DNA of 64,000 nucleotides from Sneathiella sp. HT1-7 (GTDB lineage Bacteria; Pseudomonadota; Alphaproteobacteria; Sneathiellales; Sneathiellaceae): NCBI RefSeq assembly GCF_020731145.1, contig NZ_JAJFZN010000001.1:1-64000 (forward strand), read 5' to 3'. Below the pieces are notes generated by a model, which saw only the letters and a program-made list of their open reading frames with translations, was not told where the DNA came from and searched no databases. Position numbers and translations under genes: made by a program. Of this stretch, positions 1-64,000 are shown one piece after another. Numbering within the stretch: the first letter of the stretch is position 1; every line of letters starts with the position of its first letter.

Positions 1-65
1 CAAGATACCCGTTGCAACAAAAAGTCGTCATTCAACAACCCCGCCGCCCAGGCATCCCTTCTCAT
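1..65 (-). CDS. Possible N-terminal fragment of a divergent gene running off the left edge
   Basis: On the minus strand an ATG at 65 opens a frame with no stop up to the window edge (21 complete codons), preceded by a weak purine-rich GGATAAAG. The visible peptide ends in LLNDDFLLQRVS. That ending would fit the start of squalene/phytoene synthase-type proteins, whose N-terminus often reads RVSRTFAL, but the diagnostic part lies outside the window. The product is a guess and the reading frame itself may be chance; a gene divergent from the peptidase at 518 is a reasonable layout. Confidence 0.25.
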   Translation of the reverse strand, partial: MRRDAWAAGLLNDDFLLQRVS

Positions 66-517
66 CTTTATCCACAATGTCAAAAATCAAACCGCCCAAA
101 ATCAAAAATTCCGGACAAAAAAACCAACCAGACAAATCAAGCAAATTAGGCCAAAAACAAAACCCAAAACCAGACCCGCCCCGTCGGCGTGACGCGGTTT
201 ATAGGACCATCATCCAACAACGTCAACGACTATTTTAAAGTTTTTTCGGCAAGCCATGTTTATGCCGCAAACTTCCCCTATAAACCGCTATTCCTGATGT
301 AAACAAACAGCTTTTCGAACGCCCGGCAATATCAACTATGATAGGTGACACAAAGACGAATGGCCGGAAGATTGAAGCAATCTCCCACCATCAATGGAAA
401 ATGAGATTCGAAGAACTTAAGGAAAAATTGAGGAATACTTGACAAAATTGCACTCTGACAGCATCTTTTGTCGCAATGAGTATGGTTAACGGCTTCTAAA
501 TCAACATATTACAACGG
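66..517. other. Gene-free leader with A/C-rich tract and long-range inverted repeat
   Basis: No convincing gene. Bases about 80-180 are strongly A+C rich on the plus strand and nearly free of G and T. Further right, GCGGTTTATAGG (194-205) is perfectly repeated in inverted form as CCTATAAACCGC (277-288). Within the loop, CGGCA and TGCCG (about 247-265) can form a second small stem. This could be a structured transcript or a regulatory region for the peptidase gene at 518; no promoter motif was assigned. Confidence 0.4.
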
Positions 518-1978
518 GTGGTTCAACGAGTGCTGAAGAGAATTAAATCAAGCGCCCAGACGGGTGCGATTGGCAAGTCTTTGCTGATGCCTGTTTTGAC
601 AACAGTTGCCGGCGGTGCCGTCGGCGCCCTGCTGGTAACCACCTTTTTGACCGGGCCTGACAAAGCGCCGACTGATCTCACAGTAAGCACAACTCAAACG
701 CAGACGACACCTGGTACTCAGGCAACAGAGAATGCAGCTGCAGCCCCGACTGAGACAGAAGAGGCAACTGCAGAAATTTCCGAAAAAGAGGGCGAAGTTG
801 CCGTCGCGGCCTATGTCGCCCCTGCTGCAAAAAATCTGAACGAACTGACGAAGACGGTCTCTGTTAGCAAGGGCGATACCTTGATGAAGGTCCTGACCCG
901 CGCCGGTGCCGACCGGACAGAAAGTTATGAGGCCATAACCGCCCTTAATGAAATATTTGATCCGCGCAGCCTGAAGATCGGGCAAGATGTTACGCTTTAT
1001 TTCGGCATGGATGACGCCAGAGAAAGTGATGCCACCGCCCCGAGCCTCATTCGTGTCTCTCTTAAAGAAGATGTCGACCGGCAGCTAGCCGCCGTCCGTA
1101 CTCCGGGTGAAGGCTTCACAGCCCAAGAAACCGTACTTGAGCTTGATCGGAAAATGGTCCGGGCTGGCGGCGTTATTCAAAGCTCCCTTTTTCTATCTGC
1201 GGCACAGGCCGGAATCCCGACGAAAACCATCGTCGACCTGATCCGGATCTTTAGTTATGACGTCGATTTCCAACGTGAAATCCAGCCCGGCGATAGCTTC
1301 GAGGTTTATTTCGAACGATTCGCGGATGAGAACGGTACTATCCTGAAAGAGGGTTCCATCCTCTGGGCGTCCATGACTTTAAGCGGTAAGGAGTTTTCAG
1401 TATATCGTTTCAAGACCGATGACGATGGCTTTACCGACTATTATGATGAAAAAGGCCGCAGCGTTAAAAAGACATTGATGCGCACACCGATTGATGGCGC
1501 TCGTCTCACATCCGGATTTGGAAAGCGTAAACACCCGACTCTCGGCTATACTAAAATGCATCGCGGTGTCGATTTCGGCGCACGCAGTGGCACGCCAATT
1601 ATGGCAGCAGGTAACGGAACGGTTGAGTTCGCGGCGCGCAATGGCGGTTACGGGAATTATGTCCGCATTCGCCATAACAGTGAATTTAAAACCGCCTATG
1701 CCCATATGCGTAAATTCGGGAAAGGTGTCCGTAAGGGCGCGCGCGTGAAACAGGGCCAGGTTATAGGCTATGTCGGCACAACAGGGCGTTCCACCGGACC
1801 TCATCTGCATTATGAAGTACATAAAGACGGTCGGCAAATTAATCCGCTTTCAGTCAAGCTGCCTGCGGGCCGTAAGCTCGGTGGAAAAATGTTGGCGGCT
1901 TTCAATGCATATACCGGACAAGTCCGTCAGGAAGTTGCCGGCGTCGAATTGGAAACGCAGCTGGCAAGTATAAAGTAA
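518..1978 (+). CDS. M23 family peptidoglycan endopeptidase with LysM-like domain
   Basis: A membrane-anchored zinc endopeptidase predicted to cut peptide cross-links in periplasmic peptidoglycan. A hydrophobic segment at residues about 22-45 serves as signal anchor. It is followed by an acidic Thr/Glu linker, a LysM/OapA-like segment (residues about 110-165) and a C-terminal LytM domain. The zinc motifs are visible: H348-xxx-D352, H396 in the YAHM motif and HLH at 429-431, so the enzyme should be active. The 486-residue length and layout match the MepM/NlpD-type alphaproteobacterial family. The start used is GTG at 518, which has no clear ribosome site. A GTG at 530, preceded by GGGTGG, is an equally plausible start and would shorten the protein by four residues. 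Confidence 0.88.
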   Translation: MVQRVLKRIKSSAQTGAIGKSLLMPVLTTVAGGAVGALLVTTFLTGPDKAPTDLTVSTTQTQTTPGTQATENAAAAPTETEEATAEISEKEGEVAVAAYVAPAAKNLNELTKTVSVSKGDTLMKVLTRAGADRTESYEAITALNEIFDPRSLKIGQDVTLYFGMDDARESDATAPSLIRVSLKEDVDRQLAAVRTPGEGFTAQETVLELDRKMVRAGGVIQSSLFLSAAQAGIPTKTIVDLIRIFSYDVDFQREIQPGDSFEVYFERFADENGTILKEGSILWASMTLSGKEFSVYRFKTDDDGFTDYYDEKGRSVKKTLMRTPIDGARLTSGFGKRKHPTLGYTKMHRGVDFGARSGTPIMAAGNGTVEFAARNGGYGNYVRIRHNSEFKTAYAHMRKFGKGVRKGARVKQGQVIGYVGTTGRSTGPHLHYEVHKDGRQINPLSVKLPAGRKLGGKMLAAFNAYTGQVRQEVAGVELETQLASIK

Positions 1979-2066
1979 CATTGTCTATCGTTCGAAAGTA
2001 ACGAAGCGGCTGTCAGATTAAGCTATAGTTTTAACCACCGTAGGCGAATAGCAGGTCGGTGTTGTT

Positions 2067-3299
2067 TTGAATAATAAAGCTCTTTTCACATTGTACTTTG
2101 TTGTGATGCTCGACGTTGCCGGGCAGGGAATTTTATTTCCGGCCTTAACAACATTGATCATTAATCCGACAAGTCACTTTTTGCCAGAAGGAACAACGGC
2201 CTCAACCCGGAACTTCTATTATGGCTTGATCACAGGCAGTTTCTTCTTTTGCTGGTTTCTCGGAGCCACAATGATTGCAAGTTACTCCGATGATGTTGGA
2301 CGCAAGATAGCTCTGGTGATCTGCCTGATTGGATCAGCACTCGGCTATATCTTGACAATTATTGGGATATATTTGCAGAGTATTAGTCTGCTTGTACTCG
2401 GGCGGATCATCGCCGGATTTACCGCTGGCAGCCAGTCTGTTTCGCAGGCAGCCATCATTGATATTAGCACCGATGAAAATCGCACCGAGAATCTTGGGCG
2501 CCTTGTTGCAGCCTTAGCAGCGGGGCTTGCCTTCGGCCCCATTGTCGGGGGCGTATTCTCCGACAAGACCTTGTGGCCTGAGTTAAATGTCACCGTTCCC
2601 GTCTATATTATCACGGCATGCTTGCTCCTAAATCTGATCCTTGTTTTGAAGTATTTTAAGGATGTGCGGGAGACCGATGGAAATTTCACCTTTAACATTT
2701 TTTCGGCTTTTACCGAGCTTGCCGCCGCCGCAAAAACACAGGCCATTCGGAATATTTCCATTGTCTTCTTTATCTGTGTTTTCTCGCTCACGCTTTTTTA
2801 CATCTATTCCATCGTTTACCTCTTTCGAAAATTTGCATTTACGACCATTGAAAACAGTGCGGCAATGTTCGTAATTGGGATCGGCCTCGCCGTTGGCAGC
2901 CGATATCTGATCAAACCTCTGGCAGACCGGTTTACGCAAGATAAGATTGTCAGCGGCTCCCTGCTCACCATGGCTCTTTTTCAAGGAATTTTCCTACTCA
3001 GTGGCAATGAATACATCGCCGTGGCAAGCATGTTACCGCTATTGATGGCCTATGGGGTTGCCTATACAAACTGCCTGTCGATTTTCTCCGATGCTGTGTC
3101 TGAAGACAAACAAGGGTGGGTAATGGGCATATCAATTTCTCTATTCACCTTCGGAGGCGGAGTTGTTTCTATCGCAGGCGAAGAGTTGATGAATATTTTT
3201 CTTGAGTTACCATTCCTTCTTTCCATTATCGGAATGGTCATTGCAAGCGCTCTTGCGGTCGGCCTGAAAATACTCCAGCCTTATAAAATACCTGCGTAG
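2067..3299 (+). CDS. MFS transporter (TetA/multidrug-like)
   Basis: A 410-residue integral membrane protein with about 12 hydrophobic segments and the major facilitator motif A (DDVGRK) in the loop after the second segment. GRIIAGFTAGSQ, at the fourth segment, resembles the tetracycline-efflux (TCR) branch. Proton-coupled export of a small molecule is likely; the substrate cannot be read from sequence. It starts with TTG at 2067 after a weak AGGTCGGT. The first membrane segment begins within ten residues, so no later start would keep it whole. It stands alone, converges on clpB and shares a bidirectional terminator with it. Confidence 0.78.
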   Translation: MNNKALFTLYFVVMLDVAGQGILFPALTTLIINPTSHFLPEGTTASTRNFYYGLITGSFFFCWFLGATMIASYSDDVGRKIALVICLIGSALGYILTIIGIYLQSISLLVLGRIIAGFTAGSQSVSQAAIIDISTDENRTENLGRLVAALAAGLAFGPIVGGVFSDKTLWPELNVTVPVYIITACLLLNLILVLKYFKDVRETDGNFTFNIFSAFTELAAAAKTQAIRNISIVFFICVFSLTLFYIYSIVYLFRKFAFTTIENSAAMFVIGIGLAVGSRYLIKPLADRFTQDKIVSGSLLTMALFQGIFLLSGNEYIAVASMLPLLMAYGVAYTNCLSIFSDAVSEDKQGWVMGISISLFTFGGGVVSIAGEELMNIFLELPFLLSIIGMVIASALAVGLKILQPYKIPA

Positions 3300-3316
3300 A
3301 TACATAAATACCGATC

Positions 3317-3353
3317 GAAAAAGGCGGCAGCCATAGCATGGCAACCGCCTTTC
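3317..3353. terminator. Bidirectional terminator between MFS gene and clpB
   Basis: AAAGGCGG (3320-3327) pairs with CCGCCTTT (3345-3352). An inner stem GCCAT/ATGGC lies across a symmetrical internal loop. On the minus strand it is followed by five T, so it mainly ends clpB; on the plus strand only a short T run follows. Confidence 0.75.
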
Positions 3354-3375
3354 TAAATCTTAACGCAAATCGAAC

Positions 3376-5964
3376 TTATGCAGCGTCAGCAAGAACGTTA
3401 TTAATCATTAGCCCATCCTCACCGGCGGTTACTTTCACTTTTGCACCGTCATCGATATTGCCTTCGAGTATCAGTGACGCCAGCGGATTCTGCAAATACC
3501 GCTGGATCACCCTTTTCAAAGGCCGAGCGCCATAAATCGGATCATAACCGCGATTGGCAATCCACTCATAAGCCGACGGATCAAGATCAAGATCAATTCG
3601 GCGATCTGCCAGCAATGTCTGCAGATGCTCGAGTTGAATGTCGACAATATCGTTCATATTCTCTCGGCTCAGGCGATGGAAGATGATCTGCTCATCCAGC
3701 CTGTTCAAAAACTCCGGCCGGAAAGACGCTCTCACGGTTTCCATTACTTTGTGGCGCACAAGCTCGTCATCCACATCGTCACCGGCGGACATATGTTCAC
3801 TACCGAGATTGGACGTCAGGATAATAAGTGTATTCTTGAAATCCACCGTCCGGCCCTGACCATCCGTCAAACGACCGTCATCAAGCACCTGAAGCAGAAT
3901 ATTGAAGACATCCGGATGCGCTTTTTCAACCTCGTCAAACAAGATGACCTGATACGGGCGCCGTCGTACAGCCTCCGTAATGACGCCTCCTTGATCATAG
4001 CCGACATATCCTGGAGGCGCACCAATGAGACGCGCAACGCTGTGTTTCTCCATAAATTCTGACATATCGACACGGAGCAAGGCATGTTCGTCATCGAACA
4101 GGAAGCCCGCCAATGCCTTGGTGAGCTCCGTCTTACCCACACCGGTCGGCCCGAGGAACAGAAATGAGCCAATCGGCTGGTTCGGATCCTGAAGACCCGC
4201 GCGGGAACGTCGAACCGCATTGGAAACAGCAACAAGCGCCTCTTCCTGACCGACAACGCGTTTACGAAGCTCTTCTTCCATGTTCAGCAGCTTTTCGCGC
4301 TCACCAGAAAGCATCTTATCAACCGGGATACCTGTCCAGCGTGACACGACACCGGCTATATCCTCTTCCTTGACGCTGTCGCGTACAATGGAAGAACCTT
4401 CCGCTTCTTCGGCTTCTTCAAGTTGCTTTTCAAGTTCCGGAATAGCACCATAGGCAAGCTCACCTGCGCGTTGCAGGTTCCCCTGCCGCTGAACATTTGC
4501 GAGTTCATTGCGTGCCGCATCGAGTTGCTCTTTAACGCTCTGGGCACGATTGAGCTTCTCCTTCTCCATCTGCCAGCTTTCCGTGAGGTCTGCAGACTGT
4601 TTCTCAAGCTCAACCAACTCGGTTTTCAACTTTTCAAGACGTTCTTTCGAGGCTTTGTCCGTTTCTTTCTCAAGCGCCGAAGCCTCGATCTTCATTTGCA
4701 GAATCTTGCGATCCAGCTCATCGACTTCCTCAGGCTTGCTGTCAACTTCCATACGCCGACGGCTGGCCGCTTCATCCATAAGGTCAATAGCCTTATCGGG
4801 AAGGAAGCGGTCCGTGATATATCGATTGGATAAGGTTGCAGCGGCGACAAGAGCACTATCGGAAATCTGCACCCCGTGATGAACCTCGTACTTCTCCTTT
4901 AGGCCACGCAGGATGGAAATCGTATCCTCAACGGTCGGTTCGGAGACGAAGACTGACTGGAACCGTCGCGCTAATGCTGCATCTTTTTCGATATATTTGC
5001 GGTATTCATCAAGTGTCGTTGCGCCAACGCAATGCAGCTCCCCGCGCGCCAAAGCAGGCTTCAACAGGTTGGAGGCGTCCATCGACCCTTCCGCGGCCCC
5101 TGCCCCGACAAGTGTGTGCAACTCGTCGATAAAGAGAATGATTTCGCCGCCCGTTGCAGAAATTTCGGACAGAACGGCTTTAAGCCGTTCCTCAAATTCA
5201 CCGCGATATTTGGCCCCGGCAATCAACTGCCCCAGATCAAGGCTCATCAGTTTCTTGTCTTTGAGGCTCTCCGGCACATCGCCATTCACAATCCGAAGGG
5301 CCAGCCCCTCAATGATGGCCGTTTTACCAACGCCGGGTTCCCCGATCAGGACCGGATTATTTTTTGTCCGTCGAGAAAGCACCTGAATTGTTCGGCGGAT
5401 TTCTTCATCGCGGCCGATCACTGGATCAAGCTTGCCCTTTTTGGCCGCTTCGGTCAGATCCCGCGCGTACTTATTAAGGGCATCATAGCTTGCTTCCGCC
5501 CCACTGCTATCAGCCGTGCGACCTTTACGCAGGTCATTAATCGCCTCGTTCAGACTATTGGGGGTAACCTTCGCATTGTTGAGGATTTTTGCGGACTCCG
5601 TTCCCTTTTCCAACGCGAGAGCAAGAAGGAGCCGTTCCGCCGTCACAAAGCTGTCACCGGCCTTATCCGCAAGTTTCTCGGCAGAGGCAAAAACGCGCGC
5701 GAGTTCTGGCGACAGGTTAACCTGTCCGGCGCCGCTACCCGTCACTTGCGGAAGTTTGGCCATCGCAGCCTCAATTCCCTGACGCGCAACGCTTGCGTCG
5801 CCGCCAGCTTTCGCAATCAGCCCACTCGCCAGTCCTTCTTTGTCATCCAGAAGTACTTTTAAGAGATGTTCAGGCGTCAGTCTTTGGTGGTTTTCACGTA
5901 ACGCCAATGATTGGGCCGATTGGATAAACCCCTTCGACCGGTCTGTGTATTTTTCAATATCCAT
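3376..5964 (-). CDS. clpB: ATP-dependent chaperone ClpB
   Basis: Hexameric AAA+ disaggregase that threads aggregated proteins through its pore together with DnaK/DnaJ/GrpE in the cytoplasm. An N-terminal Clp repeat domain is followed by AAA module 1 (Walker A GEPGVGKT, Walker B LFIDELH), the long coiled-coil middle domain that distinguishes ClpB from ClpA/ClpC (about residues 400-530), and AAA module 2 (Walker A GPTGVGKT, Walker [13 protein letters not shown]). The frame is open further upstream, but the ATG at 5964 ([13 protein letters not shown]) matches the family start and has a GAGGA ribosome site. That gives 862 residues, the usual length. Monocistronic, with a sigma-32-type promoter about 100 bases upstream. 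Confidence 0.97.
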
Positions 5965-6065
5965 GCTCGTCCTCGACACATAGACCGTTGCTTCTTTGCG
6001 CGGCTCTATCTGATCCCTAAAAGGCAATCATAACGCGAACCCGCCAACGGCTTCATCACTGATAT

Positions 6066-6095
6066 ATATGTGGGCGGATTGAGGGTGATTTCAAG
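6066..6095 (-). promoter_or_regulatory. Sigma-32 (RpoH)-like heat-shock promoter of clpB
   Basis: On the minus strand, CTTGAAA (6095-6089) is followed after 15 bases by CCACATAT (6073-6066). This is close to the RpoH consensus CTTGAAA-N13-17-CCCCATNT. It lies about 100 bases upstream of the clpB start, and clpB is a classical heat-shock gene. The assignment rests on the motif and the gene identity only. Confidence 0.65.
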
Positions 6096-6139
6096 AGAAT
6101 ATTTGAGACTACACACTCCGGGATATTGCATCCAAATGC

Positions 6140-6172
6140 AAAAGGGAGGTCCGATCCAGACCTCCCCTTTTT
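6140..6172. terminator. Bidirectional terminator between clpB promoter and DUF4167 gene
   Basis: AAAAGGGAGGTC (6140-6151) pairs with GACCTCCCCTTTT (6159-6171) around a seven-base loop. On the minus strand it ends the DUF4167 transcript; the longer T run is on the plus strand, where no gene lies upstream. Confidence 0.7.
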
Positions 6173-6210
6173 ATTTATCCAGAAGTTATCTCCAGAAGCC
6201 AAAACACACC

Positions 6211-6846
6211 TTAATCTGTCGTGTTGGCTTCTTTTGGATCTTCTTCACCAACATTCCTGCTGGATGTTCGACGCCGTAAGGTTCGCGTCCGGCTAACCTT
6301 GCGTTTCGGTTTTACCTCGCCGTCTTCTTCGCCATCCGAAGCTTCGGAAGATTTGGGCGCGTCGTTTTCACTCGCAAGTTCAATGACGGGCTGTTCAGTT
6401 GTGCCCAGATCAACTACAGGATTGCTTTGAGCTTCATCTTGCTCATTGCTCCCAGAAGCCTGCTCTTCATTATTGCGATTTCTTGCCTTACGCGGCGCCG
6501 GTGTTGCGTTTTCATTCTCAGGCGCGACAGGCGTATTTTCGGAACTTTCAACTGGTTGTTTTTCCTTCGGCGGAATCGTATTCGCGGCAATTATCCGGAA
6601 ATAATGTTCTGCATGCTGGAAATAGTTTTCAGCGGCAACACGATCACCCGAAGTCTGGGCGTCGGTTCCGAGGGCCGTGTATTTATCGTAAACCTGATTT
6701 GCTGTTCCCCGGATTTTCCCGTCGGGACCATTGCTGTCATAGTTACGGTTACCGCCATTCTGCCGACGATTGTTTCCTGACCCGGGTCGATTCCCGCCAG
6801 AATTCGTTCGTCCGCCACGGGGACGTCTATTACTACTTACTCTCAT
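6211..6846 (-). CDS. DUF4167 domain-containing protein
   Basis: Alphaproteobacterial protein of unknown function. The N-terminal 45 residues are a basic, low-complexity Arg/Asn/Gly stretch like those of RNA-binding proteins. The conserved DUF4167 core follows (residues about 45-95; motifs RGTANQVYDKY and AENYFQHAEHYFRI). The C-terminal half is acidic, low-complexity and probably disordered, ending in a short basic patch. Its position next to prmC-prfA is typical for this family and hints at a link to translation or RNA, but no function is established. Start ATG at 6846. Confidence 0.85.
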   Translation of the reverse strand: MRVSSNRRPRGGRTNSGGNRPGSGNNRRQNGGNRNYDSNGPDGKIRGTANQVYDKYTALGTDAQTSGDRVAAENYFQHAEHYFRIIAANTIPPKEKQPVESSENTPVAPENENATPAPRKARNRNNEEQASGSNEQDEAQSNPVVDLGTTEQPVIELASENDAPKSSEASDGEEDGEVKPKRKVSRTRTLRRRTSSRNVGEEDPKEANTTD

Positions 6847-7093
6847 AACTGCAATGATTCCGCCAATCTAAAGTTCAAAATTTCACTTATTGTAAAATTC
6901 TTTCAATTCAGGCACCTGCAAAAAACCCCGCTCGCGCGCTACCAAGATGTCCTTAATCCGGAAGCTCAGGCCTGAATTTTAATTAAATATCGATCATTGA
7001 CCTTAAGATCAGGTCTTGTTTTTCACATATGATCTCTAGAAAGCCTACAATCTGTTCGCGCAATAATCCAACCTTTTTTTCAAAAAAAATGCG

Positions 7094-7948
7094 CTAATCA
7101 CGAAGAAAAGCTGATACGCATCGCTCAATAGCCGCAATATCCCTATGAAATTGCGGCAACGACAGACCTGAATTCTGCATCATTTGCCCAACTTGCTGCG
7201 CCTGCTCTATACCGACTTCGAACACTAGTTGCCCATTTGGGCGCAACAAAGTCCGTATATTTGAAAGTATATCACGGTAGCTGCCAAGTCCATCCACACC
7301 TCCATCCAGCGCGAGATGCGGTTCAAAATCACGTACTTCCGGCTGAAGCCCCGCCATATCGCGCGTCGGGATGTAGGGAGGATTGCTGATCACAAGATCA
7401 AATTTTTCCCCAAGATCAATATCCCAACTGCCGCGATGGAATTCTGTGCGGAGCTCCAAACCTAACCGGCTCGCATTTTTTCGGGCGACGGCAAGGGCGG
7501 CATCACTACAATCTATTCCAACACCCGTCGCAGATGGTATCTCGCTCAAAATCGTCAGCAACAAACACCCGCTACCCGTCCCAAGATCCAGTACCCGCCG
7601 TGGATTAAATTCTTGGTTTTGCGATGAAAGTACGGCCTCAATCAGGGTTTCACTATCCGGCCGCGGATCCAAAACATCTTTGTTTACCAGAAAATCTAGG
7701 CTCCAGAATTCCCGATGTCCCGTCAAATGAGAAAGCGGCTCCCGTGCCGCGCGTCGGGTAATAAGACTATTGAATTTCTTGTGTTCTTCATCTGTGAGGA
7801 CTCGATCCGGTTCCCGGTAGAGGTAAGTCACTTCTTCACCAAGCACATTTGCTAGAAGCAATGCCGCATCTCGTTTCGCATCGCTTACATCAGATTGCCT
7901 CAAAATTTCGCCGGCTTCCAAAACCGCCGATCGAAGAGAAGCTGTCAT
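7094..7948 (-). CDS. prmC: Peptide chain release factor N5-glutamine methyltransferase PrmC
   Basis: Methylates the glutamine of the GGQ motif in release factors RF1 and RF2 using S-adenosylmethionine. Residues 1-75 form the helical substrate-binding domain. The Rossmann methyltransferase domain shows the SAM motif DLGTGSGCLL (121-130) and the glutamine-binding NPPY motif (189-192). At 284 residues it has the normal length. Its start lies four bases after the prfA stop, so enzyme and substrate are translationally coupled. Confidence 0.96.
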   Translation of the reverse strand: MTASLRSAVLEAGEILRQSDVSDAKRDAALLLANVLGEEVTYLYREPDRVLTDEEHKKFNSLITRRAAREPLSHLTGHREFWSLDFLVNKDVLDPRPDSETLIEAVLSSQNQEFNPRRVLDLGTGSGCLLLTILSEIPSATGVGIDCSDAALAVARKNASRLGLELRTEFHRGSWDIDLGEKFDLVISNPPYIPTRDMAGLQPEVRDFEPHLALDGGVDGLGSYRDILSNIRTLLRPNGQLVFEVGIEQAQQVGQMMQNSGLSLPQFHRDIAAIERCVSAFLRD

Positions 7949-7952
7949 CTGG

Positions 7953-9041
7953 TCAACTGCCGCCCTCGATCTCGGAGAGGAGTGCGGCCTGATCCTCAGA
8001 GATCAGCGCCTCTATCACTTCGCCAAGAGCTTCGCCTGTCAACACTTTATCAAGCTTATAGAGCGTGAGATTAATCCGATGGTCTGTCACGCGCCCTTGC
8101 GGAAAATTATAGGTTCTGATGCGTTCTGATCGATCGCCCGACCCGACCTGCCCTTTTCTCTCTGCGGACCGTTCTGCTGCAAGCGCCGCCCGTTGCGCCT
8201 CATAAATGCGGGAGCGCAGCACGCTCATCGCTTTTGCCTTGTTCTTATGCTGGGACTTCTCATCCTGCTGCTGCACAACAATACCGGTCGGAATATGGGT
8301 TATGCGCACCGCTGAGTCTGTCGTGTTAACGGACTGCCCACCCGGACCGGACGCGCGAAAAATATCAACCCGGATATCGCTATCGGCAATTTGCACGTCG
8401 ACCTCTTCCGCCTCTGGCAGCACGGCGACGGTAGCGGCCGATGTATGAATCCGCCCGCCAGTTTCTGTCTCCGGCACACGCTGCACCCGATGTACACCGG
8501 ACTCAAATTTGAGATTGGCGAAAACATTCCGCCCCGTCACTTTGACGACCACTTCCTTAACCCCGCCAAGATCAGATTCTGAAAAGGACATGGTTTCACA
8601 TTTCCAGCCCTGACCTTCGGCATAGCGCTGGTACATCCGGTATAGATCGCCTGCAAAAAGCGCCGCCTCTTCCCCGCCAGTACCCGCGCGTATTTCCAGG
8701 ATCGCGTTTTTCTCGTCCGCGTCATCTTTGGGCAGTAGTTGCAACTTGATGGAATGCTCCAGATCGGGAAGACGGGTTTTAAGCTCCTCAATCTCCAGCT
8801 CCGCCATCTCCTTCATTTCCGCGTCTGTGTCTTCGCTGTCGAGCATTTCTTCAAGATCACCGAGTTCACTGCGGGTCGACTGATACTGCTGTATAGCCTC
8901 GACCAGAGGCTTTATTTCAGAGTATTCCCGGCTCATGCGGACAAAGTCGTCCGGCGCCACCTCACCCATTTCACCGGACATGGCGGCTTCCAGCTCCTCA
9001 GAGCGGGCCTGTATCATTTTGAGCTTATCTTCGGGAAGCAT
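7953..9041 (-). CDS. prfA: Peptide chain release factor 1
   Basis: RF1, which ends translation at UAA and UAG codons. The GGQ tripeptide that triggers peptidyl-tRNA hydrolysis is at 234-236. The stop-codon-reading PxT motif is present as PET at 190-192 in [13 protein letters not shown]. Length 362 residues, as expected. It lies between hisS (nine bases upstream) and prmC (four bases downstream) in a tight leftward operon. Confidence 0.97.
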
Positions 9042-9050
9042 ATTTTGACC

Positions 9051-10295
9051 TTAACTGAGAGCGCCAAGCGCTACGGAAATATCCGACAAAGGGACTTCGC
9101 TCTGCTCGCCCTGATCTAGATCGCGAAGCGTGCAGACGTTTCGGGCAAGTTCATCCTCCCCGATCAGTACCGCCGCACGGGCATTTAATTTATTGGCCCG
9201 CTTCATGCGTTTCCCGACATTGCCCTTAAAGGCCATTTCAATACAAAGCCCGTCCTGCCGCAGTTGATGCGCTAGCTTCGCCGCAACGGACTCCGCAGCT
9301 TCTCCGACAGGCACAATGGCAACGGGACGTATAGATGCCGGTACATTCTCGATCAACATGGCAAGACGTTCTATTCCGCCAGCCCATCCAATGCCAGGAG
9401 TTGATTTGCCGCCAAGCGTCTCAATCAGCCCGTCATAGCGACCACCCGCAATCACCGCCCCTTGCGCGCCAAGCGCTGTGGTCACGAATTCAAAAGCAGT
9501 ATGTGTATAATAATCAAGACCGCGGACCAAGCGCCGATTGAGTTCATACTCGATCCCGAGAAGCGATATTCCTTCCAGCACATCGGCGAAAAACTCACTC
9601 GAATAACTATTGAGATAGTCGTTGAACAGGGGCGCCTTTTCGACAAGGACCCGGTCGCCCTTGTCCTTACTATCAAGAATACGAAGCGGATTCCGCTCCA
9701 GCCGTTCCAGACTGTCTTTCGACAAGTTCGATTTATGATCGCTGAAATATTCGACAAGCGCCGTACGATATGCCTGACGGCTTTCCTGATCGCCGAGGGT
9801 ATTAATCTCTAAGCTACAATGTTCCAGGACGCCCAGCGCTTTAAGGATCGAGGCACCAACGGCGATCACTTCTATATCCGCCTTGGCCTCCGCCGCGCCT
9901 ATGCATTCCACATCAATCTGGTGGAACTGCCGTTGCCGTCCTTTCTGCGGACGTTCATAGCGAAACATCGGACCCGCTGCGAACACCTTAAATGGGACAT
10001 TCTGCTGTAATCCATTACTTATAAAAGCGCGGCAAATTCCAGCGGTGTATTCGGGCCGCAACGTCATACTTTCCCCGCTCCGGCTTTCAAAGGAATACAT
10101 TTCCTTCGAAACAACATCGGAGCTCTCGCCCATCGTCCGTGCAAAAACTTCTGTGAACTCAAAGATCGGCGTGGCCATTTCCGCATAACCAAAGCGCGCC
10201 GCCATTTCCCGCGCCGTTTTCCGCACATGTGCATGGCGCGCAAAATCCTCAGGCAACAGGTCATGGGTGCCGCGGACTGGCTGTGGTAATGACAC
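9051..10295 (-). CDS. hisS: Histidine-tRNA ligase
   Basis: Class II aminoacyl-tRNA synthetase that charges tRNA-His. Class II motif 1 lies near the start (VRGTHDLLPED), motif 2 around FRYERPQKGRQRQFHQ, the histidine-specific signature is RRLVRGLDYYT, and a C-terminal anticodon-binding domain occupies the last 90 residues. It begins with GTG at 10295, supported by a GGAG ribosome site seven bases upstream. Length 414 residues. First gene of the hisS-prfA-prmC run, 37 bases after ispG. Confidence 0.96.
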   Translation of the reverse strand: MSLPQPVRGTHDLLPEDFARHAHVRKTAREMAARFGYAEMATPIFEFTEVFARTMGESSDVVSKEMYSFESRSGESMTLRPEYTAGICRAFISNGLQQNVPFKVFAAGPMFRYERPQKGRQRQFHQIDVECIGAAEAKADIEVIAVGASILKALGVLEHCSLEINTLGDQESRQAYRTALVEYFSDHKSNLSKDSLERLERNPLRILDSKDKGDRVLVEKAPLFNDYLNSYSSEFFADVLEGISLLGIEYELNRRLVRGLDYYTHTAFEFVTTALGAQGAVIAGGRYDGLIETLGGKSTPGIGWAGGIERLAMLIENVPASIRPVAIVPVGEAAESVAAKLAHQLRQDGLCIEMAFKGNVGKRMKRANKLNARAAVLIGEDELARNVCTLRDLDQGEQSEVPLSDISVALGALS

Positions 10296-10332
10296 GTCTT
10301 TTCTCCGTCTAGTAAATTCTTCTAAGGTGAGG

Positions 10333-11478
10333 TCAAGCGATGCGCTTGGCAGTGTGGGATTCAGTCATATCACCGCTATCGTTCAAGGCCTCCAACTCGG
10401 CGGCTTTTGCTTCGACCAGTTCGACAATATGATCCACCATATCCCCAGTCGCCACTTTATGATCCGTAACGCCGCTCAAGTAAACCATATGATTATCCTT
10501 ACCGCCGCCTGTCAGACCGATATCAGTCTCCCGTGCCTCTCCCGGGCCATTCACGACACAGCCAATAATCGAGAGGGTAAGCGGTGTGTGAATATGGGCC
10601 AGCCGCTCTTCAAGCAATTCAACTGTCTTGATTACAGGAAAGGCCTGCCGCGCGCAGGACGGACAGGAAATAATCGTGACACCCCGTCGGCGCAGTCCCA
10701 GGCTTTTCAGTATTTCATAGCCTGCCTTGATTTCCTCAACCGGATCGGCCGAAAGGGACACTCGGATTGTATCGCCAATCCCCGACCAGAGCAGCATGCC
10801 AAGACCGATAGAGGATTTCACCGTACCGGATGACAATCCGCCAGCTTCAGTAATACCTAAGTGGAGCGGATAGTCACATACCTCCGCCAGCCCCTGATAG
10901 GCCGCAACAGACAGGAAAACATCGGATGCTTTCACGCTGATCTTGAAATTAAAGAAGTCGTTGTCCTCAAGAATGCGAGCGTGGTTCATTGCCGATTCCA
11001 CCATCGCTTCCGGGCAGGGTTCGCCATATTTCTCCAACAGCTCACGCTCAAGGCTTCCGGCATTCACCCCAATCCGCATGGAGCAGTTATGATCTACAGC
11101 CGCCTTCACCACGTCGCGTACGCGATCGGCCGATCCGATATTACCGGGGTTGATCCGGAGACATGCCGCGCCGGCCTCCGCCGCCTCAATGCCGCGTTTA
11201 TAATGGAAATGGATATCCGCAATAATGGGAACGCTCGTCTCCCGGACAATTTCTTTCAGCGCTGCCGTGCTCGCCTCATCCGGACAGGAAACCCGGACCA
11301 TGTCCGCGCCGGCCTCTTCCAGCGCATGAATCTGCCCAATAGTCGCCTTGGCGTCGGACGTCAGAGTATTGGTCATTGACTGTACGGTTATCGGCGCATC
11401 TCCGCCAACAGGCACATCGCCGACAAAAATCTGGCGCGATTTCCGGCGGATAATCTCTCGGTAAGGTCTGATGCTCAT
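10333..11478 (-). CDS. ispG: 4-hydroxy-3-methylbut-2-en-1-yl diphosphate synthase (GcpE)
   Basis: Penultimate enzyme of the methylerythritol phosphate route to isoprenoids; converts MEcPP to HMBPP using a [4Fe-4S] cluster. The N-terminal TIM barrel is recognisable ([15 protein letters not shown]). The cluster-binding domain carries the cysteines in SCPSC and [10 protein letters not shown]. At 381 residues it is the short bacterial form without an insertion domain. Its presence means the organism makes isoprenoids by the MEP route rather than mevalonate, so the HMG-CoA-synthase-like protein at 54364 is unlikely to serve mevalonate synthesis. Confidence 0.96.
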
Positions 11479-11602
11479 GGGATCATACTTTTTAAATTAG
11501 CGGCAAAAATGCCGCAGTCGCGAATTTCGCCTAAAATGGCTGCAAATCGCAGAAATTACAAGTGATACAATTGTCGCCGATTTTTCAATCCGAAAACTGC
11601 GG

Positions 11603-13021
11603 CTATTGCAAACCGGTATTCACGAGCAAGCTCTCCGCAACCAACGGAACTTCGCGTAAAATTGTTCCCGCCCCACCGAGGGCCTTGATCTCTTTGCCGT
11701 CAACCCGGATTTCAAGCCCGCCCGCATTTCCCGTAGTAAGGATAAAGCCCGGTGCATTCGGCGCCATATAAACATCGCCAGGCTTAAGCACTCTTGAGAG
11801 CACCGGCTTTTCATCCGTTGCCTTCACTTCAACCCAGCTTTCCTCTGTCGCGCGGACAACCACGCGGGCGTCCGTATTTTCAACACCAAATGTCCGAGGT
11901 AACGGATTTTCGGGCGTATCTGCTGTCTGAAATTGCGCGGCGGCGGCCGTGTCCAACCTGTCCTGTGGATAGTTCGCTGGAGTTTCCGTTGCGGGTTGAG
12001 TCGTTTCCGGGGCAGCGGCCTGTTGTTCCACTGGTTCTGCCACGGTCGCCGTTAGTGTGTTGCTGGTTACGGGATCTTGCTGTAGCTCCGCCACCGGCGT
12101 TGTTGTCGTTTCATCTTCTGTCTTAGGGGGATCTATCTCCGCCGTTTCTTCCAGCGATGAAGGCGCAATGTTTATATCCGATGCTATGGCAGTCGCCGTA
12201 TCTTCCACAATCTCCGTCTCCGGGACTGCCAGCGTATTCGATCCTTCAGGATTTTCTATTGCGACGCCCTCTTCCGCCATCGCTTCATTCTCGCTTAACG
12301 CTGCGACACTTTCAGTTTCAGAAGTAGTATTTTCCACGTCTTTGTTTTCAGGGGCTGCTATTGACGCAATAGCGGGAGTTTCGGACGAGTTTTCCGGACC
12401 TTTCAATGCCCTATCGCGATCGGGCTCATTTGCTGTATTTTGAGACTGTATATCTTCAAGATCTCGAATTTTGCTCGCCAGATGTTCTGGCAACTCTGCC
12501 ACTCTCTCGAAATCAAGGCTTTCGCTTTCCTGATATAAAAACCAACCAGCCAGCAGGACCAGTGCGACGACAAATGTCCCCAGCATAATACCTGCTCCCG
12601 GAATACGCCCGCCGGAAGAAGGCTCTGGAAAGGCAAGGGATTGCACATGTATTCCTGCACCTTCCTCATTCTTATAGAGCTCGACAATCGCCACCGCATC
12701 AAGATCGAGTAAATTCGCATAGGATCGCAAAAACCCTGTGACAAATGTCTGTCCAGGAAGGCTATTGAAGTTACCCTCCTCCAGCGCATGAACCTGACTT
12801 GCGCGAAGTCGCAGAATATCCGCGACCTGATGCAGGGAAAGCCCTTTTGCTTCACGCGCATCACGCAGTTGAGAACCAACAGAATGCGGGCCATCCTCCG
12901 CTTCTGGCTGATCGTTATTTTCTTCAGGGGTCTTTAACGACAGCCTTGTTTTCTTGGACGCATTTCTGCCGAACAGGTTAGGCTGGGTTACGACATCTCG
13001 TCGGTTGCTGTCTTTCACCAT
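11603..13021 (-). CDS. RodZ-like helix-turn-helix membrane protein with DUF4115 domain
   Basis: A bitopic membrane protein. A cytoplasmic XRE-type helix-turn-helix occupies residues about 50-115, the membrane segment about 143-163, and a long Ala/Glu/Thr-rich, probably disordered periplasmic linker about 170-370. The C-terminal DUF4115 domain has the motif ATEESWVEVK. This is the layout of RodZ, which links MreB filaments to the elongasome. The family is conserved next to ispG in many Proteobacteria. The linker makes it longer (472 residues) than E. coli RodZ, so it may be a divergent paralogue. Confidence 0.8.
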   Translation of the reverse strand: MVKDSNRRDVVTQPNLFGRNASKKTRLSLKTPEENNDQPEAEDGPHSVGSQLRDAREAKGLSLHQVADILRLRASQVHALEEGNFNSLPGQTFVTGFLRSYANLLDLDAVAIVELYKNEEGAGIHVQSLAFPEPSSGGRIPGAGIMLGTFVVALVLLAGWFLYQESESLDFERVAELPEHLASKIRDLEDIQSQNTANEPDRDRALKGPENSSETPAIASIAAPENKDVENTTSETESVAALSENEAMAEEGVAIENPEGSNTLAVPETEIVEDTATAIASDINIAPSSLEETAEIDPPKTEDETTTTPVAELQQDPVTSNTLTATVAEPVEQQAAAPETTQPATETPANYPQDRLDTAAAAQFQTADTPENPLPRTFGVENTDARVVVRATEESWVEVKATDEKPVLSRVLKPGDVYMAPNAPGFILTTGNAGGLEIRVDGKEIKALGGAGTILREVPLVAESLLVNTGLQ

Positions 13022-13103
13022 AATGGAACGCCAAATTACCGTTTATTAACTCGTCTCAACAGCTTATTCGCCATTATCGGCGAAAATAAGGAAAGTTCAA
13101 TCT

Positions 13104-15368
13104 CTATATTATTATTGAATGATCACGGGCAAAGGCGCGCAATTGATCACGTACTGAATGATCCCGGGATTGACAAAGCCCGCGGACAAAATTCTGCAAT
13201 TTATTGATATCTGCACTCAACGCCATCTCCTTCACCCGCCCCAGAGTTTCAGACGACATGGAAAAATTCCGATACCCCAAGCCGAGCAAAGCCATCGCTT
13301 CCAGAGGGCGACCGGCAATATCTCCGCATATGGAAAATGGCTTTCCCGCCTGCTCGCAATGCTCCGCGATATTACGCAAAAGTAACAAAAGGCTAGGGCT
13401 CAGTGTGTCATAGCGATCGCTTATCTTCGGATTACCGCGGTCAACCGCAAAAAAGAACTGCATCAGGTCATTTGATCCAACAGAAATGAAATCTACTTCT
13501 TTCAACAGGTGCGGCAGTTGCCAAACAATTGAGGGAACCTCAATCATGGTACCAACATTTACCTTCGTCGGCGGCCCGGCTTTGCGTTGCACAGCGCGCT
13601 CTAACTCCTTATTGAGGATTGCCTTAGCCTCAACAAACTCAGCCACTTCCGCAATCATCGGAAACATAAGCGACAGCTCGCGTCCAGCCGCAGCCTGAAC
13701 CAGAGCCCTAAGTTGACTTCTTAGCAAAGCGGGACGATCAAGCCCGATCCGAATAGCGCGCCAGCCAAGCGCCGGGTTTTCTTCAGGCTTGGTTTTAAGA
13801 TATGGCAGAAGCTTGTCTCCACCGATATCAAGCGTACGAAAAACAACTGGCTTTCCGTCCATCTTGTCCAGGACACGCGAATAAAGCTCCGTCTGTTCGT
13901 CGACCTTCGGCATCTGCGAACGAACCATAAATTGCAGCTCGGTTCGAAACAGACCAATTCCATCGGCACCAAGCTCCGGGAAATGATCGATATCGATGAG
14001 CAGCCCGGCATTAACATTCAAACTAAGCGGCACCCCATCCTTAGAAATATTCGGTTTGTCACGAAGAGCCGCATATTTTGCCTGCTGTTGTGCACGCTGA
14101 CGCTGGCTTCGAGAGAAAGCCTGCTGGACATCATCTCCGGGGCGCAGGAATACCTGACCATGCTCCCCATCGACGAGCATCAAATCTCCTTGCTCCACAT
14201 TTTCTCGCACATCCGCGCACTGGCCAACTACCGGAACACCAAGAGCCCGCGCCACGATCGCAACATGGCTGGATCGAGTCCCTTCTACCAGCACAACAGC
14301 TTTCAGGCGGCGGCGATCATAGTCGAGCAATTCGGCCGCCCCCATGTTCCGCGCGACCACGACCGTATCTTTTTCTAGATTTCGCCGATCAATTTGTGAA
14401 CGCCCGTCCAGATGAAGATAAAGCCGATTGGCAAGATCTTCGAGTTCCGATAACCGCTCGCGAAGGTACGGGTCAATGATTTCCTTCATCCGTGCGCGAG
14501 TATCGTCCTGAACGCGCTTGATCGCGGCCTCCGCGGTTAGACCGGTGTTAACTGCCTCCCGCAATTTTTTTAGCCAGCCCTTATCATGGGCAAACATTTT
14601 ATAGGCTTCAAAAATTTCCTTGGATTCATCCTTGAAGAGAGTATTCGTGGCAACGAGTAACTTATCGACCGAGCTTTGCAGGGCATTAACAGCAGAATCT
14701 AACCTGGCAAGCTCTTTTGCACGATTGCTTGAGATAGCATGAACGACCTCGATCCGGGGTTCATGAAGCAGGGCGATGCCGGCGCCAAGCCCTTCCGCCA
14801 ACACCCGCCCATTAATATGGTGAGGTAAGGTTGCATTTCCGGCAGCATCCGAAAATTCTGTCGCCGCGACCATCTGTTCGGAACTGACCAGCTCCGCTAC
14901 GACCATGGCAACGGTCTGCAGCGCCTCTACTTCCTCATCAGTGTAGGATCGCCGTGTTCTGTTCTGTACCGCTAGTACGCCGATAACCCGTCCGCCGCGC
15001 AGGATAGGCGTACCAAGGAGGGAATGATATTCTTCCTCCCCTGTTTCCGGGCGATACGCAAATTGCGGATGCGACTGCGCATCAGATAGATTGAGAGGTC
15101 GTGCACGCGCGGCGATATCACCGACGAGACCTTCGCCAAAGCGCAGGCGAGTGTGATGAACGGAATTTTGTTTGAGGCCTTCAGTCGCGTAAAGTTCGAG
15201 CACATCCCCTGCCCGACGCAAGTAGCAGGAGCAAACCTCGGCGATCATATTACTGGCGATCAGTCGGACAATTTCATTTAGACGCTGTTCCGCATCTCCC
15301 CTCCCCGCCATAACCTGATGGAGTTTGCGTAGCAGCAATCTCGGCGCACTGATCCCCAGACCGCTCAT
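13104..15368 (-). CDS. ptsP: Phosphoenolpyruvate-protein phosphotransferase PtsP (enzyme I Ntr)
   Basis: First enzyme of the nitrogen-related PTS: autophosphorylates from PEP and passes phosphate to NPr. An N-terminal GAF sensor domain (residues about 1-170) is followed by the EI N-terminal domain, the phosphohistidine domain (active His in TRSSHVAIVARALG) and the PEP-binding TIM barrel (FRTLDIGGDK, GSNDLMQFFFAVDR, catalytic Cys in FSICGDIAG). The 754-residue length is normal. Its ATG directly abuts the stop of the upstream nitronate monooxygenase-like gene. In many Alphaproteobacteria ptsP sits next to lysC, as here with one gene in between. Confidence 0.95.
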   Translation of the reverse strand: MSGLGISAPRLLLRKLHQVMAGRGDAEQRLNEIVRLIASNMIAEVCSCYLRRAGDVLELYATEGLKQNSVHHTRLRFGEGLVGDIAARARPLNLSDAQSHPQFAYRPETGEEEYHSLLGTPILRGGRVIGVLAVQNRTRRSYTDEEVEALQTVAMVVAELVSSEQMVAATEFSDAAGNATLPHHINGRVLAEGLGAGIALLHEPRIEVVHAISSNRAKELARLDSAVNALQSSVDKLLVATNTLFKDESKEIFEAYKMFAHDKGWLKKLREAVNTGLTAEAAIKRVQDDTRARMKEIIDPYLRERLSELEDLANRLYLHLDGRSQIDRRNLEKDTVVVARNMGAAELLDYDRRRLKAVVLVEGTRSSHVAIVARALGVPVVGQCADVRENVEQGDLMLVDGEHGQVFLRPGDDVQQAFSRSQRQRAQQQAKYAALRDKPNISKDGVPLSLNVNAGLLIDIDHFPELGADGIGLFRTELQFMVRSQMPKVDEQTELYSRVLDKMDGKPVVFRTLDIGGDKLLPYLKTKPEENPALGWRAIRIGLDRPALLRSQLRALVQAAAGRELSLMFPMIAEVAEFVEAKAILNKELERAVQRKAGPPTKVNVGTMIEVPSIVWQLPHLLKEVDFISVGSNDLMQFFFAVDRGNPKISDRYDTLSPSLLLLLRNIAEHCEQAGKPFSICGDIAGRPLEAMALLGLGYRNFSMSSETLGRVKEMALSADINKLQNFVRGLCQSRDHSVRDQLRAFARDHSIII

Positions 15369-16412
15369 TTATGAACTGTCCCTTTGATCTCCATGATTTT
15401 CGAAAGAGTCACGCGCCTGACTCACGAGTTCTTCCATAATCTCCTCGATTGATTGTTCTTTCTTGACCATGCCGACGCTCTGGCCTGCCATGACAGATCC
15501 AAATTCAACATCACCATCAATAACTGCCCGGCGCAAGGCTCCCGCCCAGAAATGCTCGATAGCAAGCTGGGCCGTTTCCAGGTCCATTTCGCCTGACTTA
15601 TATTTTGCGATCATCTCATGTTGCGTTTCTATGAATTTCTTGCCGCCCTCATTGTTGAGCGCTCGGACAGGAATTACAGGAAACAACGGATCAACCTGCA
15701 CCGTCGTCACGGCATCGCGAGCATTCGCCCGCATGAAGGCCTTCTTGAATGCCGGATGAGCAATGGATTCATTTGAACAAACAAACCGGGTGCCTAGCTG
15801 GCAACCAGCCGCGCCCATCCTAAGATAGGTAGCGATTGCCTCACCGCGGCCAATGCCGCCCGCAACAAAAACAGGAACGTCTGTAATATTCGGCAAAATT
15901 TCCTGTGCCAGAACACTTGTCGAAACTGGTCCAATATGACCACCCGCCTCCATCCCCTCAATGACCAGCGCATCAGCGCCAGTGCGGATAAGCTTTTTCC
16001 CGAGCGCTAAGGTTGGTGTAAAACAAACGGTTTTCGCGCCACCTTCCTTGATTTTTAGAATGGTTTCTTTTGACGGCACTCCACCAGCGAGAACCACATG
16101 GCCCACATTAAGCGCCAAGCAAACATCAACCAGTTTATCAAGGTCCGGATGCATGGTAATCAGATTAACGCCGAAGGGTTTATCGGTTAGCGCCTGCGTT
16201 GCCTTGATTTCCGCTTCCAGAAGATCGGGCGTCATGGCCCCACAGGCGATAACGCCAAACCCGCCGGCATTAGAGATTGCGGCCACAAGGTTCCGCTCAG
16301 AGACCCAGGACATTGCCCCGCCAAGTATAGCGTATTTCGTTCCAAGAAACTCACAACCGCGCGCCCAGCCAGCGTCCAGCTGTTCCGCGCCATTTATTAC
16401 AAGATCACCCAT
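15369..16412 (-). CDS. Nitronate monooxygenase / 2-nitropropane dioxygenase-like flavoprotein
   Basis: FMN-dependent TIM-barrel enzyme of the NMO family. Recognised by GGAMSWVSERNLVAAIS near the N-terminus, the flavin and substrate motif GMEAGGHIGP, and the phosphate-binding VFVAGGIGRGEA. Some members oxidise nitronates, while related enoyl reductases share the fold, so the substrate is open. The ATG at 16412 comes one base after the lysC TAA. An ATG at 16424 or a TTG at 16433, both overlapping lysC, are alternatives. The gene lies inside the lysC-ptsP operon, where nitronate detoxification or a general redox role are both possible. Confidence 0.85.
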   Translation of the reverse strand: MGDLVINGAEQLDAGWARGCEFLGTKYAILGGAMSWVSERNLVAAISNAGGFGVIACGAMTPDLLEAEIKATQALTDKPFGVNLITMHPDLDKLVDVCLALNVGHVVLAGGVPSKETILKIKEGGAKTVCFTPTLALGKKLIRTGADALVIEGMEAGGHIGPVSTSVLAQEILPNITDVPVFVAGGIGRGEAIATYLRMGAAGCQLGTRFVCSNESIAHPAFKKAFMRANARDAVTTVQVDPLFPVIPVRALNNEGGKKFIETQHEMIAKYKSGEMDLETAQLAIEHFWAGALRRAVIDGDVEFGSVMAGQSVGMVKKEQSIEEIMEELVSQARDSFENHGDQRDSS

Positions 16413-16413
16413 A

Positions 16414-17634
16414 TTAATCCGCATCCAGTCCAAAGGCCGTGTGCAAGGTTCTTACGGCTAGCTCTGTATATTCCTCGGCCAAGAGGACACTCACTTTGAT
16501 TTCAGAAGTCGAGATAACCTGTATATTGATCCCCTTCTCTGCCAGAGCGGCAAACATCGTTTTGGCTACGCCCGCATGGCTGCGCATTCCCATACCGACG
16601 ATAGAAACCTTGACGACATTCGAGTCCGGGACAATCGCCTTGCAAGAAACTTCGCCTTTAAGCTTCTCCAGCACGCTCATGGCCTGATCGATCTCTTTCT
16701 GGCCAACCGTGAAGGTCAGGTCTGTTGCCCGACCATCTTCCGATACGTTCTGGACAATCATATCGACATTGACATTCGCATCCGCCAGCGTCCCGAAGAC
16801 CAGCGCCGCCACACCCGGTCGATCTGCAACCTGCTGCAGTGTTACCTTGGCTTCGTCACGAGTGTAGGTAACGCCGCTTACAACCTGATGTTCCACAATA
16901 TCTTCCTCATCTACAACCAATGTTCCAGGTTTATCTTCGAAACTGGACAGCACCTGCAACTTCACCCGATGCTTCATCGCCATCTCGACAGATCGCGTTT
17001 GCAGAACCTTTGCGCCGAGGGACGCCAGTTCGAGCATTTCCTCATAAGTAATTTTATCAAGTTTCGCTGCTTTTGTCGCGATCCGCGGATCGGCGGTATA
17101 GATACCGTCAACGTCTGTATAAATATCACATCGATCGGCATCCAGTGCAGCGGCCAATGCCACTGCCGACGTATCAGAGCCACCTCGACCAAGGGTGGTA
17201 ATGCGATTGTCAGTGCCAACACCTTGAAAGCCTGCACAAACGGCCACCTGCTTCTCGGCAAAGCGTTTAATAATTTCGCTACAATCGATACTCTCAATCC
17301 GTGCTGCGCCATGAACTGCATTCGTTTTTACAGGAACCTGCCAGCCAAGCCAGGACCGGGCCGAAATTCCGAGATCCTGCAGCGCAAGTGACAAAAGGCC
17401 GATGGTAACCTGCTCTCCACTGGAAACAACGACGTCATATTCCCGGGCGTCATGCAGACTGGAAATTTCAGATACGAGCCCGACGAGCCGATTAGTATCA
17501 CCCGACATAGCTGAGACAACCACTGCTACTTCATGGCCGGCGTCTACTTCTCGCTTTACTTTGCGCGCAACATTCTTGATCCGCTCTACCGTACCAACAG
17601 AAGTGCCGCCAAATTTCATTACCAGCCGTGCCAT
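16414..17634 (-). CDS. lysC: Aspartate kinase
   Basis: Phosphorylates aspartate, the first step towards lysine, threonine, methionine and diaminopimelate. Kinase domain signature KFGGTSVG at residues 7-14, catalytic region TLGRGGSDTSA, then two C-terminal ACT domains (residues about 265-400) for feedback control by amino acids. Length 406 residues matches the monofunctional bacterial form. First gene of a leftward lysC-NMO-ptsP operon, divergent from ubiG. A GGAG-rich leader precedes its ATG. Confidence 0.96.
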   Translation of the reverse strand: MARLVMKFGGTSVGTVERIKNVARKVKREVDAGHEVAVVVSAMSGDTNRLVGLVSEISSLHDAREYDVVVSSGEQVTIGLLSLALQDLGISARSWLGWQVPVKTNAVHGAARIESIDCSEIIKRFAEKQVAVCAGFQGVGTDNRITTLGRGGSDTSAVALAAALDADRCDIYTDVDGIYTADPRIATKAAKLDKITYEEMLELASLGAKVLQTRSVEMAMKHRVKLQVLSSFEDKPGTLVVDEEDIVEHQVVSGVTYTRDEAKVTLQQVADRPGVAALVFGTLADANVNVDMIVQNVSEDGRATDLTFTVGQKEIDQAMSVLEKLKGEVSCKAIVPDSNVVKVSIVGMGMRSHAGVAKTMFAALAEKGINIQVISTSEIKVSVLLAEEYTELAVRTLHTAFGLDAD

Positions 17635-17814
17635 GGCCGCATTACCTCTCCCCCCGCCTGTCGCGAGGGCCTAAATATTATCTAGAAGTCACAATTACCC
17701 TTTGGTCTTAAAGGAGCGTATACTTATACTTAACAAGGGGTGCGGGGCAAGCACTGCGATGGTTTTTATTGTAAAAGAACAACTTTTATTAAGGCATATG
17801 ACGACGAGGTAATT

Positions 17815-18573
17815 ATGGATAACACAGTCAAGGCGAAATCAGTAGATCCGGCAGAAATTGCCAATTTCGCCGCGATGGCGGATGAATGGTGGGATGAAAA
17901 CGGCAAGTTCAAACCACTTCACAAGTTCAATCCGATTCGGATCGGCTACATCCGTGATACTGTAATTGACCATTTCCGCCTGCAAACAGATGATGCCATT
18001 GTCAAGCTGAAGCCCTTTCAGGGATTGCGTATCCTTGATATCGGATGTGGAGGCGGCTTACTGTCTGAACCGATGGCGCGCCTCGGCGCGGATGTCGTCG
18101 CGGCGGACGCGTCAGAGAAAAATATTCAGATTGCAAAAGTGCATGCGGAAAAATCCGGCCTGCAAATCGATTATCGGCACACAACAGCCGAGGATCTTGC
18201 GGACGCAGGGGAGCAGTTTGATGTCATCTTGAATATGGAAGTGATAGAGCATGTCGCCGATATTGAAGGTTTTATTGAGGCCTGCTCCACCATGCTCAAG
18301 CCCGGCGGTATCATGTTTATTGCGACATTGAACCGCACGGCCAAGAGCTTTGCCTTCGCAATTGTCGGTGCAGAGTATGTCCTCCGCTGGCTGCCCAAAG
18401 GCACGCATAACTGGAAAAAATTCTTGAAACCATCCGAAGTTGCACGGCTTGTTCGCAATAATAATCTATCCGTCCGCGATATTTCCGGTGCAACCTACAA
18501 TCCTTTTGAAAATCGCTGGCACTTGAGCATGGATCTCAGTGTCAATTACATGATTGCTGCAGCAAAATTGTAA
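17815..18573 (+). CDS. ubiG: Ubiquinone biosynthesis O-methyltransferase UbiG
   Basis: SAM-dependent enzyme performing both O-methylations of ubiquinone synthesis at the inner membrane. Signature [19 protein letters not shown] near the N-terminus, SAM motif [18 protein letters not shown], and a THNWKKF segment. The start is the ATG at 17815, preceded by GAGGT at five bases. The frame extends upstream to 17740 but without family similarity. Length 252 residues. It is divergent from lysC, an arrangement common in Alphaproteobacteria. Confidence 0.95.
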
Positions 18574-18651
18574 TAACCCCTTGTAAATCCTGATTGACCC
18601 GCCAATGCTATATGCCTTATTTGGGTGTGCTTTTTAACGAAGAGATTTCTT

Positions 18652-19884
18652 ATGGCATTGAAAAAATCCCCCCTCGCGCCCGGGGCATTTCCTGACTTAC
18701 CGGAAATTTCTGGTGTTAGATTTGCAAGTGGCAACTCCGGTATGCGCTATAAAGGGCGCGACGATGTCATGCTGGCAGAGTTTGACCCCGAGACAACTGT
18801 TGCTGGCGTCTTCACGAAAAATGCCATGCCCGGTGCTCCCGTTGACTGGGGACGGAAAATACTTCCCGCGGGACAGGCACGCGGACTTGTTGTTAATGCT
18901 GGAATAGCGAACGTCTTTACCGGTGCTGCAGGCAAAAAGACGGTGGAAGATACCGCCGCCACCGCCGCACAATTGCTGAACGCCTCACCTGAACATATCT
19001 ACGTTGCCTCCACGGGTGTGATCGGCGACCTTGTTCCGACCGAGAAAATAACAAATCTGCTACCTCGCCTCGCAGAAGACCTTTCAGCGGATGCCGGCGA
19101 AGCCGCCGCGAATTGCATTTTAACAACTGATACATTTGCGAAAGGCGCTGTCGCTACCGCAAAAATTGGTGACAGGTTAGTTACGATTAGCGGCTTTGCT
19201 AAAGGATCAGGCATGATCGCCCCCGATATGGCGACGATGCTTGCTTTTCTGTTTACAGACGCGGCGGTCCCTGCGCCAATCCTTCAGCAGCTATTGAGCG
19301 AAGCGAATGAGAAAAGCTTTAATTGCGTCACGGTCGATTCTGATACGTCAACAAGCGACACTGTTCTGGTTTTCGCTACCGGACGTGCGCAGAACGAAAT
19401 ACCCGCAACCGCGATGGATGGCAGCCTTGGCGACTTTAAACGCGCCTTGCTTGATGTGATGGCAAACCTCGCCCAGCAAGTTGCGAGAGACGGCGAAGGG
19501 GCCAGCAAGTTTATTACCGTCAAAGTCACCGGCGCAGAAAGCGATGCATCGGCCAAGACAATTGCGCTGGCCATTGCGAATTCCCCTCTGGTGAAGACGG
19601 CTATCGCGGGCGAAGATGCCAACTGGGGCCGGATTATCATGGCTGTGGGAAAATCAGGAGAAAAAGCCAATCGCGACAAAATGAGCCTTGAAATCGGAGG
19701 TGTTATCATTGCCGAAAATGGCGCTCGCGCCACGACATATCAAGAAGAAGACGTCATACCTCACATGACAGGCACGGAAATCGAGATAGACGTTGATGTA
19801 GCGGTCGGCGACGGAAGTGCCTTCGCTTGGACCTGCGATCTCACCCATGGTTATATCGAGATCAATGCCGATTACCGAAGCTAA
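18652..19884 (+). CDS. argJ: Bifunctional glutamate N-acetyltransferase / amino-acid acetyltransferase ArgJ
   Basis: Transfers acetyl from N-acetylornithine to glutamate in the cyclic arginine pathway. It is made as a precursor that cuts itself before the nucleophilic Thr in the motif MATML (GMIAPDMATMLAFLFTDA), giving alpha and beta chains. The beta-chain motif VDSDTSTSDT and the C-terminal HGYIEINADYRS are present. Start ATG 18652 (MALKKSPLAPGAFPDLP) gives 410 residues. One unusual change: the usual N-A/S-G-N-A-N segment reads NAGIANVFTG. A Nudix gene follows after four bases. Confidence 0.94.
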   Translation: MALKKSPLAPGAFPDLPEISGVRFASGNSGMRYKGRDDVMLAEFDPETTVAGVFTKNAMPGAPVDWGRKILPAGQARGLVVNAGIANVFTGAAGKKTVEDTAATAAQLLNASPEHIYVASTGVIGDLVPTEKITNLLPRLAEDLSADAGEAAANCILTTDTFAKGAVATAKIGDRLVTISGFAKGSGMIAPDMATMLAFLFTDAAVPAPILQQLLSEANEKSFNCVTVDSDTSTSDTVLVFATGRAQNEIPATAMDGSLGDFKRALLDVMANLAQQVARDGEGASKFITVKVTGAESDASAKTIALAIANSPLVKTAIAGEDANWGRIIMAVGKSGEKANRDKMSLEIGGVIIAENGARATTYQEEDVIPHMTGTEIEIDVDVAVGDGSAFAWTCDLTHGYIEINADYRS

Positions 19885-19888
19885 TCCG

Positions 19889-20299
19889 ATGATGACTTCC
19901 AGACCGACAATCCTCGTGGCCGCCGTCGCCCTTGTGGATGATGAGAATCGCGTCCTCATTGCCCAGCGCCCCGAAGGCAAGAGTATGGCCGGGCTTTGGG
20001 AATTTCCGGGAGGCAAGGTTGAGCCCGGGGAAACACCAGAGATCGCTCTGATCCGTGAACTACAGGAAGAACTCGCCATCGATGTGACGGAGGCCTGCCT
20101 TGCCCCCTTTACTTTCGCCAGCCATCTTTATGAGAAATTCCATCTATTGATGCCGCTTTATGTTTGTCGCCGCTGGCACGGCATACCAAGTCCGGCGGAA
20201 GGGCAAACCCTTAAATGGGTGCGCGCCAATCGGCTTAATGAGTATGAGATGCCGCCAGCCGATGTCCCGCTGATCGCGATGCTGCGAGATTTACTTTAA
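19889..20299 (+). CDS. mutT: Nudix hydrolase, MutT-like (8-oxo-dGTP diphosphatase)
   Basis: Hydrolyses oxidised nucleoside triphosphates to keep them out of DNA. The complete Nudix box runs from GGKVEPGETPE through IALIRELQEELAI with all metal-binding glutamates. The short protein (136 residues) with the PEGKSMAGLWEFPGGK segment is typical of MutT. The start chosen is the ATG at 19889, four bases after the argJ stop. An in-frame ATG at 19865 inside argJ is possible. The argJ-mutT order is common in Alphaproteobacteria. Confidence 0.9.
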   Translation: MMTSRPTILVAAVALVDDENRVLIAQRPEGKSMAGLWEFPGGKVEPGETPEIALIRELQEELAIDVTEACLAPFTFASHLYEKFHLLMPLYVCRRWHGIPSPAEGQTLKWVRANRLNEYEMPPADVPLIAMLRDLL

Positions 20300-20327
20300 G
20301 ACAAACGGTCGATTAGAGCAGAGAATC

Positions 20328-20371
20328 AAAAAGGTCGGCATTTGGACTTTCTCCTCATCCAAAAGCCGACC
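20328..20371 (-). terminator. Terminator hairpin downstream of the MarR-like gene
   Basis: GGTCGGCATTTGGA (20333-20346) pairs with TCCAAAAGCCGACC (20358-20371), with a single A-A mismatch. On the minus strand it is followed by TTTTTGATT, so it acts for leftward transcripts, although it lies 140 bases after the MarR-like stop. Confidence 0.65.
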
Positions 20372-20512
20372 CGAGCAACCTAACTCTCCCTAAAAAGAGC
20401 CAGAACTCCGGGCAGGCACCAACTCACCCGTCGTTCCTTCTAGGTGTACAAAGGAAATTACAAACAAAAATGCTTGCTATGGCAACTGTTTTTATTGCCA
20501 CTAGTGGTCAGG

Positions 20513-20923
20513 TTAACCCTTCGCCTTTTGAAGTTGCCGTGCCACTTCTAGAATAAGATCTCGAGTTTCTTCATACATATCAATGGATAGGTCTGTATAT
20601 TCCTGGGTCGGTTTCACTAGGGTGCGACGGAGATCATTCTCATCTCTTTCAAGCACGACCTGTTCTTTCGTCACCATTTTTTGAAGGGTTTTTTGCAGGC
20701 TGGAACGGCCAAGGCCTGTAACCGAAGCCAGTGTTTCCAGATCAATCTCCTTCTGAGTGATACGACGATAACTAAGCGCCAAGCCAACAAGATAACGATT
20801 TTTTGATGGCTCGGGATCCCGTCGCGCCCGAATGGTCCGAATTTCAGCCCAGAAATCGCTCAGAACCCTATACTCTTCGGCGTTTAATTTCCGCCCACCC
20901 AGAATTTCTTCAATTGTACGCAT
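20513..20923 (-). CDS. MarR-like winged-helix transcriptional regulator
   Basis: A 136-residue protein with a predicted winged helix-turn-helix: ITQKEIDLETLASVTGLGRS forms the helix-turn-helix, SSLQKTLQKMVTKEQV the recognition helix, and ERDENDLRRTLVKPT the wing, followed by a C-terminal dimerisation helix. This is the MarR pattern. Ligand and targets are unknown. The ATG at 20923 is used; the frame also has an ATG at 20953. The neighbours (Nudix gene and a methyltransferase) give no strong hint about the regulon. Confidence 0.7.
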   Translation of the reverse strand: MRTIEEILGGRKLNAEEYRVLSDFWAEIRTIRARRDPEPSKNRYLVGLALSYRRITQKEIDLETLASVTGLGRSSLQKTLQKMVTKEQVVLERDENDLRRTLVKPTQEYTDLSIDMYEETRDLILEVARQLQKAKG

Positions 20924-21040
20924 ATAAACACCGCTCGTGATCAGACATTGCATTAAATATGGATAACACTATCCGGTCACTTAGCTGCGAATCACAACCG
21001 TTACCAAGTAAAATATTTCTTTTGTCGCATTCCGGAAAAG

Positions 21041-21937
21041 TTACTTTTCCAAATAATCCCTGAGATTAGCCTTCGCACTACCGCGAGCAATCGGCTTTTG
21101 CTGGCTTTCATGGGGTGCCCAGCCAGACATATAGATAATCTGGAATGTCGCAGGAATGCGCCCATCCGCATCCGCATAATTCTCAATATACAGTTCCGCG
21201 GTACGGAGCATTATCCGACGCTGTGTAAAATGTTTCTGCCGCGAGATGAGAGCGTTTGTTTCTCCCAAGCCGCGCAACTCATGCATCAACGCAAAAGGAT
21301 GTTCATACTTCAGCGTTATTAAATCAGTATCCGTGACCGGAAGGGCCAAACCAGCCCGCTGAAGCAGGGACCCGGCATCCTTGATCTCGGTAAAGGGGGA
21401 AATACGAGGACTAACACCGCCCGTGATTTCAGATTCCGCCTCGATCAGACAGGCCTTCAACTCCTGTAAACTTTCAATTCCAAACAGCGCCCCAAGAAAA
21501 AGCCCGTTTGGTTTCAGCGATCTTGCCGCTTGTGACAGCGCACCGGGCAGGTCATTCGTCCAATGAAGACCAAGGACACTACCCACAAGATCGAATGAGT
21601 TTTCCTTGAACGGAAGAAATTCTTCATCGGCCACAATGGCAGCGTTTGTCGCGTTATCCAGCATTGCCTCTGTAAGGTCGGTACGAATAACCCTGTCCGC
21701 CTTTTTCATCGCAATTAGCTTTTCACCGAACACACCATCCCGTCCGCCAAGATCTAGCGCGAGACTGAAGGAATGATTGATATCGAGTAGCCGTTCCGCG
21801 AGCCGTTCCGCCACTTCGTTGAATAAAAATCGGTGATGCGGCCAATCGAGCTCAGCCGCGCGACGACGATGCTCAGCGACCAGTGTGCGATCAAAAAGGA
21901 TCTGTTCAGGTGGAAGATGTGGTATTGTTCTTTTCAT
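21041..21937 (-). CDS. Class I SAM-dependent methyltransferase, NDUFAF5/BioC-like
   Basis: A 298-residue methyltransferase. The N-terminal helical segment (ILFDRTLVAEHRRRAA) is followed by the SAM-binding motif LDLGGRDGVFGEKL, and the later VGSVLGLHWTNDLPGALSQ matches the NDUFAF5 family. In mitochondria this family modifies an Arg of a complex I subunit. The bacterial homologues are conserved beside comF, as here where the two genes are divergent. The usual GCG of motif I is replaced by GRD. A role in complex I assembly is inferred from family only. Confidence 0.82.
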   Translation of the reverse strand: MKRTIPHLPPEQILFDRTLVAEHRRRAAELDWPHHRFLFNEVAERLAERLLDINHSFSLALDLGGRDGVFGEKLIAMKKADRVIRTDLTEAMLDNATNAAIVADEEFLPFKENSFDLVGSVLGLHWTNDLPGALSQAARSLKPNGLFLGALFGIESLQELKACLIEAESEITGGVSPRISPFTEIKDAGSLLQRAGLALPVTDTDLITLKYEHPFALMHELRGLGETNALISRQKHFTQRRIMLRTAELYIENYADADGRIPATFQIIYMSGWAPHESQQKPIARGSAKANLRDYLEK

Positions 21938-22049
21938 TTTGCGTTTATGGCACCTTCACTCTGCGGAAACAATCATGGACATAAATTAGCAAGTTTTTCG
22001 AACCAACTAATCATATTGATTTGATCATATTTGCCTTATACTCTCGGAT

Positions 22050-22814
22050 ATGAGCCTCTCCGCCACTACGCGCCTACTCACGCAGCTACAGAAAACGGCC
22101 CTGGACGCAATTTTCCCGCCAGGATGCGTTAGCTGTGCAGAACCGATTGATACACCTGGCAATCTATGTGGTCGCTGCTGGCCGGAGATGACATATATAT
22201 CCGCACCCTATTGCGATATATGCGGCTTCCCGTTTGAGTATGATGCAGGCGATGGCTTCGTTTGCGCGACTTGCCTTAGACAACCACCTGTGTTTGCAAG
22301 AGCCCGCGCCGTCCTTAAATATGATGACGCAAGCCGAGACATGATCCTGGGATACAAGCATTCTGACCAGACAAATCGCGCGCCAACCTTTGCAAACTGG
22401 ATGTCGCGCGCTGGGGCTGAACTCATCAACGACTGCGACGTCATTTGCCCTGTTCCCTTGCATCATAAAAGACTGATCAAGCGCCGCTTTAACCAATCGG
22501 CCCTGCTGGCAGGTGAAATCGGAAAACTTAATGACAAGCCGGTCATTCATGATTTACTCACGAGAAAACGCCCTACAAAATCCCAGGGAGGATTGAGCGC
22601 AAAAGCACGCCTGCGGAATGTACGGGGTGTGTTTGAAATTACTCCCGCCCGAAAAAACTCACTGGACGGAACAGTCGTGCTATTGATCGATGATGTTTTA
22701 ACTACTGGTGCGACTGTCAACGCCTGTAGCAGGAGCCTCATAGAGGGAGGTGCTGCAAAAGTTGATGTTCTGACCTTCAGCCGGGTTGTTCGCGCCTCAA
22801 ACACGGCTATATAG
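22050..22814 (+). CDS. comF: ComF family protein (double zinc ribbon phosphoribosyltransferase)
   Basis: N-terminal double zinc ribbon (CVSC, CGRC, CDIC and CATC pairs between residues about 25-80), followed by a phosphoribosyltransferase fold with the PRPP-binding motif LLIDDVLTTGAT. The family is named for DNA uptake in naturally competent bacteria, where ComFC helps import single-stranded DNA. In Alphaproteobacteria its role is less clear. Length 254 residues. First gene of a rightward run comF-grxC-Nit2 with short gaps. Confidence 0.9.
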   Translation: MSLSATTRLLTQLQKTALDAIFPPGCVSCAEPIDTPGNLCGRCWPEMTYISAPYCDICGFPFEYDAGDGFVCATCLRQPPVFARARAVLKYDDASRDMILGYKHSDQTNRAPTFANWMSRAGAELINDCDVICPVPLHHKRLIKRRFNQSALLAGEIGKLNDKPVIHDLLTRKRPTKSQGGLSAKARLRNVRGVFEITPARKNSLDGTVVLLIDDVLTTGATVNACSRSLIEGGAAKVDVLTFSRVVRASNTAI

Positions 22815-22859
22815 TACGAACAAGGGCGCGTAAAATTCTCTTAAGTAAAGAAGTAACCC

Positions 22860-23120
22860 ATGAAAAATGTTGAAATATATACAACGATGTTTTGTCCCTT
22901 CTGCTCGCGTGCGAAGAAGCTACTCAAAAGCAAAGGCGTGAATTATAAAGAGATAGATGTCACAGTCGCGGGCGATCTTCGCGAAGAAATGACAAAGCGC
23001 GCGGGCGGCGCATATACTGTCCCGCAGATATTTGTCGATGGCGATCATATTGGCGATAGCGACTATATCCATATGCTTGATGCAAATGGAAAACTTGATA
23101 AAGTTTTGGGGATTAACTGA
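22860..23120 (+). CDS. grxC: Glutaredoxin 3
   Basis: A small thiol-disulfide oxidoreductase that reduces disulfides and mixed glutathione disulfides in the cytoplasm. Active site CPFC at residues 12-15, the TVPQIF cis-proline motif and GDSDYIHMLD at the C-terminal glutathione site. Length 86 residues. It lies between comF (45 bases upstream) and the Nit2-type amidase (18 bases downstream), the conserved alphaproteobacterial order. Confidence 0.95.
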   Translation: MKNVEIYTTMFCPFCSRAKKLLKSKGVNYKEIDVTVAGDLREEMTKRAGGAYTVPQIFVDGDHIGDSDYIHMLDANGKLDKVLGIN

Positions 23121-23138
23121 CCCCGAAGGGAGAGAAAG

Positions 23139-23993
23139 ATGTCATCGTTTACGGCAGCATGCGTGCAAATGACGAGCAAGGGCAACGTTCAGGAAAACCT
23201 TTATCTTGCGACGGCCCTGATTAGAGAGGCCGCAAGCGCCGGAGCGGACTTTATCGCAACGCCTGAGGTTACCAACATGCTGGAACCTCATAAGTCAGAA
23301 GCCCGTGCCAAGGCCCAATTTCAGGAAAATGATATCACCCTCAAGGCTTTTCGTGCCCTCGCGGAAGAAACTGGAAAGTGGATTCTCGCAGGTTCCCTTG
23401 TGATCAAAAACCCGGATGATGATCGCCTCGCCAACCGCTCTTTCCTGATACGCCCTGACGGGGACATAGCGGCGCAGTATGACAAGATCCATATGTTCGA
23501 CGTAGAATTGGATACAGGAGAATCTCACAAAGAAAGTCGTGCTTATGCACCGGGCGATGCGGCACAACTGGCTGAAACGACGTGGGGCATGTTTGGAATG
23601 TCAGTCTGCTATGATGTGCGCTTTCCTCATTTGTACCAAAAACTTGCCCTTGCCGGCGCGGGTGTGTTGACAGTGCCGGCGGCCTTTACCGCAACGACGG
23701 GAGAAGCACATTGGCATATCCTTCTCCGCGCCCGGGCAATTGAAAACGGTGCGTTTGTGATAGCCCCGGCTCAATGCGGCCAGCATACAGAGAAACGACA
23801 CACCTATGGCCACTCATTGATTATCGACCCATGGGGCAAGATTCTGGCGGAAGCCGGAGAAGAACCCGGGTTTGTTACGGCTGAGATCAACATGGCAGAG
23901 GTCACCAGACGGCGGCAACAAATCCCGAATTTGCGAAATATCCGGGATTTTTCCATGCACGCTCCTGACTCGGTTGCGGACGCAGCAGAATAG
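23139..23993 (+). CDS. Carbon-nitrogen hydrolase, Nit1/Nit2-type (deaminated glutathione amidase-like)
   Basis: Nitrilase-superfamily amidase with the catalytic triad visible: E43 (TPEVTNML), K115 (YDKIHMFD) and C156 (MSVCYDVRFPHLY). Nit1/Nit2 members repair deaminated glutathione or act as omega-amidases, and the link to grxC supports a glutathione-related substrate. Length 284 residues. A GGGAGAGAAAG ribosome site precedes the ATG. It converges with a methyltransferase gene whose stop is two bases away. Confidence 0.88.
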   Translation: MSSFTAACVQMTSKGNVQENLYLATALIREAASAGADFIATPEVTNMLEPHKSEARAKAQFQENDITLKAFRALAEETGKWILAGSLVIKNPDDDRLANRSFLIRPDGDIAAQYDKIHMFDVELDTGESHKESRAYAPGDAAQLAETTWGMFGMSVCYDVRFPHLYQKLALAGAGVLTVPAAFTATTGEAHWHILLRARAIENGAFVIAPAQCGQHTEKRHTYGHSLIIDPWGKILAEAGEEPGFVTAEINMAEVTRRRQQIPNLRNIRDFSMHAPDSVADAAE

Positions 23994-23995
23994 CC

Positions 23996-24508
23996 CTACT
24001 CAATCGGCTTTCGGGCGACGATGGATTGACGGCAAGCAGGGGTTGGCACGTCTACGCGCCCCTCGAAAAAATCAATTACATTGAGGTCACGACTAAAAAC
24101 CTCAGCAAGCTCTCCCGGCGCTAATAGGAAATCTGGATTGCTCGGGCGACCGAATTTTTCATTCCCCCGTGCAAATGTGTCATATAGTAAAATTCCGCCC
24201 GGTGATAGCGCCGCTGCGATATCGGCAAACAATGGTCGCCAAAGATAATTGACTACAACAATACCCGCAAAAGAACCGTTAGAAAATGGCCAACTATTGT
24301 TTTCCAGATCAGCCTGGACAATCGAGAGGCCTTCCCGCCCCTCATAAGCCGCGACAGACGATGTGTCGATGTCAACGGCAGTCACCTTATAGCCGGTCTC
24401 AAGCAGATAAAGGCTATGTCGCCCCCCGCCGCAAGCAAGATCCAGTACTGGCTTTTCCTTTGGTATCAGCTGCGCATATTTCTCGATCCAAGGTGATATA
24501 GCCCGCAT
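23996..24508 (-). CDS. Small class I SAM-dependent methyltransferase
   Basis: A 170-residue methyltransferase with the SAM motif VLDLACGGGRHSLYL, acidic post-I residue TAVDID and a VNYLWRPL segment (motif IV region). It resembles the TehB/SmtA-type branch acting on small molecules or metalloids; the substrate is unknown. A GGGAG ribosome site lies seven bases upstream of the ATG. Convergent with the Nit2-type gene and divergent from the DUF1178 gene. Confidence 0.75.
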   Translation of the reverse strand: MRAISPWIEKYAQLIPKEKPVLDLACGGGRHSLYLLETGYKVTAVDIDTSSVAAYEGREGLSIVQADLENNSWPFSNGSFAGIVVVNYLWRPLFADIAAALSPGGILLYDTFARGNEKFGRPSNPDFLLAPGELAEVFSRDLNVIDFFEGRVDVPTPACRQSIVARKPIE

Positions 24509-24606
24509 GAAACTCCCTTTTCAAACCGATAAGGACTTGTGTTTAACTGGAAAACGATTATCTCTTAATACGTACGGGATTTTCGTTTACATAACAAATT
24601 TTGCGA

Positions 24607-25056
24607 ATGATAAAATACGATCTTAGATGTGAAAACGCCCATGTTTTCGAGGCATGGTTTAAGAACAGCGCCACTTATGACGAGCAGGCTGGCGTTGGGG
24701 ATATTGTGTGCGCCGTGTGCGGATCCACCCACATTGAGAAAGCACCGATGGCTCCTGCCGTTCCGCGCAAAGGCACTTCTTCCCTCTCTAAACGCGAAGA
24801 AACAGCAAAGGCAGAAGCGAATAAAACCGCTATTGCTATGACGGCGCTTCGGCAGCTTCGGCAGCTTCGCAAAAACGTAGAAGAAAATTTTGATTATGTC
24901 GGCCCCCGTTTCGCGGAAGAGGCTCGTAAAATACACTATGGTGAAGTTGAGCAACATGGCATCTACGGAGAGGCCACGCCCGAGGAAAGCAGTGAACTCC
25001 GCGAAGAAGGTGTAGAGGTTGCCGAAATACCTTGGCTACCGACGACCGATGCCTGA
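24607..25056 (+). CDS. DUF1178 family protein
   Basis: Conserved alphaproteobacterial protein of unknown function. The N-terminal signature MIKYDLRCENAHVFEAWF and a CAVCGS zinc-ribbon-like pair define the family. The C-terminal part carries YVGPRFAEEARKIHYGE. The start is ATG 24607; an in-frame TTG two codons upstream has no support. Length 149 residues. Its location after comF-grxC-Nit2 is typical. The cysteine pairs suggest metal binding. Confidence 0.88.
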   Translation: MIKYDLRCENAHVFEAWFKNSATYDEQAGVGDIVCAVCGSTHIEKAPMAPAVPRKGTSSLSKREETAKAEANKTAIAMTALRQLRQLRKNVEENFDYVGPRFAEEARKIHYGEVEQHGIYGEATPEESSELREEGVEVAEIPWLPTTDA

Positions 25057-25076
25057 ACTTTTATACAGATCAAAAT

Positions 25077-25105
25077 AAAAAGGCCCGGAAAGTTCCGGAC
25101 CTTTT
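25077..25105. terminator. Bidirectional terminator between DUF1178 gene and ppiC
   Basis: AAAAGGCCCGGAA (25078-25090) pairs with TTCCGGACCTTTT (25093-25105), with one C-A mismatch and a two-base loop. A-rich and T-rich flanks allow termination from both convergent genes. Confidence 0.75.
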
Positions 25106-25132
25106 GAATGAAACGGGAAACTATAAAGCGGA

Positions 25133-26089
25133 CTATTCAGTCTTGGTTTCTTCCGTTTTGCTTTCTTCCTTATTGCCGTCTTCTTTCGCTTTTTCTTCTT
25201 CAGTCGGCGACATCAGAATAATTGAGGCATCCGCCTTCAATTCTTCAAGCAACTTGTCGATAACAGAGCTACTGGCCTTCGAGCGCAATTCCGCCTCTTT
25301 CTCCTCAAAGGATGGAGCTTCCGTACTCCGCTTGTCTTCAGATTTGATGACATGATATCCGAACTGTGTTTTCACCGGGGTCTTTGTATACTCCCCGGGG
25401 TTTAGGCCAAAAGCGGCATCAGCAAATTCCGGCACCATGCTTCCTTTTGTGAAATAACCTAGGTCGCCGCCATTGGGACCGGACGGACCAGTTGAATATT
25501 CCTTCGCAAGCTCCTCGAAATTGCCGCCATCATCGAGCAATTTAATCATGTCATTAGCTTCTTCTTCAGTCTTGAGCAGAATATGCTTGGCATGAAGCTG
25601 TTCTTCGGGCGTAAAATCGGCAACGCTCTTGTTGTACTCTTCTTTTAAAAGCTCGTCTGTTACCAGTTCATCAATCTTGCTCGTGATGTAAAACTCCTGC
25701 ATCAACTGATTGCGAACCGTGTCCATACGATCCTTAAACTCTTTCTGGTCTCCCATTTTTTCTGCTTCGGCAGCTTGGGAAATTACTTCCATGCTAATCA
25801 TTTGCTGCAGCAATTGATCCTTAATGAATTCCATTGGTGCCTGACGATACTGCGCCGGCAATGAGGCGTAGAGCGCCTGAACATCCGACGACGTGATATT
25901 CTTGCCGTTCACCGTTGCCAGAACTTCACTGTCGGTCTCAGCTGATTTTTCGTCAGCTTTCATCTCTGCGGTCTCAGAGGCAATCATTTCAGCACCAGGC
26001 AATGAACCTCCTTGCGCGCCAACGTAATAGCCAATAACCAGGCAGAGCACTGCAACAACGGCCAGTGAAAAATAATGCAATGATTTCAT
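25133..26089 (-). CDS. Parvulin-type peptidyl-prolyl isomerase (PpiC/PrsA-like)
   Basis: Periplasmic foldase. An N-terminal membrane anchor or signal segment (residues about 5-24) precedes a SurA-N-like helical chaperone region (70-160) and one parvulin domain: QLHAKHILLKTEEEA, GGDLGYFTKGSMVPEF and KTQFGYHVIK (about 170-265). The C-terminus is a charged Lys/Glu tail that is probably disordered. Length 318 residues. Divergent from secA, an arrangement found in many Alphaproteobacteria that links it with folding of exported proteins. Confidence 0.92.
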   Translation of the reverse strand: MKSLHYFSLAVVAVLCLVIGYYVGAQGGSLPGAEMIASETAEMKADEKSAETDSEVLATVNGKNITSSDVQALYASLPAQYRQAPMEFIKDQLLQQMISMEVISQAAEAEKMGDQKEFKDRMDTVRNQLMQEFYITSKIDELVTDELLKEEYNKSVADFTPEEQLHAKHILLKTEEEANDMIKLLDDGGNFEELAKEYSTGPSGPNGGDLGYFTKGSMVPEFADAAFGLNPGEYTKTPVKTQFGYHVIKSEDKRSTEAPSFEEKEAELRSKASSSVIDKLLEELKADASIILMSPTEEEKAKEDGNKEESKTEETKTE

Positions 26090-26273
26090 AATTTTAAAAT
26101 CCTAATTTGTATTTACGCACTCGAATGAGCCAAAGCGGCTTTCCTGCGCGCCAAGAGTTCAAGCGAATATAGTAATATTTCACATCAGAACAACCTTTCT
26201 TCCGGCGGGAGGATTTTTTTCCTTATTTTTGCCATCAAATACGGTGCTTTTCGCCTCTAGCGCGCCGGATAGA

Positions 26274-26302
26274 TTGACATGGCCGCGCTGGCCCCTTATC
26301 TG
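26274..26302 (+). promoter_or_regulatory. Sigma-70-type promoter of secA
   Basis: A perfect -35 box TTGACA (26274-26279) is followed after exactly 17 bases by TATCTG (26297-26302). It lies 113 bases upstream of the secA ATG, leaving an untranslated leader that includes a small open frame. Based on motif match only. Confidence 0.55.
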
Positions 26303-26345
26303 TCAGCATATCCTTTAAAATAGTTTTTTCCTGATAGAAGAGACT

Positions 26346-26408
26346 ATGTTTACATTATGCCTGCGCAAAATCGCGTATCCAGAAAAGCAACCCACGACTG
26401 GAGTTTAG
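26346..26408 (+). CDS. Possible 20-codon leader ORF upstream of secA
   Basis: An ATG at 26346, preceded by the purine-rich AGAAGAG, opens a frame encoding MFTLCLRKIAYPEKQPTTGV and ending in TAG six bases before the secA ATG, in the same frame. It could be a leader peptide that couples or senses SecA activity, as SecM does in E. coli. It has no SecM arrest motif and may be chance. No coding evidence beyond position and ribosome site. Confidence 0.2.
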   Translation: MFTLCLRKIAYPEKQPTTGV

Positions 26409-26414
26409 TCAGAT

Positions 26415-29096
26415 ATGTTCGGTTCTATTGCCAAGAAGTTGTTCGGATCACCGAATGACAGGGCTCTTAAGGTCGTTCGAACCAAAGTTGACGAGATCAA
26501 TGCGTTTGAGGAAAAAATCAAGCCATTGAGTGACGCCGAACTTATAGCGAAAACCCAAGAATTTAGGGATCGCATCGAAGCCGGAGCGAAACTGGATGAC
26601 CTCTTGCCCGAGGCATTCGCCTGTGTTCGGGAAGCCGCTTGGCGCGCCCTTGGTGAGCGGCATTACGATGTCCAACTCCTTGGTGGCATTGTGCTGCATC
26701 AGGGCAAGATTACAGAAATGAAAACCGGTGAAGGTAAGACACTTGTGTCCACCTTGCCCGCTTATCTCAATGCCCTGACCGGCAAGGGTGTTCATGTAGT
26801 GACGGTGAACGACTACCTCGCCAGCCGCGATTCACAGTGGATGGGGCAAGTCTTTGCCAAGCTCGGCCTCACGGTCGGCTGTATCGTTCATGGTGTTGAC
26901 GACGCAGAACGCCGCGCGGCCTATGCGGCCGATATCACCTACGGTACGAATAACGAATTCGGGTTTGATTATCTTCGCGATAACATGAAATTTGAAAAAT
27001 CCGCCATGGTGCAGCGCGGATTTAATTTTGCCATCGTCGATGAGGTGGACAGCATCCTGATCGACGAAGCCCGAACACCACTTATTATTTCAGGCCCCGC
27101 AGAAGATTCATCCGATCTCTATCTTGCTATTGACGCCCTTATCCCCAGCTTAAAGGAAGATGACTACGAGATCGACGAAAAGGCAAAAACCGTTGGCTTT
27201 TCCGAAGATGGAACGGAAAATATCGAGCAAGTGCTAGAAGCCGCCGGATTACTTAAAGGCAGTAATCTTTATGACGTCGAGAATGTCACGATTGTCCATC
27301 ACCTGAACCAGGCCCTGCGCGCGCATAAACTGTTCGAAAAAGACAAGGACTATATCGTCAAGGATGACAAGGTCATCATCATCGACGAATTCACTGGGCG
27401 CATGATGGAGGGCCGCCGTTTTTCCGAGGGTCTTCATCAAGCACTTGAAGCAAGGGAAAAGGTTACCATTCAGCCGGAAAACCAGACCCTCGCGTCAATT
27501 ACCTTCCAGAATTATTTCCGCCTCTATGACAAACTCGCTGGGATGACCGGTACTGCCGCGACAGAGGCAGATGAGTTTCATGAAATCTACGGCCTTGAGG
27601 TCGTTGAAATTCCGACCAACGTTCCTGTCGCCCGTATTGACGCCGATGACGAGGTTTACCGGACGGCAGAAGAAAAGTATGATGCCATCGTCGTCACCAT
27701 TGAAGAGTGCGCTAAAAGAGGTCAGCCAGTTCTCGTCGGGACGGTCTCCATTGAGAAATCGGAAATGCTTTCCGAACTTCTCAAAAAGAAGAAAATCCCT
27801 CATAAGGTCCTGAACGCCCGTTACCATGAACAGGAAGCCGAGATCATCAGTCAAGCCGGACGCGTTGGCGCCGTGACGATTGCAACCAACATGGCGGGCC
27901 GTGGTACGGACATCAAACTTGGTGGCAACGAAGAAATGATGATTGCAGCCAGAACCGCAGATCTCACGGATGAGACGGAAATTGCCAAAGTTGCGGTCGA
28001 ATTGAAGGCGGAAATCGAGGAACAACGCAAGCAGGTCCTCGCCGCGGGCGGGCTTTTCGTTATCGGAACAGAGCGACACGAATCGCGGCGGATTGATAAT
28101 CAGCTTCGGGGCCGTTCCGGGCGACAGGGTGATCCGGGCACATCACGTTTCTTCCTGTCCCTGCAGGATGATCTGATGCGCATTTTTGGCTCGGAACGCA
28201 TGGATGGCATGCTGCGCAAGCTGGGGCTTGAAGACGGCGAGGCGATCATTCATCCCTGGATCAACAAGGCGCTTGAAAAAGCACAGCAAAAGGTTGAGGC
28301 ACGCAACTACGAAATCCGTAAGAATCTGTTGAAATTCGATGACGTCATGAATGACCAGCGGAAAGTCATTTATGAACAACGCATTGAATTGATGGATACT
28401 CAGGATGTATCCGAGACGGTCAACACGATGCAGGAAGAAGTGATTGACGACCTTGTCGACGCCCATATTCCTCCAAAAGCCTATCCAGAACAATGGGATA
28501 CCGAAGGTCTTAAGCAGGCCGTTGAGCGAATACTTGCGCTGGACCTGCCCATCGACGAATGGGCTGCTGAAGAAGGGATCGCTGACGAGGAAATCCGAGA
28601 CCGCCTGAAGGATGCAACAAAGCGCAAAATGGCCGAAAAAGCCGTCCGCTACGGCTCTGAAGTCATGCGCATGGTTGAGAAAAGTATTTTACTGCAAATC
28701 CTCGATCAAGCGTGGAAGGATCACCTTCTGCAACTTGACCAGCTTCGCCAGGGCGTATCACTTCGGGCCTATGCCCAGAAAGACCCGCTCAATGAGTATA
28801 AGAGCGAAGCCTTCAACATGTTCGAAATGATGCTGAACCAGCTCCGCGAGACCGTGACGACCTATCTATCTCATGTTCAGCTTCAAAATCCCACCGAGCA
28901 ACTGCAGCGCGAGGAACCGGACGAAAGTGAAATGACCACCACTCATATCGATCCGACAACCGGCGAAAACGAGTTTGAGACGGCGGAACTAAACCCGGAG
29001 GGAACCAACTCGGAAAACTGGGGCAAAGTGCGCCGGAATGCCCCCTGCCCTTGTGGTTCCGGTAAGAAATTCAAGCAATGCCACGGACGAGTTTGA
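26415..29096 (+). CDS. secA: Protein translocase ATPase SecA
   Basis: Motor ATPase that drives preproteins through SecYEG. Nucleotide-binding domain 1 has Walker [13 protein letters not shown] and DEAD-like [13 protein letters not shown], then the preprotein cross-linking domain. NBD2 has [13 protein letters not shown] and [11 protein letters not shown], followed by the helical wing and scaffold. The C-terminal zinc finger for SecB and ribosome contact is intact ([13 protein letters not shown]). Length 893 residues. A TerB-like gene follows closely, and the pair ends at a terminator near 29600. Confidence 0.98.
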
Positions 29097-29130
29097 AGAA
29101 AAAGCAAGTAACGCTGTATCAAGGCTGACA

Positions 29131-29589
29131 ATGATTTCGTTTTTAAAGTCACTTCTATCTGAGAACAATGCAACCAAACCTGCGACGCAGGATGAGGCTC
29201 ATATCGCGACAGCCGCGCTATTAATTGAGGCGGCCTTGTCGGATGACGATTATCAGGACGTGGAGCGAGATGCTATCGTCAACGTGCTGATCCGTCATTA
29301 CAGTATATCGGATACGGATGCGCGGGAGCTGGTGCATGAAGCCGAACAAGCACAGGCCGCGTCGGAGCAGCTCTTTTATTTTACAAGGACCGTCAAAGAC
29401 AGCTTTCCTGCTGAAACCCGCGTGCAAATGATCGAGATGCTTTGGGAAATTGCCTATGCGGACGGGGTGGTGAGTAAATTTGAGGCCAATCTAGTCCGCC
29501 GGATTGCTGGCCTCATTTACGTCAGTGACCGTGAACGCGGCGATGCCCGCAAAAGGGTGATCGCCCGTCTTGGAATCAAAGAGGATTGA
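29131..29589 (+). CDS. TerB/DjlA-type tellurite resistance domain protein
   Basis: A 152-residue all-helical protein matching the TerB-like family: HIATAALLIEAALSDDDYQDVERDAI in the first half and MIEMLWEIAYADGVVSKFEANLVRRIA in the second. The acidic D-x-x-x-x-E positions bind metal in TerB homologues. The family name comes from tellurite resistance but most chromosomal members have no known role. The start is the ATG at 29131 (MISFLKSLLSE), 34 bases after secA, so it is probably co-transcribed with secA. The open frame overlapping secA upstream is not used. Confidence 0.82.
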   Translation: MISFLKSLLSENNATKPATQDEAHIATAALLIEAALSDDDYQDVERDAIVNVLIRHYSISDTDARELVHEAEQAQAASEQLFYFTRTVKDSFPAETRVQMIEMLWEIAYADGVVSKFEANLVRRIAGLIYVSDRERGDARKRVIARLGIKED

Positions 29590-29596
29590 TTTTTCG

Positions 29597-29625
29597 ACAA
29601 CCTACATATTTTGGGGTTGTTTTTC
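29597..29625 (+). terminator. Terminator after secA-terB
   Basis: ACAACC (29597-29602) pairs with GGTTGT (29615-29620) around a 12-base loop, followed by TTTTCC. Placed 10 bases after the TerB-like stop. Confidence 0.6.
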
Positions 29626-29706
29626 CCCGTTATTAGCGATAATCCGTAATATGACATTAATGATGTCTTATGCGTATTGCTTTGATGAACTGGCTGGAGA
29701 ATCTAA

Positions 29707-30045
29707 ATGACCTACGTTGTTACCGAAAATTGCATCCGCTGCAAATATATGGACTGCGTGGAAGTCTGTCCGGTAGATTGTTTCTATGAAGGTGACAATA
29801 TGCTGGTGATACATCCCGACGAATGTATCGATTGCGGTGTATGTGAACCTGAATGTCCTGCTGAAGCCATTCTACCTGATACGGAAGAAACCGCTGAAAA
29901 ATTCCTCGACCTTAACCGAGAGTATTCGGAAATTTGGCCTAACATTACGCAGAAAGGCGAACCGCCGGCAGATTCAGAGGAATGGGACGGAAAGCCTAAT
30001 AAGTATCCCGAAGAATTCAGCCCGAAACCCGGCGCTGAGGGATAA
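29707..30045 (+). CDS. fdxA: 7Fe ferredoxin FdxA
   Basis: Small electron carrier with one [3Fe-4S] and one [4Fe-4S] cluster. The cysteine pattern is intact: [17 protein letters not shown] in the first half and [12 protein letters not shown] in the second. The C-terminal extension (about 50 residues, [20 protein letters not shown]) is typical of the alphaproteobacterial FdxA group. Length 112 residues, GGAG ribosome site. In Alphaproteobacteria it commonly lies just upstream of carD, as here. A possible electron donor for the sulfite reductase at 35445. Confidence 0.95.
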
Positions 30046-30245
30046 TGGAGCGGGCCGCCCGCCCTTGGCACTCTTTAAGTCGCCACGATCTATGTAACAA
30101 TATTAGCTTTTCGCGCAAAATTGTGCTATATTCCTTGCCATACTTCAGGTTTGCTTAGTGAGAATAGCGTATAAATGGCTTGCTTGGCCTATTAGCGCAA
30201 AATGTATCATGGCCTGATTTTGATGTTTAGTGTGAGTATTTGCAG

Positions 30246-30285
30246 CGCTGTAAATGCAGCGGTTTTTTTTGCGTTAATGCAAAAA
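30246..30285 (+). promoter_or_regulatory. Terminator-like hairpin plus overlapping second stem in the carD leader
   Basis: CGCTG (30246-30250) pairs with CAGCG (30257-30261) and is followed by eight T (30263-30270), the form of an intrinsic terminator. The last part of the T tract can itself pair in a second stem, TTTTTGC (30266-30272) with GCAAAAA (30279-30285). This lies 34-73 bases before the carD ATG. It could end fdxA transcripts or act as an attenuator of carD. Confidence 0.5.
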
Positions 30286-30318
30286 TATGAATTTCCGCGG
30301 TTGATGAGAAGGACTTAA

Positions 30319-30816
30319 ATGACAAAAGAAATGGATTTTGCACCACTCGATCATGTGGTTTATCCGACCCACGGCGTTGGACAAGTTATCAGTATCGAAG
30401 AGCAGGAAATTTCCGGAATGGCGTTGACGCTTTATGTCGTCGATTTTGCCCATGAGAAGATGACGCTCCGCGTACCGATCAAACAGGCCAAGAACGTCGG
30501 AATGCGCCCCTTGTCGACACCGAAGAAGATGAAGAGTGCATTGGATACACTCAAAGGCCGCGCCCGTATCAAACGCACAATGTGGAGCCGCCGCGCTCAG
30601 GAGTATGAAGCAAAAATCAACTCCGGCGATCCAGTACAGATTGCAGAAGTTGTTCGGGATTTGCATCGCAATGAGGATCAACCCGATCAATCATACAGCG
30701 AGCGCCAGATTTATGAAGCGGCTCTTGTAAGGCTCTCACGTGAGCTTGCTGTCGTTGAACAGATCGAGGCGGATGCCGCCACGGAGAAGGTTCAGAAGGT
30801 ACTAAAAGCTGCCTGA
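30319..30816 (+). CDS. CarD family transcriptional regulator
   Basis: CarD/CdnL proteins bind RNA polymerase beta through an N-terminal RID domain and stabilise open promoter complexes, notably at rRNA promoters. The RID domain is visible: DHVVYPTHGVGQVISIEEQEI and YVVDFAHEKMTLRVPIKQ (residues about 8-60). A C-terminal helical DNA-contacting domain follows, with TMWSRRAQEYEAKINSGD and YEAALVRLSRELA. Length 165 residues. Likely essential or growth-rate related in Alphaproteobacteria. An intrinsic terminator follows directly. Confidence 0.94.
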   Translation: MTKEMDFAPLDHVVYPTHGVGQVISIEEQEISGMALTLYVVDFAHEKMTLRVPIKQAKNVGMRPLSTPKKMKSALDTLKGRARIKRTMWSRRAQEYEAKINSGDPVQIAEVVRDLHRNEDQPDQSYSERQIYEAALVRLSRELAVVEQIEADAATEKVQKVLKAA

Positions 30817-30843
30817 CTTTCAATGACATAATATTCAAAAAGG

Positions 30844-30870
30844 GCCCGGAAGAAATTCCGGGCTTTTTTT
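30844..30870 (+). terminator. Intrinsic terminator of carD
   Basis: GCCCGGAA (30844-30851), loop GAAA, TTCCGGGC (30856-30863), then seven T: a textbook intrinsic terminator 28 bases after the carD stop. Confidence 0.9.
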
Positions 30871-30939
30871 GTATAAATTTGTCGTAATTTTCTTTGTTGG
30901 ACTTGCCAAGCTCCCCCATAGGTTTCATTGTAACCAACT

Positions 30940-31755
30940 ATGAAATCCAGAAAATACAAAGAAAAATTTGGATGCTTAACCGCCTCTAAAAGAGTATGGG
31001 CCATTGCCTCAATCCATGGGGAAGCAGATGCCCTCATGGCCATACATGATGAAATTTCCCGGCGGTGGCGGCATGGTGACCGAATCGTATATCTTGGAAA
31101 TTATCTCGGCCGCGGCGCGAAAGTCCGGGAAGTTTTCGACGAACTTTTATCCTTTCGTATAAATCGCCTATGTCTTCCGGGCATGATCCCGGAGGATATT
31201 GTATACCTGCGCGGCGCGCAGGAGGAAATCTGGCGCAGCCTGCTGCAACTCCAGCTCGCACCGCAACCCACAGAAGTTCTCGACTGGATGGTCGCGAATG
31301 ACGTTGGCCATTCACTCGCGGCGTATGATGAAACTCCAGATGAGGTTCGCAAATATGTTCGTGAAGGCATTCTCGCAACGACCAAATGGACAAACCGTCT
31401 ACGTGAGAAAATGCGATCCTATCCAGGTCATAATGATATTTTTATCGCACTGCGCCGGGCCGCCTATACAGAGGATGGTGAATTACTCTTTGTTCATGCC
31501 GGGCTGGATCCGGCACTTCCGGTCATCGAGCAAAATGACAGCTTTTGGTGGGGCAATCGCCGGTTTAATGAAATTAGCTCGCCTTATTTCGGATTTAGAC
31601 GCGTCATCAGGGGATACGAGAAGGAGCATGGAGGCGTCACTATTAAACCTTATACGGTCACGCTTGATGGAGGTAGCGGCTTCGGCGGCACGCTGGAGGC
31701 CGCGTGTTTTTCCCTCGATGGAACAATCGCCGACCAGGTCAGCGTTCCAGCCTGA
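30940..31755 (+). CDS. Metallophosphoesterase-fold protein with degenerate catalytic motifs
   Basis: A 271-residue protein aligned by eye to PPP-type phosphatases/ApaH, but with its metal ligands replaced. The first motif (normally GDxHG) reads ASIHG at 23-27; the second (GDxxDRG) reads GNYLGRG at 53-59; the third (GNHE) reads GAQE at 92-95. Only the late HAGL motif at 186-189 is normal. Asp, Asp, Asn and His ligands are therefore lost, and phosphatase activity is unlikely. The frame is full length and undamaged, so it is not a decayed gene but probably a binding or regulatory pseudoenzyme. It follows carD's terminator and converges with the M48 protease gene (11 bases). Confidence 0.75.
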   Translation: MKSRKYKEKFGCLTASKRVWAIASIHGEADALMAIHDEISRRWRHGDRIVYLGNYLGRGAKVREVFDELLSFRINRLCLPGMIPEDIVYLRGAQEEIWRSLLQLQLAPQPTEVLDWMVANDVGHSLAAYDETPDEVRKYVREGILATTKWTNRLREKMRSYPGHNDIFIALRRAAYTEDGELLFVHAGLDPALPVIEQNDSFWWGNRRFNEISSPYFGFRRVIRGYEKEHGGVTIKPYTVTLDGGSGFGGTLEAACFSLDGTIADQVSVPA

Positions 31756-31766
31756 GAACAAACATG

Positions 31767-33260
31767 CTAACTTCCGCCTCGCAAATTTTTGTAAGGTTGT
31801 CCAACCGGCGGCATGCCATTTTCAAATGATGGATTGAGTAGGATAAACAGTGCCTTTTTATCCTTAGTCACATCGGCCATCCCGGCTAGTATGGCGCCTA
31901 TATCTGTCTTTTCAGAAACTGTTTCAATCTTCATCAGGACCGGCTTTATCGCTGCTGCTTCCGCGGCATCGAGGGGGCGAAAACTGTTGTAACTCCCTGT
32001 GAAGCTATTTTGGAGAGCATTACCCGGATTTGTTGTCTGATAAATGAACCGTGCAACGCGGTCACCGCCAAAGTCAATCACGGCGGCGGTCAGGTAAATT
32101 TTTTGTCCACTCTGCTCGAGGATAAGACGCGTAACTGCCGCCGGCGCCCCTCTCACTTCGGTCGTAGAGACAGATGGAACCTGCAATTTTGCCAACCACA
32201 CATTCTTTAGATAATCCGCCATTGATTGCCCTGGGCTACTTAACTTCCCAAGGTCGAAGACCATTTGGTTGCCCGTACCATCAACGGCATAAACAGCGCG
32301 CGAGGAGTTAATAAGCTGGAAGCCTTCCGGGGCGGAAAATTTGAATCGCAATTCTGGATGCAGAAATTCTCGCCCTCGAATGATCCCTTCTTTTGGATCA
32401 TCCCCATAGAGCATACCGTCAATGGCACCGAAATACCGACTGCGCCCATATTCCCGGTCAAGGTCATCAGAATTTGCAGCCGCCGATGCCGAGGCGCGCC
32501 CGATCCGGTCATCTGTTTGAGGGTGGGATGCAAAAAAATCAAAACTGCCACCGGCCGAATTCCCCGTGAGCGCCGCCATATATTCAGTCTGCGCGTCCAT
32601 CCTTTTCAGAAAATCGGCCATAGCTTCGCGAGGATATCCGGCAAGGCCTAAATATTTCACGCCTAACTGATCCGCTTCATATTCCTGATCGCGTGAATAG
32701 CCCGCGACGTAGAGCCCGCCTAGCTGCTGCCCTAATTCCTGCACAACAGAGCTCCCCGTCAGGACAGCTGCAAGGGCGCCGATTAACCCGATTCCTGTCG
32801 CACGCGATTGGCGGGCGGCGCCATGGCGGGCCGTAACATGGCCGATTTCATGCGCAAGAACGCCTGCGACCTCCGCCTCATTATTGGCGAGGGCGAGAAG
32901 GCCGCGCGTGATATAGACATAGCCACCGGGAAGAGCAAAGGCATTGACCACCGGAGAGTTCAGAATAGTGAATCGCCATGGCAAATCCCGCATTTCAGAG
33001 ACAAAGGCAAGGCGCAGTCCAATATCCAACACATAGTCATTCAAGCCTTCCTTCATATATTCGCCGCCATATTGGGCAACGACTTGCGAATGCTGCTTGG
33101 CACCAATCTCCCTATCGTCGCTCGGCTCGAAAATAGAAAAGAGATTATCAAACAAGTCGGCCTTGGCTGGCGTGCTGAATGGCAAAGACCCCATGACGAA
33201 CAACGGTATGAGCGCATGCCTCATAAGCTTCCAAATCTCGCATCCAAATTTGATATTCAT
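31767..33260 (-). CDS. M48 family zinc metalloprotease (BepA/LoiP-like), exported
   Basis: Periplasmic or membrane-associated protease thought to act in outer membrane quality control. The signal segment LMRHALIPLFVMGSLPFSTPAKA precedes the mature start. The HEIGH zinc motif is at about residues 137-141 and the third ligand is in the QEYEADQLGVKYL segment. A roughly 200-residue C-terminal extension (from about 270) forms a domain seen in Zn-protease COG4784-type proteins. The ATG at 33260 is chosen for its AAGGAT ribosome site. It begins seven bases after the thermonuclease-like stop, so the two are co-transcribed. Confidence 0.88.
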   Translation of the reverse strand: MNIKFGCEIWKLMRHALIPLFVMGSLPFSTPAKADLFDNLFSIFEPSDDREIGAKQHSQVVAQYGGEYMKEGLNDYVLDIGLRLAFVSEMRDLPWRFTILNSPVVNAFALPGGYVYITRGLLALANNEAEVAGVLAHEIGHVTARHGAARQSRATGIGLIGALAAVLTGSSVVQELGQQLGGLYVAGYSRDQEYEADQLGVKYLGLAGYPREAMADFLKRMDAQTEYMAALTGNSAGGSFDFFASHPQTDDRIGRASASAAANSDDLDREYGRSRYFGAIDGMLYGDDPKEGIIRGREFLHPELRFKFSAPEGFQLINSSRAVYAVDGTGNQMVFDLGKLSSPGQSMADYLKNVWLAKLQVPSVSTTEVRGAPAAVTRLILEQSGQKIYLTAAVIDFGGDRVARFIYQTTNPGNALQNSFTGSYNSFRPLDAAEAAAIKPVLMKIETVSEKTDIGAILAGMADVTKDKKALFILLNPSFENGMPPVGQPYKNLRGGS

Positions 33261-33267
33261 TCTATCC

Positions 33268-34047
33268 TTATCCTTCACCCGCCGCGTCGCTAAGTTCGAG
33301 CTGCTCGGGGAAATCAAGCTCCAAATAGGGTCCGTTATAAAAACGCACCAGCCCCCTTACAATAACTGATCTATTCTTTAGATCCTCAATCTTCCAGTCC
33401 CCTTGTCCAAATTTTTTGCGTGACCGCGACGATATAGCGACCGTAAAGTCATTGCGCCAATCCTCCCCAAAGTTAAGATATGTGGCGCTACCCCCGCGAT
33501 AAACTTCCCGAACTATGCCTTTTGCAACGATGAACTGGCCATTCCAGTACTGCCGTGCAGGACGATTCGCATTAACGATCTTGAAATGACGCCAAATTCC
33601 AAGATTTTCAATTTCTGCAGCCTTCTCCGCTTGCACGAGTCGCTGCCGAAGGGCGGGAGGATAGTCCGGCGCCCCACTCCACACCCCAAAGCCTCGCGCA
33701 ACAAGCTGTTCCTGCAGCCACGTCCCATCGGTCAGCAATATTTTACCATGAATATCTCCATAGCGATTTCGCGCACTGCCGGATTCCCTAAAGGGCTGAA
33801 CATCAAGCTTAAAGGAAGGCGGGTTAAATGACCGCTGAAGATAACTCTGTGCGTCTCGGTAAAGCTCAGGGTCTTGCGCCTCTTCAACAAGGCGCACACC
33901 GTAAAGTGCAACATGCATATTATTCACGGTAACTACCCGATCAACTTCAACCCTGTCCGCCACAAGTGTTTGAATCCCCGATCCAGCGGATGCCATAGAC
34001 ATGGTTCCGATGCAAATTACCACCGCCGCGAAAGCTGAAAAGCGCAT
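33268..34047 (-). CDS. Exported thermonuclease (SNase)-fold protein, catalytic residues altered
   Basis: A 259-residue protein with a cleavable signal (MRFSAFAAVVICIGTMSMASAG) and an SNase-like OB-fold domain (about 20-155) recognisable from DGTWLQEQLVARGFGVWS and AEKAAEIENLGIW. Active-site positions differ from staphylococcal nuclease: the RLIGID segment reads VALYGVR, and YGR reads YGD, so both catalytic Arg appear lost. A second beta-rich domain follows (AKGIVREVYRG to YLELDFPEQLEL). Start ATG 34047 has a perfect AGGAGG. A nuclease activity should not be assumed. Paired with the M48 protease, suggesting a periplasmic role. Confidence 0.75.
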   Translation of the reverse strand: MRFSAFAAVVICIGTMSMASAGSGIQTLVADRVEVDRVVTVNNMHVALYGVRLVEEAQDPELYRDAQSYLQRSFNPPSFKLDVQPFRESGSARNRYGDIHGKILLTDGTWLQEQLVARGFGVWSGAPDYPPALRQRLVQAEKAAEIENLGIWRHFKIVNANRPARQYWNGQFIVAKGIVREVYRGGSATYLNFGEDWRNDFTVAISSRSRKKFGQGDWKIEDLKNRSVIVRGLVRFYNGPYLELDFPEQLELSDAAGEG

Positions 34048-34230
34048 GATCCCTCCTGACCTCAGTTTGATGAAATAATGGTCCGCGATCAATTATATTA
34101 AAGAGTATCAGGCTCCGCTCTTTCATATTTCACATTATTTTATTGTGTAATATTTTTTATACATTTTTAGTTGATATTATATTTTATACCCCATAAATAT
34201 TATTCTAGATCAATTTTTATGGGAAAAAAG

Positions 34231-34980
34231 ATGACCAATACCGCCGTTAAATTTTGCCCCGAATCAGAAGCCGCCCGCCTCCGCGGTCTTTATGGTCACC
34301 TTTCCGGCCTCGAATTACTCGACGTGCTTGTACATAACGAACTCAAGGGGGAAGTTATGCTCTCGTCGTCATTTGGCGCTGAATCTTCTGTCCTTCTGGA
34401 TCTCGTCGCGCAGGTTGATCCGGCAATACCCGTTATCTTTCTCGATACGCGACGGCTTTTTGGAGAAACACTCCGTTATCAGAAAACCCTCACTGATCAC
34501 CTCGGTCTGGAAGATGTCCGAATTATCCGGCCCGATGATGGCGTTCTGTTGCGGCTCGATCCTGAAGATATGCTGTTCAGTGATGATCCAGATAAATGCT
34601 GCCATATTCGAAAAGTCGCTCCTCTTGATAACATACTGAATAAAATGGGTAATTTTGGATACAAGGCCTGGATTACCGGCCGGAAGCAATTCCAGGCGGC
34701 AACCCGCACAGCCCTTCCAACGATTGAAGCCGACACCGATTTCGTCAAAATTAACCCTCTCGCCAACTGGACGAATGACGATATCAAGCAAGCCTTTCTT
34801 GCAAAGAATTTACCGCCCCATCCACTCGTTGCCGATGGCTTCAAATCTATCGGCTGCATGCCCTGCACAAGCCGTGTCGCCGAAGGTGCCGATCCCCGGT
34901 CCGGCCGCTGGGCAGGCCGAGATAAAACGGAATGTGGCATACATCTGTCGAAGCGGACTGATATGACGACAGCTATATAA
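34231..34980 (+). CDS. cysH: Adenylyl-sulfate (APS) reductase, CysH
   Basis: Reduces activated sulfate to sulfite in assimilatory sulfur metabolism. PP-loop-type motif MLSSSFGAESSVLLDL near the N-terminus, catalytic Cys in ECGIHL at the C-terminus. The paired cysteines KCCHIRK and CMPC bind a [4Fe-4S] cluster, marking it as the APS-type rather than the PAPS-type enzyme. Start ATG 34231 follows GGGA by six bases; an ATG at 34219 is possible. Length 249 residues. It leads the sulfur block cysH-DUF2849-cysI-DUF934, separated from DUF2849 by 134 AT-rich bases. Confidence 0.93.
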   Translation: MTNTAVKFCPESEAARLRGLYGHLSGLELLDVLVHNELKGEVMLSSSFGAESSVLLDLVAQVDPAIPVIFLDTRRLFGETLRYQKTLTDHLGLEDVRIIRPDDGVLLRLDPEDMLFSDDPDKCCHIRKVAPLDNILNKMGNFGYKAWITGRKQFQAATRTALPTIEADTDFVKINPLANWTNDDIKQAFLAKNLPPHPLVADGFKSIGCMPCTSRVAEGADPRSGRWAGRDKTECGIHLSKRTDMTTAI

Positions 34981-34995
34981 TACATATTTTTACTG

Positions 34996-35040
34996 TATTA
35001 TTAATATAACTCACATTTTTATTGATATATTAATATAAAT
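34996..35040 (+). repeat. AT-rich intergenic region with a repeated ATTAATATAA
   Basis: Between cysH and the DUF2849 gene the DNA is strikingly AT-rich, and ATTAATATAA occurs twice in direct orientation (35000-35009 and 35029-35038), 29 bases apart, i.e. close to three helical turns. It could be a promoter with paired regulator sites for the sulfite reductase operon. No known operator consensus was matched. Confidence 0.4.
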
Positions 35041-35114
35041 ACATAATTATAAGAGACAGATAGAAATTGCCTCACGTCCGGCTGGCTGTTGAGACTTTTC
35101 AAAGGAGAACAATA

Positions 35115-35429
35115 ATGGCACTACAGGTTTACACGGCTTCTCTTCTAAAAGAGGGACTTGTTGCATATCTCGCTCTCGAGAATGGCCGTCCGTCTTGGAC
35201 ATCCGATATTCATCAGGCAACAGTTAGCGAAATGGCTACGCTGGACGACCTTAAGCAAGCTGCGGAGCAATCGGAACAGGACAATATTATCGTCGCGCCC
35301 TATGCGATTGACGTTCTTAAGACAGAAAATGGTATTGTCGCCACGACAAAGCGCGAACAGATTCGCGCTGAAGGACCGACAATCGAGCTACCGCAGGATA
35401 CGACACGCGAGAGCCGTCAGGCCGCATAA
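35115..35429 (+). CDS. DUF2849 domain-containing protein
   Basis: A 104-residue protein of unknown function found almost always beside sulfite reductase genes in Alphaproteobacteria. Recognised by QVYTASLLKEGLVAYL near its start and the later DNIIVAPYAIDV. No catalytic motif or membrane segment is seen. The ATG at 35115 has an AAAGGAGAAC ribosome site; the frame extends upstream without support. Located 15 bases before cysI, so it is co-translated and probably assists siroheme enzyme function, by association only. Confidence 0.85.
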   Translation: MALQVYTASLLKEGLVAYLALENGRPSWTSDIHQATVSEMATLDDLKQAAEQSEQDNIIVAPYAIDVLKTENGIVATTKREQIRAEGPTIELPQDTTRESRQAA

Positions 35430-35444
35430 ACTTTAAGGTCCGCC

Positions 35445-37100
35445 ATGTATAAATATTCTGAACAGGATCACCAGCTCCTGCTGGAGCGCGTGTCCCAATT
35501 CCGTGGGCAGGTTGACCGCCGCCTTAAAGGCGAGCTGTCGGAAGAAGAATTCAAGCATCAAAGGCTACGGAATGGCCTCTACTTACAACTCCATGCCTAT
35601 ATGCTTCGGGTCGCCATCCCTTATGGTCTGCTGTCATCGGAACAGATGCGCACCCTCGCGCACATAGCCCGAAAGTATGATAAGGGTTACGGTCATTTCA
35701 GCACACGTCAAAATATCCAGTATAACTGGCCGAAGTTAGAAGATGTGCCGGATATTCTAGATGACCTAGCAAAGGTCGAGATGCACGCCATCCAGACCAG
35801 CGGTAACTGCATTCGCAACACAACATCCGATCCACTTGCCGGCGTCGCCCGCGATGAGATTGAAGATCCTCGCCCCTATTGCGAACTGATACGGCAATGG
35901 TCGACCTTCCATCCCGAGTTTAATTTCCTGCCACGTAAATTTAAAATCGCGGTGAGCGGCGCCACCCACGATCGGGCGGCAGTTGCCGTACATGATATTG
36001 GCCTTCGTCTGGTAAAAAGCGAAACATCAGAGGAGACCGGGTTTGAAGTCTATGTCGGAGGTGGGCTTGGCCGAACACCGATGCTCGGCAAGATCATTCG
36101 AAAATATCTTCCGAAGCAGGACATGCTCACCTATCTAGAGGCGATCTTGCGGGTTTATAATATGCTCGGTCGGCGCGATAATATTTACAAAGCACGCATC
36201 AAGATCCTTGTCCATGAAACAGGCGAAGAAAGATTCCGTGAGCTTGTCGAAACTGAGTGGGAGAAAATTAAGGCTGGCGGCCTTTTCCTGAGGGATGAGG
36301 ATTTTAATTGGGTCAAAGGGTTCTTTAACGATCCGGTATATGAATCTCTGCCCGATAGTGATGCAGACTTTGAGAATCTTATGCTCAGCAATGCGGAGTT
36401 CGCCCGCTGGGTCGATAAGAATATCGAGCTACACAAACAATCCGGCTATCGCATTGTTTACCTGTCCCTTAAAACTGCGCATCAACCACCGGGCGATGTG
36501 ACGGCCGATCAGATGGATGCGATTGCCGACCTTGCGGACAAATACAGCCTCGGCCATATTCGCACGACGCATCGGCAAAATCTGGTTCTTTCGGATGTGC
36601 CGCTAAAGGACTTACCGGCCCTTTGGGAAGAGTTGAAGGCGCTTGATCTTGCAACGCCCAACTACAACCATGTGACCGATATCATCTCCTGCCCCGGGCT
36701 GGATTACTGCGCGCTTGCAACGGCCCGCTCAATTCCAATTTCGCAGGCAATTACGGCGCGGTTTGATGACTATGACTTCATCAATGATCTTGGCGATGTT
36801 AGCATCAATATTTCCGGCTGCATCAACGCCTGCGGGCATCATCATGTTGCCAATATCGGCATCCTCGGCGTCAACAAGAAGGGGACGGAAGTCTATCAGT
36901 TGACCCTCGGCGGCAGCGCCCGTGAGGATGCGGCCATCGGCAAAATCATTGGCCCCGCGTTTGAGGCAGACGAGATTGTGGACGCCGTTGGTAAGGTTCT
37001 TGCGGTCTACCTTGAAAGCCGAGAGGAGCCTGAGGAGACTTTCCTTATGACATACCGGCGGCTCGGCCAGGCCCCTTTTAAGGAGCGGCTCTATGGATAA
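35445..37100 (+). CDS. cysI: Nitrite/sulfite reductase, ferredoxin-type (CysI-like)
   Basis: Siroheme- and [4Fe-4S]-containing enzyme reducing sulfite to sulfide with six electrons. Two ferredoxin-like half domains are present. The cluster cysteines occur in SCPGLDYCALATARS (C-x5-C) and SGCINACGHHH (C-x3-C). An N-terminal segment KYDKGYGHFSTRQNIQYNW and a mid-protein IRTTHRQNLVLSDV are the typical substrate and siroheme-contact regions. Length 551 residues, lacking any flavoprotein partner nearby, so ferredoxin is the likely donor. Surrounding cysH, DUF2849 and DUF934 support sulfite rather than nitrite as substrate. Confidence 0.93.
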   Translation: MYKYSEQDHQLLLERVSQFRGQVDRRLKGELSEEEFKHQRLRNGLYLQLHAYMLRVAIPYGLLSSEQMRTLAHIARKYDKGYGHFSTRQNIQYNWPKLEDVPDILDDLAKVEMHAIQTSGNCIRNTTSDPLAGVARDEIEDPRPYCELIRQWSTFHPEFNFLPRKFKIAVSGATHDRAAVAVHDIGLRLVKSETSEETGFEVYVGGGLGRTPMLGKIIRKYLPKQDMLTYLEAILRVYNMLGRRDNIYKARIKILVHETGEERFRELVETEWEKIKAGGLFLRDEDFNWVKGFFNDPVYESLPDSDADFENLMLSNAEFARWVDKNIELHKQSGYRIVYLSLKTAHQPPGDVTADQMDAIADLADKYSLGHIRTTHRQNLVLSDVPLKDLPALWEELKALDLATPNYNHVTDIISCPGLDYCALATARSIPISQAITARFDDYDFINDLGDVSINISGCINACGHHHVANIGILGVNKKGTEVYQLTLGGSAREDAAIGKIIGPAFEADEIVDAVGKVLAVYLESREEPEETFLMTYRRLGQAPFKERLYG

Positions 37101-37587
37101 CTATATCAAAGACCGCAAGGTTGACAGCGATGAGTGGATGCCCTTCACCGGTCTCGAGGATGGCGACTCCCTTCCGACCGGGGATATTTATGTCCCGTTG
37201 GAAGAATGGTTGAATGCTCGTGAAACATTGCTCACGCGAAACGGCCGGTTAGGCGTCGCGCTTCGCAACACCGATGATCCGGAAATTATCAAGGACGATT
37301 TGGAGCGGCTTGATTTGGTTGTTCTCGAATTTCCGAAAATGGCGGATGGAAGGGCGTTTACTCAGGCTCGCCTTCTTCGTGAGCGCTATGGGTACAAGGG
37401 GGAAATCCGGGCAACCGGTGATGTTCTTTATGATCAACTGTTCTATATGCAGCGTTGCGGCGTGAACGGTTTTGAGCTACGCGACGATCAGAATGCATCC
37501 CATTCACTGAAGGCATTTGATGAGATGACCGTCACCTATCAACCCGCCTCAGATGAGGAACTTCCCCTCTGGCGCCGCCCGAAATAA
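37093..37587 (+). CDS. DUF934 family protein
   Basis: A 164-residue protein of the family often labelled putative oxidoreductase, conserved beside cysI in Proteobacteria. Typical segments are LEFPKMADGRAFTQARLLRERYGYKGEIRA (in pieces) and YMQRCGVNGFELRDDQ. Its start overlaps the cysI stop by eight bases, indicating translational coupling. No cofactor motif can be named. Role in sulfite reduction is inferred from constant linkage. Confidence 0.9.
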   Translation: MDNYIKDRKVDSDEWMPFTGLEDGDSLPTGDIYVPLEEWLNARETLLTRNGRLGVALRNTDDPEIIKDDLERLDLVVLEFPKMADGRAFTQARLLRERYGYKGEIRATGDVLYDQLFYMQRCGVNGFELRDDQNASHSLKAFDEMTVTYQPASDEELPLWRRPK

Positions 37588-37629
37588 ACGGTTAAGAATA
37601 AGAAGGTCGCACAATGCGGCTTCTTTTGA

Positions 37630-37672
37630 AAGCACCTGGTTCTCGCTCCCCCGCAGCCAGGTGCTTTTTTAT
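37630..37672. terminator. Terminator of the sulfur operon, overlapping the YHS gene stop
   Basis: AAGCACCTGG (37630-37639) pairs with CCAGGTGCTT (37657-37666), followed by a run of T. A smaller hairpin precedes it (AAGAAG...CTTCTT, about 37599-37625). The T run includes two bases of the minus-strand YHS stop codon (37669-37671). Confidence 0.8.
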
Positions 37673-38145
37673 TTCAAATCCTTGGCAATGACTGGCCAGT
37701 TGGCTTCCGCCAGCTTGATATTGCCGGGAATATCTTCTTCCCAAGTGCTCTGAACACCCTTGGAATAGTTGAGGTAAAGCTTATTGTCTACAATCTTCCA
37801 TGCCTCAGGTACCGTTGAAGCGGTATAGCCCTGACTGACGGCCCAGGCACAGTATCCACCATATTGGGGAGCGTATTTTTCAGGGTTGGCTTCGAACATT
37901 TTCTTATGCTCGTTGCTTACGAAATACCAATCAGCACCTTTCCATTCAACGCTATGGTCCTTGCTACCTTCAACAGGCTTTCCGTCGGTGAAATAGGCAA
38001 CAACGTCATAGCCTTCAACAGCTGTTCCAAAAATTGTGCTGTAGTAAAGCTTTTCTGCGGAAGCTGTCTGGACAGTTGAGAAAGAGAGAATTGCGACAAA
38101 CAACGCAATCGCCACAGTTTGCAGTTTGATCAACCGAGTCATCAT
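37669..38145 (-). CDS. Exported YHS domain-containing protein
   Basis: A 158-residue protein with a clear signal peptide (residues 1-30, cleavage after TASA) and a YHS-like domain: VEGYDVVAYFTDGKPVEGS, YFVSNEHKKMFEANPEKYAPQYGGYCAWAVSQG. The family is linked to metal (copper or heme) handling in the periplasm; the exact role is unknown. A GGAGG ribosome site precedes the ATG at nine bases. Stands alone between the sulfur operon terminator and a rhomboid gene. Confidence 0.85.
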   Translation of the reverse strand: MMTRLIKLQTVAIALFVAILSFSTVQTASAEKLYYSTIFGTAVEGYDVVAYFTDGKPVEGSKDHSVEWKGADWYFVSNEHKKMFEANPEKYAPQYGGYCAWAVSQGYTASTVPEAWKIVDNKLYLNYSKGVQSTWEEDIPGNIKLAEANWPVIAKDLK

Positions 38146-38250
38146 CTTGATATTCCTCCCTTAAATGAAAGAAAAGGACTTCCTAGCCTCACCAAGATAA
38201 TTATTTCTCACTCTATCGCCAGCCACTTTCAATAACAATGGCGTGAACAG

Positions 38251-38913
38251 CTAAGAGGAAGATACTCGTTTTCTTGAGTATATAACGGCAATGACCAGTC
38301 CAACGGCAAAACCGACGAGGTGAGCAACCCAGGCTATTCCCACCCCCGGACCGACCAGAAGCGTGCCAAGTGGTGTTGCGCCGATCACTAAATTTATGCC
38401 AAGCAGTACGGCAATCAGAGTCACAACGCCCCTTAGACGGTAGCGGGGCAAAAGGACAATCATCGTCGCCCCCATCGCGCCGAATACAGCCCCGGAGGCG
38501 CCGTAAAGAGTGATATTCACGTTTGGCTCGGCAATCAAATATTCAACAAACGCCCCGAACCAACCCGACAGGAAATACAGGATCAGAAAGCGAATTGCGC
38601 CGAACCGGCGCTCTGTCATAGTCCCGAAGGCCAGCAGCATCCCGGCGTTAAGGACCATATGGCTCCAGTCATTGTGAAGAAACATATGGCTGTTGAGCGT
38701 GATAAAAATATGTAAAAACCCGCTCAAGGAGCGCTGCTCAAGGAGGACGGAAACAATCGCCGGCCGGAAAGAAAAGTTACTATAGACCCAGTTCAATGTC
38801 TCAGGCGTCGTGATCGTAAGTAGCAGATGCACGCCAATAATGGCGGCAACCATATACATCGTCGCAGGTGGCACATTGAAGACCGGCTCCCGGCCCTGGT
38901 ATTCATTTGTCAC
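38251..38913 (-). CDS. Rhomboid family intramembrane serine protease
   Basis: A six-helix membrane protease of 220 residues. The catalytic serine S140 sits in GASG (138-141) and the catalytic histidine H198 in AHLVGF. The HNDWSHMVLNAGML segment after the first loop is the rhomboid HxxxN-type motif. The substrate is unknown. Its start lies 20 bases from the glutathione transferase stop, so the two are probably co-transcribed. Confidence 0.92.
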   Translation of the reverse strand: MTNEYQGREPVFNVPPATMYMVAAIIGVHLLLTITTPETLNWVYSNFSFRPAIVSVLLEQRSLSGFLHIFITLNSHMFLHNDWSHMVLNAGMLLAFGTMTERRFGAIRFLILYFLSGWFGAFVEYLIAEPNVNITLYGASGAVFGAMGATMIVLLPRYRLRGVVTLIAVLLGINLVIGATPLGTLLVGPGVGIAWVAHLVGFAVGLVIAVIYSRKRVSSS

Positions 38914-38933
38914 GCAGATATTGTCCGGTTAAA

Positions 38934-39569
38934 TCAATCAGCAGCCGGACCATAAGAGTAATGCCCGCCTTTTTCAAGCGCGCGCGTATATGCCGGACGG
39001 GCCTGAATACGCTCAACAAAGGCGGCAAGCGCCGGATACGCACTCAGGATACCGCGCGCACGAGCCGCCTCGAGAGGAAAGGACATCATGATATCTGCGC
39101 CGGTAAGATCGGAACCGACAAAATATTCCCGGCCCGTCATCTCGTTATTCATGAAGAAAAAATGATTTTCCGTCTCGCTATCAATCCTCGGCATCAGCGG
39201 TGCCGCCGCATCGCCAAGACGACTTGTATAAAGCCGAAGGAGGAGTGGCAGCATTGCGGAGCCTTCTGCATAATGTAGCCACTCTGAATATGCTTCGTGC
39301 TCAGCACTGCCAGGTTCTGGCGCAAATTTCCCTGCACCATATGTCCGGATCAGATAATCAGTTATTGCTCCGGATTCATGAAGCCGAAGCTCCCCATCCA
39401 CCAGTACGGGAGATTTACCAAGCGGATGGATTTCCTTCAGTTCGTCTGGTGCAAGTCTGGTGGTTGCGTCACGTTCATAGCGCACCACCTCATAATCGAC
39501 ACCAAGCTCTTCCAGAAGCCACAATATCCGTTGAGAGCGGGAGTCGTTGAGATGGTGAACTGTAATCAT
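38934..39569 (-). CDS. Glutathione S-transferase family protein
   Basis: A cytosolic 211-residue transferase. The N-terminal thioredoxin-fold domain (ITVHHLNDSRSQRILWLLEELG) carries the glutathione site HPLGKSPVLVDGE and HESGAITDYL; a C-terminal all-helical domain binds the hydrophobic substrate. Ser in NDSRSQR probably activates glutathione, as in bacterial beta/theta-like classes. It lies 49 bases after the CoA-transferase stop and may be part of the catabolic transcript. Confidence 0.9.
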   Translation of the reverse strand: MITVHHLNDSRSQRILWLLEELGVDYEVVRYERDATTRLAPDELKEIHPLGKSPVLVDGELRLHESGAITDYLIRTYGAGKFAPEPGSAEHEAYSEWLHYAEGSAMLPLLLRLYTSRLGDAAAPLMPRIDSETENHFFFMNNEMTGREYFVGSDLTGADIMMSFPLEAARARGILSAYPALAAFVERIQARPAYTRALEKGGHYSYGPAAD

Positions 39570-39618
39570 GATCAGCTATCCTTTTTTAATCAGTAATCAG
39601 GTCCGCCCAAGACAGGCT

Positions 39619-40827
39619 TCAGGCATCTTTTGGAGCTATAATCTTAGCGATATCGTCATCAGCATACCCGAGTTCACGCAAGATTTCCTCCGTATGTTGC
39701 CCCACCTCTCCAGGCGGCGATACGGCATTTTGCGGGCTATCTTCATTTGCAATAAAGGGGGCGCCAACTAATCGCAATGCTTTATCAAATCCCCTCACAT
39801 CTTTTGCTTCGACCACAATACCGCGATGTTCCAATTGCGGATCGGATGTGGCCTCTGCCAAGGTCCGGACCGCTTGCACGACAACGCCAGCCTCACTCAT
39901 AATCTTGATCCAGTCTGCCGTCGTCTTGGTCTTCATTGACTGGCCGACAATCTCCAGCCCCTCGCGCAGATGCGCCTGCCGCGCCTCATAGGTCGCAAAG
40001 CGCGGATCTTCTAGCAAATGTTCCAATCCCGCAGCCTTCAGCATTGCAATATTATGGGCTGGCGTAATCGTGGCAATTAGAACTATTCCGTCCAGTGTCT
40101 CGAACACCCCGGCAGTGGGCTGACGCGTCGGAGATTCGTTGCCTATCAGCGGAGGGACATTGCCGCGCACCATAAAGTCAGCCATTTGCGCCGCAGCCAA
40201 CATAAGGGCACTATCGTACATCGCAACATCTACATATTGCCCCTTACCTGTCTTTTCACGACGGTAGAGCGCGGATGAGATCGCAAACGCGGCATTCATT
40301 CCAGTGAACATATCGATCACCATGATGCCAATACGCATCGGACCTGACTCCTCACTGCCGTTTAGGGTAAACAGGCCGGATGCCGCCTGAATGGCAGAAT
40401 CATAAGCCTTGTCACCACTCCGCGGACCTTTCTGGCCATATCCGCTGATTGAACAATAAACGATCTCGGGTTTGCGTTGTTTCACACTCTCGTAATCGAT
40501 CCCCAGTTTCTTTGCTACGCCGGGCCGAAAATTCTCAACGACGACATCGGCATCATCAATCAGGCGATAGACAATTTTCCGCCCCTCTTCCGACTTCAAG
40601 TCAATGGCAAGACTGCGCTTGCCAAGATTAACCGTCAGAAATGCAGGTGACAGGCGTTTAGCGACCATCTCCGCATCCGTGAGCGTAGTCCGAAGCTGAT
40701 CGCCTTTTACCGGAGCCTCAATCTTGATGACATCCGCCCCCAGAAGAGAAAACATCTGCGTACTGATCGGACCTGCCAATACTTGCGTAAAATCTACGAC
40801 TTTAAGACCTTCATATGCCTTCATCAT
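39619..40827 (-). CDS. CaiB/BaiF family (class III) CoA-transferase
   Basis: Moves CoA between a CoA-thioester and a free acid through an aspartyl intermediate. Family motifs LAGPISTQMFSLLGADVIKIE, VNLGKRSLAIDL and VVENFRPG are present. The catalytic Asp is D172 in IDMFTGM. Length 402 residues. Its ATG overlaps the stop of the ADP-forming CoA ligase by four bases (ATGA), so the two enzymes are coupled and likely act on related acids of the Atu-type pathway. The true substrate is unknown. Confidence 0.9.
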   Translation of the reverse strand: MMKAYEGLKVVDFTQVLAGPISTQMFSLLGADVIKIEAPVKGDQLRTTLTDAEMVAKRLSPAFLTVNLGKRSLAIDLKSEEGRKIVYRLIDDADVVVENFRPGVAKKLGIDYESVKQRKPEIVYCSISGYGQKGPRSGDKAYDSAIQAASGLFTLNGSEESGPMRIGIMVIDMFTGMNAAFAISSALYRREKTGKGQYVDVAMYDSALMLAAAQMADFMVRGNVPPLIGNESPTRQPTAGVFETLDGIVLIATITPAHNIAMLKAAGLEHLLEDPRFATYEARQAHLREGLEIVGQSMKTKTTADWIKIMSEAGVVVQAVRTLAEATSDPQLEHRGIVVEAKDVRGFDKALRLVGAPFIANEDSPQNAVSPPGEVGQHTEEILRELGYADDDIAKIIAPKDA

Positions 40828-42920
40828 GCATCTCCCTTGGGAACGATCAGCGCATCAACTGCAACGGCCCCTTCAGGAAGAACAATAAACGGATTGACAT
40901 CGATAGTTTCGATTTTGTCAGCATTGTCCGCCGCATAGACGGAGAGTTTGGAGAGGGCCTCCGCCAGCGCCTTCAGATCAGATGGCGGTGCACCCCGCAC
41001 CCCATCCAGCATGGCGCGCCCTTGAATTTCATCGATCATTCGATATGCTTCATCCACTCCAAAAGGCGCAAGACGGAATGTCACGTCTTTAAGAACCTCA
41101 ACAAAGACACCGCCAAGCCCGAACATAACGGCAGGACCAAAGACCGGGTCGCAAACGACGCCCATCACCGTCTCGACACCACCGGACACCATTTCCGCGA
41201 CAATAACGCCGTCAATTTTCGCATCCGGCTTCGCTTTTTTCGCGCGTTCAATAAGCGTTGCATACCCTTCCGCCACTTCTTGTTCGGAGTTGAGCTTGAG
41301 AAGCACTCCGCCAATTTCCGTTTTATGAAGGATATCTGGCGATGCAATTTTCATAACTACAGCGCCGCCGATATTTTTCCATACCTTGACGGCTTCTTCC
41401 GCAGATTGAACCAGTTCTTCACGGGTAACGGGCACGCCGATACTGTTCAGAACTTTCTTCGCTTCATGTTCTGCGATTGGTTCCGTTGGGGCGGGCAACG
41501 TCCCATCGGGCAATGCAGGCGGAGCATCCGGCCGACCGCGCTTGTATATCTCCCCGAAATAGGTAAGCGCTGCCATGGCCCTCACAGTAAGGGACGGATC
41601 TTCGAAGCAAGGGATGTTGAGATTTTCAAATGGCTCAATAATGTCTTGCGGCCCGATCAGACTCATCATCATCATTTCATCGGGATACTTCTTGCGAATA
41701 TTGGAGAAAATATCTCGACAGGCATCACGGGTAAATGGCGATGCCGGCACACCCGCAAGATAGACGATGTGGCTGTCGAAATCGGCCTCCTCAATCGTCA
41801 TCTCAATATTTGCTTCCATCAATTTTGGATCGTTCAAAGCCTGAGCTGTGAAATCGACCGGGTTATTAACCCCGGCAAACGGGATCAACTCTTTCAACTT
41901 CTTTTGCGTCGCCTGTGGAAGCGGAGCGACATCCAAGCCATATTTCACCGAAGCATCCGCCATCTGCACGCCAACACCGCCTGAAATTGTCTGCAAATCG
42001 ATCTTGCGACCTGTTGGATAATTACCAAACTGACAAGCATAGGCAATATCTACAAATTCTTCGGTAGTTTCCGCGCGGTAGACGCCATACTGCTTGAACA
42101 GTGCATCATAAACCGCATCTGCACCAGCAAGCGACGCCGTATGGGACGCCGCAGCCGCCGCACCAGCGTCAGTTTTGCCAACTTTCATAAAGATGACCGG
42201 TTTTTGCGCATCCCGCGCCATTTCAAGCGCCCGACAGACCCGGTCTGCATCCTTCATGCCTTCCGCATAGGCGAGTACAACCTTGACTTCAGGGTTTTGA
42301 GCATAATATTCAATCACTTCGGCAACATCGACATCCGATTCATTGCCTGTAGTCACCCAATAGTTCGACCGAACGCCCCGCAGTTGAGAAACGGCAAAGA
42401 CATGGGCTCCATAAGCACCGCTCTGGCTGACGATGCCAATCGATCCAGGTGGGTGTAGTAAGGCTCCAGGCGCATTACTGAAGGTGCCGTACCAGCCCGC
42501 ACTGATATTGAAAACACCCAGGCAATTGGGGCCAATAATCTTCATCCCGCTTTCTTTTGCAATCCCCGTAATCTCGCGTTGAGCGCGGGCACCATCATCG
42601 CTTTGCTCGGCAAAACCAGAGGTGAACATGACCGCACTTTTAACACCCTGATCCGCACAATCACGCAAGGTTTGAACCGCAACTTTTGCCGCAACGGCAA
42701 TGACCGCACAATCAACTCCCGTCGGGACATCCTTTATGCTGGCATATGCGGGCAAATCCTGAATAGTTTCATAGTTCGGGTTTACCGGATAAATATTGCC
42801 TTTGAAGCCTGCATTCTTCATGGCATTTATTGGCCTGCCTCCAATCCGGGAGGGTGTGTTCGAGGCACCGATAATCGCCACAGATTGCGGCCGCAACATT
42901 GGCTCAAGTGGATGGGTCAT
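40824..42920 (-). CDS. ADP-forming acyl-CoA synthetase (acetate-CoA ligase family)
   Basis: A 698-residue fused alpha-beta enzyme of the NDP-forming acyl-CoA synthetase family. The N-terminal CoA-binding domain has SVAIIGASNTPSRIGGRP and GPNCLGVFN. The succinyl-CoA-ligase-like domain carries the phosphorylated His H260 (ASHTASLAG). The C-terminal ATP-grasp domain includes VVMKIASPDILHKTEIGG. It activates or releases carboxylic acids as CoA-thioesters. Lies between atuA (34 bases) and the CaiB gene (overlap), so its substrate is probably an intermediate or product of branched terpenoid breakdown. Confidence 0.88.
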   Translation of the reverse strand: MTHPLEPMLRPQSVAIIGASNTPSRIGGRPINAMKNAGFKGNIYPVNPNYETIQDLPAYASIKDVPTGVDCAVIAVAAKVAVQTLRDCADQGVKSAVMFTSGFAEQSDDGARAQREITGIAKESGMKIIGPNCLGVFNISAGWYGTFSNAPGALLHPPGSIGIVSQSGAYGAHVFAVSQLRGVRSNYWVTTGNESDVDVAEVIEYYAQNPEVKVVLAYAEGMKDADRVCRALEMARDAQKPVIFMKVGKTDAGAAAAASHTASLAGADAVYDALFKQYGVYRAETTEEFVDIAYACQFGNYPTGRKIDLQTISGGVGVQMADASVKYGLDVAPLPQATQKKLKELIPFAGVNNPVDFTAQALNDPKLMEANIEMTIEEADFDSHIVYLAGVPASPFTRDACRDIFSNIRKKYPDEMMMMSLIGPQDIIEPFENLNIPCFEDPSLTVRAMAALTYFGEIYKRGRPDAPPALPDGTLPAPTEPIAEHEAKKVLNSIGVPVTREELVQSAEEAVKVWKNIGGAVVMKIASPDILHKTEIGGVLLKLNSEQEVAEGYATLIERAKKAKPDAKIDGVIVAEMVSGGVETVMGVVCDPVFGPAVMFGLGGVFVEVLKDVTFRLAPFGVDEAYRMIDEIQGRAMLDGVRGAPPSDLKALAEALSKLSVYAADNADKIETIDVNPFIVLPEGAVAVDALIVPKGDA

Positions 42921-42954
42921 TCTTATTTCCTTTTTTATCCCTCAGTCGAAATTT

Positions 42955-44766
42955 TTACGATTGATTTTCAATCAGGTCGCTCGGTACTTTGATCGGCAAT
43001 GCGAGAAGCTGTTGAGCGTATGTCTTCGCCAGATTATCAAGATGAAGAGTGGTGGTTCCACCGCCTCCCAGACAGTTCGTTAGCAGAAAATTCACCGCAT
43101 TCATACCCGGTAAATCAAACCGCATGACGTCACCCTCAACGACATGCCCGAAGTATTTCTTCACGGTCTTTTCTGTCGCGCTTTGCTTAATCCATGGAAG
43201 ATAATCAGGTTTGCGGGCAATAACACCGACATTAGCATTGTTCCCTTTATCACCGCTCCGCGCGGCGGCCAATGTTATGAGGGGCACTTCAACCAAAACA
43301 TCAGAGGTCGAATTCAAAGTGGCTTCCGGTGCAGAGTGGTGTGATTCCGGGAAACTTGAATACTTCCTCGGAACCATACTTTTATATTTAACCGGTTTAT
43401 CGTTTATGAATACTTTGGGCTGGATACGTGCCTTATCGATCTGGAAGGCGAACTGCGCAACTACCGGCGTGATCTTCGGCCGACCTGCCGCCCCTGCCGA
43501 GCAGCGCCCCGTCGTCATGGATAGACCAACACCCGTCGTCTCCTTAGAGAAAAGTTCGAGCGCCGCGCGTTCATCATGCTTGACTTCTATCTGGGTAACG
43601 ACCTCCCGTGCAACGGCGGCATGGTCGTCCGCATTATTGCCCCAGAGGGTTTGCGAGCCAATGACATGCACTGCCGTGTCACGATAGTCGCCTAAATTTC
43701 GCTCAACAAAAAGACGACGGGTCCGCTTCAGCAAGGCGTTGGCAAAAGCCCGCCCTTTCTCTACTGCATCAAAGCCTGTGATGACAGTCGCGGCCGTCGC
43801 GCGATATCCATCCTTATACGTACCCGAAACTTTATAAGTTGATGTTGGCGCACGGCCTTTGACATTCGCTACATCCAGCCAATCTTTCTTCGTTTCCGTT
43901 AAGGTTACTCCAGAAAAATCACAAATTACATCCGGCATAATATAGGCCTCGGGATCTCCAATCTCATAGAGGATCTGCTCACCCACTGTCAGGCGGGAGA
44001 CAAGGCCACCGGTGCCCTCTGGCTTGGTAATTGCGAAATTCCCGTCCTCCCGGCAGACAGCGATGGGATAGCCCATATCATCCCAGCCACCAACAGTATC
44101 CCGCCAATCGGTAAAATTACCCCCGGTCGCTTGCGCTCCGCATTCGAGAATATGACCAGCGAGACTACCCGAGGCGAGCCTGTCATAATCATCGACGGTC
44201 CAACCGAACTCATGGATTAAGGGCCCCAAGGTAACGGCACTATCAACGCATCGACCTGTGATCACCACATCCGCTCCTTCATCGAGGGCAGCAGCAATCG
44301 GAAAAGCCCCGAGATAGGCATTGGCGCTGATCATCCCGTCCGGCATCGGTACGCCGGAGAACATCTCGGTTATTCCTTCAGAACGAAGGTTTTCAATTTC
44401 CTCCGTCAGATTATCACCCTCCACCGTGCCGATTTTAAGATCGACACCAGCTTCCTCTGCGACTTTAGCGAGCGCAGACGCGCATGCCGCCACATTGACG
44501 CCGCCAGCATTGGCCACGACCTTGATACCGCGCGTCTTGATCTCATGAAGAAGCGGCTTCATGGCGAGATCGACGAAATCCCGCGCATAGCCAAGATCCG
44601 GCGATTTCTGCTTCGCCCGCACGAGGATAGACATGGTGACTTCCGCCAGATAGTCAAAGACGAGGTAATCAAGATTGCCTTTAAGGACGAGTTGGCGCGG
44701 TGCCTCCTGCGAGTCGCCCCAATACCCCGACGCGCCGCCGATGCGAATGGTTTTTGAATTAGTCAT
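42955..44766 (-). CDS. atuA: Acyclic terpene utilisation protein AtuA (DUF1446 + AtuA-like C-terminal domain)
   Basis: Marker protein of the acyclic terpene utilisation pathway. The N-terminal DUF1446 domain covers most of the protein (IRIGGASGYWGDSQEAP, VVANAGGVNV, VVITGRCVDSAV). The C-terminal AtuA-like domain carries the signature ARSGDKGNNANVGVIAR and ends in NCLGGGGTTTLHLDN. In Pseudomonas AtuA is proposed to act on the hydroxylated isohexenylglutaryl-CoA intermediate, but this has not been firmly shown. The ATG at 44766 is used rather than the GTG at 44775, which overlaps the upstream stop. Length 603 residues. Co-transcribed with the hydratase upstream. Confidence 0.88.
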   Translation of the reverse strand: MTNSKTIRIGGASGYWGDSQEAPRQLVLKGNLDYLVFDYLAEVTMSILVRAKQKSPDLGYARDFVDLAMKPLLHEIKTRGIKVVANAGGVNVAACASALAKVAEEAGVDLKIGTVEGDNLTEEIENLRSEGITEMFSGVPMPDGMISANAYLGAFPIAAALDEGADVVITGRCVDSAVTLGPLIHEFGWTVDDYDRLASGSLAGHILECGAQATGGNFTDWRDTVGGWDDMGYPIAVCREDGNFAITKPEGTGGLVSRLTVGEQILYEIGDPEAYIMPDVICDFSGVTLTETKKDWLDVANVKGRAPTSTYKVSGTYKDGYRATAATVITGFDAVEKGRAFANALLKRTRRLFVERNLGDYRDTAVHVIGSQTLWGNNADDHAAVAREVVTQIEVKHDERAALELFSKETTGVGLSMTTGRCSAGAAGRPKITPVVAQFAFQIDKARIQPKVFINDKPVKYKSMVPRKYSSFPESHHSAPEATLNSTSDVLVEVPLITLAAARSGDKGNNANVGVIARKPDYLPWIKQSATEKTVKKYFGHVVEGDVMRFDLPGMNAVNFLLTNCLGGGGTTTLHLDNLAKTYAQQLLALPIKVPSDLIENQS

Positions 44767-44771
44767 ATCAT

Positions 44772-45599
44772 TCACCCTTTCGCACTACTGTCCGGCATCT
44801 GCCAGGCGGGTTTTCGTTTTTCGGCGAAGGCTGACTGCCCCTCCTTACCCTCCGCACCTCTGTTCAACTCAGAAAATTTCGCAGCGGAGAAACTCACCAT
44901 TTCCTCTTCAGGGAGTGAGCCGACCTTTAACATAATCGCCTTGGTCGCCGCGTTCGCCATAGGTCCGCAACGTAGTACTCGCGCGACAACGTCCTCCAAC
45001 ATCGTGTCGATATCCGCATCGGCGGAAAGATACTGCGCAATGCCATATTCAAATGCCTTCGCGCCATCGAACCGCTCGGCGGTGAGGGCAAGCTGCCGCG
45101 CGCGAGTCAAGCCGATCCTTTTAACGACATAGGGCGCAATCTGGGCTGGCGCCACGCCAAGCGTTGTTTCCGGCATCCCCATCCGCGCACCCTCTGCAAC
45201 AATGGTAATATCGGCAAGGCAGGCATAGCCCATCCCTCCACCAAAGGCCGATCCTTCGACGACAGCAATGGTTGTCTGAGGCAGTCTCTCAAATCTCAGG
45301 AACGCCAGTCCGGCAGCACGGTTGCGTTCCATAATCGGATCGCTATCGGGGGTGACGACATCCTCGGCCATGTTACGACGTTCTTTAATATCGCCGCCCG
45401 CACAGAAATGCCCTCCTGCACCGCGCAGCACCACCACCCTGACCTCGGGTGTTGCCTCCAACCAATCGACAACAGCGGCGAATTCCGCCCCCATCTGACT
45501 ATTGATGGCATTTCGCTGATCCGGCCGGTTGAACCAAAGGTTCAATCTCCCCGCGACCACATCAAGCTTAAGAAATTCACACTCCGGTAGCTCATGCAT
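44772..45599 (-). CDS. atuE: Enoyl-CoA hydratase, isohexenylglutaconyl-CoA hydratase-like (AtuE)
   Basis: Crotonase-fold protein of 275 residues with oxyanion-hole motif GGHFCAGGDIKE and signature GSAFGGGMGYACLADITIV. The catalytic glutamates are conserved in the FGGGMGY and MPETTLGV segments. Position directly before atuA (nine bases between the stop and the atuA ATG region) and after tetR argues for the AtuE role: hydrating the carboxylated geranyl-type intermediate. Methylglutaconyl-CoA hydratase of leucine breakdown is the close alternative. Confidence 0.8.
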   Translation of the reverse strand: MHELPECEFLKLDVVAGRLNLWFNRPDQRNAINSQMGAEFAAVVDWLEATPEVRVVVLRGAGGHFCAGGDIKERRNMAEDVVTPDSDPIMERNRAAGLAFLRFERLPQTTIAVVEGSAFGGGMGYACLADITIVAEGARMGMPETTLGVAPAQIAPYVVKRIGLTRARQLALTAERFDGAKAFEYGIAQYLSADADIDTMLEDVVARVLRCGPMANAATKAIMLKVGSLPEEEMVSFSAAKFSELNRGAEGKEGQSAFAEKRKPAWQMPDSSAKG

Positions 45600-45635
45600 T
45601 TTCTTTTTCTTTCTTTTTATCGCATCCCCCGCCGA

Positions 45636-46292
45636 TTATGCCTCGGTCAGGTATCTTTTAAACATAGCCTTAAATTGATCAATTTGCAGCGAAACTTTTT
45701 CATTTTTTCCTGCAACTATATTTGTCAGCGCCAGACCGCGGAGTGTAATGAGCAGCATCTGCCGCCAGGATTGAATTTCCTCCTGACTTCGGCCTGTATC
45801 AGCAAAGACTGCCTGCCAGACAATCGCTCTTTCCTTTTCCAGATCCTCCAACGCCATCGTAATGGCATCCTCAAACGCCGGGTCTTGGCGCCCGCGTACT
45901 GCAATTTCAATAAAGGCCGTGTAGTTAAATCCGCTAAACCCCTGCCAATAGTCATCGACTATACGGTCGATCCGCTCTTTAAGTGGCAAAATAGTCAGCT
46001 CCGCCGCGTCCAGATGTTGGCTAAGACGGTTTGCAATCTCTTCTATACTGGCGACCAGCAGGGATTTGGGGCTATCAAAATGATACTGAATGGCGCCGCG
46101 TGTCAGCCCGGCTTTGCGTGCGACATCTGCCATGGTGAGCTCCCCCGCTCCCTTTTCATGCAGCAGCATAATCGTTGCATCAACAAGGCGCTGACGAGTT
46201 TCCGCTCGCCTGTCTTCCTGCCGCCGTCGTTTTCCGTTTCGTTGCGGTGACGTTATATCCAATGTCGCCTCATCCAAACAAGAAAGAGCCAT
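45636..46292 (-). CDS. TetR family regulator of the catabolic cluster (AtuR-like)
   Basis: A 218-residue repressor. Basic N-terminal tail, then a TetR helix-turn-helix: RQRLVDATIMLLHEKGAGELTMADVARKAGLTRGAIQYHFDSPKSLL (residues about 33-80, read in pieces), and an all-helical ligand domain. The ATG at 46292 is used because the longer frame starts with TTG. It is first in the leftward tetR-atuE-atuA transcript and divergent from the acyl-CoA dehydrogenase gene, with a palindromic operator between. Ligand is probably an acyl-CoA of the pathway. Confidence 0.85.
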   Translation of the reverse strand: MALSCLDEATLDITSPQRNGKRRRQEDRRAETRQRLVDATIMLLHEKGAGELTMADVARKAGLTRGAIQYHFDSPKSLLVASIEEIANRLSQHLDAAELTILPLKERIDRIVDDYWQGFSGFNYTAFIEIAVRGRQDPAFEDAITMALEDLEKERAIVWQAVFADTGRSQEEIQSWRQMLLITLRGLALTNIVAGKNEKVSLQIDQFKAMFKRYLTEA

Positions 46293-46345
46293 TGGCCGCA
46301 CGCGGCACAATCACTCACATCCGGGATTACATAATATTCATTTGT

Positions 46346-46365
46346 AACATTCATGCATGAACGTT
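46346..46365. promoter_or_regulatory. Palindromic operator, probable TetR site
   Basis: AACATTCATGCATGAACGTT is a 20-base palindrome with only one mismatched pair, in the 154-base space between tetR and the acyl-CoA dehydrogenase gene. Position and form fit autorepression plus control of both divergent transcripts. Confidence 0.7.
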
Positions 46366-46446
46366 AGTGTGAAGGCATCAAAAAAACAATCCCTTTAACG
46401 GGCCGACAATTCAAATCTTGCCGGAAAATAAAAATTGGGGAATATC

Positions 46447-49640
<3,194 letters not shown>

Positions 49641-49646
49641 TCAAAT

Positions 49647-50441
49647 TCAGGCGTGGCGTGTTCCTGCCGCAGGAGGGTTGCGCGCAGGCCCCGCAAAACA
49701 CTGCGCGACAGACATCCAGCGCGTCGCAATCTCACCCGATACTTTTAGGTTGGTATCCGCAATATTACGAGTCTGCGTAACAACCTGACAGAATTCGGAA
49801 GCATCGCCTTCAACAAGGTCCGCGGTATTTTCCGGGTTCCATTCCCAGATGTCTCCCGACGGGGCCGTCAACCGGACATGCGGCACCGGTTCCGGCACCT
49901 CTTCCTTGCGATTAATAAAAGTCCAGCCGAAGGTATTCATTCCCATAACGGCAATACTTTTGATCAGATCCCTGTTCTCCCGTTTTACGCCAAGCAGGTC
50001 ATAGATTTCCTGCGCATGGGACCAAGTTTCCATTAACCGGGCAGAGATGCTGGACCGCGCACTCATGCTCGGCCCAACCCAAAGCAAACGCTGCTTCGGA
50101 TCAGCGGCGTAAAACCGATCCGACATCTCCATATAATAGGCCCGCCAGGCATCCCGCAACGCGGTTCCCTTTAGGCCATCCAGCATTTTATCTGTTGCAT
50201 CAATAAGTGAACCGGATTTATCCCGAAGCTCGGAAAGCTCTCCATAAACTCGCTTGAATGCTTCTTCATCCGTAAGAGTCAAATCAGCGACATAATTGAA
50301 GAAATGCAGATGCTGCATGACATCATTAACCGTCCAGTCGCGGAACAGCGTTACCCGGTCGTAATCCGCCTCACCAAGCGGCTCAATGAGACTGTAGAGT
50401 GCTTCGCTTTCATCTCTGAAATCATAGGCTTCTTTCAGCAT
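49647..50441 (-). CDS. TIGR03084 family metal-binding protein (DinB/MDMPI-like)
   Basis: A 264-residue protein of the DinB/mycothiol-dependent maleylpyruvate isomerase superfamily. Four-helix-bundle metal residues are seen in WTVNDVMQHLHFFN and LMETWSHAQEIYDLLGV. The C-terminal domain has the strongly conserved VRLTAPSGDIWEW and EFCQVVTQTRNIADT. Members occur beside Atu-type genes; the reaction is unknown. The superfamily uses low-molecular-weight thiols as cofactors, so a thiol-dependent isomerase or transferase is possible. ATG 50441 was chosen because upstream codons lack similarity. Follows atuF by 28 bases. Confidence 0.8.
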   Translation of the reverse strand: MLKEAYDFRDESEALYSLIEPLGEADYDRVTLFRDWTVNDVMQHLHFFNYVADLTLTDEEAFKRVYGELSELRDKSGSLIDATDKMLDGLKGTALRDAWRAYYMEMSDRFYAADPKQRLLWVGPSMSARSSISARLMETWSHAQEIYDLLGVKRENRDLIKSIAVMGMNTFGWTFINRKEEVPEPVPHVRLTAPSGDIWEWNPENTADLVEGDASEFCQVVTQTRNIADTNLKVSGEIATRWMSVAQCFAGPARNPPAAGTRHA

Positions 50442-50469
50442 TGTCTGAATTTCCCTTTTTATTTCCGCA

Positions 50470-52461
50470 TTATTCCGGCACTTCAATTTCGAACAGAAGA
50501 TCGTCGATAGACACTTGGCTTGCCGCCGTGGCAATCACATTCTGCACGACACCGGCAACTTCAGCCTGGATATCATGCTGCATCTTCATCGCCTCCAGCA
50601 CAGCAAGACGGGTCCCAACATCAACTGTATCACCAGCCTTCACAAAGACTTCCAACAAGGTGCCATGCATGGGCGCTGTCACCTGCCCGCTCCCCGCAGC
50701 GGATGCGGTCGCCTCCGGGAACGCTATCTCATTAATAAACCGTAACGTCTTCCCGCCATCGGTGAATTCCAGCACCCCTTCAGAAAGGGCCTCATAATGC
50801 ACGCGTTTGCGACTTCCATCGACGGTCAGCAGTGCCCTGTTCTCGCTCCGCTCCAAAACCTCAATGACCAGAGCTGCTTCACCCACCATAACATTATAAC
50901 CGCCTTCGCGCTTTGGCGCGACAGTGACATCGATTTGATCTTCAGCCGCCGGGAACACATAACGGGTCAGCAATTCTCCGCCGCTTGACCAATCCATAAG
51001 CTGCTCAGTCACAAAAATCGCCGCCGATTTTGCCCGTTCACGCTCCACCTGATACAAAAGAACGGCGGCCATCGCCATTTCAATCTGATCCGGAATTTTT
51101 GCAGCCAACCGCTCGCCATCGAATAAGTCGCCAATAAAAGCGGTCGTCGCCTCTCCTTTTGCAAAGGTCTCCTCATTGAGGATATCGATTAGAAAACCAC
51201 GGTTGGTTGTCAGGCCAAATATTACCGTATTTTTAAGCGCCTCAATCAGACGGTGGCGGGCAATCTCCCGACTTTCGCCATGGGCGATGACTTTCGCGAT
51301 CATCGGATCATAAAAAGGGGAGATATCCTGCCCGGAATCAATGCCGGCGTCGAATCGCACGCCGTCTCCGTCCGCCGCCTGCCATGTCGTAATCTTGCCT
51401 GTACAGGGAAGGAAGTCCTGCGCGGTATCTTCCGCATAAAGACGCACTTCAATGGCATGGCCATTCAGCTTAACGTCCTGTTGCTCAATCCCAAGCGGCT
51501 CACCCTGCGCCACTTGAATTTGTAGCGACACAAGATCGTTTCCCGTCACCATCTCGGTCACCGGATGTTCCACTTGCAACCGGGTATTCATTTCGAGAAA
51601 ATAGAAATTATTTCCGGCATCGAGCAGAAACTCAACGGTACCGGCACCACGATAGTTGATACTGCGCGCCGCTTCCACCGCAGCTGAGCCCATCTTTTCC
51701 CGGAGTTCCGGTGTCATGACTGGGCATGGCGCTTCCTCTACCACTTTTTGATGTCGGCGCTGAACCGAGCAATCCCGCTCACCCAGATGGACAACATTCC
51801 CATGATTATCCGCGAAAACTTGAACTTCTACATGTCGCGGTTCAATTATCGCTTTTTCAAGGATAAGCTCCTCCGAACCGAACGCGTTAAGCGCTTCCGA
51901 GCGCGCAGAGGCAAGGGCGTCAACAAGGTTCTTCTCTTCATGTACAAGACGCATGCCGCGACCACCTCCGCCCGCCGCGGCCTTCACCATAATCGGAAAC
52001 CCAATATCTTTGGCTGCGGCAACAAGTGTACCGTCAGACTGGTCATGGTCTTCATATCCGGGAACACAAGGCACATCTGCCGCAATCATCCGCCGCTTGG
52101 CCGCTGCCTTGTTCCCCATCAAGTCAATCGCCTCGGCAGAGGGTCCAATGAAGACAATACCCGCATCCTCGCATGCCCGTGCAAAATCTGCATTCTCTGA
52201 CAGGAATCCGTAACCCGGGTGAATAGCCTCCGCTCCCGTTTCCTTGGCTGCGGCCAATATCTTTGTCATATCCAAATAGGACTGCTGGACAGGCGCAGGC
52301 CCAATCAACATTGCCTCATCTGCGATACGGACATGAAGCGCCGCGGCATCCGCCTCTGAGTAAACAGCGATAGTGCGATACCCGAGACTTTTGGCTGTTT
52401 TGATTACCCTAACGGCAATTTCGCCCCGATTGGCGATCAATATGCTATTGAAATTTCTCAT
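50470..52461 (-). CDS. atuF: Acyl-CoA carboxylase alpha subunit, biotin-carrying (AtuF-like)
   Basis: Biotin carboxylase plus carrier subunit for carboxylation of a branched enoyl-CoA. Biotin carboxylase domain (NSILIANRGEIAVRVIKTA; ATP-grasp MVKAAAGGGGRGMR; EMNTRLQVEHPVTE), a BT linker, and a C-terminal carrier domain with the biotinylated K626 in EAMKM. Length 663 residues. Forms a complex with the neighbouring beta subunit. Linkage to atuA favours geranyl-CoA carboxylase, with 3-methylcrotonyl-CoA carboxylase (LiuD) as the close alternative. Confidence 0.87.
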   Translation of the reverse strand: MRNFNSILIANRGEIAVRVIKTAKSLGYRTIAVYSEADAAALHVRIADEAMLIGPAPVQQSYLDMTKILAAAKETGAEAIHPGYGFLSENADFARACEDAGIVFIGPSAEAIDLMGNKAAAKRRMIAADVPCVPGYEDHDQSDGTLVAAAKDIGFPIMVKAAAGGGGRGMRLVHEEKNLVDALASARSEALNAFGSEELILEKAIIEPRHVEVQVFADNHGNVVHLGERDCSVQRRHQKVVEEAPCPVMTPELREKMGSAAVEAARSINYRGAGTVEFLLDAGNNFYFLEMNTRLQVEHPVTEMVTGNDLVSLQIQVAQGEPLGIEQQDVKLNGHAIEVRLYAEDTAQDFLPCTGKITTWQAADGDGVRFDAGIDSGQDISPFYDPMIAKVIAHGESREIARHRLIEALKNTVIFGLTTNRGFLIDILNEETFAKGEATTAFIGDLFDGERLAAKIPDQIEMAMAAVLLYQVERERAKSAAIFVTEQLMDWSSGGELLTRYVFPAAEDQIDVTVAPKREGGYNVMVGEAALVIEVLERSENRALLTVDGSRKRVHYEALSEGVLEFTDGGKTLRFINEIAFPEATASAAGSGQVTAPMHGTLLEVFVKAGDTVDVGTRLAVLEAMKMQHDIQAEVAGVVQNVIATAASQVSIDDLLFEIEVPE

Positions 52462-52514
52462 TTTTCCGGACCCACCTGTTTATATCTTTTTTCTTATTCA
52501 TTGATTACCGGAGA

Positions 52515-54137
52515 TTAGAGTCGGCCAACGCCGAAGCTGTTCGGTTGCAGGGTGCGATTACGCGCCTCCCAGCATGTTTGCAGCGCGAAGCCGATGACTT
52601 TACGGCTATCACGTGGATCGATAACACCTTGGTCAAGAAGTTTGCCTGAGGTATAAAACGCGTCCGCTTGACTATCAAAGTGATCAATCAAACGCGCCTT
52701 TTGAGCGGCGAGTGCCTCTTCATCAACAGGTATGCCTTTGCGTTCTGCACCACTTCGCGCCACCTGATCCATGGTGAGTGCCGCTTGTTCACCACCCATC
52801 ACGCCAGTCTTGGCATTTGGCCAGGCAAACAGGAAATCCGGGTCATAGGCAAGGCCGGCCATCCCATAGTTACCGGCACCGAAGCTTGCCCCGATATAGA
52901 GTGTTATTTTCGGCACCCGGACGGTGGAAACGGCCTGGATCATTTTAGATCCATGCTTGATCATACCTTTTTGTTCATACTCCTTGCCAACCATATAGCC
53001 GGTAATATTATTCAGGAAGATCAACGGAATATTCGCCTGGTCACAAAGCTGGAAGAACTGTCCGCCCTTCGCCGCGCCATCCGGATCGATCGGGCCATTA
53101 TTGCCCACGATGCCGCAGGCCTGTCCGAAGATATTAGCCTGCAAACAAACAAGGGTGGCACCGTAACGTGGTTTAAATTCCTCAAAATCGGAACCATCAA
53201 CCAGCCGGGCGACAACTTCGCGGACGTCATAAGGTTTTCGATAATCCACCGGAACCACACCAGTAATCTCTTCCGGATCGTAGCGCGGCTCCTTGAAACT
53301 TTTTATCTCTGGTGTCGGGCATTTATCGTTCCAGCCGAGGCGGCCAATGATGTCCCGTGCAATCAAAAGGCCATGGGCGTCGTCTTCGGCGAGATATTCA
53401 ACAAGCCCCGTGGTGGTCGCATGCATTTCCGATCCCGCCAGTTCCTCCTCATCCGAGATTTCACCTGTTGCAGCCCGCACCAGAGCCGCACCGCCGAGAG
53501 AGGCGCGCCCCCGCCCCTTGATGCCAATAACATAATCGCTCATGCCGGGGAAATATGCCCCACCGGCCGTTGATGGGCCGTGCAGAACGACGAAAGTAGG
53601 GATACCTGCCGCACTCAATTTTGCGAGCCTCTGGAATCCCCCGCCCCCATGCGCCCATGATTCAACCTGATACTTCAGAAGATTGGCGCCCGCACTCTCA
53701 ACGAGATGTACAAAAGGAAGCTTCTTATCAATGGCAATATCCTGACAGCGACGGACTTTCTCCCCGGACTTCTGGGTCATTGCGCCAGCGTTGATGCCGC
53801 TATCGCTCGCGAAGATCATACACCGCACACCGTTGATAAATCCGATGCCAGCCAACGAACTTGCCCCCGGAATGCTTTTATCCCGATCATTCGTATCCAC
53901 CATATAATTGGCGAGGCCGAACAGCTCCAGAAAGGGCATACCCGGATCGAGAAGACGGACCAACCGCTCACGTGGGGTCAATTGACCGCGCTCCTCAAAT
54001 CTGGCGCGCCGACGCTCAGATAATTGTTTCGCGCGATCTTTTAACGCATGTAAATCATCGACAAGTGCCAGCATCTCCTGCCGATTGGTGGCAAAGCTGT
54101 CAGAAGAGGCAACGATTTTGGATGAGAAAACGGCCAT
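52515..54137 (-). CDS. atuC: Acyl-CoA carboxylase beta subunit, carboxyltransferase (AtuC-like)
   Basis: Carboxyltransferase partner of the biotin subunit 53 bases downstream. Typical crotonase-like halves: VESAGANLLKYQ, GIPTFVVLHGPSTAGGAYFPGMSDYVIGIKG (in pieces) and, in the second half, NNITGYMVGKEYEQKGMIKHG, GASFGAGNYGMAGLAYDPDF. Length 540 residues. The segment before the LSAAGIP motif is glycine-rich (HGGGGF) where methylcrotonyl enzymes usually carry bulkier residues, which would suit a longer substrate such as geranyl-CoA; this needs an alignment. A GGGAG ribosome site precedes the ATG. First gene of its leftward transcript. Confidence 0.87.
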   Translation of the reverse strand: MAVFSSKIVASSDSFATNRQEMLALVDDLHALKDRAKQLSERRRARFEERGQLTPRERLVRLLDPGMPFLELFGLANYMVDTNDRDKSIPGASSLAGIGFINGVRCMIFASDSGINAGAMTQKSGEKVRRCQDIAIDKKLPFVHLVESAGANLLKYQVESWAHGGGGFQRLAKLSAAGIPTFVVLHGPSTAGGAYFPGMSDYVIGIKGRGRASLGGAALVRAATGEISDEEELAGSEMHATTTGLVEYLAEDDAHGLLIARDIIGRLGWNDKCPTPEIKSFKEPRYDPEEITGVVPVDYRKPYDVREVVARLVDGSDFEEFKPRYGATLVCLQANIFGQACGIVGNNGPIDPDGAAKGGQFFQLCDQANIPLIFLNNITGYMVGKEYEQKGMIKHGSKMIQAVSTVRVPKITLYIGASFGAGNYGMAGLAYDPDFLFAWPNAKTGVMGGEQAALTMDQVARSGAERKGIPVDEEALAAQKARLIDHFDSQADAFYTSGKLLDQGVIDPRDSRKVIGFALQTCWEARNRTLQPNSFGVGRL

Positions 54138-54241
54138 TCGGAACTCCCGATTTTTATTTTTTTCTTTATTGATAGCATAGGAAAGTTCGCGCCGTTAAGA
54201 AAAAAAATGACGTGAGCGACCGTGGCATAATTTAATTTTCT

Positions 54242-54303
54242 GGCGTTACGCCGACAGTCGTTTTAAACTGTCATTCTGCAGGAAATAAATCGCGGGATAT
54301 AAT
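54242..54303 (+). promoter_or_regulatory. Promoter and inverted repeats upstream of the HMGCS-like gene
   Basis: A perfect -10 hexamer TATAAT lies at 54298-54303, with a weak -35 TTCTGC at 54274-54279. Immediately upstream are two inverted repeats: GGCGTTACGCC (54242-54252) and GACAGT-N8-ACTGTC (54253-54272). The second fits a dimeric regulator site. The palindrome differs from the one between tetR and the acyl-CoA dehydrogenase gene, so another regulator may be involved. Confidence 0.5.
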
Positions 54304-54363
54304 GCTACGCGCCCTGCATCATATAAGTGGCACTAAGAAATAATAAAAAAGGAGCCTTTCCAA

Positions 54364-55833
54364 ATGGAAGTAGGAATATTGGCCTACGGGGGATATATCC
54401 CGCAAAGCCGATTGCAACGTAGTGAAATCGCAAAAGCTCACAGCTGGTTTAATCCAGGGCTTAACGGCCTTGCCAAGGGCGAAAGAGCAATGGCAAATTG
54501 GGACGAAGATAGCGTCACCATGGCCGTCGAAGCTGCGCGGGATTGTCTCGCAGACTCTGACCGCAATGATGTTTCCGCTGTTTATATGGCCTCAACCAGC
54601 TTTCCGTTTATGGATCGGCAGAATGCAGGCATCGTTGCTGATGCGCTGAACCTGAACAGCAGCCTGCAGACCCTCGATTTCGCCTCCTCCCAGCGAGCAG
54701 GTAGCGCGGGATTGGCGACAGCCCTTCAGGTAGCCAAAGGAGGCAGCGGCCCAATTCTTTTCACTGCTGCGGAAAAACGCCAGACGAAGGCGGCAAGCCC
54801 GCTGGAATTCACATCCGGCGACGGGGCGGCCGCTTTTCTGGTCGGTCAGGGCAAAGTCATTGCCCGCCTTCTCGGCAGCCATACAGAAGCCGTTGATTTC
54901 GTCGATCACTTCCGTGGCGAAGGCGAAGCCTATGACTACAATTGGGAAGAACGCTGGATCCGCGATGAGGGATATCTCAAAATTGTACCAAGTGCCATTT
55001 CCGCCCTGTTGTCGGAAACCGGAGTTAAAGCGGAAGATGTTACAACCTTCTGCTTCCCGGTAGCCGCGCGCGGTGTCGCTGGAATGCTTGCGAAGAAACT
55101 CGGTATACCCGAGAGTTCCGTTGCAGATAATCTTCAGGCAAACTGCGGTGAGACTGGGACTGCCCATTCCATGGTAATGCTGTCCCATGCGTTGGAAAAT
55201 AGTAAGCCGGGCGATAAAATCCTTGTCGCAAGCTTCGGTCAGGGCAGCGATGCTCTCCTGTTCGAAGTGACTGAGGAAATCAAATCGCTTTCTCCCCGCA
55301 AAGGCGTTTCGGGCTATCTCGCTCGTCGCTATGCGGAAACGAACTACAACAAGTTCCTCGCGTTCCATGATCTGGTTAACTTGGAACGTGGTATCCGCGC
55401 AGAGACCGACAAGAAAACCGGCCTGACGACCCTTTATCGCAACAAGGGAATGACCCAGGCCATGATTGGTGGTCAATGTTCCCAATGCGGTACGGCGCAG
55501 TTTCCGAAGTCCAATATGTGCGTTAATGAAAATTGCGGCGCCATCGGTACGCAAGAGGATTACCCCTTCGCGGAGAGAATTTCAAAAGTGAACTCCTTTA
55601 CCGCGGACCGGCTTACCTATTCACCGGATCCGCCCGCCTATTACGGCATGATCCAGTTCGAAGAAGGCGGTCGCCTGATGAGTGACTTTACCGATATCTC
55701 GCCTGAAACGGATATCAAGGTAGGAATGCCCATGCGGATGATGTTTAGGGTCAAAGACTATGACAACAAGCGCGGGTTCAGGCGTTATTTCTGGAAAGCG
55801 ACCCCCGCGGACGCTTCAAATAAAGGAGAATAA
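54364..55833 (+). CDS. HMG-CoA synthase-like protein fused to a DUF35 (Zn ribbon/OB-fold) domain
   Basis: A 489-residue fusion. Residues about 1-320 have the thiolase/HMG-CoA synthase fold (VGILAYGGYIPQSRL; late NCGETGTAHSM). Residues about 360-480 are a DUF35 domain with a zinc ribbon (C372, C375, C386, C391) and an OB-fold. In archaeal HMG-CoA synthase the catalytic Glu and Cys lie in SESHPY and EFACKAG. Here the same places read STSFPF (T78) and DFASSQRAG (S108/S109), so normal condensation chemistry is not expected. A GGAG ribosome site precedes the ATG; the thiolase gene follows two bases after the stop. Archaeal thiolase-HMGCS-DUF35 complexes and steroid retro-aldolase/DUF35 pairs are the nearest models. 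Possible role: acyl-CoA binding or C-C cleavage in the Atu-type pathway. Confidence 0.8.
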   Translation: MEVGILAYGGYIPQSRLQRSEIAKAHSWFNPGLNGLAKGERAMANWDEDSVTMAVEAARDCLADSDRNDVSAVYMASTSFPFMDRQNAGIVADALNLNSSLQTLDFASSQRAGSAGLATALQVAKGGSGPILFTAAEKRQTKAASPLEFTSGDGAAAFLVGQGKVIARLLGSHTEAVDFVDHFRGEGEAYDYNWEERWIRDEGYLKIVPSAISALLSETGVKAEDVTTFCFPVAARGVAGMLAKKLGIPESSVADNLQANCGETGTAHSMVMLSHALENSKPGDKILVASFGQGSDALLFEVTEEIKSLSPRKGVSGYLARRYAETNYNKFLAFHDLVNLERGIRAETDKKTGLTTLYRNKGMTQAMIGGQCSQCGTAQFPKSNMCVNENCGAIGTQEDYPFAERISKVNSFTADRLTYSPDPPAYYGMIQFEEGGRLMSDFTDISPETDIKVGMPMRMMFRVKDYDNKRGFRRYFWKATPADASNKGE

Positions 55834-55835
55834 AA

Positions 55836-57041
55836 ATGGCTGCAGGGATTAAAGATAAAGTTGCTATTTTGGGTATGGGTTGTTCACGATTTGGCGAACG
55901 CTGGAATGACAACGCAGAAGATTTGATGATCGAGGCCTATGTCGAGGCGCTGGCAGACGCGGGGATCGAGAAGAGCTCGATTGACGCCGCCTGGTTTGGC
56001 ACCGGTATCGAGGAAGAGCATGTGGGCAAATCCGCCGTACCGCTTTCCATGGCGCTAAGGCTTCCCAACATCCCCGTTACCCGTGTTGAAAACTACTGCG
56101 CCAGTGGTTCAGAAGCTTTCCGTGGTGCCGTCTATGCTGTTGCCTCCGGCGCGTGCGATATCGCGCTCGCCCTTGGTGTCGAGAAATTGAAGGACACAGG
56201 ATATGGCGGCCTGCCGCAACGTAACCGCGGATCCGTCAATGACCTCTTCTGGGCGAATGCGTCGGCTCCCGGCTCTTTTGCGCAGTTGGCTTCGGCTTAT
56301 TCTGCGAAGCATGGCGTCAATAAAGATGACATGAAGCGGGCGATGGCCCATATCTCCGTCAAGAGCCATGACAACGGATCCAAAAATCCAAAGGCGCATC
56401 TTCGTAATAAAATCAACGAAGATAAGGTGATGAACGCCCCAATGATTGCAGAGCCCCTCGGCCTCTTCGATTGCTGCGGTGTAAGCGATGGATCGGCCTG
56501 TGCCATTGTCACGACCCCAGAAATTGCGAAATCACTGGGAAAATCGGATCTGATAACGGTCAAAGCTATGCAACTCGCGGCCTCTAACGGTCGGGAAGCG
56601 CAGCATAACTCCTGGGATGGCAGTCATTTCGTGACCACCCGCGCAGCTGCTAATCGCGCCTATAAGGAAGCGGGGATTACCAAGCCGCGGGATCAGATCA
56701 GCCTGTTCGAAGTACATGACTGCTTTTCCATAACGGAATTTGTCACCATGGAAGATCTTTTCATCTCCGAAGAAGGTAATGCCGTCAACGATATCATGGA
56801 TGGCTTCTATGATGCTGACGGCAAGATCCCTTGCCAAATCGACGGCGGGCTTAAATGCTTCGGCCATCCGATTGGCGCATCGGGCCTGCGCATGATTTAC
56901 GAGATGTATCTGCAGATGCAGGGCCGCGCAGGAGATCGTCAGAGAAAGGAAGAGCCCGTGGTTGGCATGACACATAACCTCGGCGGCTTCCCGCATCAGA
57001 ATGTCTGCTCCATCACCATTGTCGGAAAAGAAGGCGCTTAA
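55836..57041 (+). CDS. Thiolase family acetyl-CoA acetyltransferase (SCP2-type)
   Basis: A 401-residue thiolase of the SCP-x/archaeal type. The nucleophilic Cys is C88 in NYCASGSEA. The other catalytic residues lie in FEVHDCFSITEF and GGLKCFGHPIGASG. It therefore should catalyse thiolytic cleavage or Claisen condensation, unlike its upstream partner. The gap to the HMGCS-like/DUF35 gene is two bases, so a stoichiometric complex is likely, as DUF35 bridges thiolase and HMGCS in archaea. Here it probably releases acetyl-CoA during branched-chain acyl breakdown. Confidence 0.9.
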   Translation: MAAGIKDKVAILGMGCSRFGERWNDNAEDLMIEAYVEALADAGIEKSSIDAAWFGTGIEEEHVGKSAVPLSMALRLPNIPVTRVENYCASGSEAFRGAVYAVASGACDIALALGVEKLKDTGYGGLPQRNRGSVNDLFWANASAPGSFAQLASAYSAKHGVNKDDMKRAMAHISVKSHDNGSKNPKAHLRNKINEDKVMNAPMIAEPLGLFDCCGVSDGSACAIVTTPEIAKSLGKSDLITVKAMQLAASNGREAQHNSWDGSHFVTTRAAANRAYKEAGITKPRDQISLFEVHDCFSITEFVTMEDLFISEEGNAVNDIMDGFYDADGKIPCQIDGGLKCFGHPIGASGLRMIYEMYLQMQGRAGDRQRKEEPVVGMTHNLGGFPHQNVCSITIVGKEGA

Positions 57042-57058
57042 GCTCTTTCTCCGGACCC

Positions 57059-57093
57059 CTTCAGGCCGCCTTCTACTCCCGGGCGGCCTGAAG
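57059..57093. terminator. Strong bidirectional hairpin between thiolase and acyl-CoA ligase genes
   Basis: CTTCAGGCCGCC (57059-57070) pairs perfectly with GGCGGCCTGAAG (57082-57093) around an 11-base loop, between two convergent genes. T runs on either side are poor, but the 12-base GC-rich stem and position support termination. Confidence 0.65.
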
Positions 57094-57110
57094 ATTATTT
57101 GAGTATGATT

Positions 57111-58652
57111 TCAGATGGGAACGCGAAGGTCGCCGATTTCGTCCTTCAGAACCCGTTTCAGAACCTTCCCGGTCGCATTACGCGGCAGTTCCTCCATAAA
57201 GACAACATGCTTCGGGATTTTGTATCGGGCGAGTTTATCCTGACAATAGTGGATTACGTCGTCTGCGGATAGTTGCTTGTCCGGCGCGATAACGATGACG
57301 GCACATCCTACTTCATCCCAACGATCATCCGGGACACCAATGACCGCCAGATCAGCGATTTCCGGCATTTTGAACAAGGTACTCTCGATTTCCGCCGGGT
57401 ACACATTCTCTCCGCCGGAGATATACATATCTTTCCAGCGATCAACGATGAAGTAATGCCCTTCCTCATCCACTCTGCAGGCGTCGCCGGTATGCAGCCA
57501 TCCATTCGTTATTGTTTCGGCATTAGCGTCGGGTCGGTTCCAATATCCGGGAGTGATGTTCGGCCCCTTCACCCATAGCTCTCCGGTTTCTCCTTGTCGA
57601 ACGTCCTCGCCATTTTTATCGACAACGCGCGCCTCCGCATTCAAGGCAAGTTTCCCCGCAGAGCCCGGTTTACTGAACGCCATTTCCGCATCTTGCACTG
57701 TCACTGTCGGGCTGGTTTCTGTCATTCCATACCCTTGTTGCAAGGCCAGCCCCCGCGCCTTATAGGTTTCAAGGAGTGGCACAGGCGTAGGTGCCCCGCC
57801 GACGCCAGAACAGGCAAGGCGTGAAAAATCCGTTGTGTTAAATTCAGGATGTTGGCTCATAAAAAGGTAATTTGCTGGCACGCCAAAGAAATGGGTAAGA
57901 CCTATCTCCTCATCATCAATGATGCGAAGACATTCCCCCGGATCAAAGGCCCGCATGACCAATGTTGTTCCGCCAAAATAGAGCGCAACGGAGCTGTAGC
58001 AGTTAAGTCCGCCTGTATGGAATAAGGGCAAGATTGTTAGTGTCTTGGCATCCGGCGTGAAATAGGTGGGAACGCCTAGGTTCACCGCGTTATAAAAAGC
58101 CATGCCATAAGTATTCATCGCGCCCTTCGGCAGGCCGGTCGTGCCAGAGGTATACATGATCGTCCAAACATCGCCATGGGTGACATTTGTGAGTGTTGGT
58201 GTCGGGTTCGCGGCCTTGATTGCCGCCTCATAGGGTGTATCGCCTCCGCCTCCGCTCGTTTCCAGAAAATGAAGGACGTCAGTTCTTTCCTTTAGCTCCC
58301 CTATTTCTACAGAGAACTGTGAATCATGGATAAGAGCTTTTGGCCCAGCGTCGCGGATGATGAAATCGAGTTCATTGACTGTAAGTCGCCAGTTAAGCGG
58401 CAGAAATATAGCGCCAATCTTGGCGCAAGCCGCCTGTATTTCCAACATATCAGTCGAATTCATGGCGAGAACCCCGACCCGGTCACCTTTTTCTATCTCA
58501 CAATTTTTCTGCAAATGAAAAGCAAGGCGCAAGGCCCTGTCATTTGCCTCGGCATAGGTAAAATGGCGATTGGAATGGAGATCTACCCAGACCTCTTTTC
58601 CCGGAACCCTCTCTGTGTGATGGGCCAGCCAGTCGTAATGCGTTACGCTCAT
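57111..58652 (-). CDS. AMP-forming acyl-CoA ligase
   Basis: ANL-family enzyme that joins a carboxylic acid to CoA through an acyl-adenylate. P-loop TIMYTSGTTGLPKGA (about 164-178), adenine motif QGYGMTETSP, hinge HTGDACRVDEEGHYFIVDRWKDM (in pieces) and the C-terminal catalytic Lys in PRNATGKVLKRVL. Length 513 residues. In the Atu pathway of Pseudomonas an acyl-CoA synthetase (AtuH) fills this role; this enzyme is the best candidate here but is not obviously orthologous. It converges with the thiolase gene and is divergent from a crotonase gene. Confidence 0.9.
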   Translation of the reverse strand: MSVTHYDWLAHHTERVPGKEVWVDLHSNRHFTYAEANDRALRLAFHLQKNCEIEKGDRVGVLAMNSTDMLEIQAACAKIGAIFLPLNWRLTVNELDFIIRDAGPKALIHDSQFSVEIGELKERTDVLHFLETSGGGGDTPYEAAIKAANPTPTLTNVTHGDVWTIMYTSGTTGLPKGAMNTYGMAFYNAVNLGVPTYFTPDAKTLTILPLFHTGGLNCYSSVALYFGGTTLVMRAFDPGECLRIIDDEEIGLTHFFGVPANYLFMSQHPEFNTTDFSRLACSGVGGAPTPVPLLETYKARGLALQQGYGMTETSPTVTVQDAEMAFSKPGSAGKLALNAEARVVDKNGEDVRQGETGELWVKGPNITPGYWNRPDANAETITNGWLHTGDACRVDEEGHYFIVDRWKDMYISGGENVYPAEIESTLFKMPEIADLAVIGVPDDRWDEVGCAVIVIAPDKQLSADDVIHYCQDKLARYKIPKHVVFMEELPRNATGKVLKRVLKDEIGDLRVPI

Positions 58653-58931
58653 ATTTTCCTCCCCGTCTTGCTTTTTTTGTCTGCAGGTTATTGTTGAATT
58701 TTCTCCGTCAGGCGGATTATGGGCCGCTCACTATATTTATGCGCGGCCATCATTTCCCGCTTCGCCAATACAATAATATTTTATGGTGTCCCTGTTGTTC
58801 CTCTCATCATGCCCGCTTTCACCATTTTGTAAAAGCCCTTTGGCCTCCGAAGAGGTTTGATACCTGCCCTATATCGCCGTAAGATGGGCCAAAATAATAA
58901 GCATTCAAACTCTGAGAAGGGATAATCCGCC

Positions 58932-59780
58932 GTGACATATAGCTGCTTCGACGTTCAAATAAAAAATCAGATCGCTCATATCATTCTTAACCGGCCTGAA
59001 AAGCGCAACAGCATGATCCCGGCATTCTGGAATGAACTTCCCGAGATTGTTCGGGACATCGATGAAAATGCAAAGGCAAGAGTGATCGTTATTTCCTCGA
59101 CCGGGCCGCATTTCTCCTCCGGGCTGGATGTCGCCTCTTTCGTGCAGCCAGAAATAACCGATCCAAAAGAAAAACGAGCCTCGGAAATTAGCGCTGGCGC
59201 CGCATTTTATGGCGCCGTCAAGAACATGCAGCAGACTTTCACGGCGTTGCAGGACTGCCGCCTACCCGTCCTTGCGGCCATTCAAGGTGGCTGTATCGGT
59301 GGTGGGGTTGATCTAATCACAGCCTGCGATATGCGCTATGCCACCGAAGATGCGTTTATCACAATCTTCGAGACAAATATTGGCATGACCGCTGATGTCG
59401 GAACTTTCCCCCGAATTACCAAGGTGATCGGCGACGGCCTTGCACGGGAGCTAGCCTATACGGGCCGCCGGATGCCCGCGAATGAGGCAAAATCCGCAGG
59501 CCTGTTTAACACCGTCTATAAAGATCAGGAGGCACTTCTCGGCGCCGTCATGGAAATAGCAAAGGAAATCGCCAGCAAGGCACCGCTTGCGATCATGGGC
59601 TGCAAGCGCATGATGAATTATTCACGCGATCATTCGATAGAGGATAGCCTTGATTATATCGCTATATGGAATGCCAGCATGTTGCAGCGGGAGGAAATAT
59701 TTGAGGCGATGAAGGCCAATGCCGAAAAACGGCCCGCCGAGTTTGTCGAACTGCCGCCTATTCAAAAGAATATTGGCTAG
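58932..59780 (+). CDS. Crotonase family protein, Delta3,5-Delta2,4-dienoyl-CoA isomerase-like
   Basis: A 282-residue crotonase with oxyanion-hole residues in GPHFSSGLDVASF and QGGCIGGGVDLITACDMRYA. The segment E147-TNIGMTA-D155-VGTFPRITKVIG places two acidic residues eight apart, as in mammalian ECH1 dienoyl-CoA isomerase (its ADVGTLQR motif), rather than the pair of hydratases. It would shift conjugated double bonds for the reductase at 47589. It starts with GTG, preceded by AAGGGA at ten bases. Confidence 0.85.
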   Translation: MTYSCFDVQIKNQIAHIILNRPEKRNSMIPAFWNELPEIVRDIDENAKARVIVISSTGPHFSSGLDVASFVQPEITDPKEKRASEISAGAAFYGAVKNMQQTFTALQDCRLPVLAAIQGGCIGGGVDLITACDMRYATEDAFITIFETNIGMTADVGTFPRITKVIGDGLARELAYTGRRMPANEAKSAGLFNTVYKDQEALLGAVMEIAKEIASKAPLAIMGCKRMMNYSRDHSIEDSLDYIAIWNASMLQREEIFEAMKANAEKRPAEFVELPPIQKNIG

Positions 59781-59820
59781 CCACCCCGTCGGCACAGGCC
59801 CTAAATAGATAAAATGAGAG

Positions 59821-59897
59821 TGGTGATCCCGACAGGACTCGAACCTGTTACCTCAAGATTAGGAATCTTGCGCTCTATCCTGATGAGCTACGGGACC
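59821..59897 (-). tRNA. tRNA-Arg (CCU anticodon)
   Basis: On the minus strand a full cloverleaf: acceptor GGTCCCG with CGGGATC, D-arm GCTC...GAGC, anticodon arm CAAGA-TTCCTAA-TCTTG with anticodon CCT at the loop centre, T-arm ACAGG-TTCGAGT-CCTGT, discriminator A and an encoded CCA. It reads AGG arginine codons. The gene lies between a crotonase gene and a small lipoprotein gene. Confidence 0.96.
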
Positions 59898-59935
59898 ATA
59901 TCCCGGGTTTAGCAGAGAGCTTTTTTGCATGCCAC

Positions 59936-59971
59936 AAAAAATTGGAGGGAATTACTCACGCGGTTCCCTCC
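59936..59971 (-). terminator. Terminator of the DUF3012-type lipoprotein gene
   Basis: On the minus strand GGAGGGAA (59971-59964) pairs with TTCCCTCC (59951-59944), followed by AATTTTTTG. It lies 13 bases after the lipoprotein stop. Confidence 0.85.
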
Positions 59972-59984
59972 CCATATCATACGG

Positions 59985-60164
59985 TCAGTCAGAAGTCAGG
60001 ACGCAATTCTTTGCGAAATCAGCTGCTTCATTCGCGGACCAGTCGCCCTTGGGCTTTTCTTTCATTGTTTCACACCATTCCTTGCTCCCCACTTCCGGGT
60101 CGCAAGCCGCAAGTCCCAGCGCAAAAACGGACAAAAGAATAAAGCCGACAAATTTCCTAATCAT
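59985..60164 (-). CDS. Small DUF3012-type lipoprotein
   Basis: A 59-residue lipoprotein with a signal peptide ending in the lipobox ALGLAAC (lipidated C21). The short mature part DPEVGSKEWCETMKEKPKGDW, read in two pieces, with the end SANEAADFAKNCVL, matches the DUF3012 family as remembered. The two later cysteines (C31 and C54) could form a disulfide. GGAGGG ribosome site at seven bases. Outer-membrane or inner-membrane anchoring and function are unknown. It follows ompA's terminator on the same strand and ends in its own strong terminator. Confidence 0.72.
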   Translation of the reverse strand: MIRKFVGFILLSVFALGLAACDPEVGSKEWCETMKEKPKGDWSANEAADFAKNCVLTSD

Positions 60165-60182
60165 ATTTTTCCCTCCAGATAC

Positions 60183-60217
60183 AAAAAAAGGACGGGGCGC
60201 GTTTCCGCGTCCCGTCC
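60183..60217 (-). terminator. Intrinsic terminator of the OmpA-like gene
   Basis: GGACGGGGCGCG (60190-60201) pairs with CGCGTCCCGTCC (60206-60217), allowing one G-T pair, with a TTTC-type four-base loop. Seven T follow on the minus strand. 18 bases after the OmpA-like stop. Confidence 0.9.
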
Positions 60218-60234
60218 CTTCTTGAGTGTCAAGA

Positions 60235-61113
60235 TTACTTGCTTTCGACGGTAATTACCACACGACGGTTTGCCGCGTTTTTAACACCATCAGCAGTCTG
60301 GACTTTTAGGTCCTTCTTACCGTAGGAGCGCATGATAATCCGCTTCGGCTCCATGCCTTCCTCGATACCCATGAAGGCAACGTTTTCGGCACGGCGTTCA
60401 CCAAGCTTGTCATTGTAGACTACGCTACCGACTGTATCTGTATAGCCAGCGATCGTGATCTTCGGATCCTTGAATTTTTTCATGTATTCCGCAGCTGCTT
60501 TGACCTCTTCCATAGAGCCTGGCAGTGGTGTATCGGAATCGAAATCAAAATTCACTTCGAAGGATTGCGGCGCCATCATGGGTTCTTTCTTCTTCATGAC
60601 GACAACTTTTTCTTCAACAACAACCGCGACCGGTGCCATTGCAGCTTCAATCTCTTCCATCGCTAGCACGAAGGCATCCCGGCAAGCGGCGATATCTTTC
60701 GGCTGCCAGTTTTCTTCCTGCTCCTGCACCCAGCAATCAAAGCTTGTCTGGGCTTTTGCTGCCTGCATCGGAAGCTTCTCACGTGCGCCAGCATTCAGAA
60801 CCTCCATCAAACGTTCCCGCGCGCCGATCAGGACCGGCTCTCTGTCGGAAGGAAGATGCCATTCTTCTGGGTGATAGGGATCAACCTGTTCCCCACGTGT
60901 TGCCGCCATTGCCTTTTCTGCAAAGCGGTCAGAATCAATGTAGTCGCCTTCGTTATATTCAGCTTTCGCAAGTTCAATATAACCTGTGTAAAGCGCTTGC
61001 TGGTACTCACTCCCGCTCGGGCTTAACCGTTCGGCCTGTTCCAACTTGCCACCACATGCCGCCAGCACGAGCGAAGCTGCGCCAACAATCGCAAATCTAA
61101 TCGTATTTTTCAT
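60235..61113 (-). CDS. OmpA-like lipoprotein with peptidoglycan-binding domain
   Basis: A 292-residue envelope protein. Lipobox LVLAAC with C20, then a helical N-terminal domain (about 22-160), a Val/Lys/Met-rich linker (VVVEEKVVVMKKKEPMMAP), and a C-terminal OmpA domain: FNFDSD-like NFDFDSDTPL, the peptidoglycan contact GYTDTVGSVVYNDKLGERRA and NRRVVITVESK. It links the outer membrane to the wall. The ATG at 61113 is chosen because the GAGGGGAAGATT ribosome site precedes it and the lipoprotein signal begins there; the longer frame to 61158 lacks both. Strong terminator downstream. Confidence 0.9.
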   Translation of the reverse strand: MKNTIRFAIVGAASLVLAACGGKLEQAERLSPSGSEYQQALYTGYIELAKAEYNEGDYIDSDRFAEKAMAATRGEQVDPYHPEEWHLPSDREPVLIGARERLMEVLNAGAREKLPMQAAKAQTSFDCWVQEQEENWQPKDIAACRDAFVLAMEEIEAAMAPVAVVVEEKVVVMKKKEPMMAPQSFEVNFDFDSDTPLPGSMEEVKAAAEYMKKFKDPKITIAGYTDTVGSVVYNDKLGERRAENVAFMGIEEGMEPKRIIMRSYGKKDLKVQTADGVKNAANRRVVITVESK

Positions 61114-61339
61114 AATCTTCCCCTCAACCCTTTCCAAGGTGCACTGGTATAACACCAAGTATGGTTAATACTAGTACGTTGCAGAGCAGCAAACAATAAA
61201 ATTCACTGTCATAAAGCTGAAATAAGCTATTTGTGCGTTGTTTCAACTCTTATTTTGCAAATACTTAATAAAACCTATGAAATAAAAATGTCCTAAATAC
61301 GGCAACTAACGACCATATTTATGACTTTAACATTCATAC

Positions 61340-62593
61340 TTATGAAACATTCGTTACGGTTTCTTGACGGCCAATTCCTCGTACTAGGATAGCTGCCGCC
61401 GCAATCAGAACGGCTGAACCGATCAGGCATACCTCCACACCGCCGATTTGATATAGCATGCCGGACATGAGCGTACCCAAAAACCGCCCTCCTGCGTTCG
61501 CCATATAGTAAAACCCGACATTGAGTGTGGTTTGATCCGTGTCCGAGATCGCGAGAATTAGGTAAGAGTGAAGCGATGAATTTATCGCGAACAGAATACC
61601 AAACAACGCCAACTCGCCAACCGTTACAATACCGAGCCAAGCGATATTGTCCGTTAAAGCAATCTGATCAGTCAGAAGATAAATTACAACAGCAAGCAAC
61701 AGGGGGACAATCGCCAGCGCCCCGCCCCAAAGGCTCGCCGCGATCACCTCCATTGTAACCCCGTCAGGCGATTTTTGAACAAAGCGCGGCGCCACGGCCT
61801 GAACAAATCCATAAACAATGACCCACACAGCCATGAAGGTGCCGATTTCGACGAAACTCCATCCCAGAACTTCATCCAAAAACAAGGGGACGCCGACCAC
61901 AAACCAGACGTCCCGACCGCCGAACAGAAAGAATCGGGCCAGGGAGATCAAGTTTATGTCTCGTGTCTTGGAGAGTATGCGCGAAAAGGGAGGTTTTGAG
62001 GTCGGCTGCCCGGCAAACTGCTTCAAGAGAAGGAAAGACGCGACCAAAACTACCGCAAGGCCAGCCGCCATAAAAATCAATGCCCCTTCAAAACCGATAG
62101 ACGTCAACAATGCACCACCGAGGAAGAAGCCTGCGCCCTTCAAGGCATTTTTTGAACCTGTCAGCGCCGCCACCCACTTAAACAGCCGGGAGGTGCCACC
62201 TTCAGGCAACAATATCTTGATGGAGGATTTGGCGCTCATCTTGGTGAGATCTTTGGCGACTCCCGACAGTCCCTGAGACAGGAAGACATAGAGCACCGAC
62301 ATTTCTCTGGACCAACTCGGATCAAGCTGGGAGAGCATAAAAAGTGCCGCAATTTGCAGCCATAGGCCCGCGTATAAAGTAAAGCGCAAGCCAAGCCTTG
62401 CCGCAATCCAGCCCCCTACCAGATTAGTAACAACCCCGAAAAATTCATACAGAACGAATAATGCCGCGAGTTCAATGGGCGTGTAACCCAGACTATGAAA
62501 ATGCAGAAGGACGATCATCCGAAGCGCGCCATCGGTCAGGGTTAACCCCCAATAGGCGCTTGTAACTACGGCATAATCGCGCCACGCAGTCAT
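61340..62593 (-). CDS. arsJ: Organoarsenical efflux MFS permease ArsJ
   Basis: A 417-residue 12-segment transporter that exports 1-arseno-3-phosphoglycerate, an unstable product made by the partner GAPDH, giving arsenate resistance. Segments [56 protein letters not shown] and [21 protein letters not shown] (each read in part) resemble the ArsJ branch. The decisive evidence is that its ATG overlaps the stop of the ArsJ-associated GAPDH gene by four bases. No arsenate reductase or ArsR lies in the window. Confidence 0.9.
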
Positions 62594-63621
62594 CGGATTT
62601 CCTTCGCGACCTTAGCCGCCAATTCCCGCATTCGCCAGACATAACCGGTTTCATTGTCATACCAGGAGAGGATTTTGACCTGAGTTTCATCAACAACCAT
62701 CGTCGATGGCGCATCAACAATTGAAGAACGACGATCATTGACGAAATCAGCGGAAACGAGCGGGCGCGTTTCATAGCCGAGAATGCCCTCAAGTTCCGCC
62801 TCGCTCGCGGCTTTGAAGAAGCTGTTTACTTCTTCCACCGTTGTTGGGCGGGCGACTTCCAATACGCAGTCCGTGATCGACGCATTCAGCAGCGGAACCC
62901 TTACCGCGACGCCATTCAGTTTACCTGCAAGCTCCGGATATATCATGGCAATCGCCGTCGCCGAGCCGGTTGATGTAGGAATAAGAGAGTTCAACGCGGA
63001 CCTTGCCCGACGTAAATCCTTATGCGGTGCATCAACAATGATCTGCGTATTAGTGACATCATGAATTGTCGTGATCAGGCCGTGCCGAATGCCGATATTT
63101 TCCTGTATCACTTTAATCAGCGGTGCCAGACAATTCGTGGTGCAGGACGCGTTGGTCAGAATATGATGCGCAGTCGGATCATAGAGATGATCGTTAACGC
63201 CCATCACGATATTTATGTCCGCGTCCTTGACTGGGGCAGCGACGATTACTTTCTTTACACTTCCGGAAAGATAGAGCTGCAACACATCCCGTTTTTTAAA
63301 CTTGCCGGTGCATTCAATAACGATATCAACATCTCGCTCTGCCCAGGGAATCTCGGCCGGATCAGCATGGTCGGAAAATGTCATCGAGAAATCACCGGCT
63401 TTCAGATACGGTTTTTCCCAGAGAACTGGAATGTCGAGATGCCCATGAACACTATCAAACTCGAGCAAATGAGCCGCAGTTTCCGGGCCACCCTTTACTT
63501 CATTGATATGGACAACATCAAAAGCCGGGCCGCTTTCCCTCTCCTTAGCATGTTCCAATGCCGCGCGCAGGAACAACCGCCCCATGCGACCAAACCCGTT
63601 TATCCCAATCCGGACTGCCAT
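62590..63621 (-). CDS. ArsJ-associated glyceraldehyde-3-phosphate dehydrogenase
   Basis: A GAPDH that uses arsenate in place of phosphate to make 1-arseno-3-phosphoglycerate for ArsJ export. NAD-binding [11 protein letters not shown], catalytic C160 in NASCTTNC, and the downstream [17 protein letters not shown] are normal. The group-specific [14 protein letters not shown] near residue 50 and linkage to arsJ mark the arsenate-resistance form rather than the glycolytic housekeeping enzyme. Length 343 residues. First gene of the operon, divergent from a cation diffusion facilitator. Confidence 0.9.
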
Positions 63622-63791
63622 TTATTCCACCACTTATGCATACAGATTTGTCCACGCCGCATTTTACTGCGACTGGTGAACTCGCGTCACCCTAGTTTTC
63701 GGATATTACATCTTTATGTCAAAATTCTATGGACAACCAATGTGCCGCCCCTGTCTAATTAGCGGAATTCCTCTCGAAACCGGTCTATTTT

Positions 63792-64000
63792 ATGGCATCA
63801 TCACATTCACATACCGACAGCAAAGCACATAGTCATTCGCATGATCATGCACCGAAAGTAACGGAAGATAGCGAGCGGCGTATTTTCTGGGTTATGTGCC
63901 TAACTGGCGGGTACATGATATTGCAAGCGCTGGGCGGTTTGTTCTCCGGCTCCCTCGCCCTGCTTGCTGATTCCGGGCATATGCTCTCCGATACAGCAGC
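63792..64000 (+). CDS. Cation diffusion facilitator (CzcD/ZitB-type), truncated by window edge
   Basis: The ATG at 63792 opens a frame continuing past the window end. A His/Asp-rich N-terminal tail (HSHTDSKAHSHSHDHAP) that can bind metal is followed by the first CDF membrane segments and the transport-site motif LALLADSGHMLSD. Members export Zn, Co or Cd in exchange for protons. Divergent from the arsenate operon, forming a small metal and metalloid resistance patch. Only about 69 codons are visible. Confidence 0.88.
   Translation, partial: MASSHSHTDSKAHSHSHDHAPKVTEDSERRIFWVMCLTGGYMILQALGGLFSGSLALLADSGHMLSDTA

Follow-up and report, generated by a model that had tools for sequence, protein, structure and literature searches.

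A probable 3-oxoacyl-CoA thiolase complex in Sneathiella: a thiolase paired with an HMG-CoA-synthase-like/DUF35 fusion that lacks the catalytic residues

The gene pair and its surroundings

The window, that is, the whole stretch of 64,000 nucleotides of Sneathiella sp. HT1-7 DNA that was analysed, carries two genes in tandem, with only two bases between the stop of the first and the start of the second. The coordinates and the spacing given for them in the original prediction coincide exactly with the list of open reading frames.

54364..55833, + strand: HMG-CoA-synthase-like/DUF35 fusion, 489 aa (open reading frame list)
55465..55539, + strand: DUF35 zinc ribbon with C372, C375, C386 and C391 (profile match)
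55615..55749, + strand: DUF35 OB-fold (PF01796, 34.1 bits, cut-off 27.1)
55836..57041, + strand: SCP2/archaeal-type thiolase, 401 aa (PRK06157, 697.7 bits, cut-off 403)

Profile searches of the fusion protein returned the Pfam-type domains ACP_syn_III_C (216-295), zf-ChsH2 (368-392) and OB_ChsH2_C (418-462). The zinc ribbon had been described as intact, and in fact its four cysteines occur in all 81 rows of an alignment of the window protein with the best 80 of 256 relatives, a selection in which relatives of low identity are therefore under-represented. The predicted structure of the fusion (pLDDT 87.3, pTM 0.91) has 6esq_J as its best fold match (Z 45.9, 335 residues, rmsd 1.9), the leading matches being the 6esq HMG-CoA synthase, PhlA-type chains and MucABC chains.

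Upstream, the pair adjoins an Atu-like island, and conserved genes at both sides serve as synteny anchors:

54138..54363, no strand: gap of 226 bases separating the pair from the divergently oriented carboxylase genes (open reading frame coordinates)
52515..54137, - strand: geranyl-CoA-carboxylase-like beta subunit, AtuC-like (5ikl_B, 577.9 bits)
50470..52461, - strand: biotin carboxylase alpha subunit, AtuF-like (profile matches)
44772..45599, - strand: enoyl-CoA hydratase beside AtuA, in an AtuE-like place (profile matches)
42955..44775, - strand: AtuA-family protein, a candidate for the lyase that cleaves the tertiary 3-hydroxy intermediate (PF07287, 469.8 bits)
38251..38913, - strand: rhomboid-like gene, left anchor (43.7-50.5% in six relatives)
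35445..37100, + strand: left anchor gene, presumably sulfite-reductase-like (77-81% in six relatives)
60235..61158, - strand: right anchor gene, which we take to be OmpA-like (52-55% in loci L093, L100 and L101)

The island had been called Atu-type, an assignment borne out by the AtuA-family match and by the carboxylase beta subunit, which scores higher against geranyl-CoA carboxylase (5ikl_B) than against methylcrotonyl-CoA carboxylase (3u9r_B, 465.2 bits). The hydratase reached 177.2 bits with the gamma-carboxygeranoyl-CoA hydratase model PRK05674, below the cut-off of 426. Elsewhere in the genome lie an HMG-CoA lyase (452.1 bits, cut-off 246) and two DUF35-linked thiolase-like proteins with a YDSF motif and no nucleophilic Cys. 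PMC4847356 lists the Atu genes as atuABCDEFGH, and among the enzymes listed there is no such pair.

Loss of catalysis in the synthase half

By sequence search, the synthase half is related to the HMG-CoA synthase of M. thermolithotrophicus (6esq_I, E 1.8e-32). Three columns that are catalytic in the archaeal enzyme hold other residues:

54595..54597, + strand: Thr78, in the column of catalytic Glu82 (alignment to 6esq_I)
54691..54693, + strand: Gln110, in the column of nucleophilic Cys114 (ungapped alignment to 6esq_I, wider alignment)
55057..55059, + strand: Pro232, in the column of the catalytic His (wider alignment)

Thus Thr78 stands at the catalytic Glu, as had been proposed, and the absence of the nucleophile was also correctly foreseen, but not its placement at S108/S109, since the ungapped alignment sets Gln110 against Cys114. 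The loss of the His is additional to the residues named at that time. Position 78 is Thr in 80 of the 81 rows, with a gap in the remaining one; position 110 is Gln in 71 and Cys in none; and position 232 is Pro in 80. A catalytic Cys or Glu shifted to a nearby position, which would have told against the original prediction, was searched for in the relatives and in the plasmid-record fusions and was rejected: no row of the 81 has Glu or Asp at 76-80, and L052 alone has a Cys within 104-114, namely at 112, which is near the column but not in it. The wider alignment joined the window protein, 11 of the 80 loci, three reference segments and 18 plasmid records picked from 56, 17 of which carry fusions, the other being an unfused Priestia gene. 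These 17 fusions, which come from haloarchaea and from other bacteria, have neither Cys nor Glu in the catalytic columns, and the same is true of PhlA and 9vbo_A. In these alignments, the loss of catalytic residues is family-wide and not peculiar to the window protein. In the sequence tree, the root serves for drawing only and several rows sit on long branches.

The fusion could be read as a working HMG-CoA synthase for mevalonate, on account of its kinship in fold and sequence with the archaeal enzyme. Nevertheless, the catalytic Cys, Glu and His are all missing, and the scores lie under the cut-offs of the models PRK04262 and TIGR00748 (213.7 against 244 and 162.9 against 353.35 bits), which leaves this reading a negligible probability, in keeping with the earlier view, based on a putative ispG (ORF 10333-11478), that mevalonate-type synthesis is unlikely. 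The fusions figure in databases as HMG-CoA synthase, 3-oxoacyl-ACP synthase III C-terminal domain protein or OB-fold protein, the first two names being misleading. No described family of such fusions was found among the matches listed, in a search that had most subscription journals outside its reach.

Another reading is a synthase half kept alive by a new active site (for instance around H268, Thr78, Gln110 and the DYNWEERWIRDEGY segment), with its step coupled to the thiolase. In its favour, H268 is kept in 80 of the 81 rows, and proteobacterial relatives show strong conservation of the 191-203 segment, which does not resemble HMG-CoA synthase (alignment of 50 of 72 sequences). That segment, however, is partial or missing in the Rhodococcus, Streptomyces and haloarchaeal fusions, and position 110 varies. 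Moreover, PhlA, which is described as devoid of the same catalytic Cys and Glu, is thought to act in assembly only. We regard a new active site as improbable; with its catalytic residues gone, the fused partner probably acts as a scaffold.

An intact thiolase partner

In thiolases, a Cys takes the acyl group, while residues of the HDCF and GHPIG motifs assist. The first two of these elements are conserved in the relatives of the second protein of the pair:

56097..56099, + strand: thiolase nucleophile Cys88 (79 of 80 rows, the other row a gap)
56715..56726, + strand: HDCF motif, 294-297 (77 of 80 rows, the other three gaps)

The retention of Cys88 had been anticipated; together with HDCF and a score well above the cut-off, it gives the protein the marks of an SCP2-type thiolase of the PRK06157 kind. 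Sequence searches against known structures gave 7yvy_A (7.6e-61), with 6esq_A as second best (3.1e-56), and the best PhlC-type chain far behind at 5.1e-20. The thiolase is also the better conserved member, with a mean identity over 78 loci of 79.8% as against 62.9% for the fusion. It starts within 182 bases of the fusion end in 67 of the 78 loci and is not found within that distance in the other 11; in L039 the distance is negative, maybe through a wrong choice of start, and in L047 no thiolase occurs in the 5.3 kb downstream of the fusion. As for the plasmid-record fusions, the partner motifs are intact in the 16 examined of 17, L136 being excluded for having no annotated thiolase.

These motifs bear on the suggestion, made in the original prediction, that the pair may cleave the HMG-like intermediate of the Atu pathway, as a retro-aldol or retro-Claisen lyase of 3-hydroxy-3-isohexenylglutaryl-CoA. 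To our knowledge, a tertiary 3-hydroxy acyl-CoA is no thiolase substrate. SCP2-type thiolases carry HDCF, as opposed to the YDHF or YDCY of the retro-aldolases (PMC12329534), and, given that Cys88 and HDCF are present and neither YDHF nor YDCY is, an aldolase-type thiolase was rejected. Steroid aldolases do work with DUF35 partners as well, which favours cleavage by the pair, as does its position beside the island. However, the two Cys-less YDSF proteins, the HMG-CoA lyase and AtuA are all present in the same genome, and published sources credit the cleavage step to AtuA or to HMG-CoA lyase, one or the other. Both are better candidates than the pair, and a retro-aldol role for it is thus unsupported.

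Association with the Atu island and with AtuA

Comparison within the genus Sneathiella shows that pair and island are separable. Genomes G006 and G010 have the Atu core with no adjacent pair, G002, G005 and G019 have the pair with only distant matches to AtuA (35-37%) and to the carboxylase (51-52%), and in sister Sneathiella the slot held here by the Atu island is occupied by a BadI-type, cyclohexanecarboxylate-like operon. Since genomes carry one without the other and a different operon can fill the slot, pair and island are not bound to each other. Outside the window's clade, no AtuA match was found in 75 loci, 33 of them under 19 kb. With the genus comparison and this survey, the idea that the pair belongs permanently to the Atu island was rejected, and a lyase acting within the Atu pathway becomes a very unlikely identity for it.

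At the level of whole genomes, 17 of 144 from Alphaproteobacteria contain both the pair and AtuA, against 4.9 expected by a count that ignores descent and genome size. This excess is shared by the lyase reading and by a role after AtuA. The two were seen side by side in only one of the 17, several of these being draft assemblies in which they lie on separate contigs. The excess holds with AtuA matches of at least 45% identity only (14 against 4.2 expected) and within the 45 HMG-CoA-lyase-positive genomes (8 against 3.2). HMG-CoA lyase and the aldolase-like gene of the own genome served as controls for a catabolic lifestyle, in statistics that likewise ignore descent and genome size: HMG-CoA lyase and the pair did not co-occur beyond chance (11 against 8.1, p 0.24), and co-occurrence was weak for AtuA with HMG-CoA lyase (13 against 8.4, p 0.04) and for the aldolase-like gene with the pair or with AtuA (in each case 4 against 1.3, p 0.02). 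The link between pair and AtuA is weakened by the locus comparison but not rejected, given the strong co-occurrence across genomes, which keeps a use of the pair downstream of AtuA plausible.

Genomic settings of the relatives

The survey of beta-oxidation genes covered 42 of 85 loci, namely those of 19 kb or more from outside the window's clade, to which ten loci belong. At least one of six classes lies near 36 of these 42 full-length loci and none near the remaining 6, so that some pairs may have another role. At least three classes are found in 18 of the 42, whereas of the 20 control stretches, all drawn from the window's family, just one has that many (p 0.003). The annotated plasmid records from Proteobacteria and Rhodococcus likewise show surroundings of catabolic appearance. 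The pair thus turns up in many gene clusters for breakdown.

Such settings argue against the pair running forward, as a biosynthetic C-acyltransferase or Claisen condensing enzyme of the PhlACB kind, and so does a thiolase nearer to 6esq_A than to any PhlC-type chain. The three-part make-up shared with PhlACB and MucABC speaks for such a role, as does the unfused three-gene relative of Priestia, which adjoins a peptide synthetase. On balance, a biosynthetic function is unlikely.

Proposed function

From the gene order, the residue losses, the predicted fold, the conservation and the genomic settings, we infer that fusion and thiolase would form one complex acting as a 3-oxoacyl-CoA thiolase, with the dead synthase half as scaffold and probably as pocket shaper, a reading to which we give a probability of roughly 0.72. 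The chemistry would be carried out by the thiolase subunit, Cys88 accepting the acyl group with the aid of the HDCF and GHPIG residues. The fusion, made of an HMG-CoA-synthase fold without catalytic residues and of the DUF35 zinc-ribbon/OB part, would keep the complex assembled and probably shape the substrate or CoA pocket, by analogy with the proposal for PhlA and PhlB. The likeliest substrates in this Sneathiella clade would be the 3-oxoacyl-CoA that remains after AtuA or LiuE cuts the Atu intermediate or, alternatively, other branched or ring-derived 3-oxoacyl-CoAs. A succession of AtuA-like lyase and thiolase has been mentioned for ThnQS/ThnV, as unpublished results quoted in a review. 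Other thiolases of the genome could also serve the island.

If the thiolase reading holds, a widespread type of thiolase would possess a pseudo-enzyme subunit, and a candidate would be at hand for thiolysis after AtuA-type lyases in the breakdown of terpenoids and ring compounds. A wider generalization is tentative and, in our opinion, somewhat doubtful: Proteobacteria, Actinobacteria and haloarchaea may share a large class, as yet undescribed, of thiolase complexes with a catabolic role, in which the dead synthase-DUF35 protein would be an obligate pocket and scaffold and which, in Alphaproteobacteria, would receive its 3-oxoacyl-CoAs from tertiary 3-hydroxy intermediates through AtuA-type lyases.

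Comparison with known systems

We know of no synthase-like chain in the benzoylsuccinyl-CoA thiolase BbsAB. This enzyme (7pxp, match 2.3e-43) resembles the pair in joining a thiolase to a DUF35-type partner within a beta-oxidation route, and PMC12329534 names it as a related complex, whereas the thiolase of the window reaches only 152.5 bits with the BbsB model, whose cut-off is 750. Steroid aldolases such as Ltp2/ChsH2 and Sal/Shy also combine a thiolase fold with a DUF35 partner, but they are reported to have YDHF or YDCY and, in Sal, Gly for the nucleophile, in place of the Cys88 and HDCF found here. The archaeal 6esq system has the same three parts, and no other match to the synthase half is better in sequence or in fold; in contrast, its synthase is not deprived of Cys, Glu and His, and its DUF35 protein is separate instead of fused.

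The likeness to PhlACB, CsATase and MucABC extends to the state of each part: a synthase-like one without Cys and Glu, a DUF35-type one, and a thiolase with its Cys. In PhlACB, only PhlC residues join the acyl transfer, and the Cys88 of PhlC is essential. Acyltransferases of this type form dodecamers and C-acylate phenols. The pair differs in having the A and B parts in one chain and not in three separate genes, in a thiolase with HDCF that is much closer to archaeal/SCP2 thiolases than to PhlC, and in a neighbourhood that looks catabolic and not devoted to antibiotics. As judged from sequence, the pair has the PhlACB make-up with the A and B parts fused.

Loss of the catalytic residues and conservation of the pair

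The pair lies in a genome of 3.83 Mb (11 contigs) and is formed by two genes, the stop of the first being separated from the start of the second by two bases:

54364-55833, + strand, ORF of the HMG-CoA-synthase-like/DUF35 fusion, 489 aa
55836-57041, + strand, thiolase

Three Pfam domains are found in the fusion, whose closest named relatives are Sneathiella loci: the C-terminal domain of the synthase, the zinc ribbon of DUF35, and an OB-fold. In the comparison with curated profiles it scores under the HMG-CoA synthase cut-offs, and the thiolase is above that of PRK06157 (697.7 vs 403 bits). The predicted fold (pLDDT 87.3, pTM 0.91) best matches the HMG-CoA synthase of the M. thermolithotrophicus complex 6esq (Z 45.9), followed by PhlA-type chains (43.3-44.7) and MucABC (41.2-41.3).

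In an ungapped stretch of the alignment with the M. thermolithotrophicus synthase, Thr78 occupies the column of the catalytic Glu82 and Gln110 that of the nucleophilic Cys114; in a wider alignment, Pro232 stands in the catalytic His column. The original prediction that Cys and Glu are missing thus holds, although it placed the Cys column (S108/S109) one to two residues too early, Gln110 being the residue that fills it. Among the window protein and the best 80 of its 256 relatives, Thr78 and Pro232 are each kept in 80 of the 81 rows (the remaining row being gapped in the case of Thr78), and Gln110 in 71. The same 81 rows were searched for residues shifted nearby, the check that the original prediction had proposed: none has Glu or Asp at positions 76-80, and Cys occurs between 104 and 114 in just one of them, L052, whose residue is at 112, near the catalytic column. 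Moreover, the catalytic columns contain neither Cys nor Glu in any of 17 plasmid-record fusions from Proteobacteria, Actinobacteria and haloarchaea, the His remaining in two (L126 and L130). To judge from these alignments, therefore, the loss is family-wide and not a local decay. As a separate case, the fusion of the sister genome G005 (L101, contig C7, near 106832-108291) consists of two overlapping pieces with stops, which reflect either gene decay or an error in the sequencing, next to an intact thiolase of 88% identity.

The thiolase starts no more than 182 bases from the end of the fusion in 67 of 78 loci, and not so in 11; at one locus (L047) it is absent from the 5.3 kb downstream, and another (L065) stops at a contig edge. 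Over the 78 loci the thiolase is better conserved than the fusion (mean identity 79.8% vs 62.9%). Its C88 is present in 79 of 80 rows and the HDCF and GHP motifs in 77, the remainder being gaps. For 16 of the 17 plasmid-record fusions the partner thiolase was examined, and all keep HDCF as well as the Cys motif (15 by pattern, the sixteenth by eye). In a 30-row tree, its root serving for drawing only, the window thiolase falls inside a 15-row clade of proteobacterial partners (support 100/100), nested in a 19-row clade with partners from Novosphingobium ES2-1, Rhodococcus and Streptomyces (100/99), while the haloarchaeal partners form a separate group. Three haloarchaeal plasmid records (L130, L131, L134) have the thiolase before the fusion, opposite to the bacterial order.

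Two aldolase-like proteins of the window's own genome, L081 (G000:C7:790-3987) and L082 (G000:C7:227407-230577), branch elsewhere in this tree and provide an internal contrast: they carry YDSF without the Cys, whereas the window thiolase has HDCF and C88. Encoded beside stand-alone DUF35 genes, they look, from these motifs, like retro-aldolases.

Genomic context

The island beside the pair is Atu-like, as originally proposed: its carboxylase beta is nearest to geranyl-CoA carboxylase and AtuA is clearly present, although the hydratase falls short of the threshold set for the gamma-carboxygeranoyl-CoA hydratase model. The carboxylase alpha gene is immediately followed by a TIGR03084 gene of the mycothiol-isomerase-like family (49647-50534; 289.7 bits vs a cut-off of 247.95). 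In five related loci from the clade of the window (L002, L003, L006, L007, L019), the AMP-ligase and enoyl-CoA hydratase genes are separated by an additional acyl-CoA dehydrogenase, for which the window leaves no space (58653-58931).

Of the 25 genomes examined from the window's family, 24 have the fusion. Its distance to AtuA is under 13 kb in nine (G000, G004, G007, G008, G009, G012, G020, G021, G022); the remaining genomes have the two genes far from each other or on separate contigs, or lack one of them. G021 joins AtuA, hydratase and pair on contig C18 (L019) and has the carboxylase-like gene on C1, so that its island is split. G006 and G010 hold the Atu core (carboxylase, hydratase, AtuA) with the pair on another contig; G002, G005 and G019 have the pair, with distant best matches to AtuA (35-37%) and the carboxylase (51-52%); and G024, a draft of 580 contigs, has AtuA without the fusion.

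In six sister genomes (G002, G005, G006, G010, G016, G019) the pair occurs with the window's left neighbours, one sulfite-reductase-like (77-81%) and one rhomboid-like (43.7-50.5%); the OmpA-like gene is again near the pair in G002, G003 and G005. Between anchors and pair, in the place taken by the Atu island in the window, the six contain a BadH-like SDR (with an internal stop in G005), five an acyl-CoA dehydrogenase (not detected in G010), five a crotonase (not detected in G005) and four a CoA-transferase (G006, G010, G016, G019). Profile scoring of this operon, carried out for G006 (L094), placed the crotonase above the BadI cut-off (482.2 vs 467.6 bits), the dehydrogenase just under that for cyclohexanecarboxyl-CoA dehydrogenase (570.7 vs 575.35) and the SDR under that for BadH (354.4 vs 431.2). 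Since the anchors are the same and the operon differs, the pair was retained while the adjoining catabolic operon was switched.

Wider neighbourhoods were counted in 42 full-length loci, none of them from the clade of the window, and in 20 control stretches of its family. At least three of six beta-oxidation classes occurred in 18/42 loci vs 1/20 controls (p 0.003), and none in 6/42 vs 14/20; the classes were SDR (27 vs 3), acyl-CoA dehydrogenase (18 vs 2), AMP-ligase (17 vs 1), crotonase (15 vs 2), MaoC (8 vs 0) and CoA-transferase (12 vs 2, p 0.19). The 75 loci outside the clade, of which 33 are shorter than 19 kb, yielded no AtuA. In plasmid records SDR, MaoC, fusion and thiolase are consecutive, and ring-hydroxylating dioxygenase genes neighbour the pair. 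A Novosphingobium sp. ES2-1 plasmid cluster (L127) combines the pair with a lipid-transfer-protein/OB-fold pair and a P450. One route there may thus be shared by two DUF35 complexes.

Nevertheless, across 144 alphaproteobacterial genomes the fusion (26) and AtuA (27) occur together in 17 vs 4.9 expected (odds ratio 20, p 2.5e-9), a figure to which shared descent may contribute; nine genomes contain the fusion without AtuA, and ten contain AtuA without the fusion. Without the three Sneathiella the count is 14 vs 3.9. The genes are adjacent in 1 of the 17, several being drafts. For comparison, the control HMG-CoA lyase accompanies the fusion in 11 genomes vs 8.1 expected and an aldolase-like gene in 4 vs 1.3; geranyl-CoA-carboxylase-like matches at a strict threshold occur in 22 of the 144. 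This co-occurrence supports a functional link of the pair with AtuA-family proteins, shared descent apart, and counters the alternative of a pair independent of AtuA.

Proposed role and comparison with known systems

The original prediction suggested a possible lyase role for the pair, which is unlikely, since the thiolase carries HDCF and the genome encodes both AtuA and, in a liu-like cluster, HMG-CoA lyase. For the cleavage step of the Atu route, PMC4847356 names AtuA as the lyase and PMC4097962 names LiuE. For ThnQS, which is AtuA-like, unpublished results referred to in a review (PMC12016498) describe cleavage of a tertiary-hydroxy CoA ester to give 3-oxoazeloyl-CoA, on which the thiolase ThnV then acts. 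By such a candidate route, AtuA or LiuE could make a 3-oxoacyl-CoA that the pair would take. A thiolase role is likely, and it may be exerted next to AtuA.

In the Sal paper (PMC12329534), SCP2 thiolases are marked by HDCF and aldolases by YDHF or YDCY, a division that leaves the window thiolase on the SCP2-thiolase side. According to PMC6392133, PhlA of the acyltransferase PhlACB lacks Cys and Glu, acyl transfer is performed by PhlC residues alone, and PhlA and PhlB are very likely required for the complex; in the related CsATase, PhlC C88S abolishes activity (PMC12955522). The pair is real and well conserved and has the same make-up as PhlACB, with the A and B parts fused: a catabolic-looking variant, new as such.
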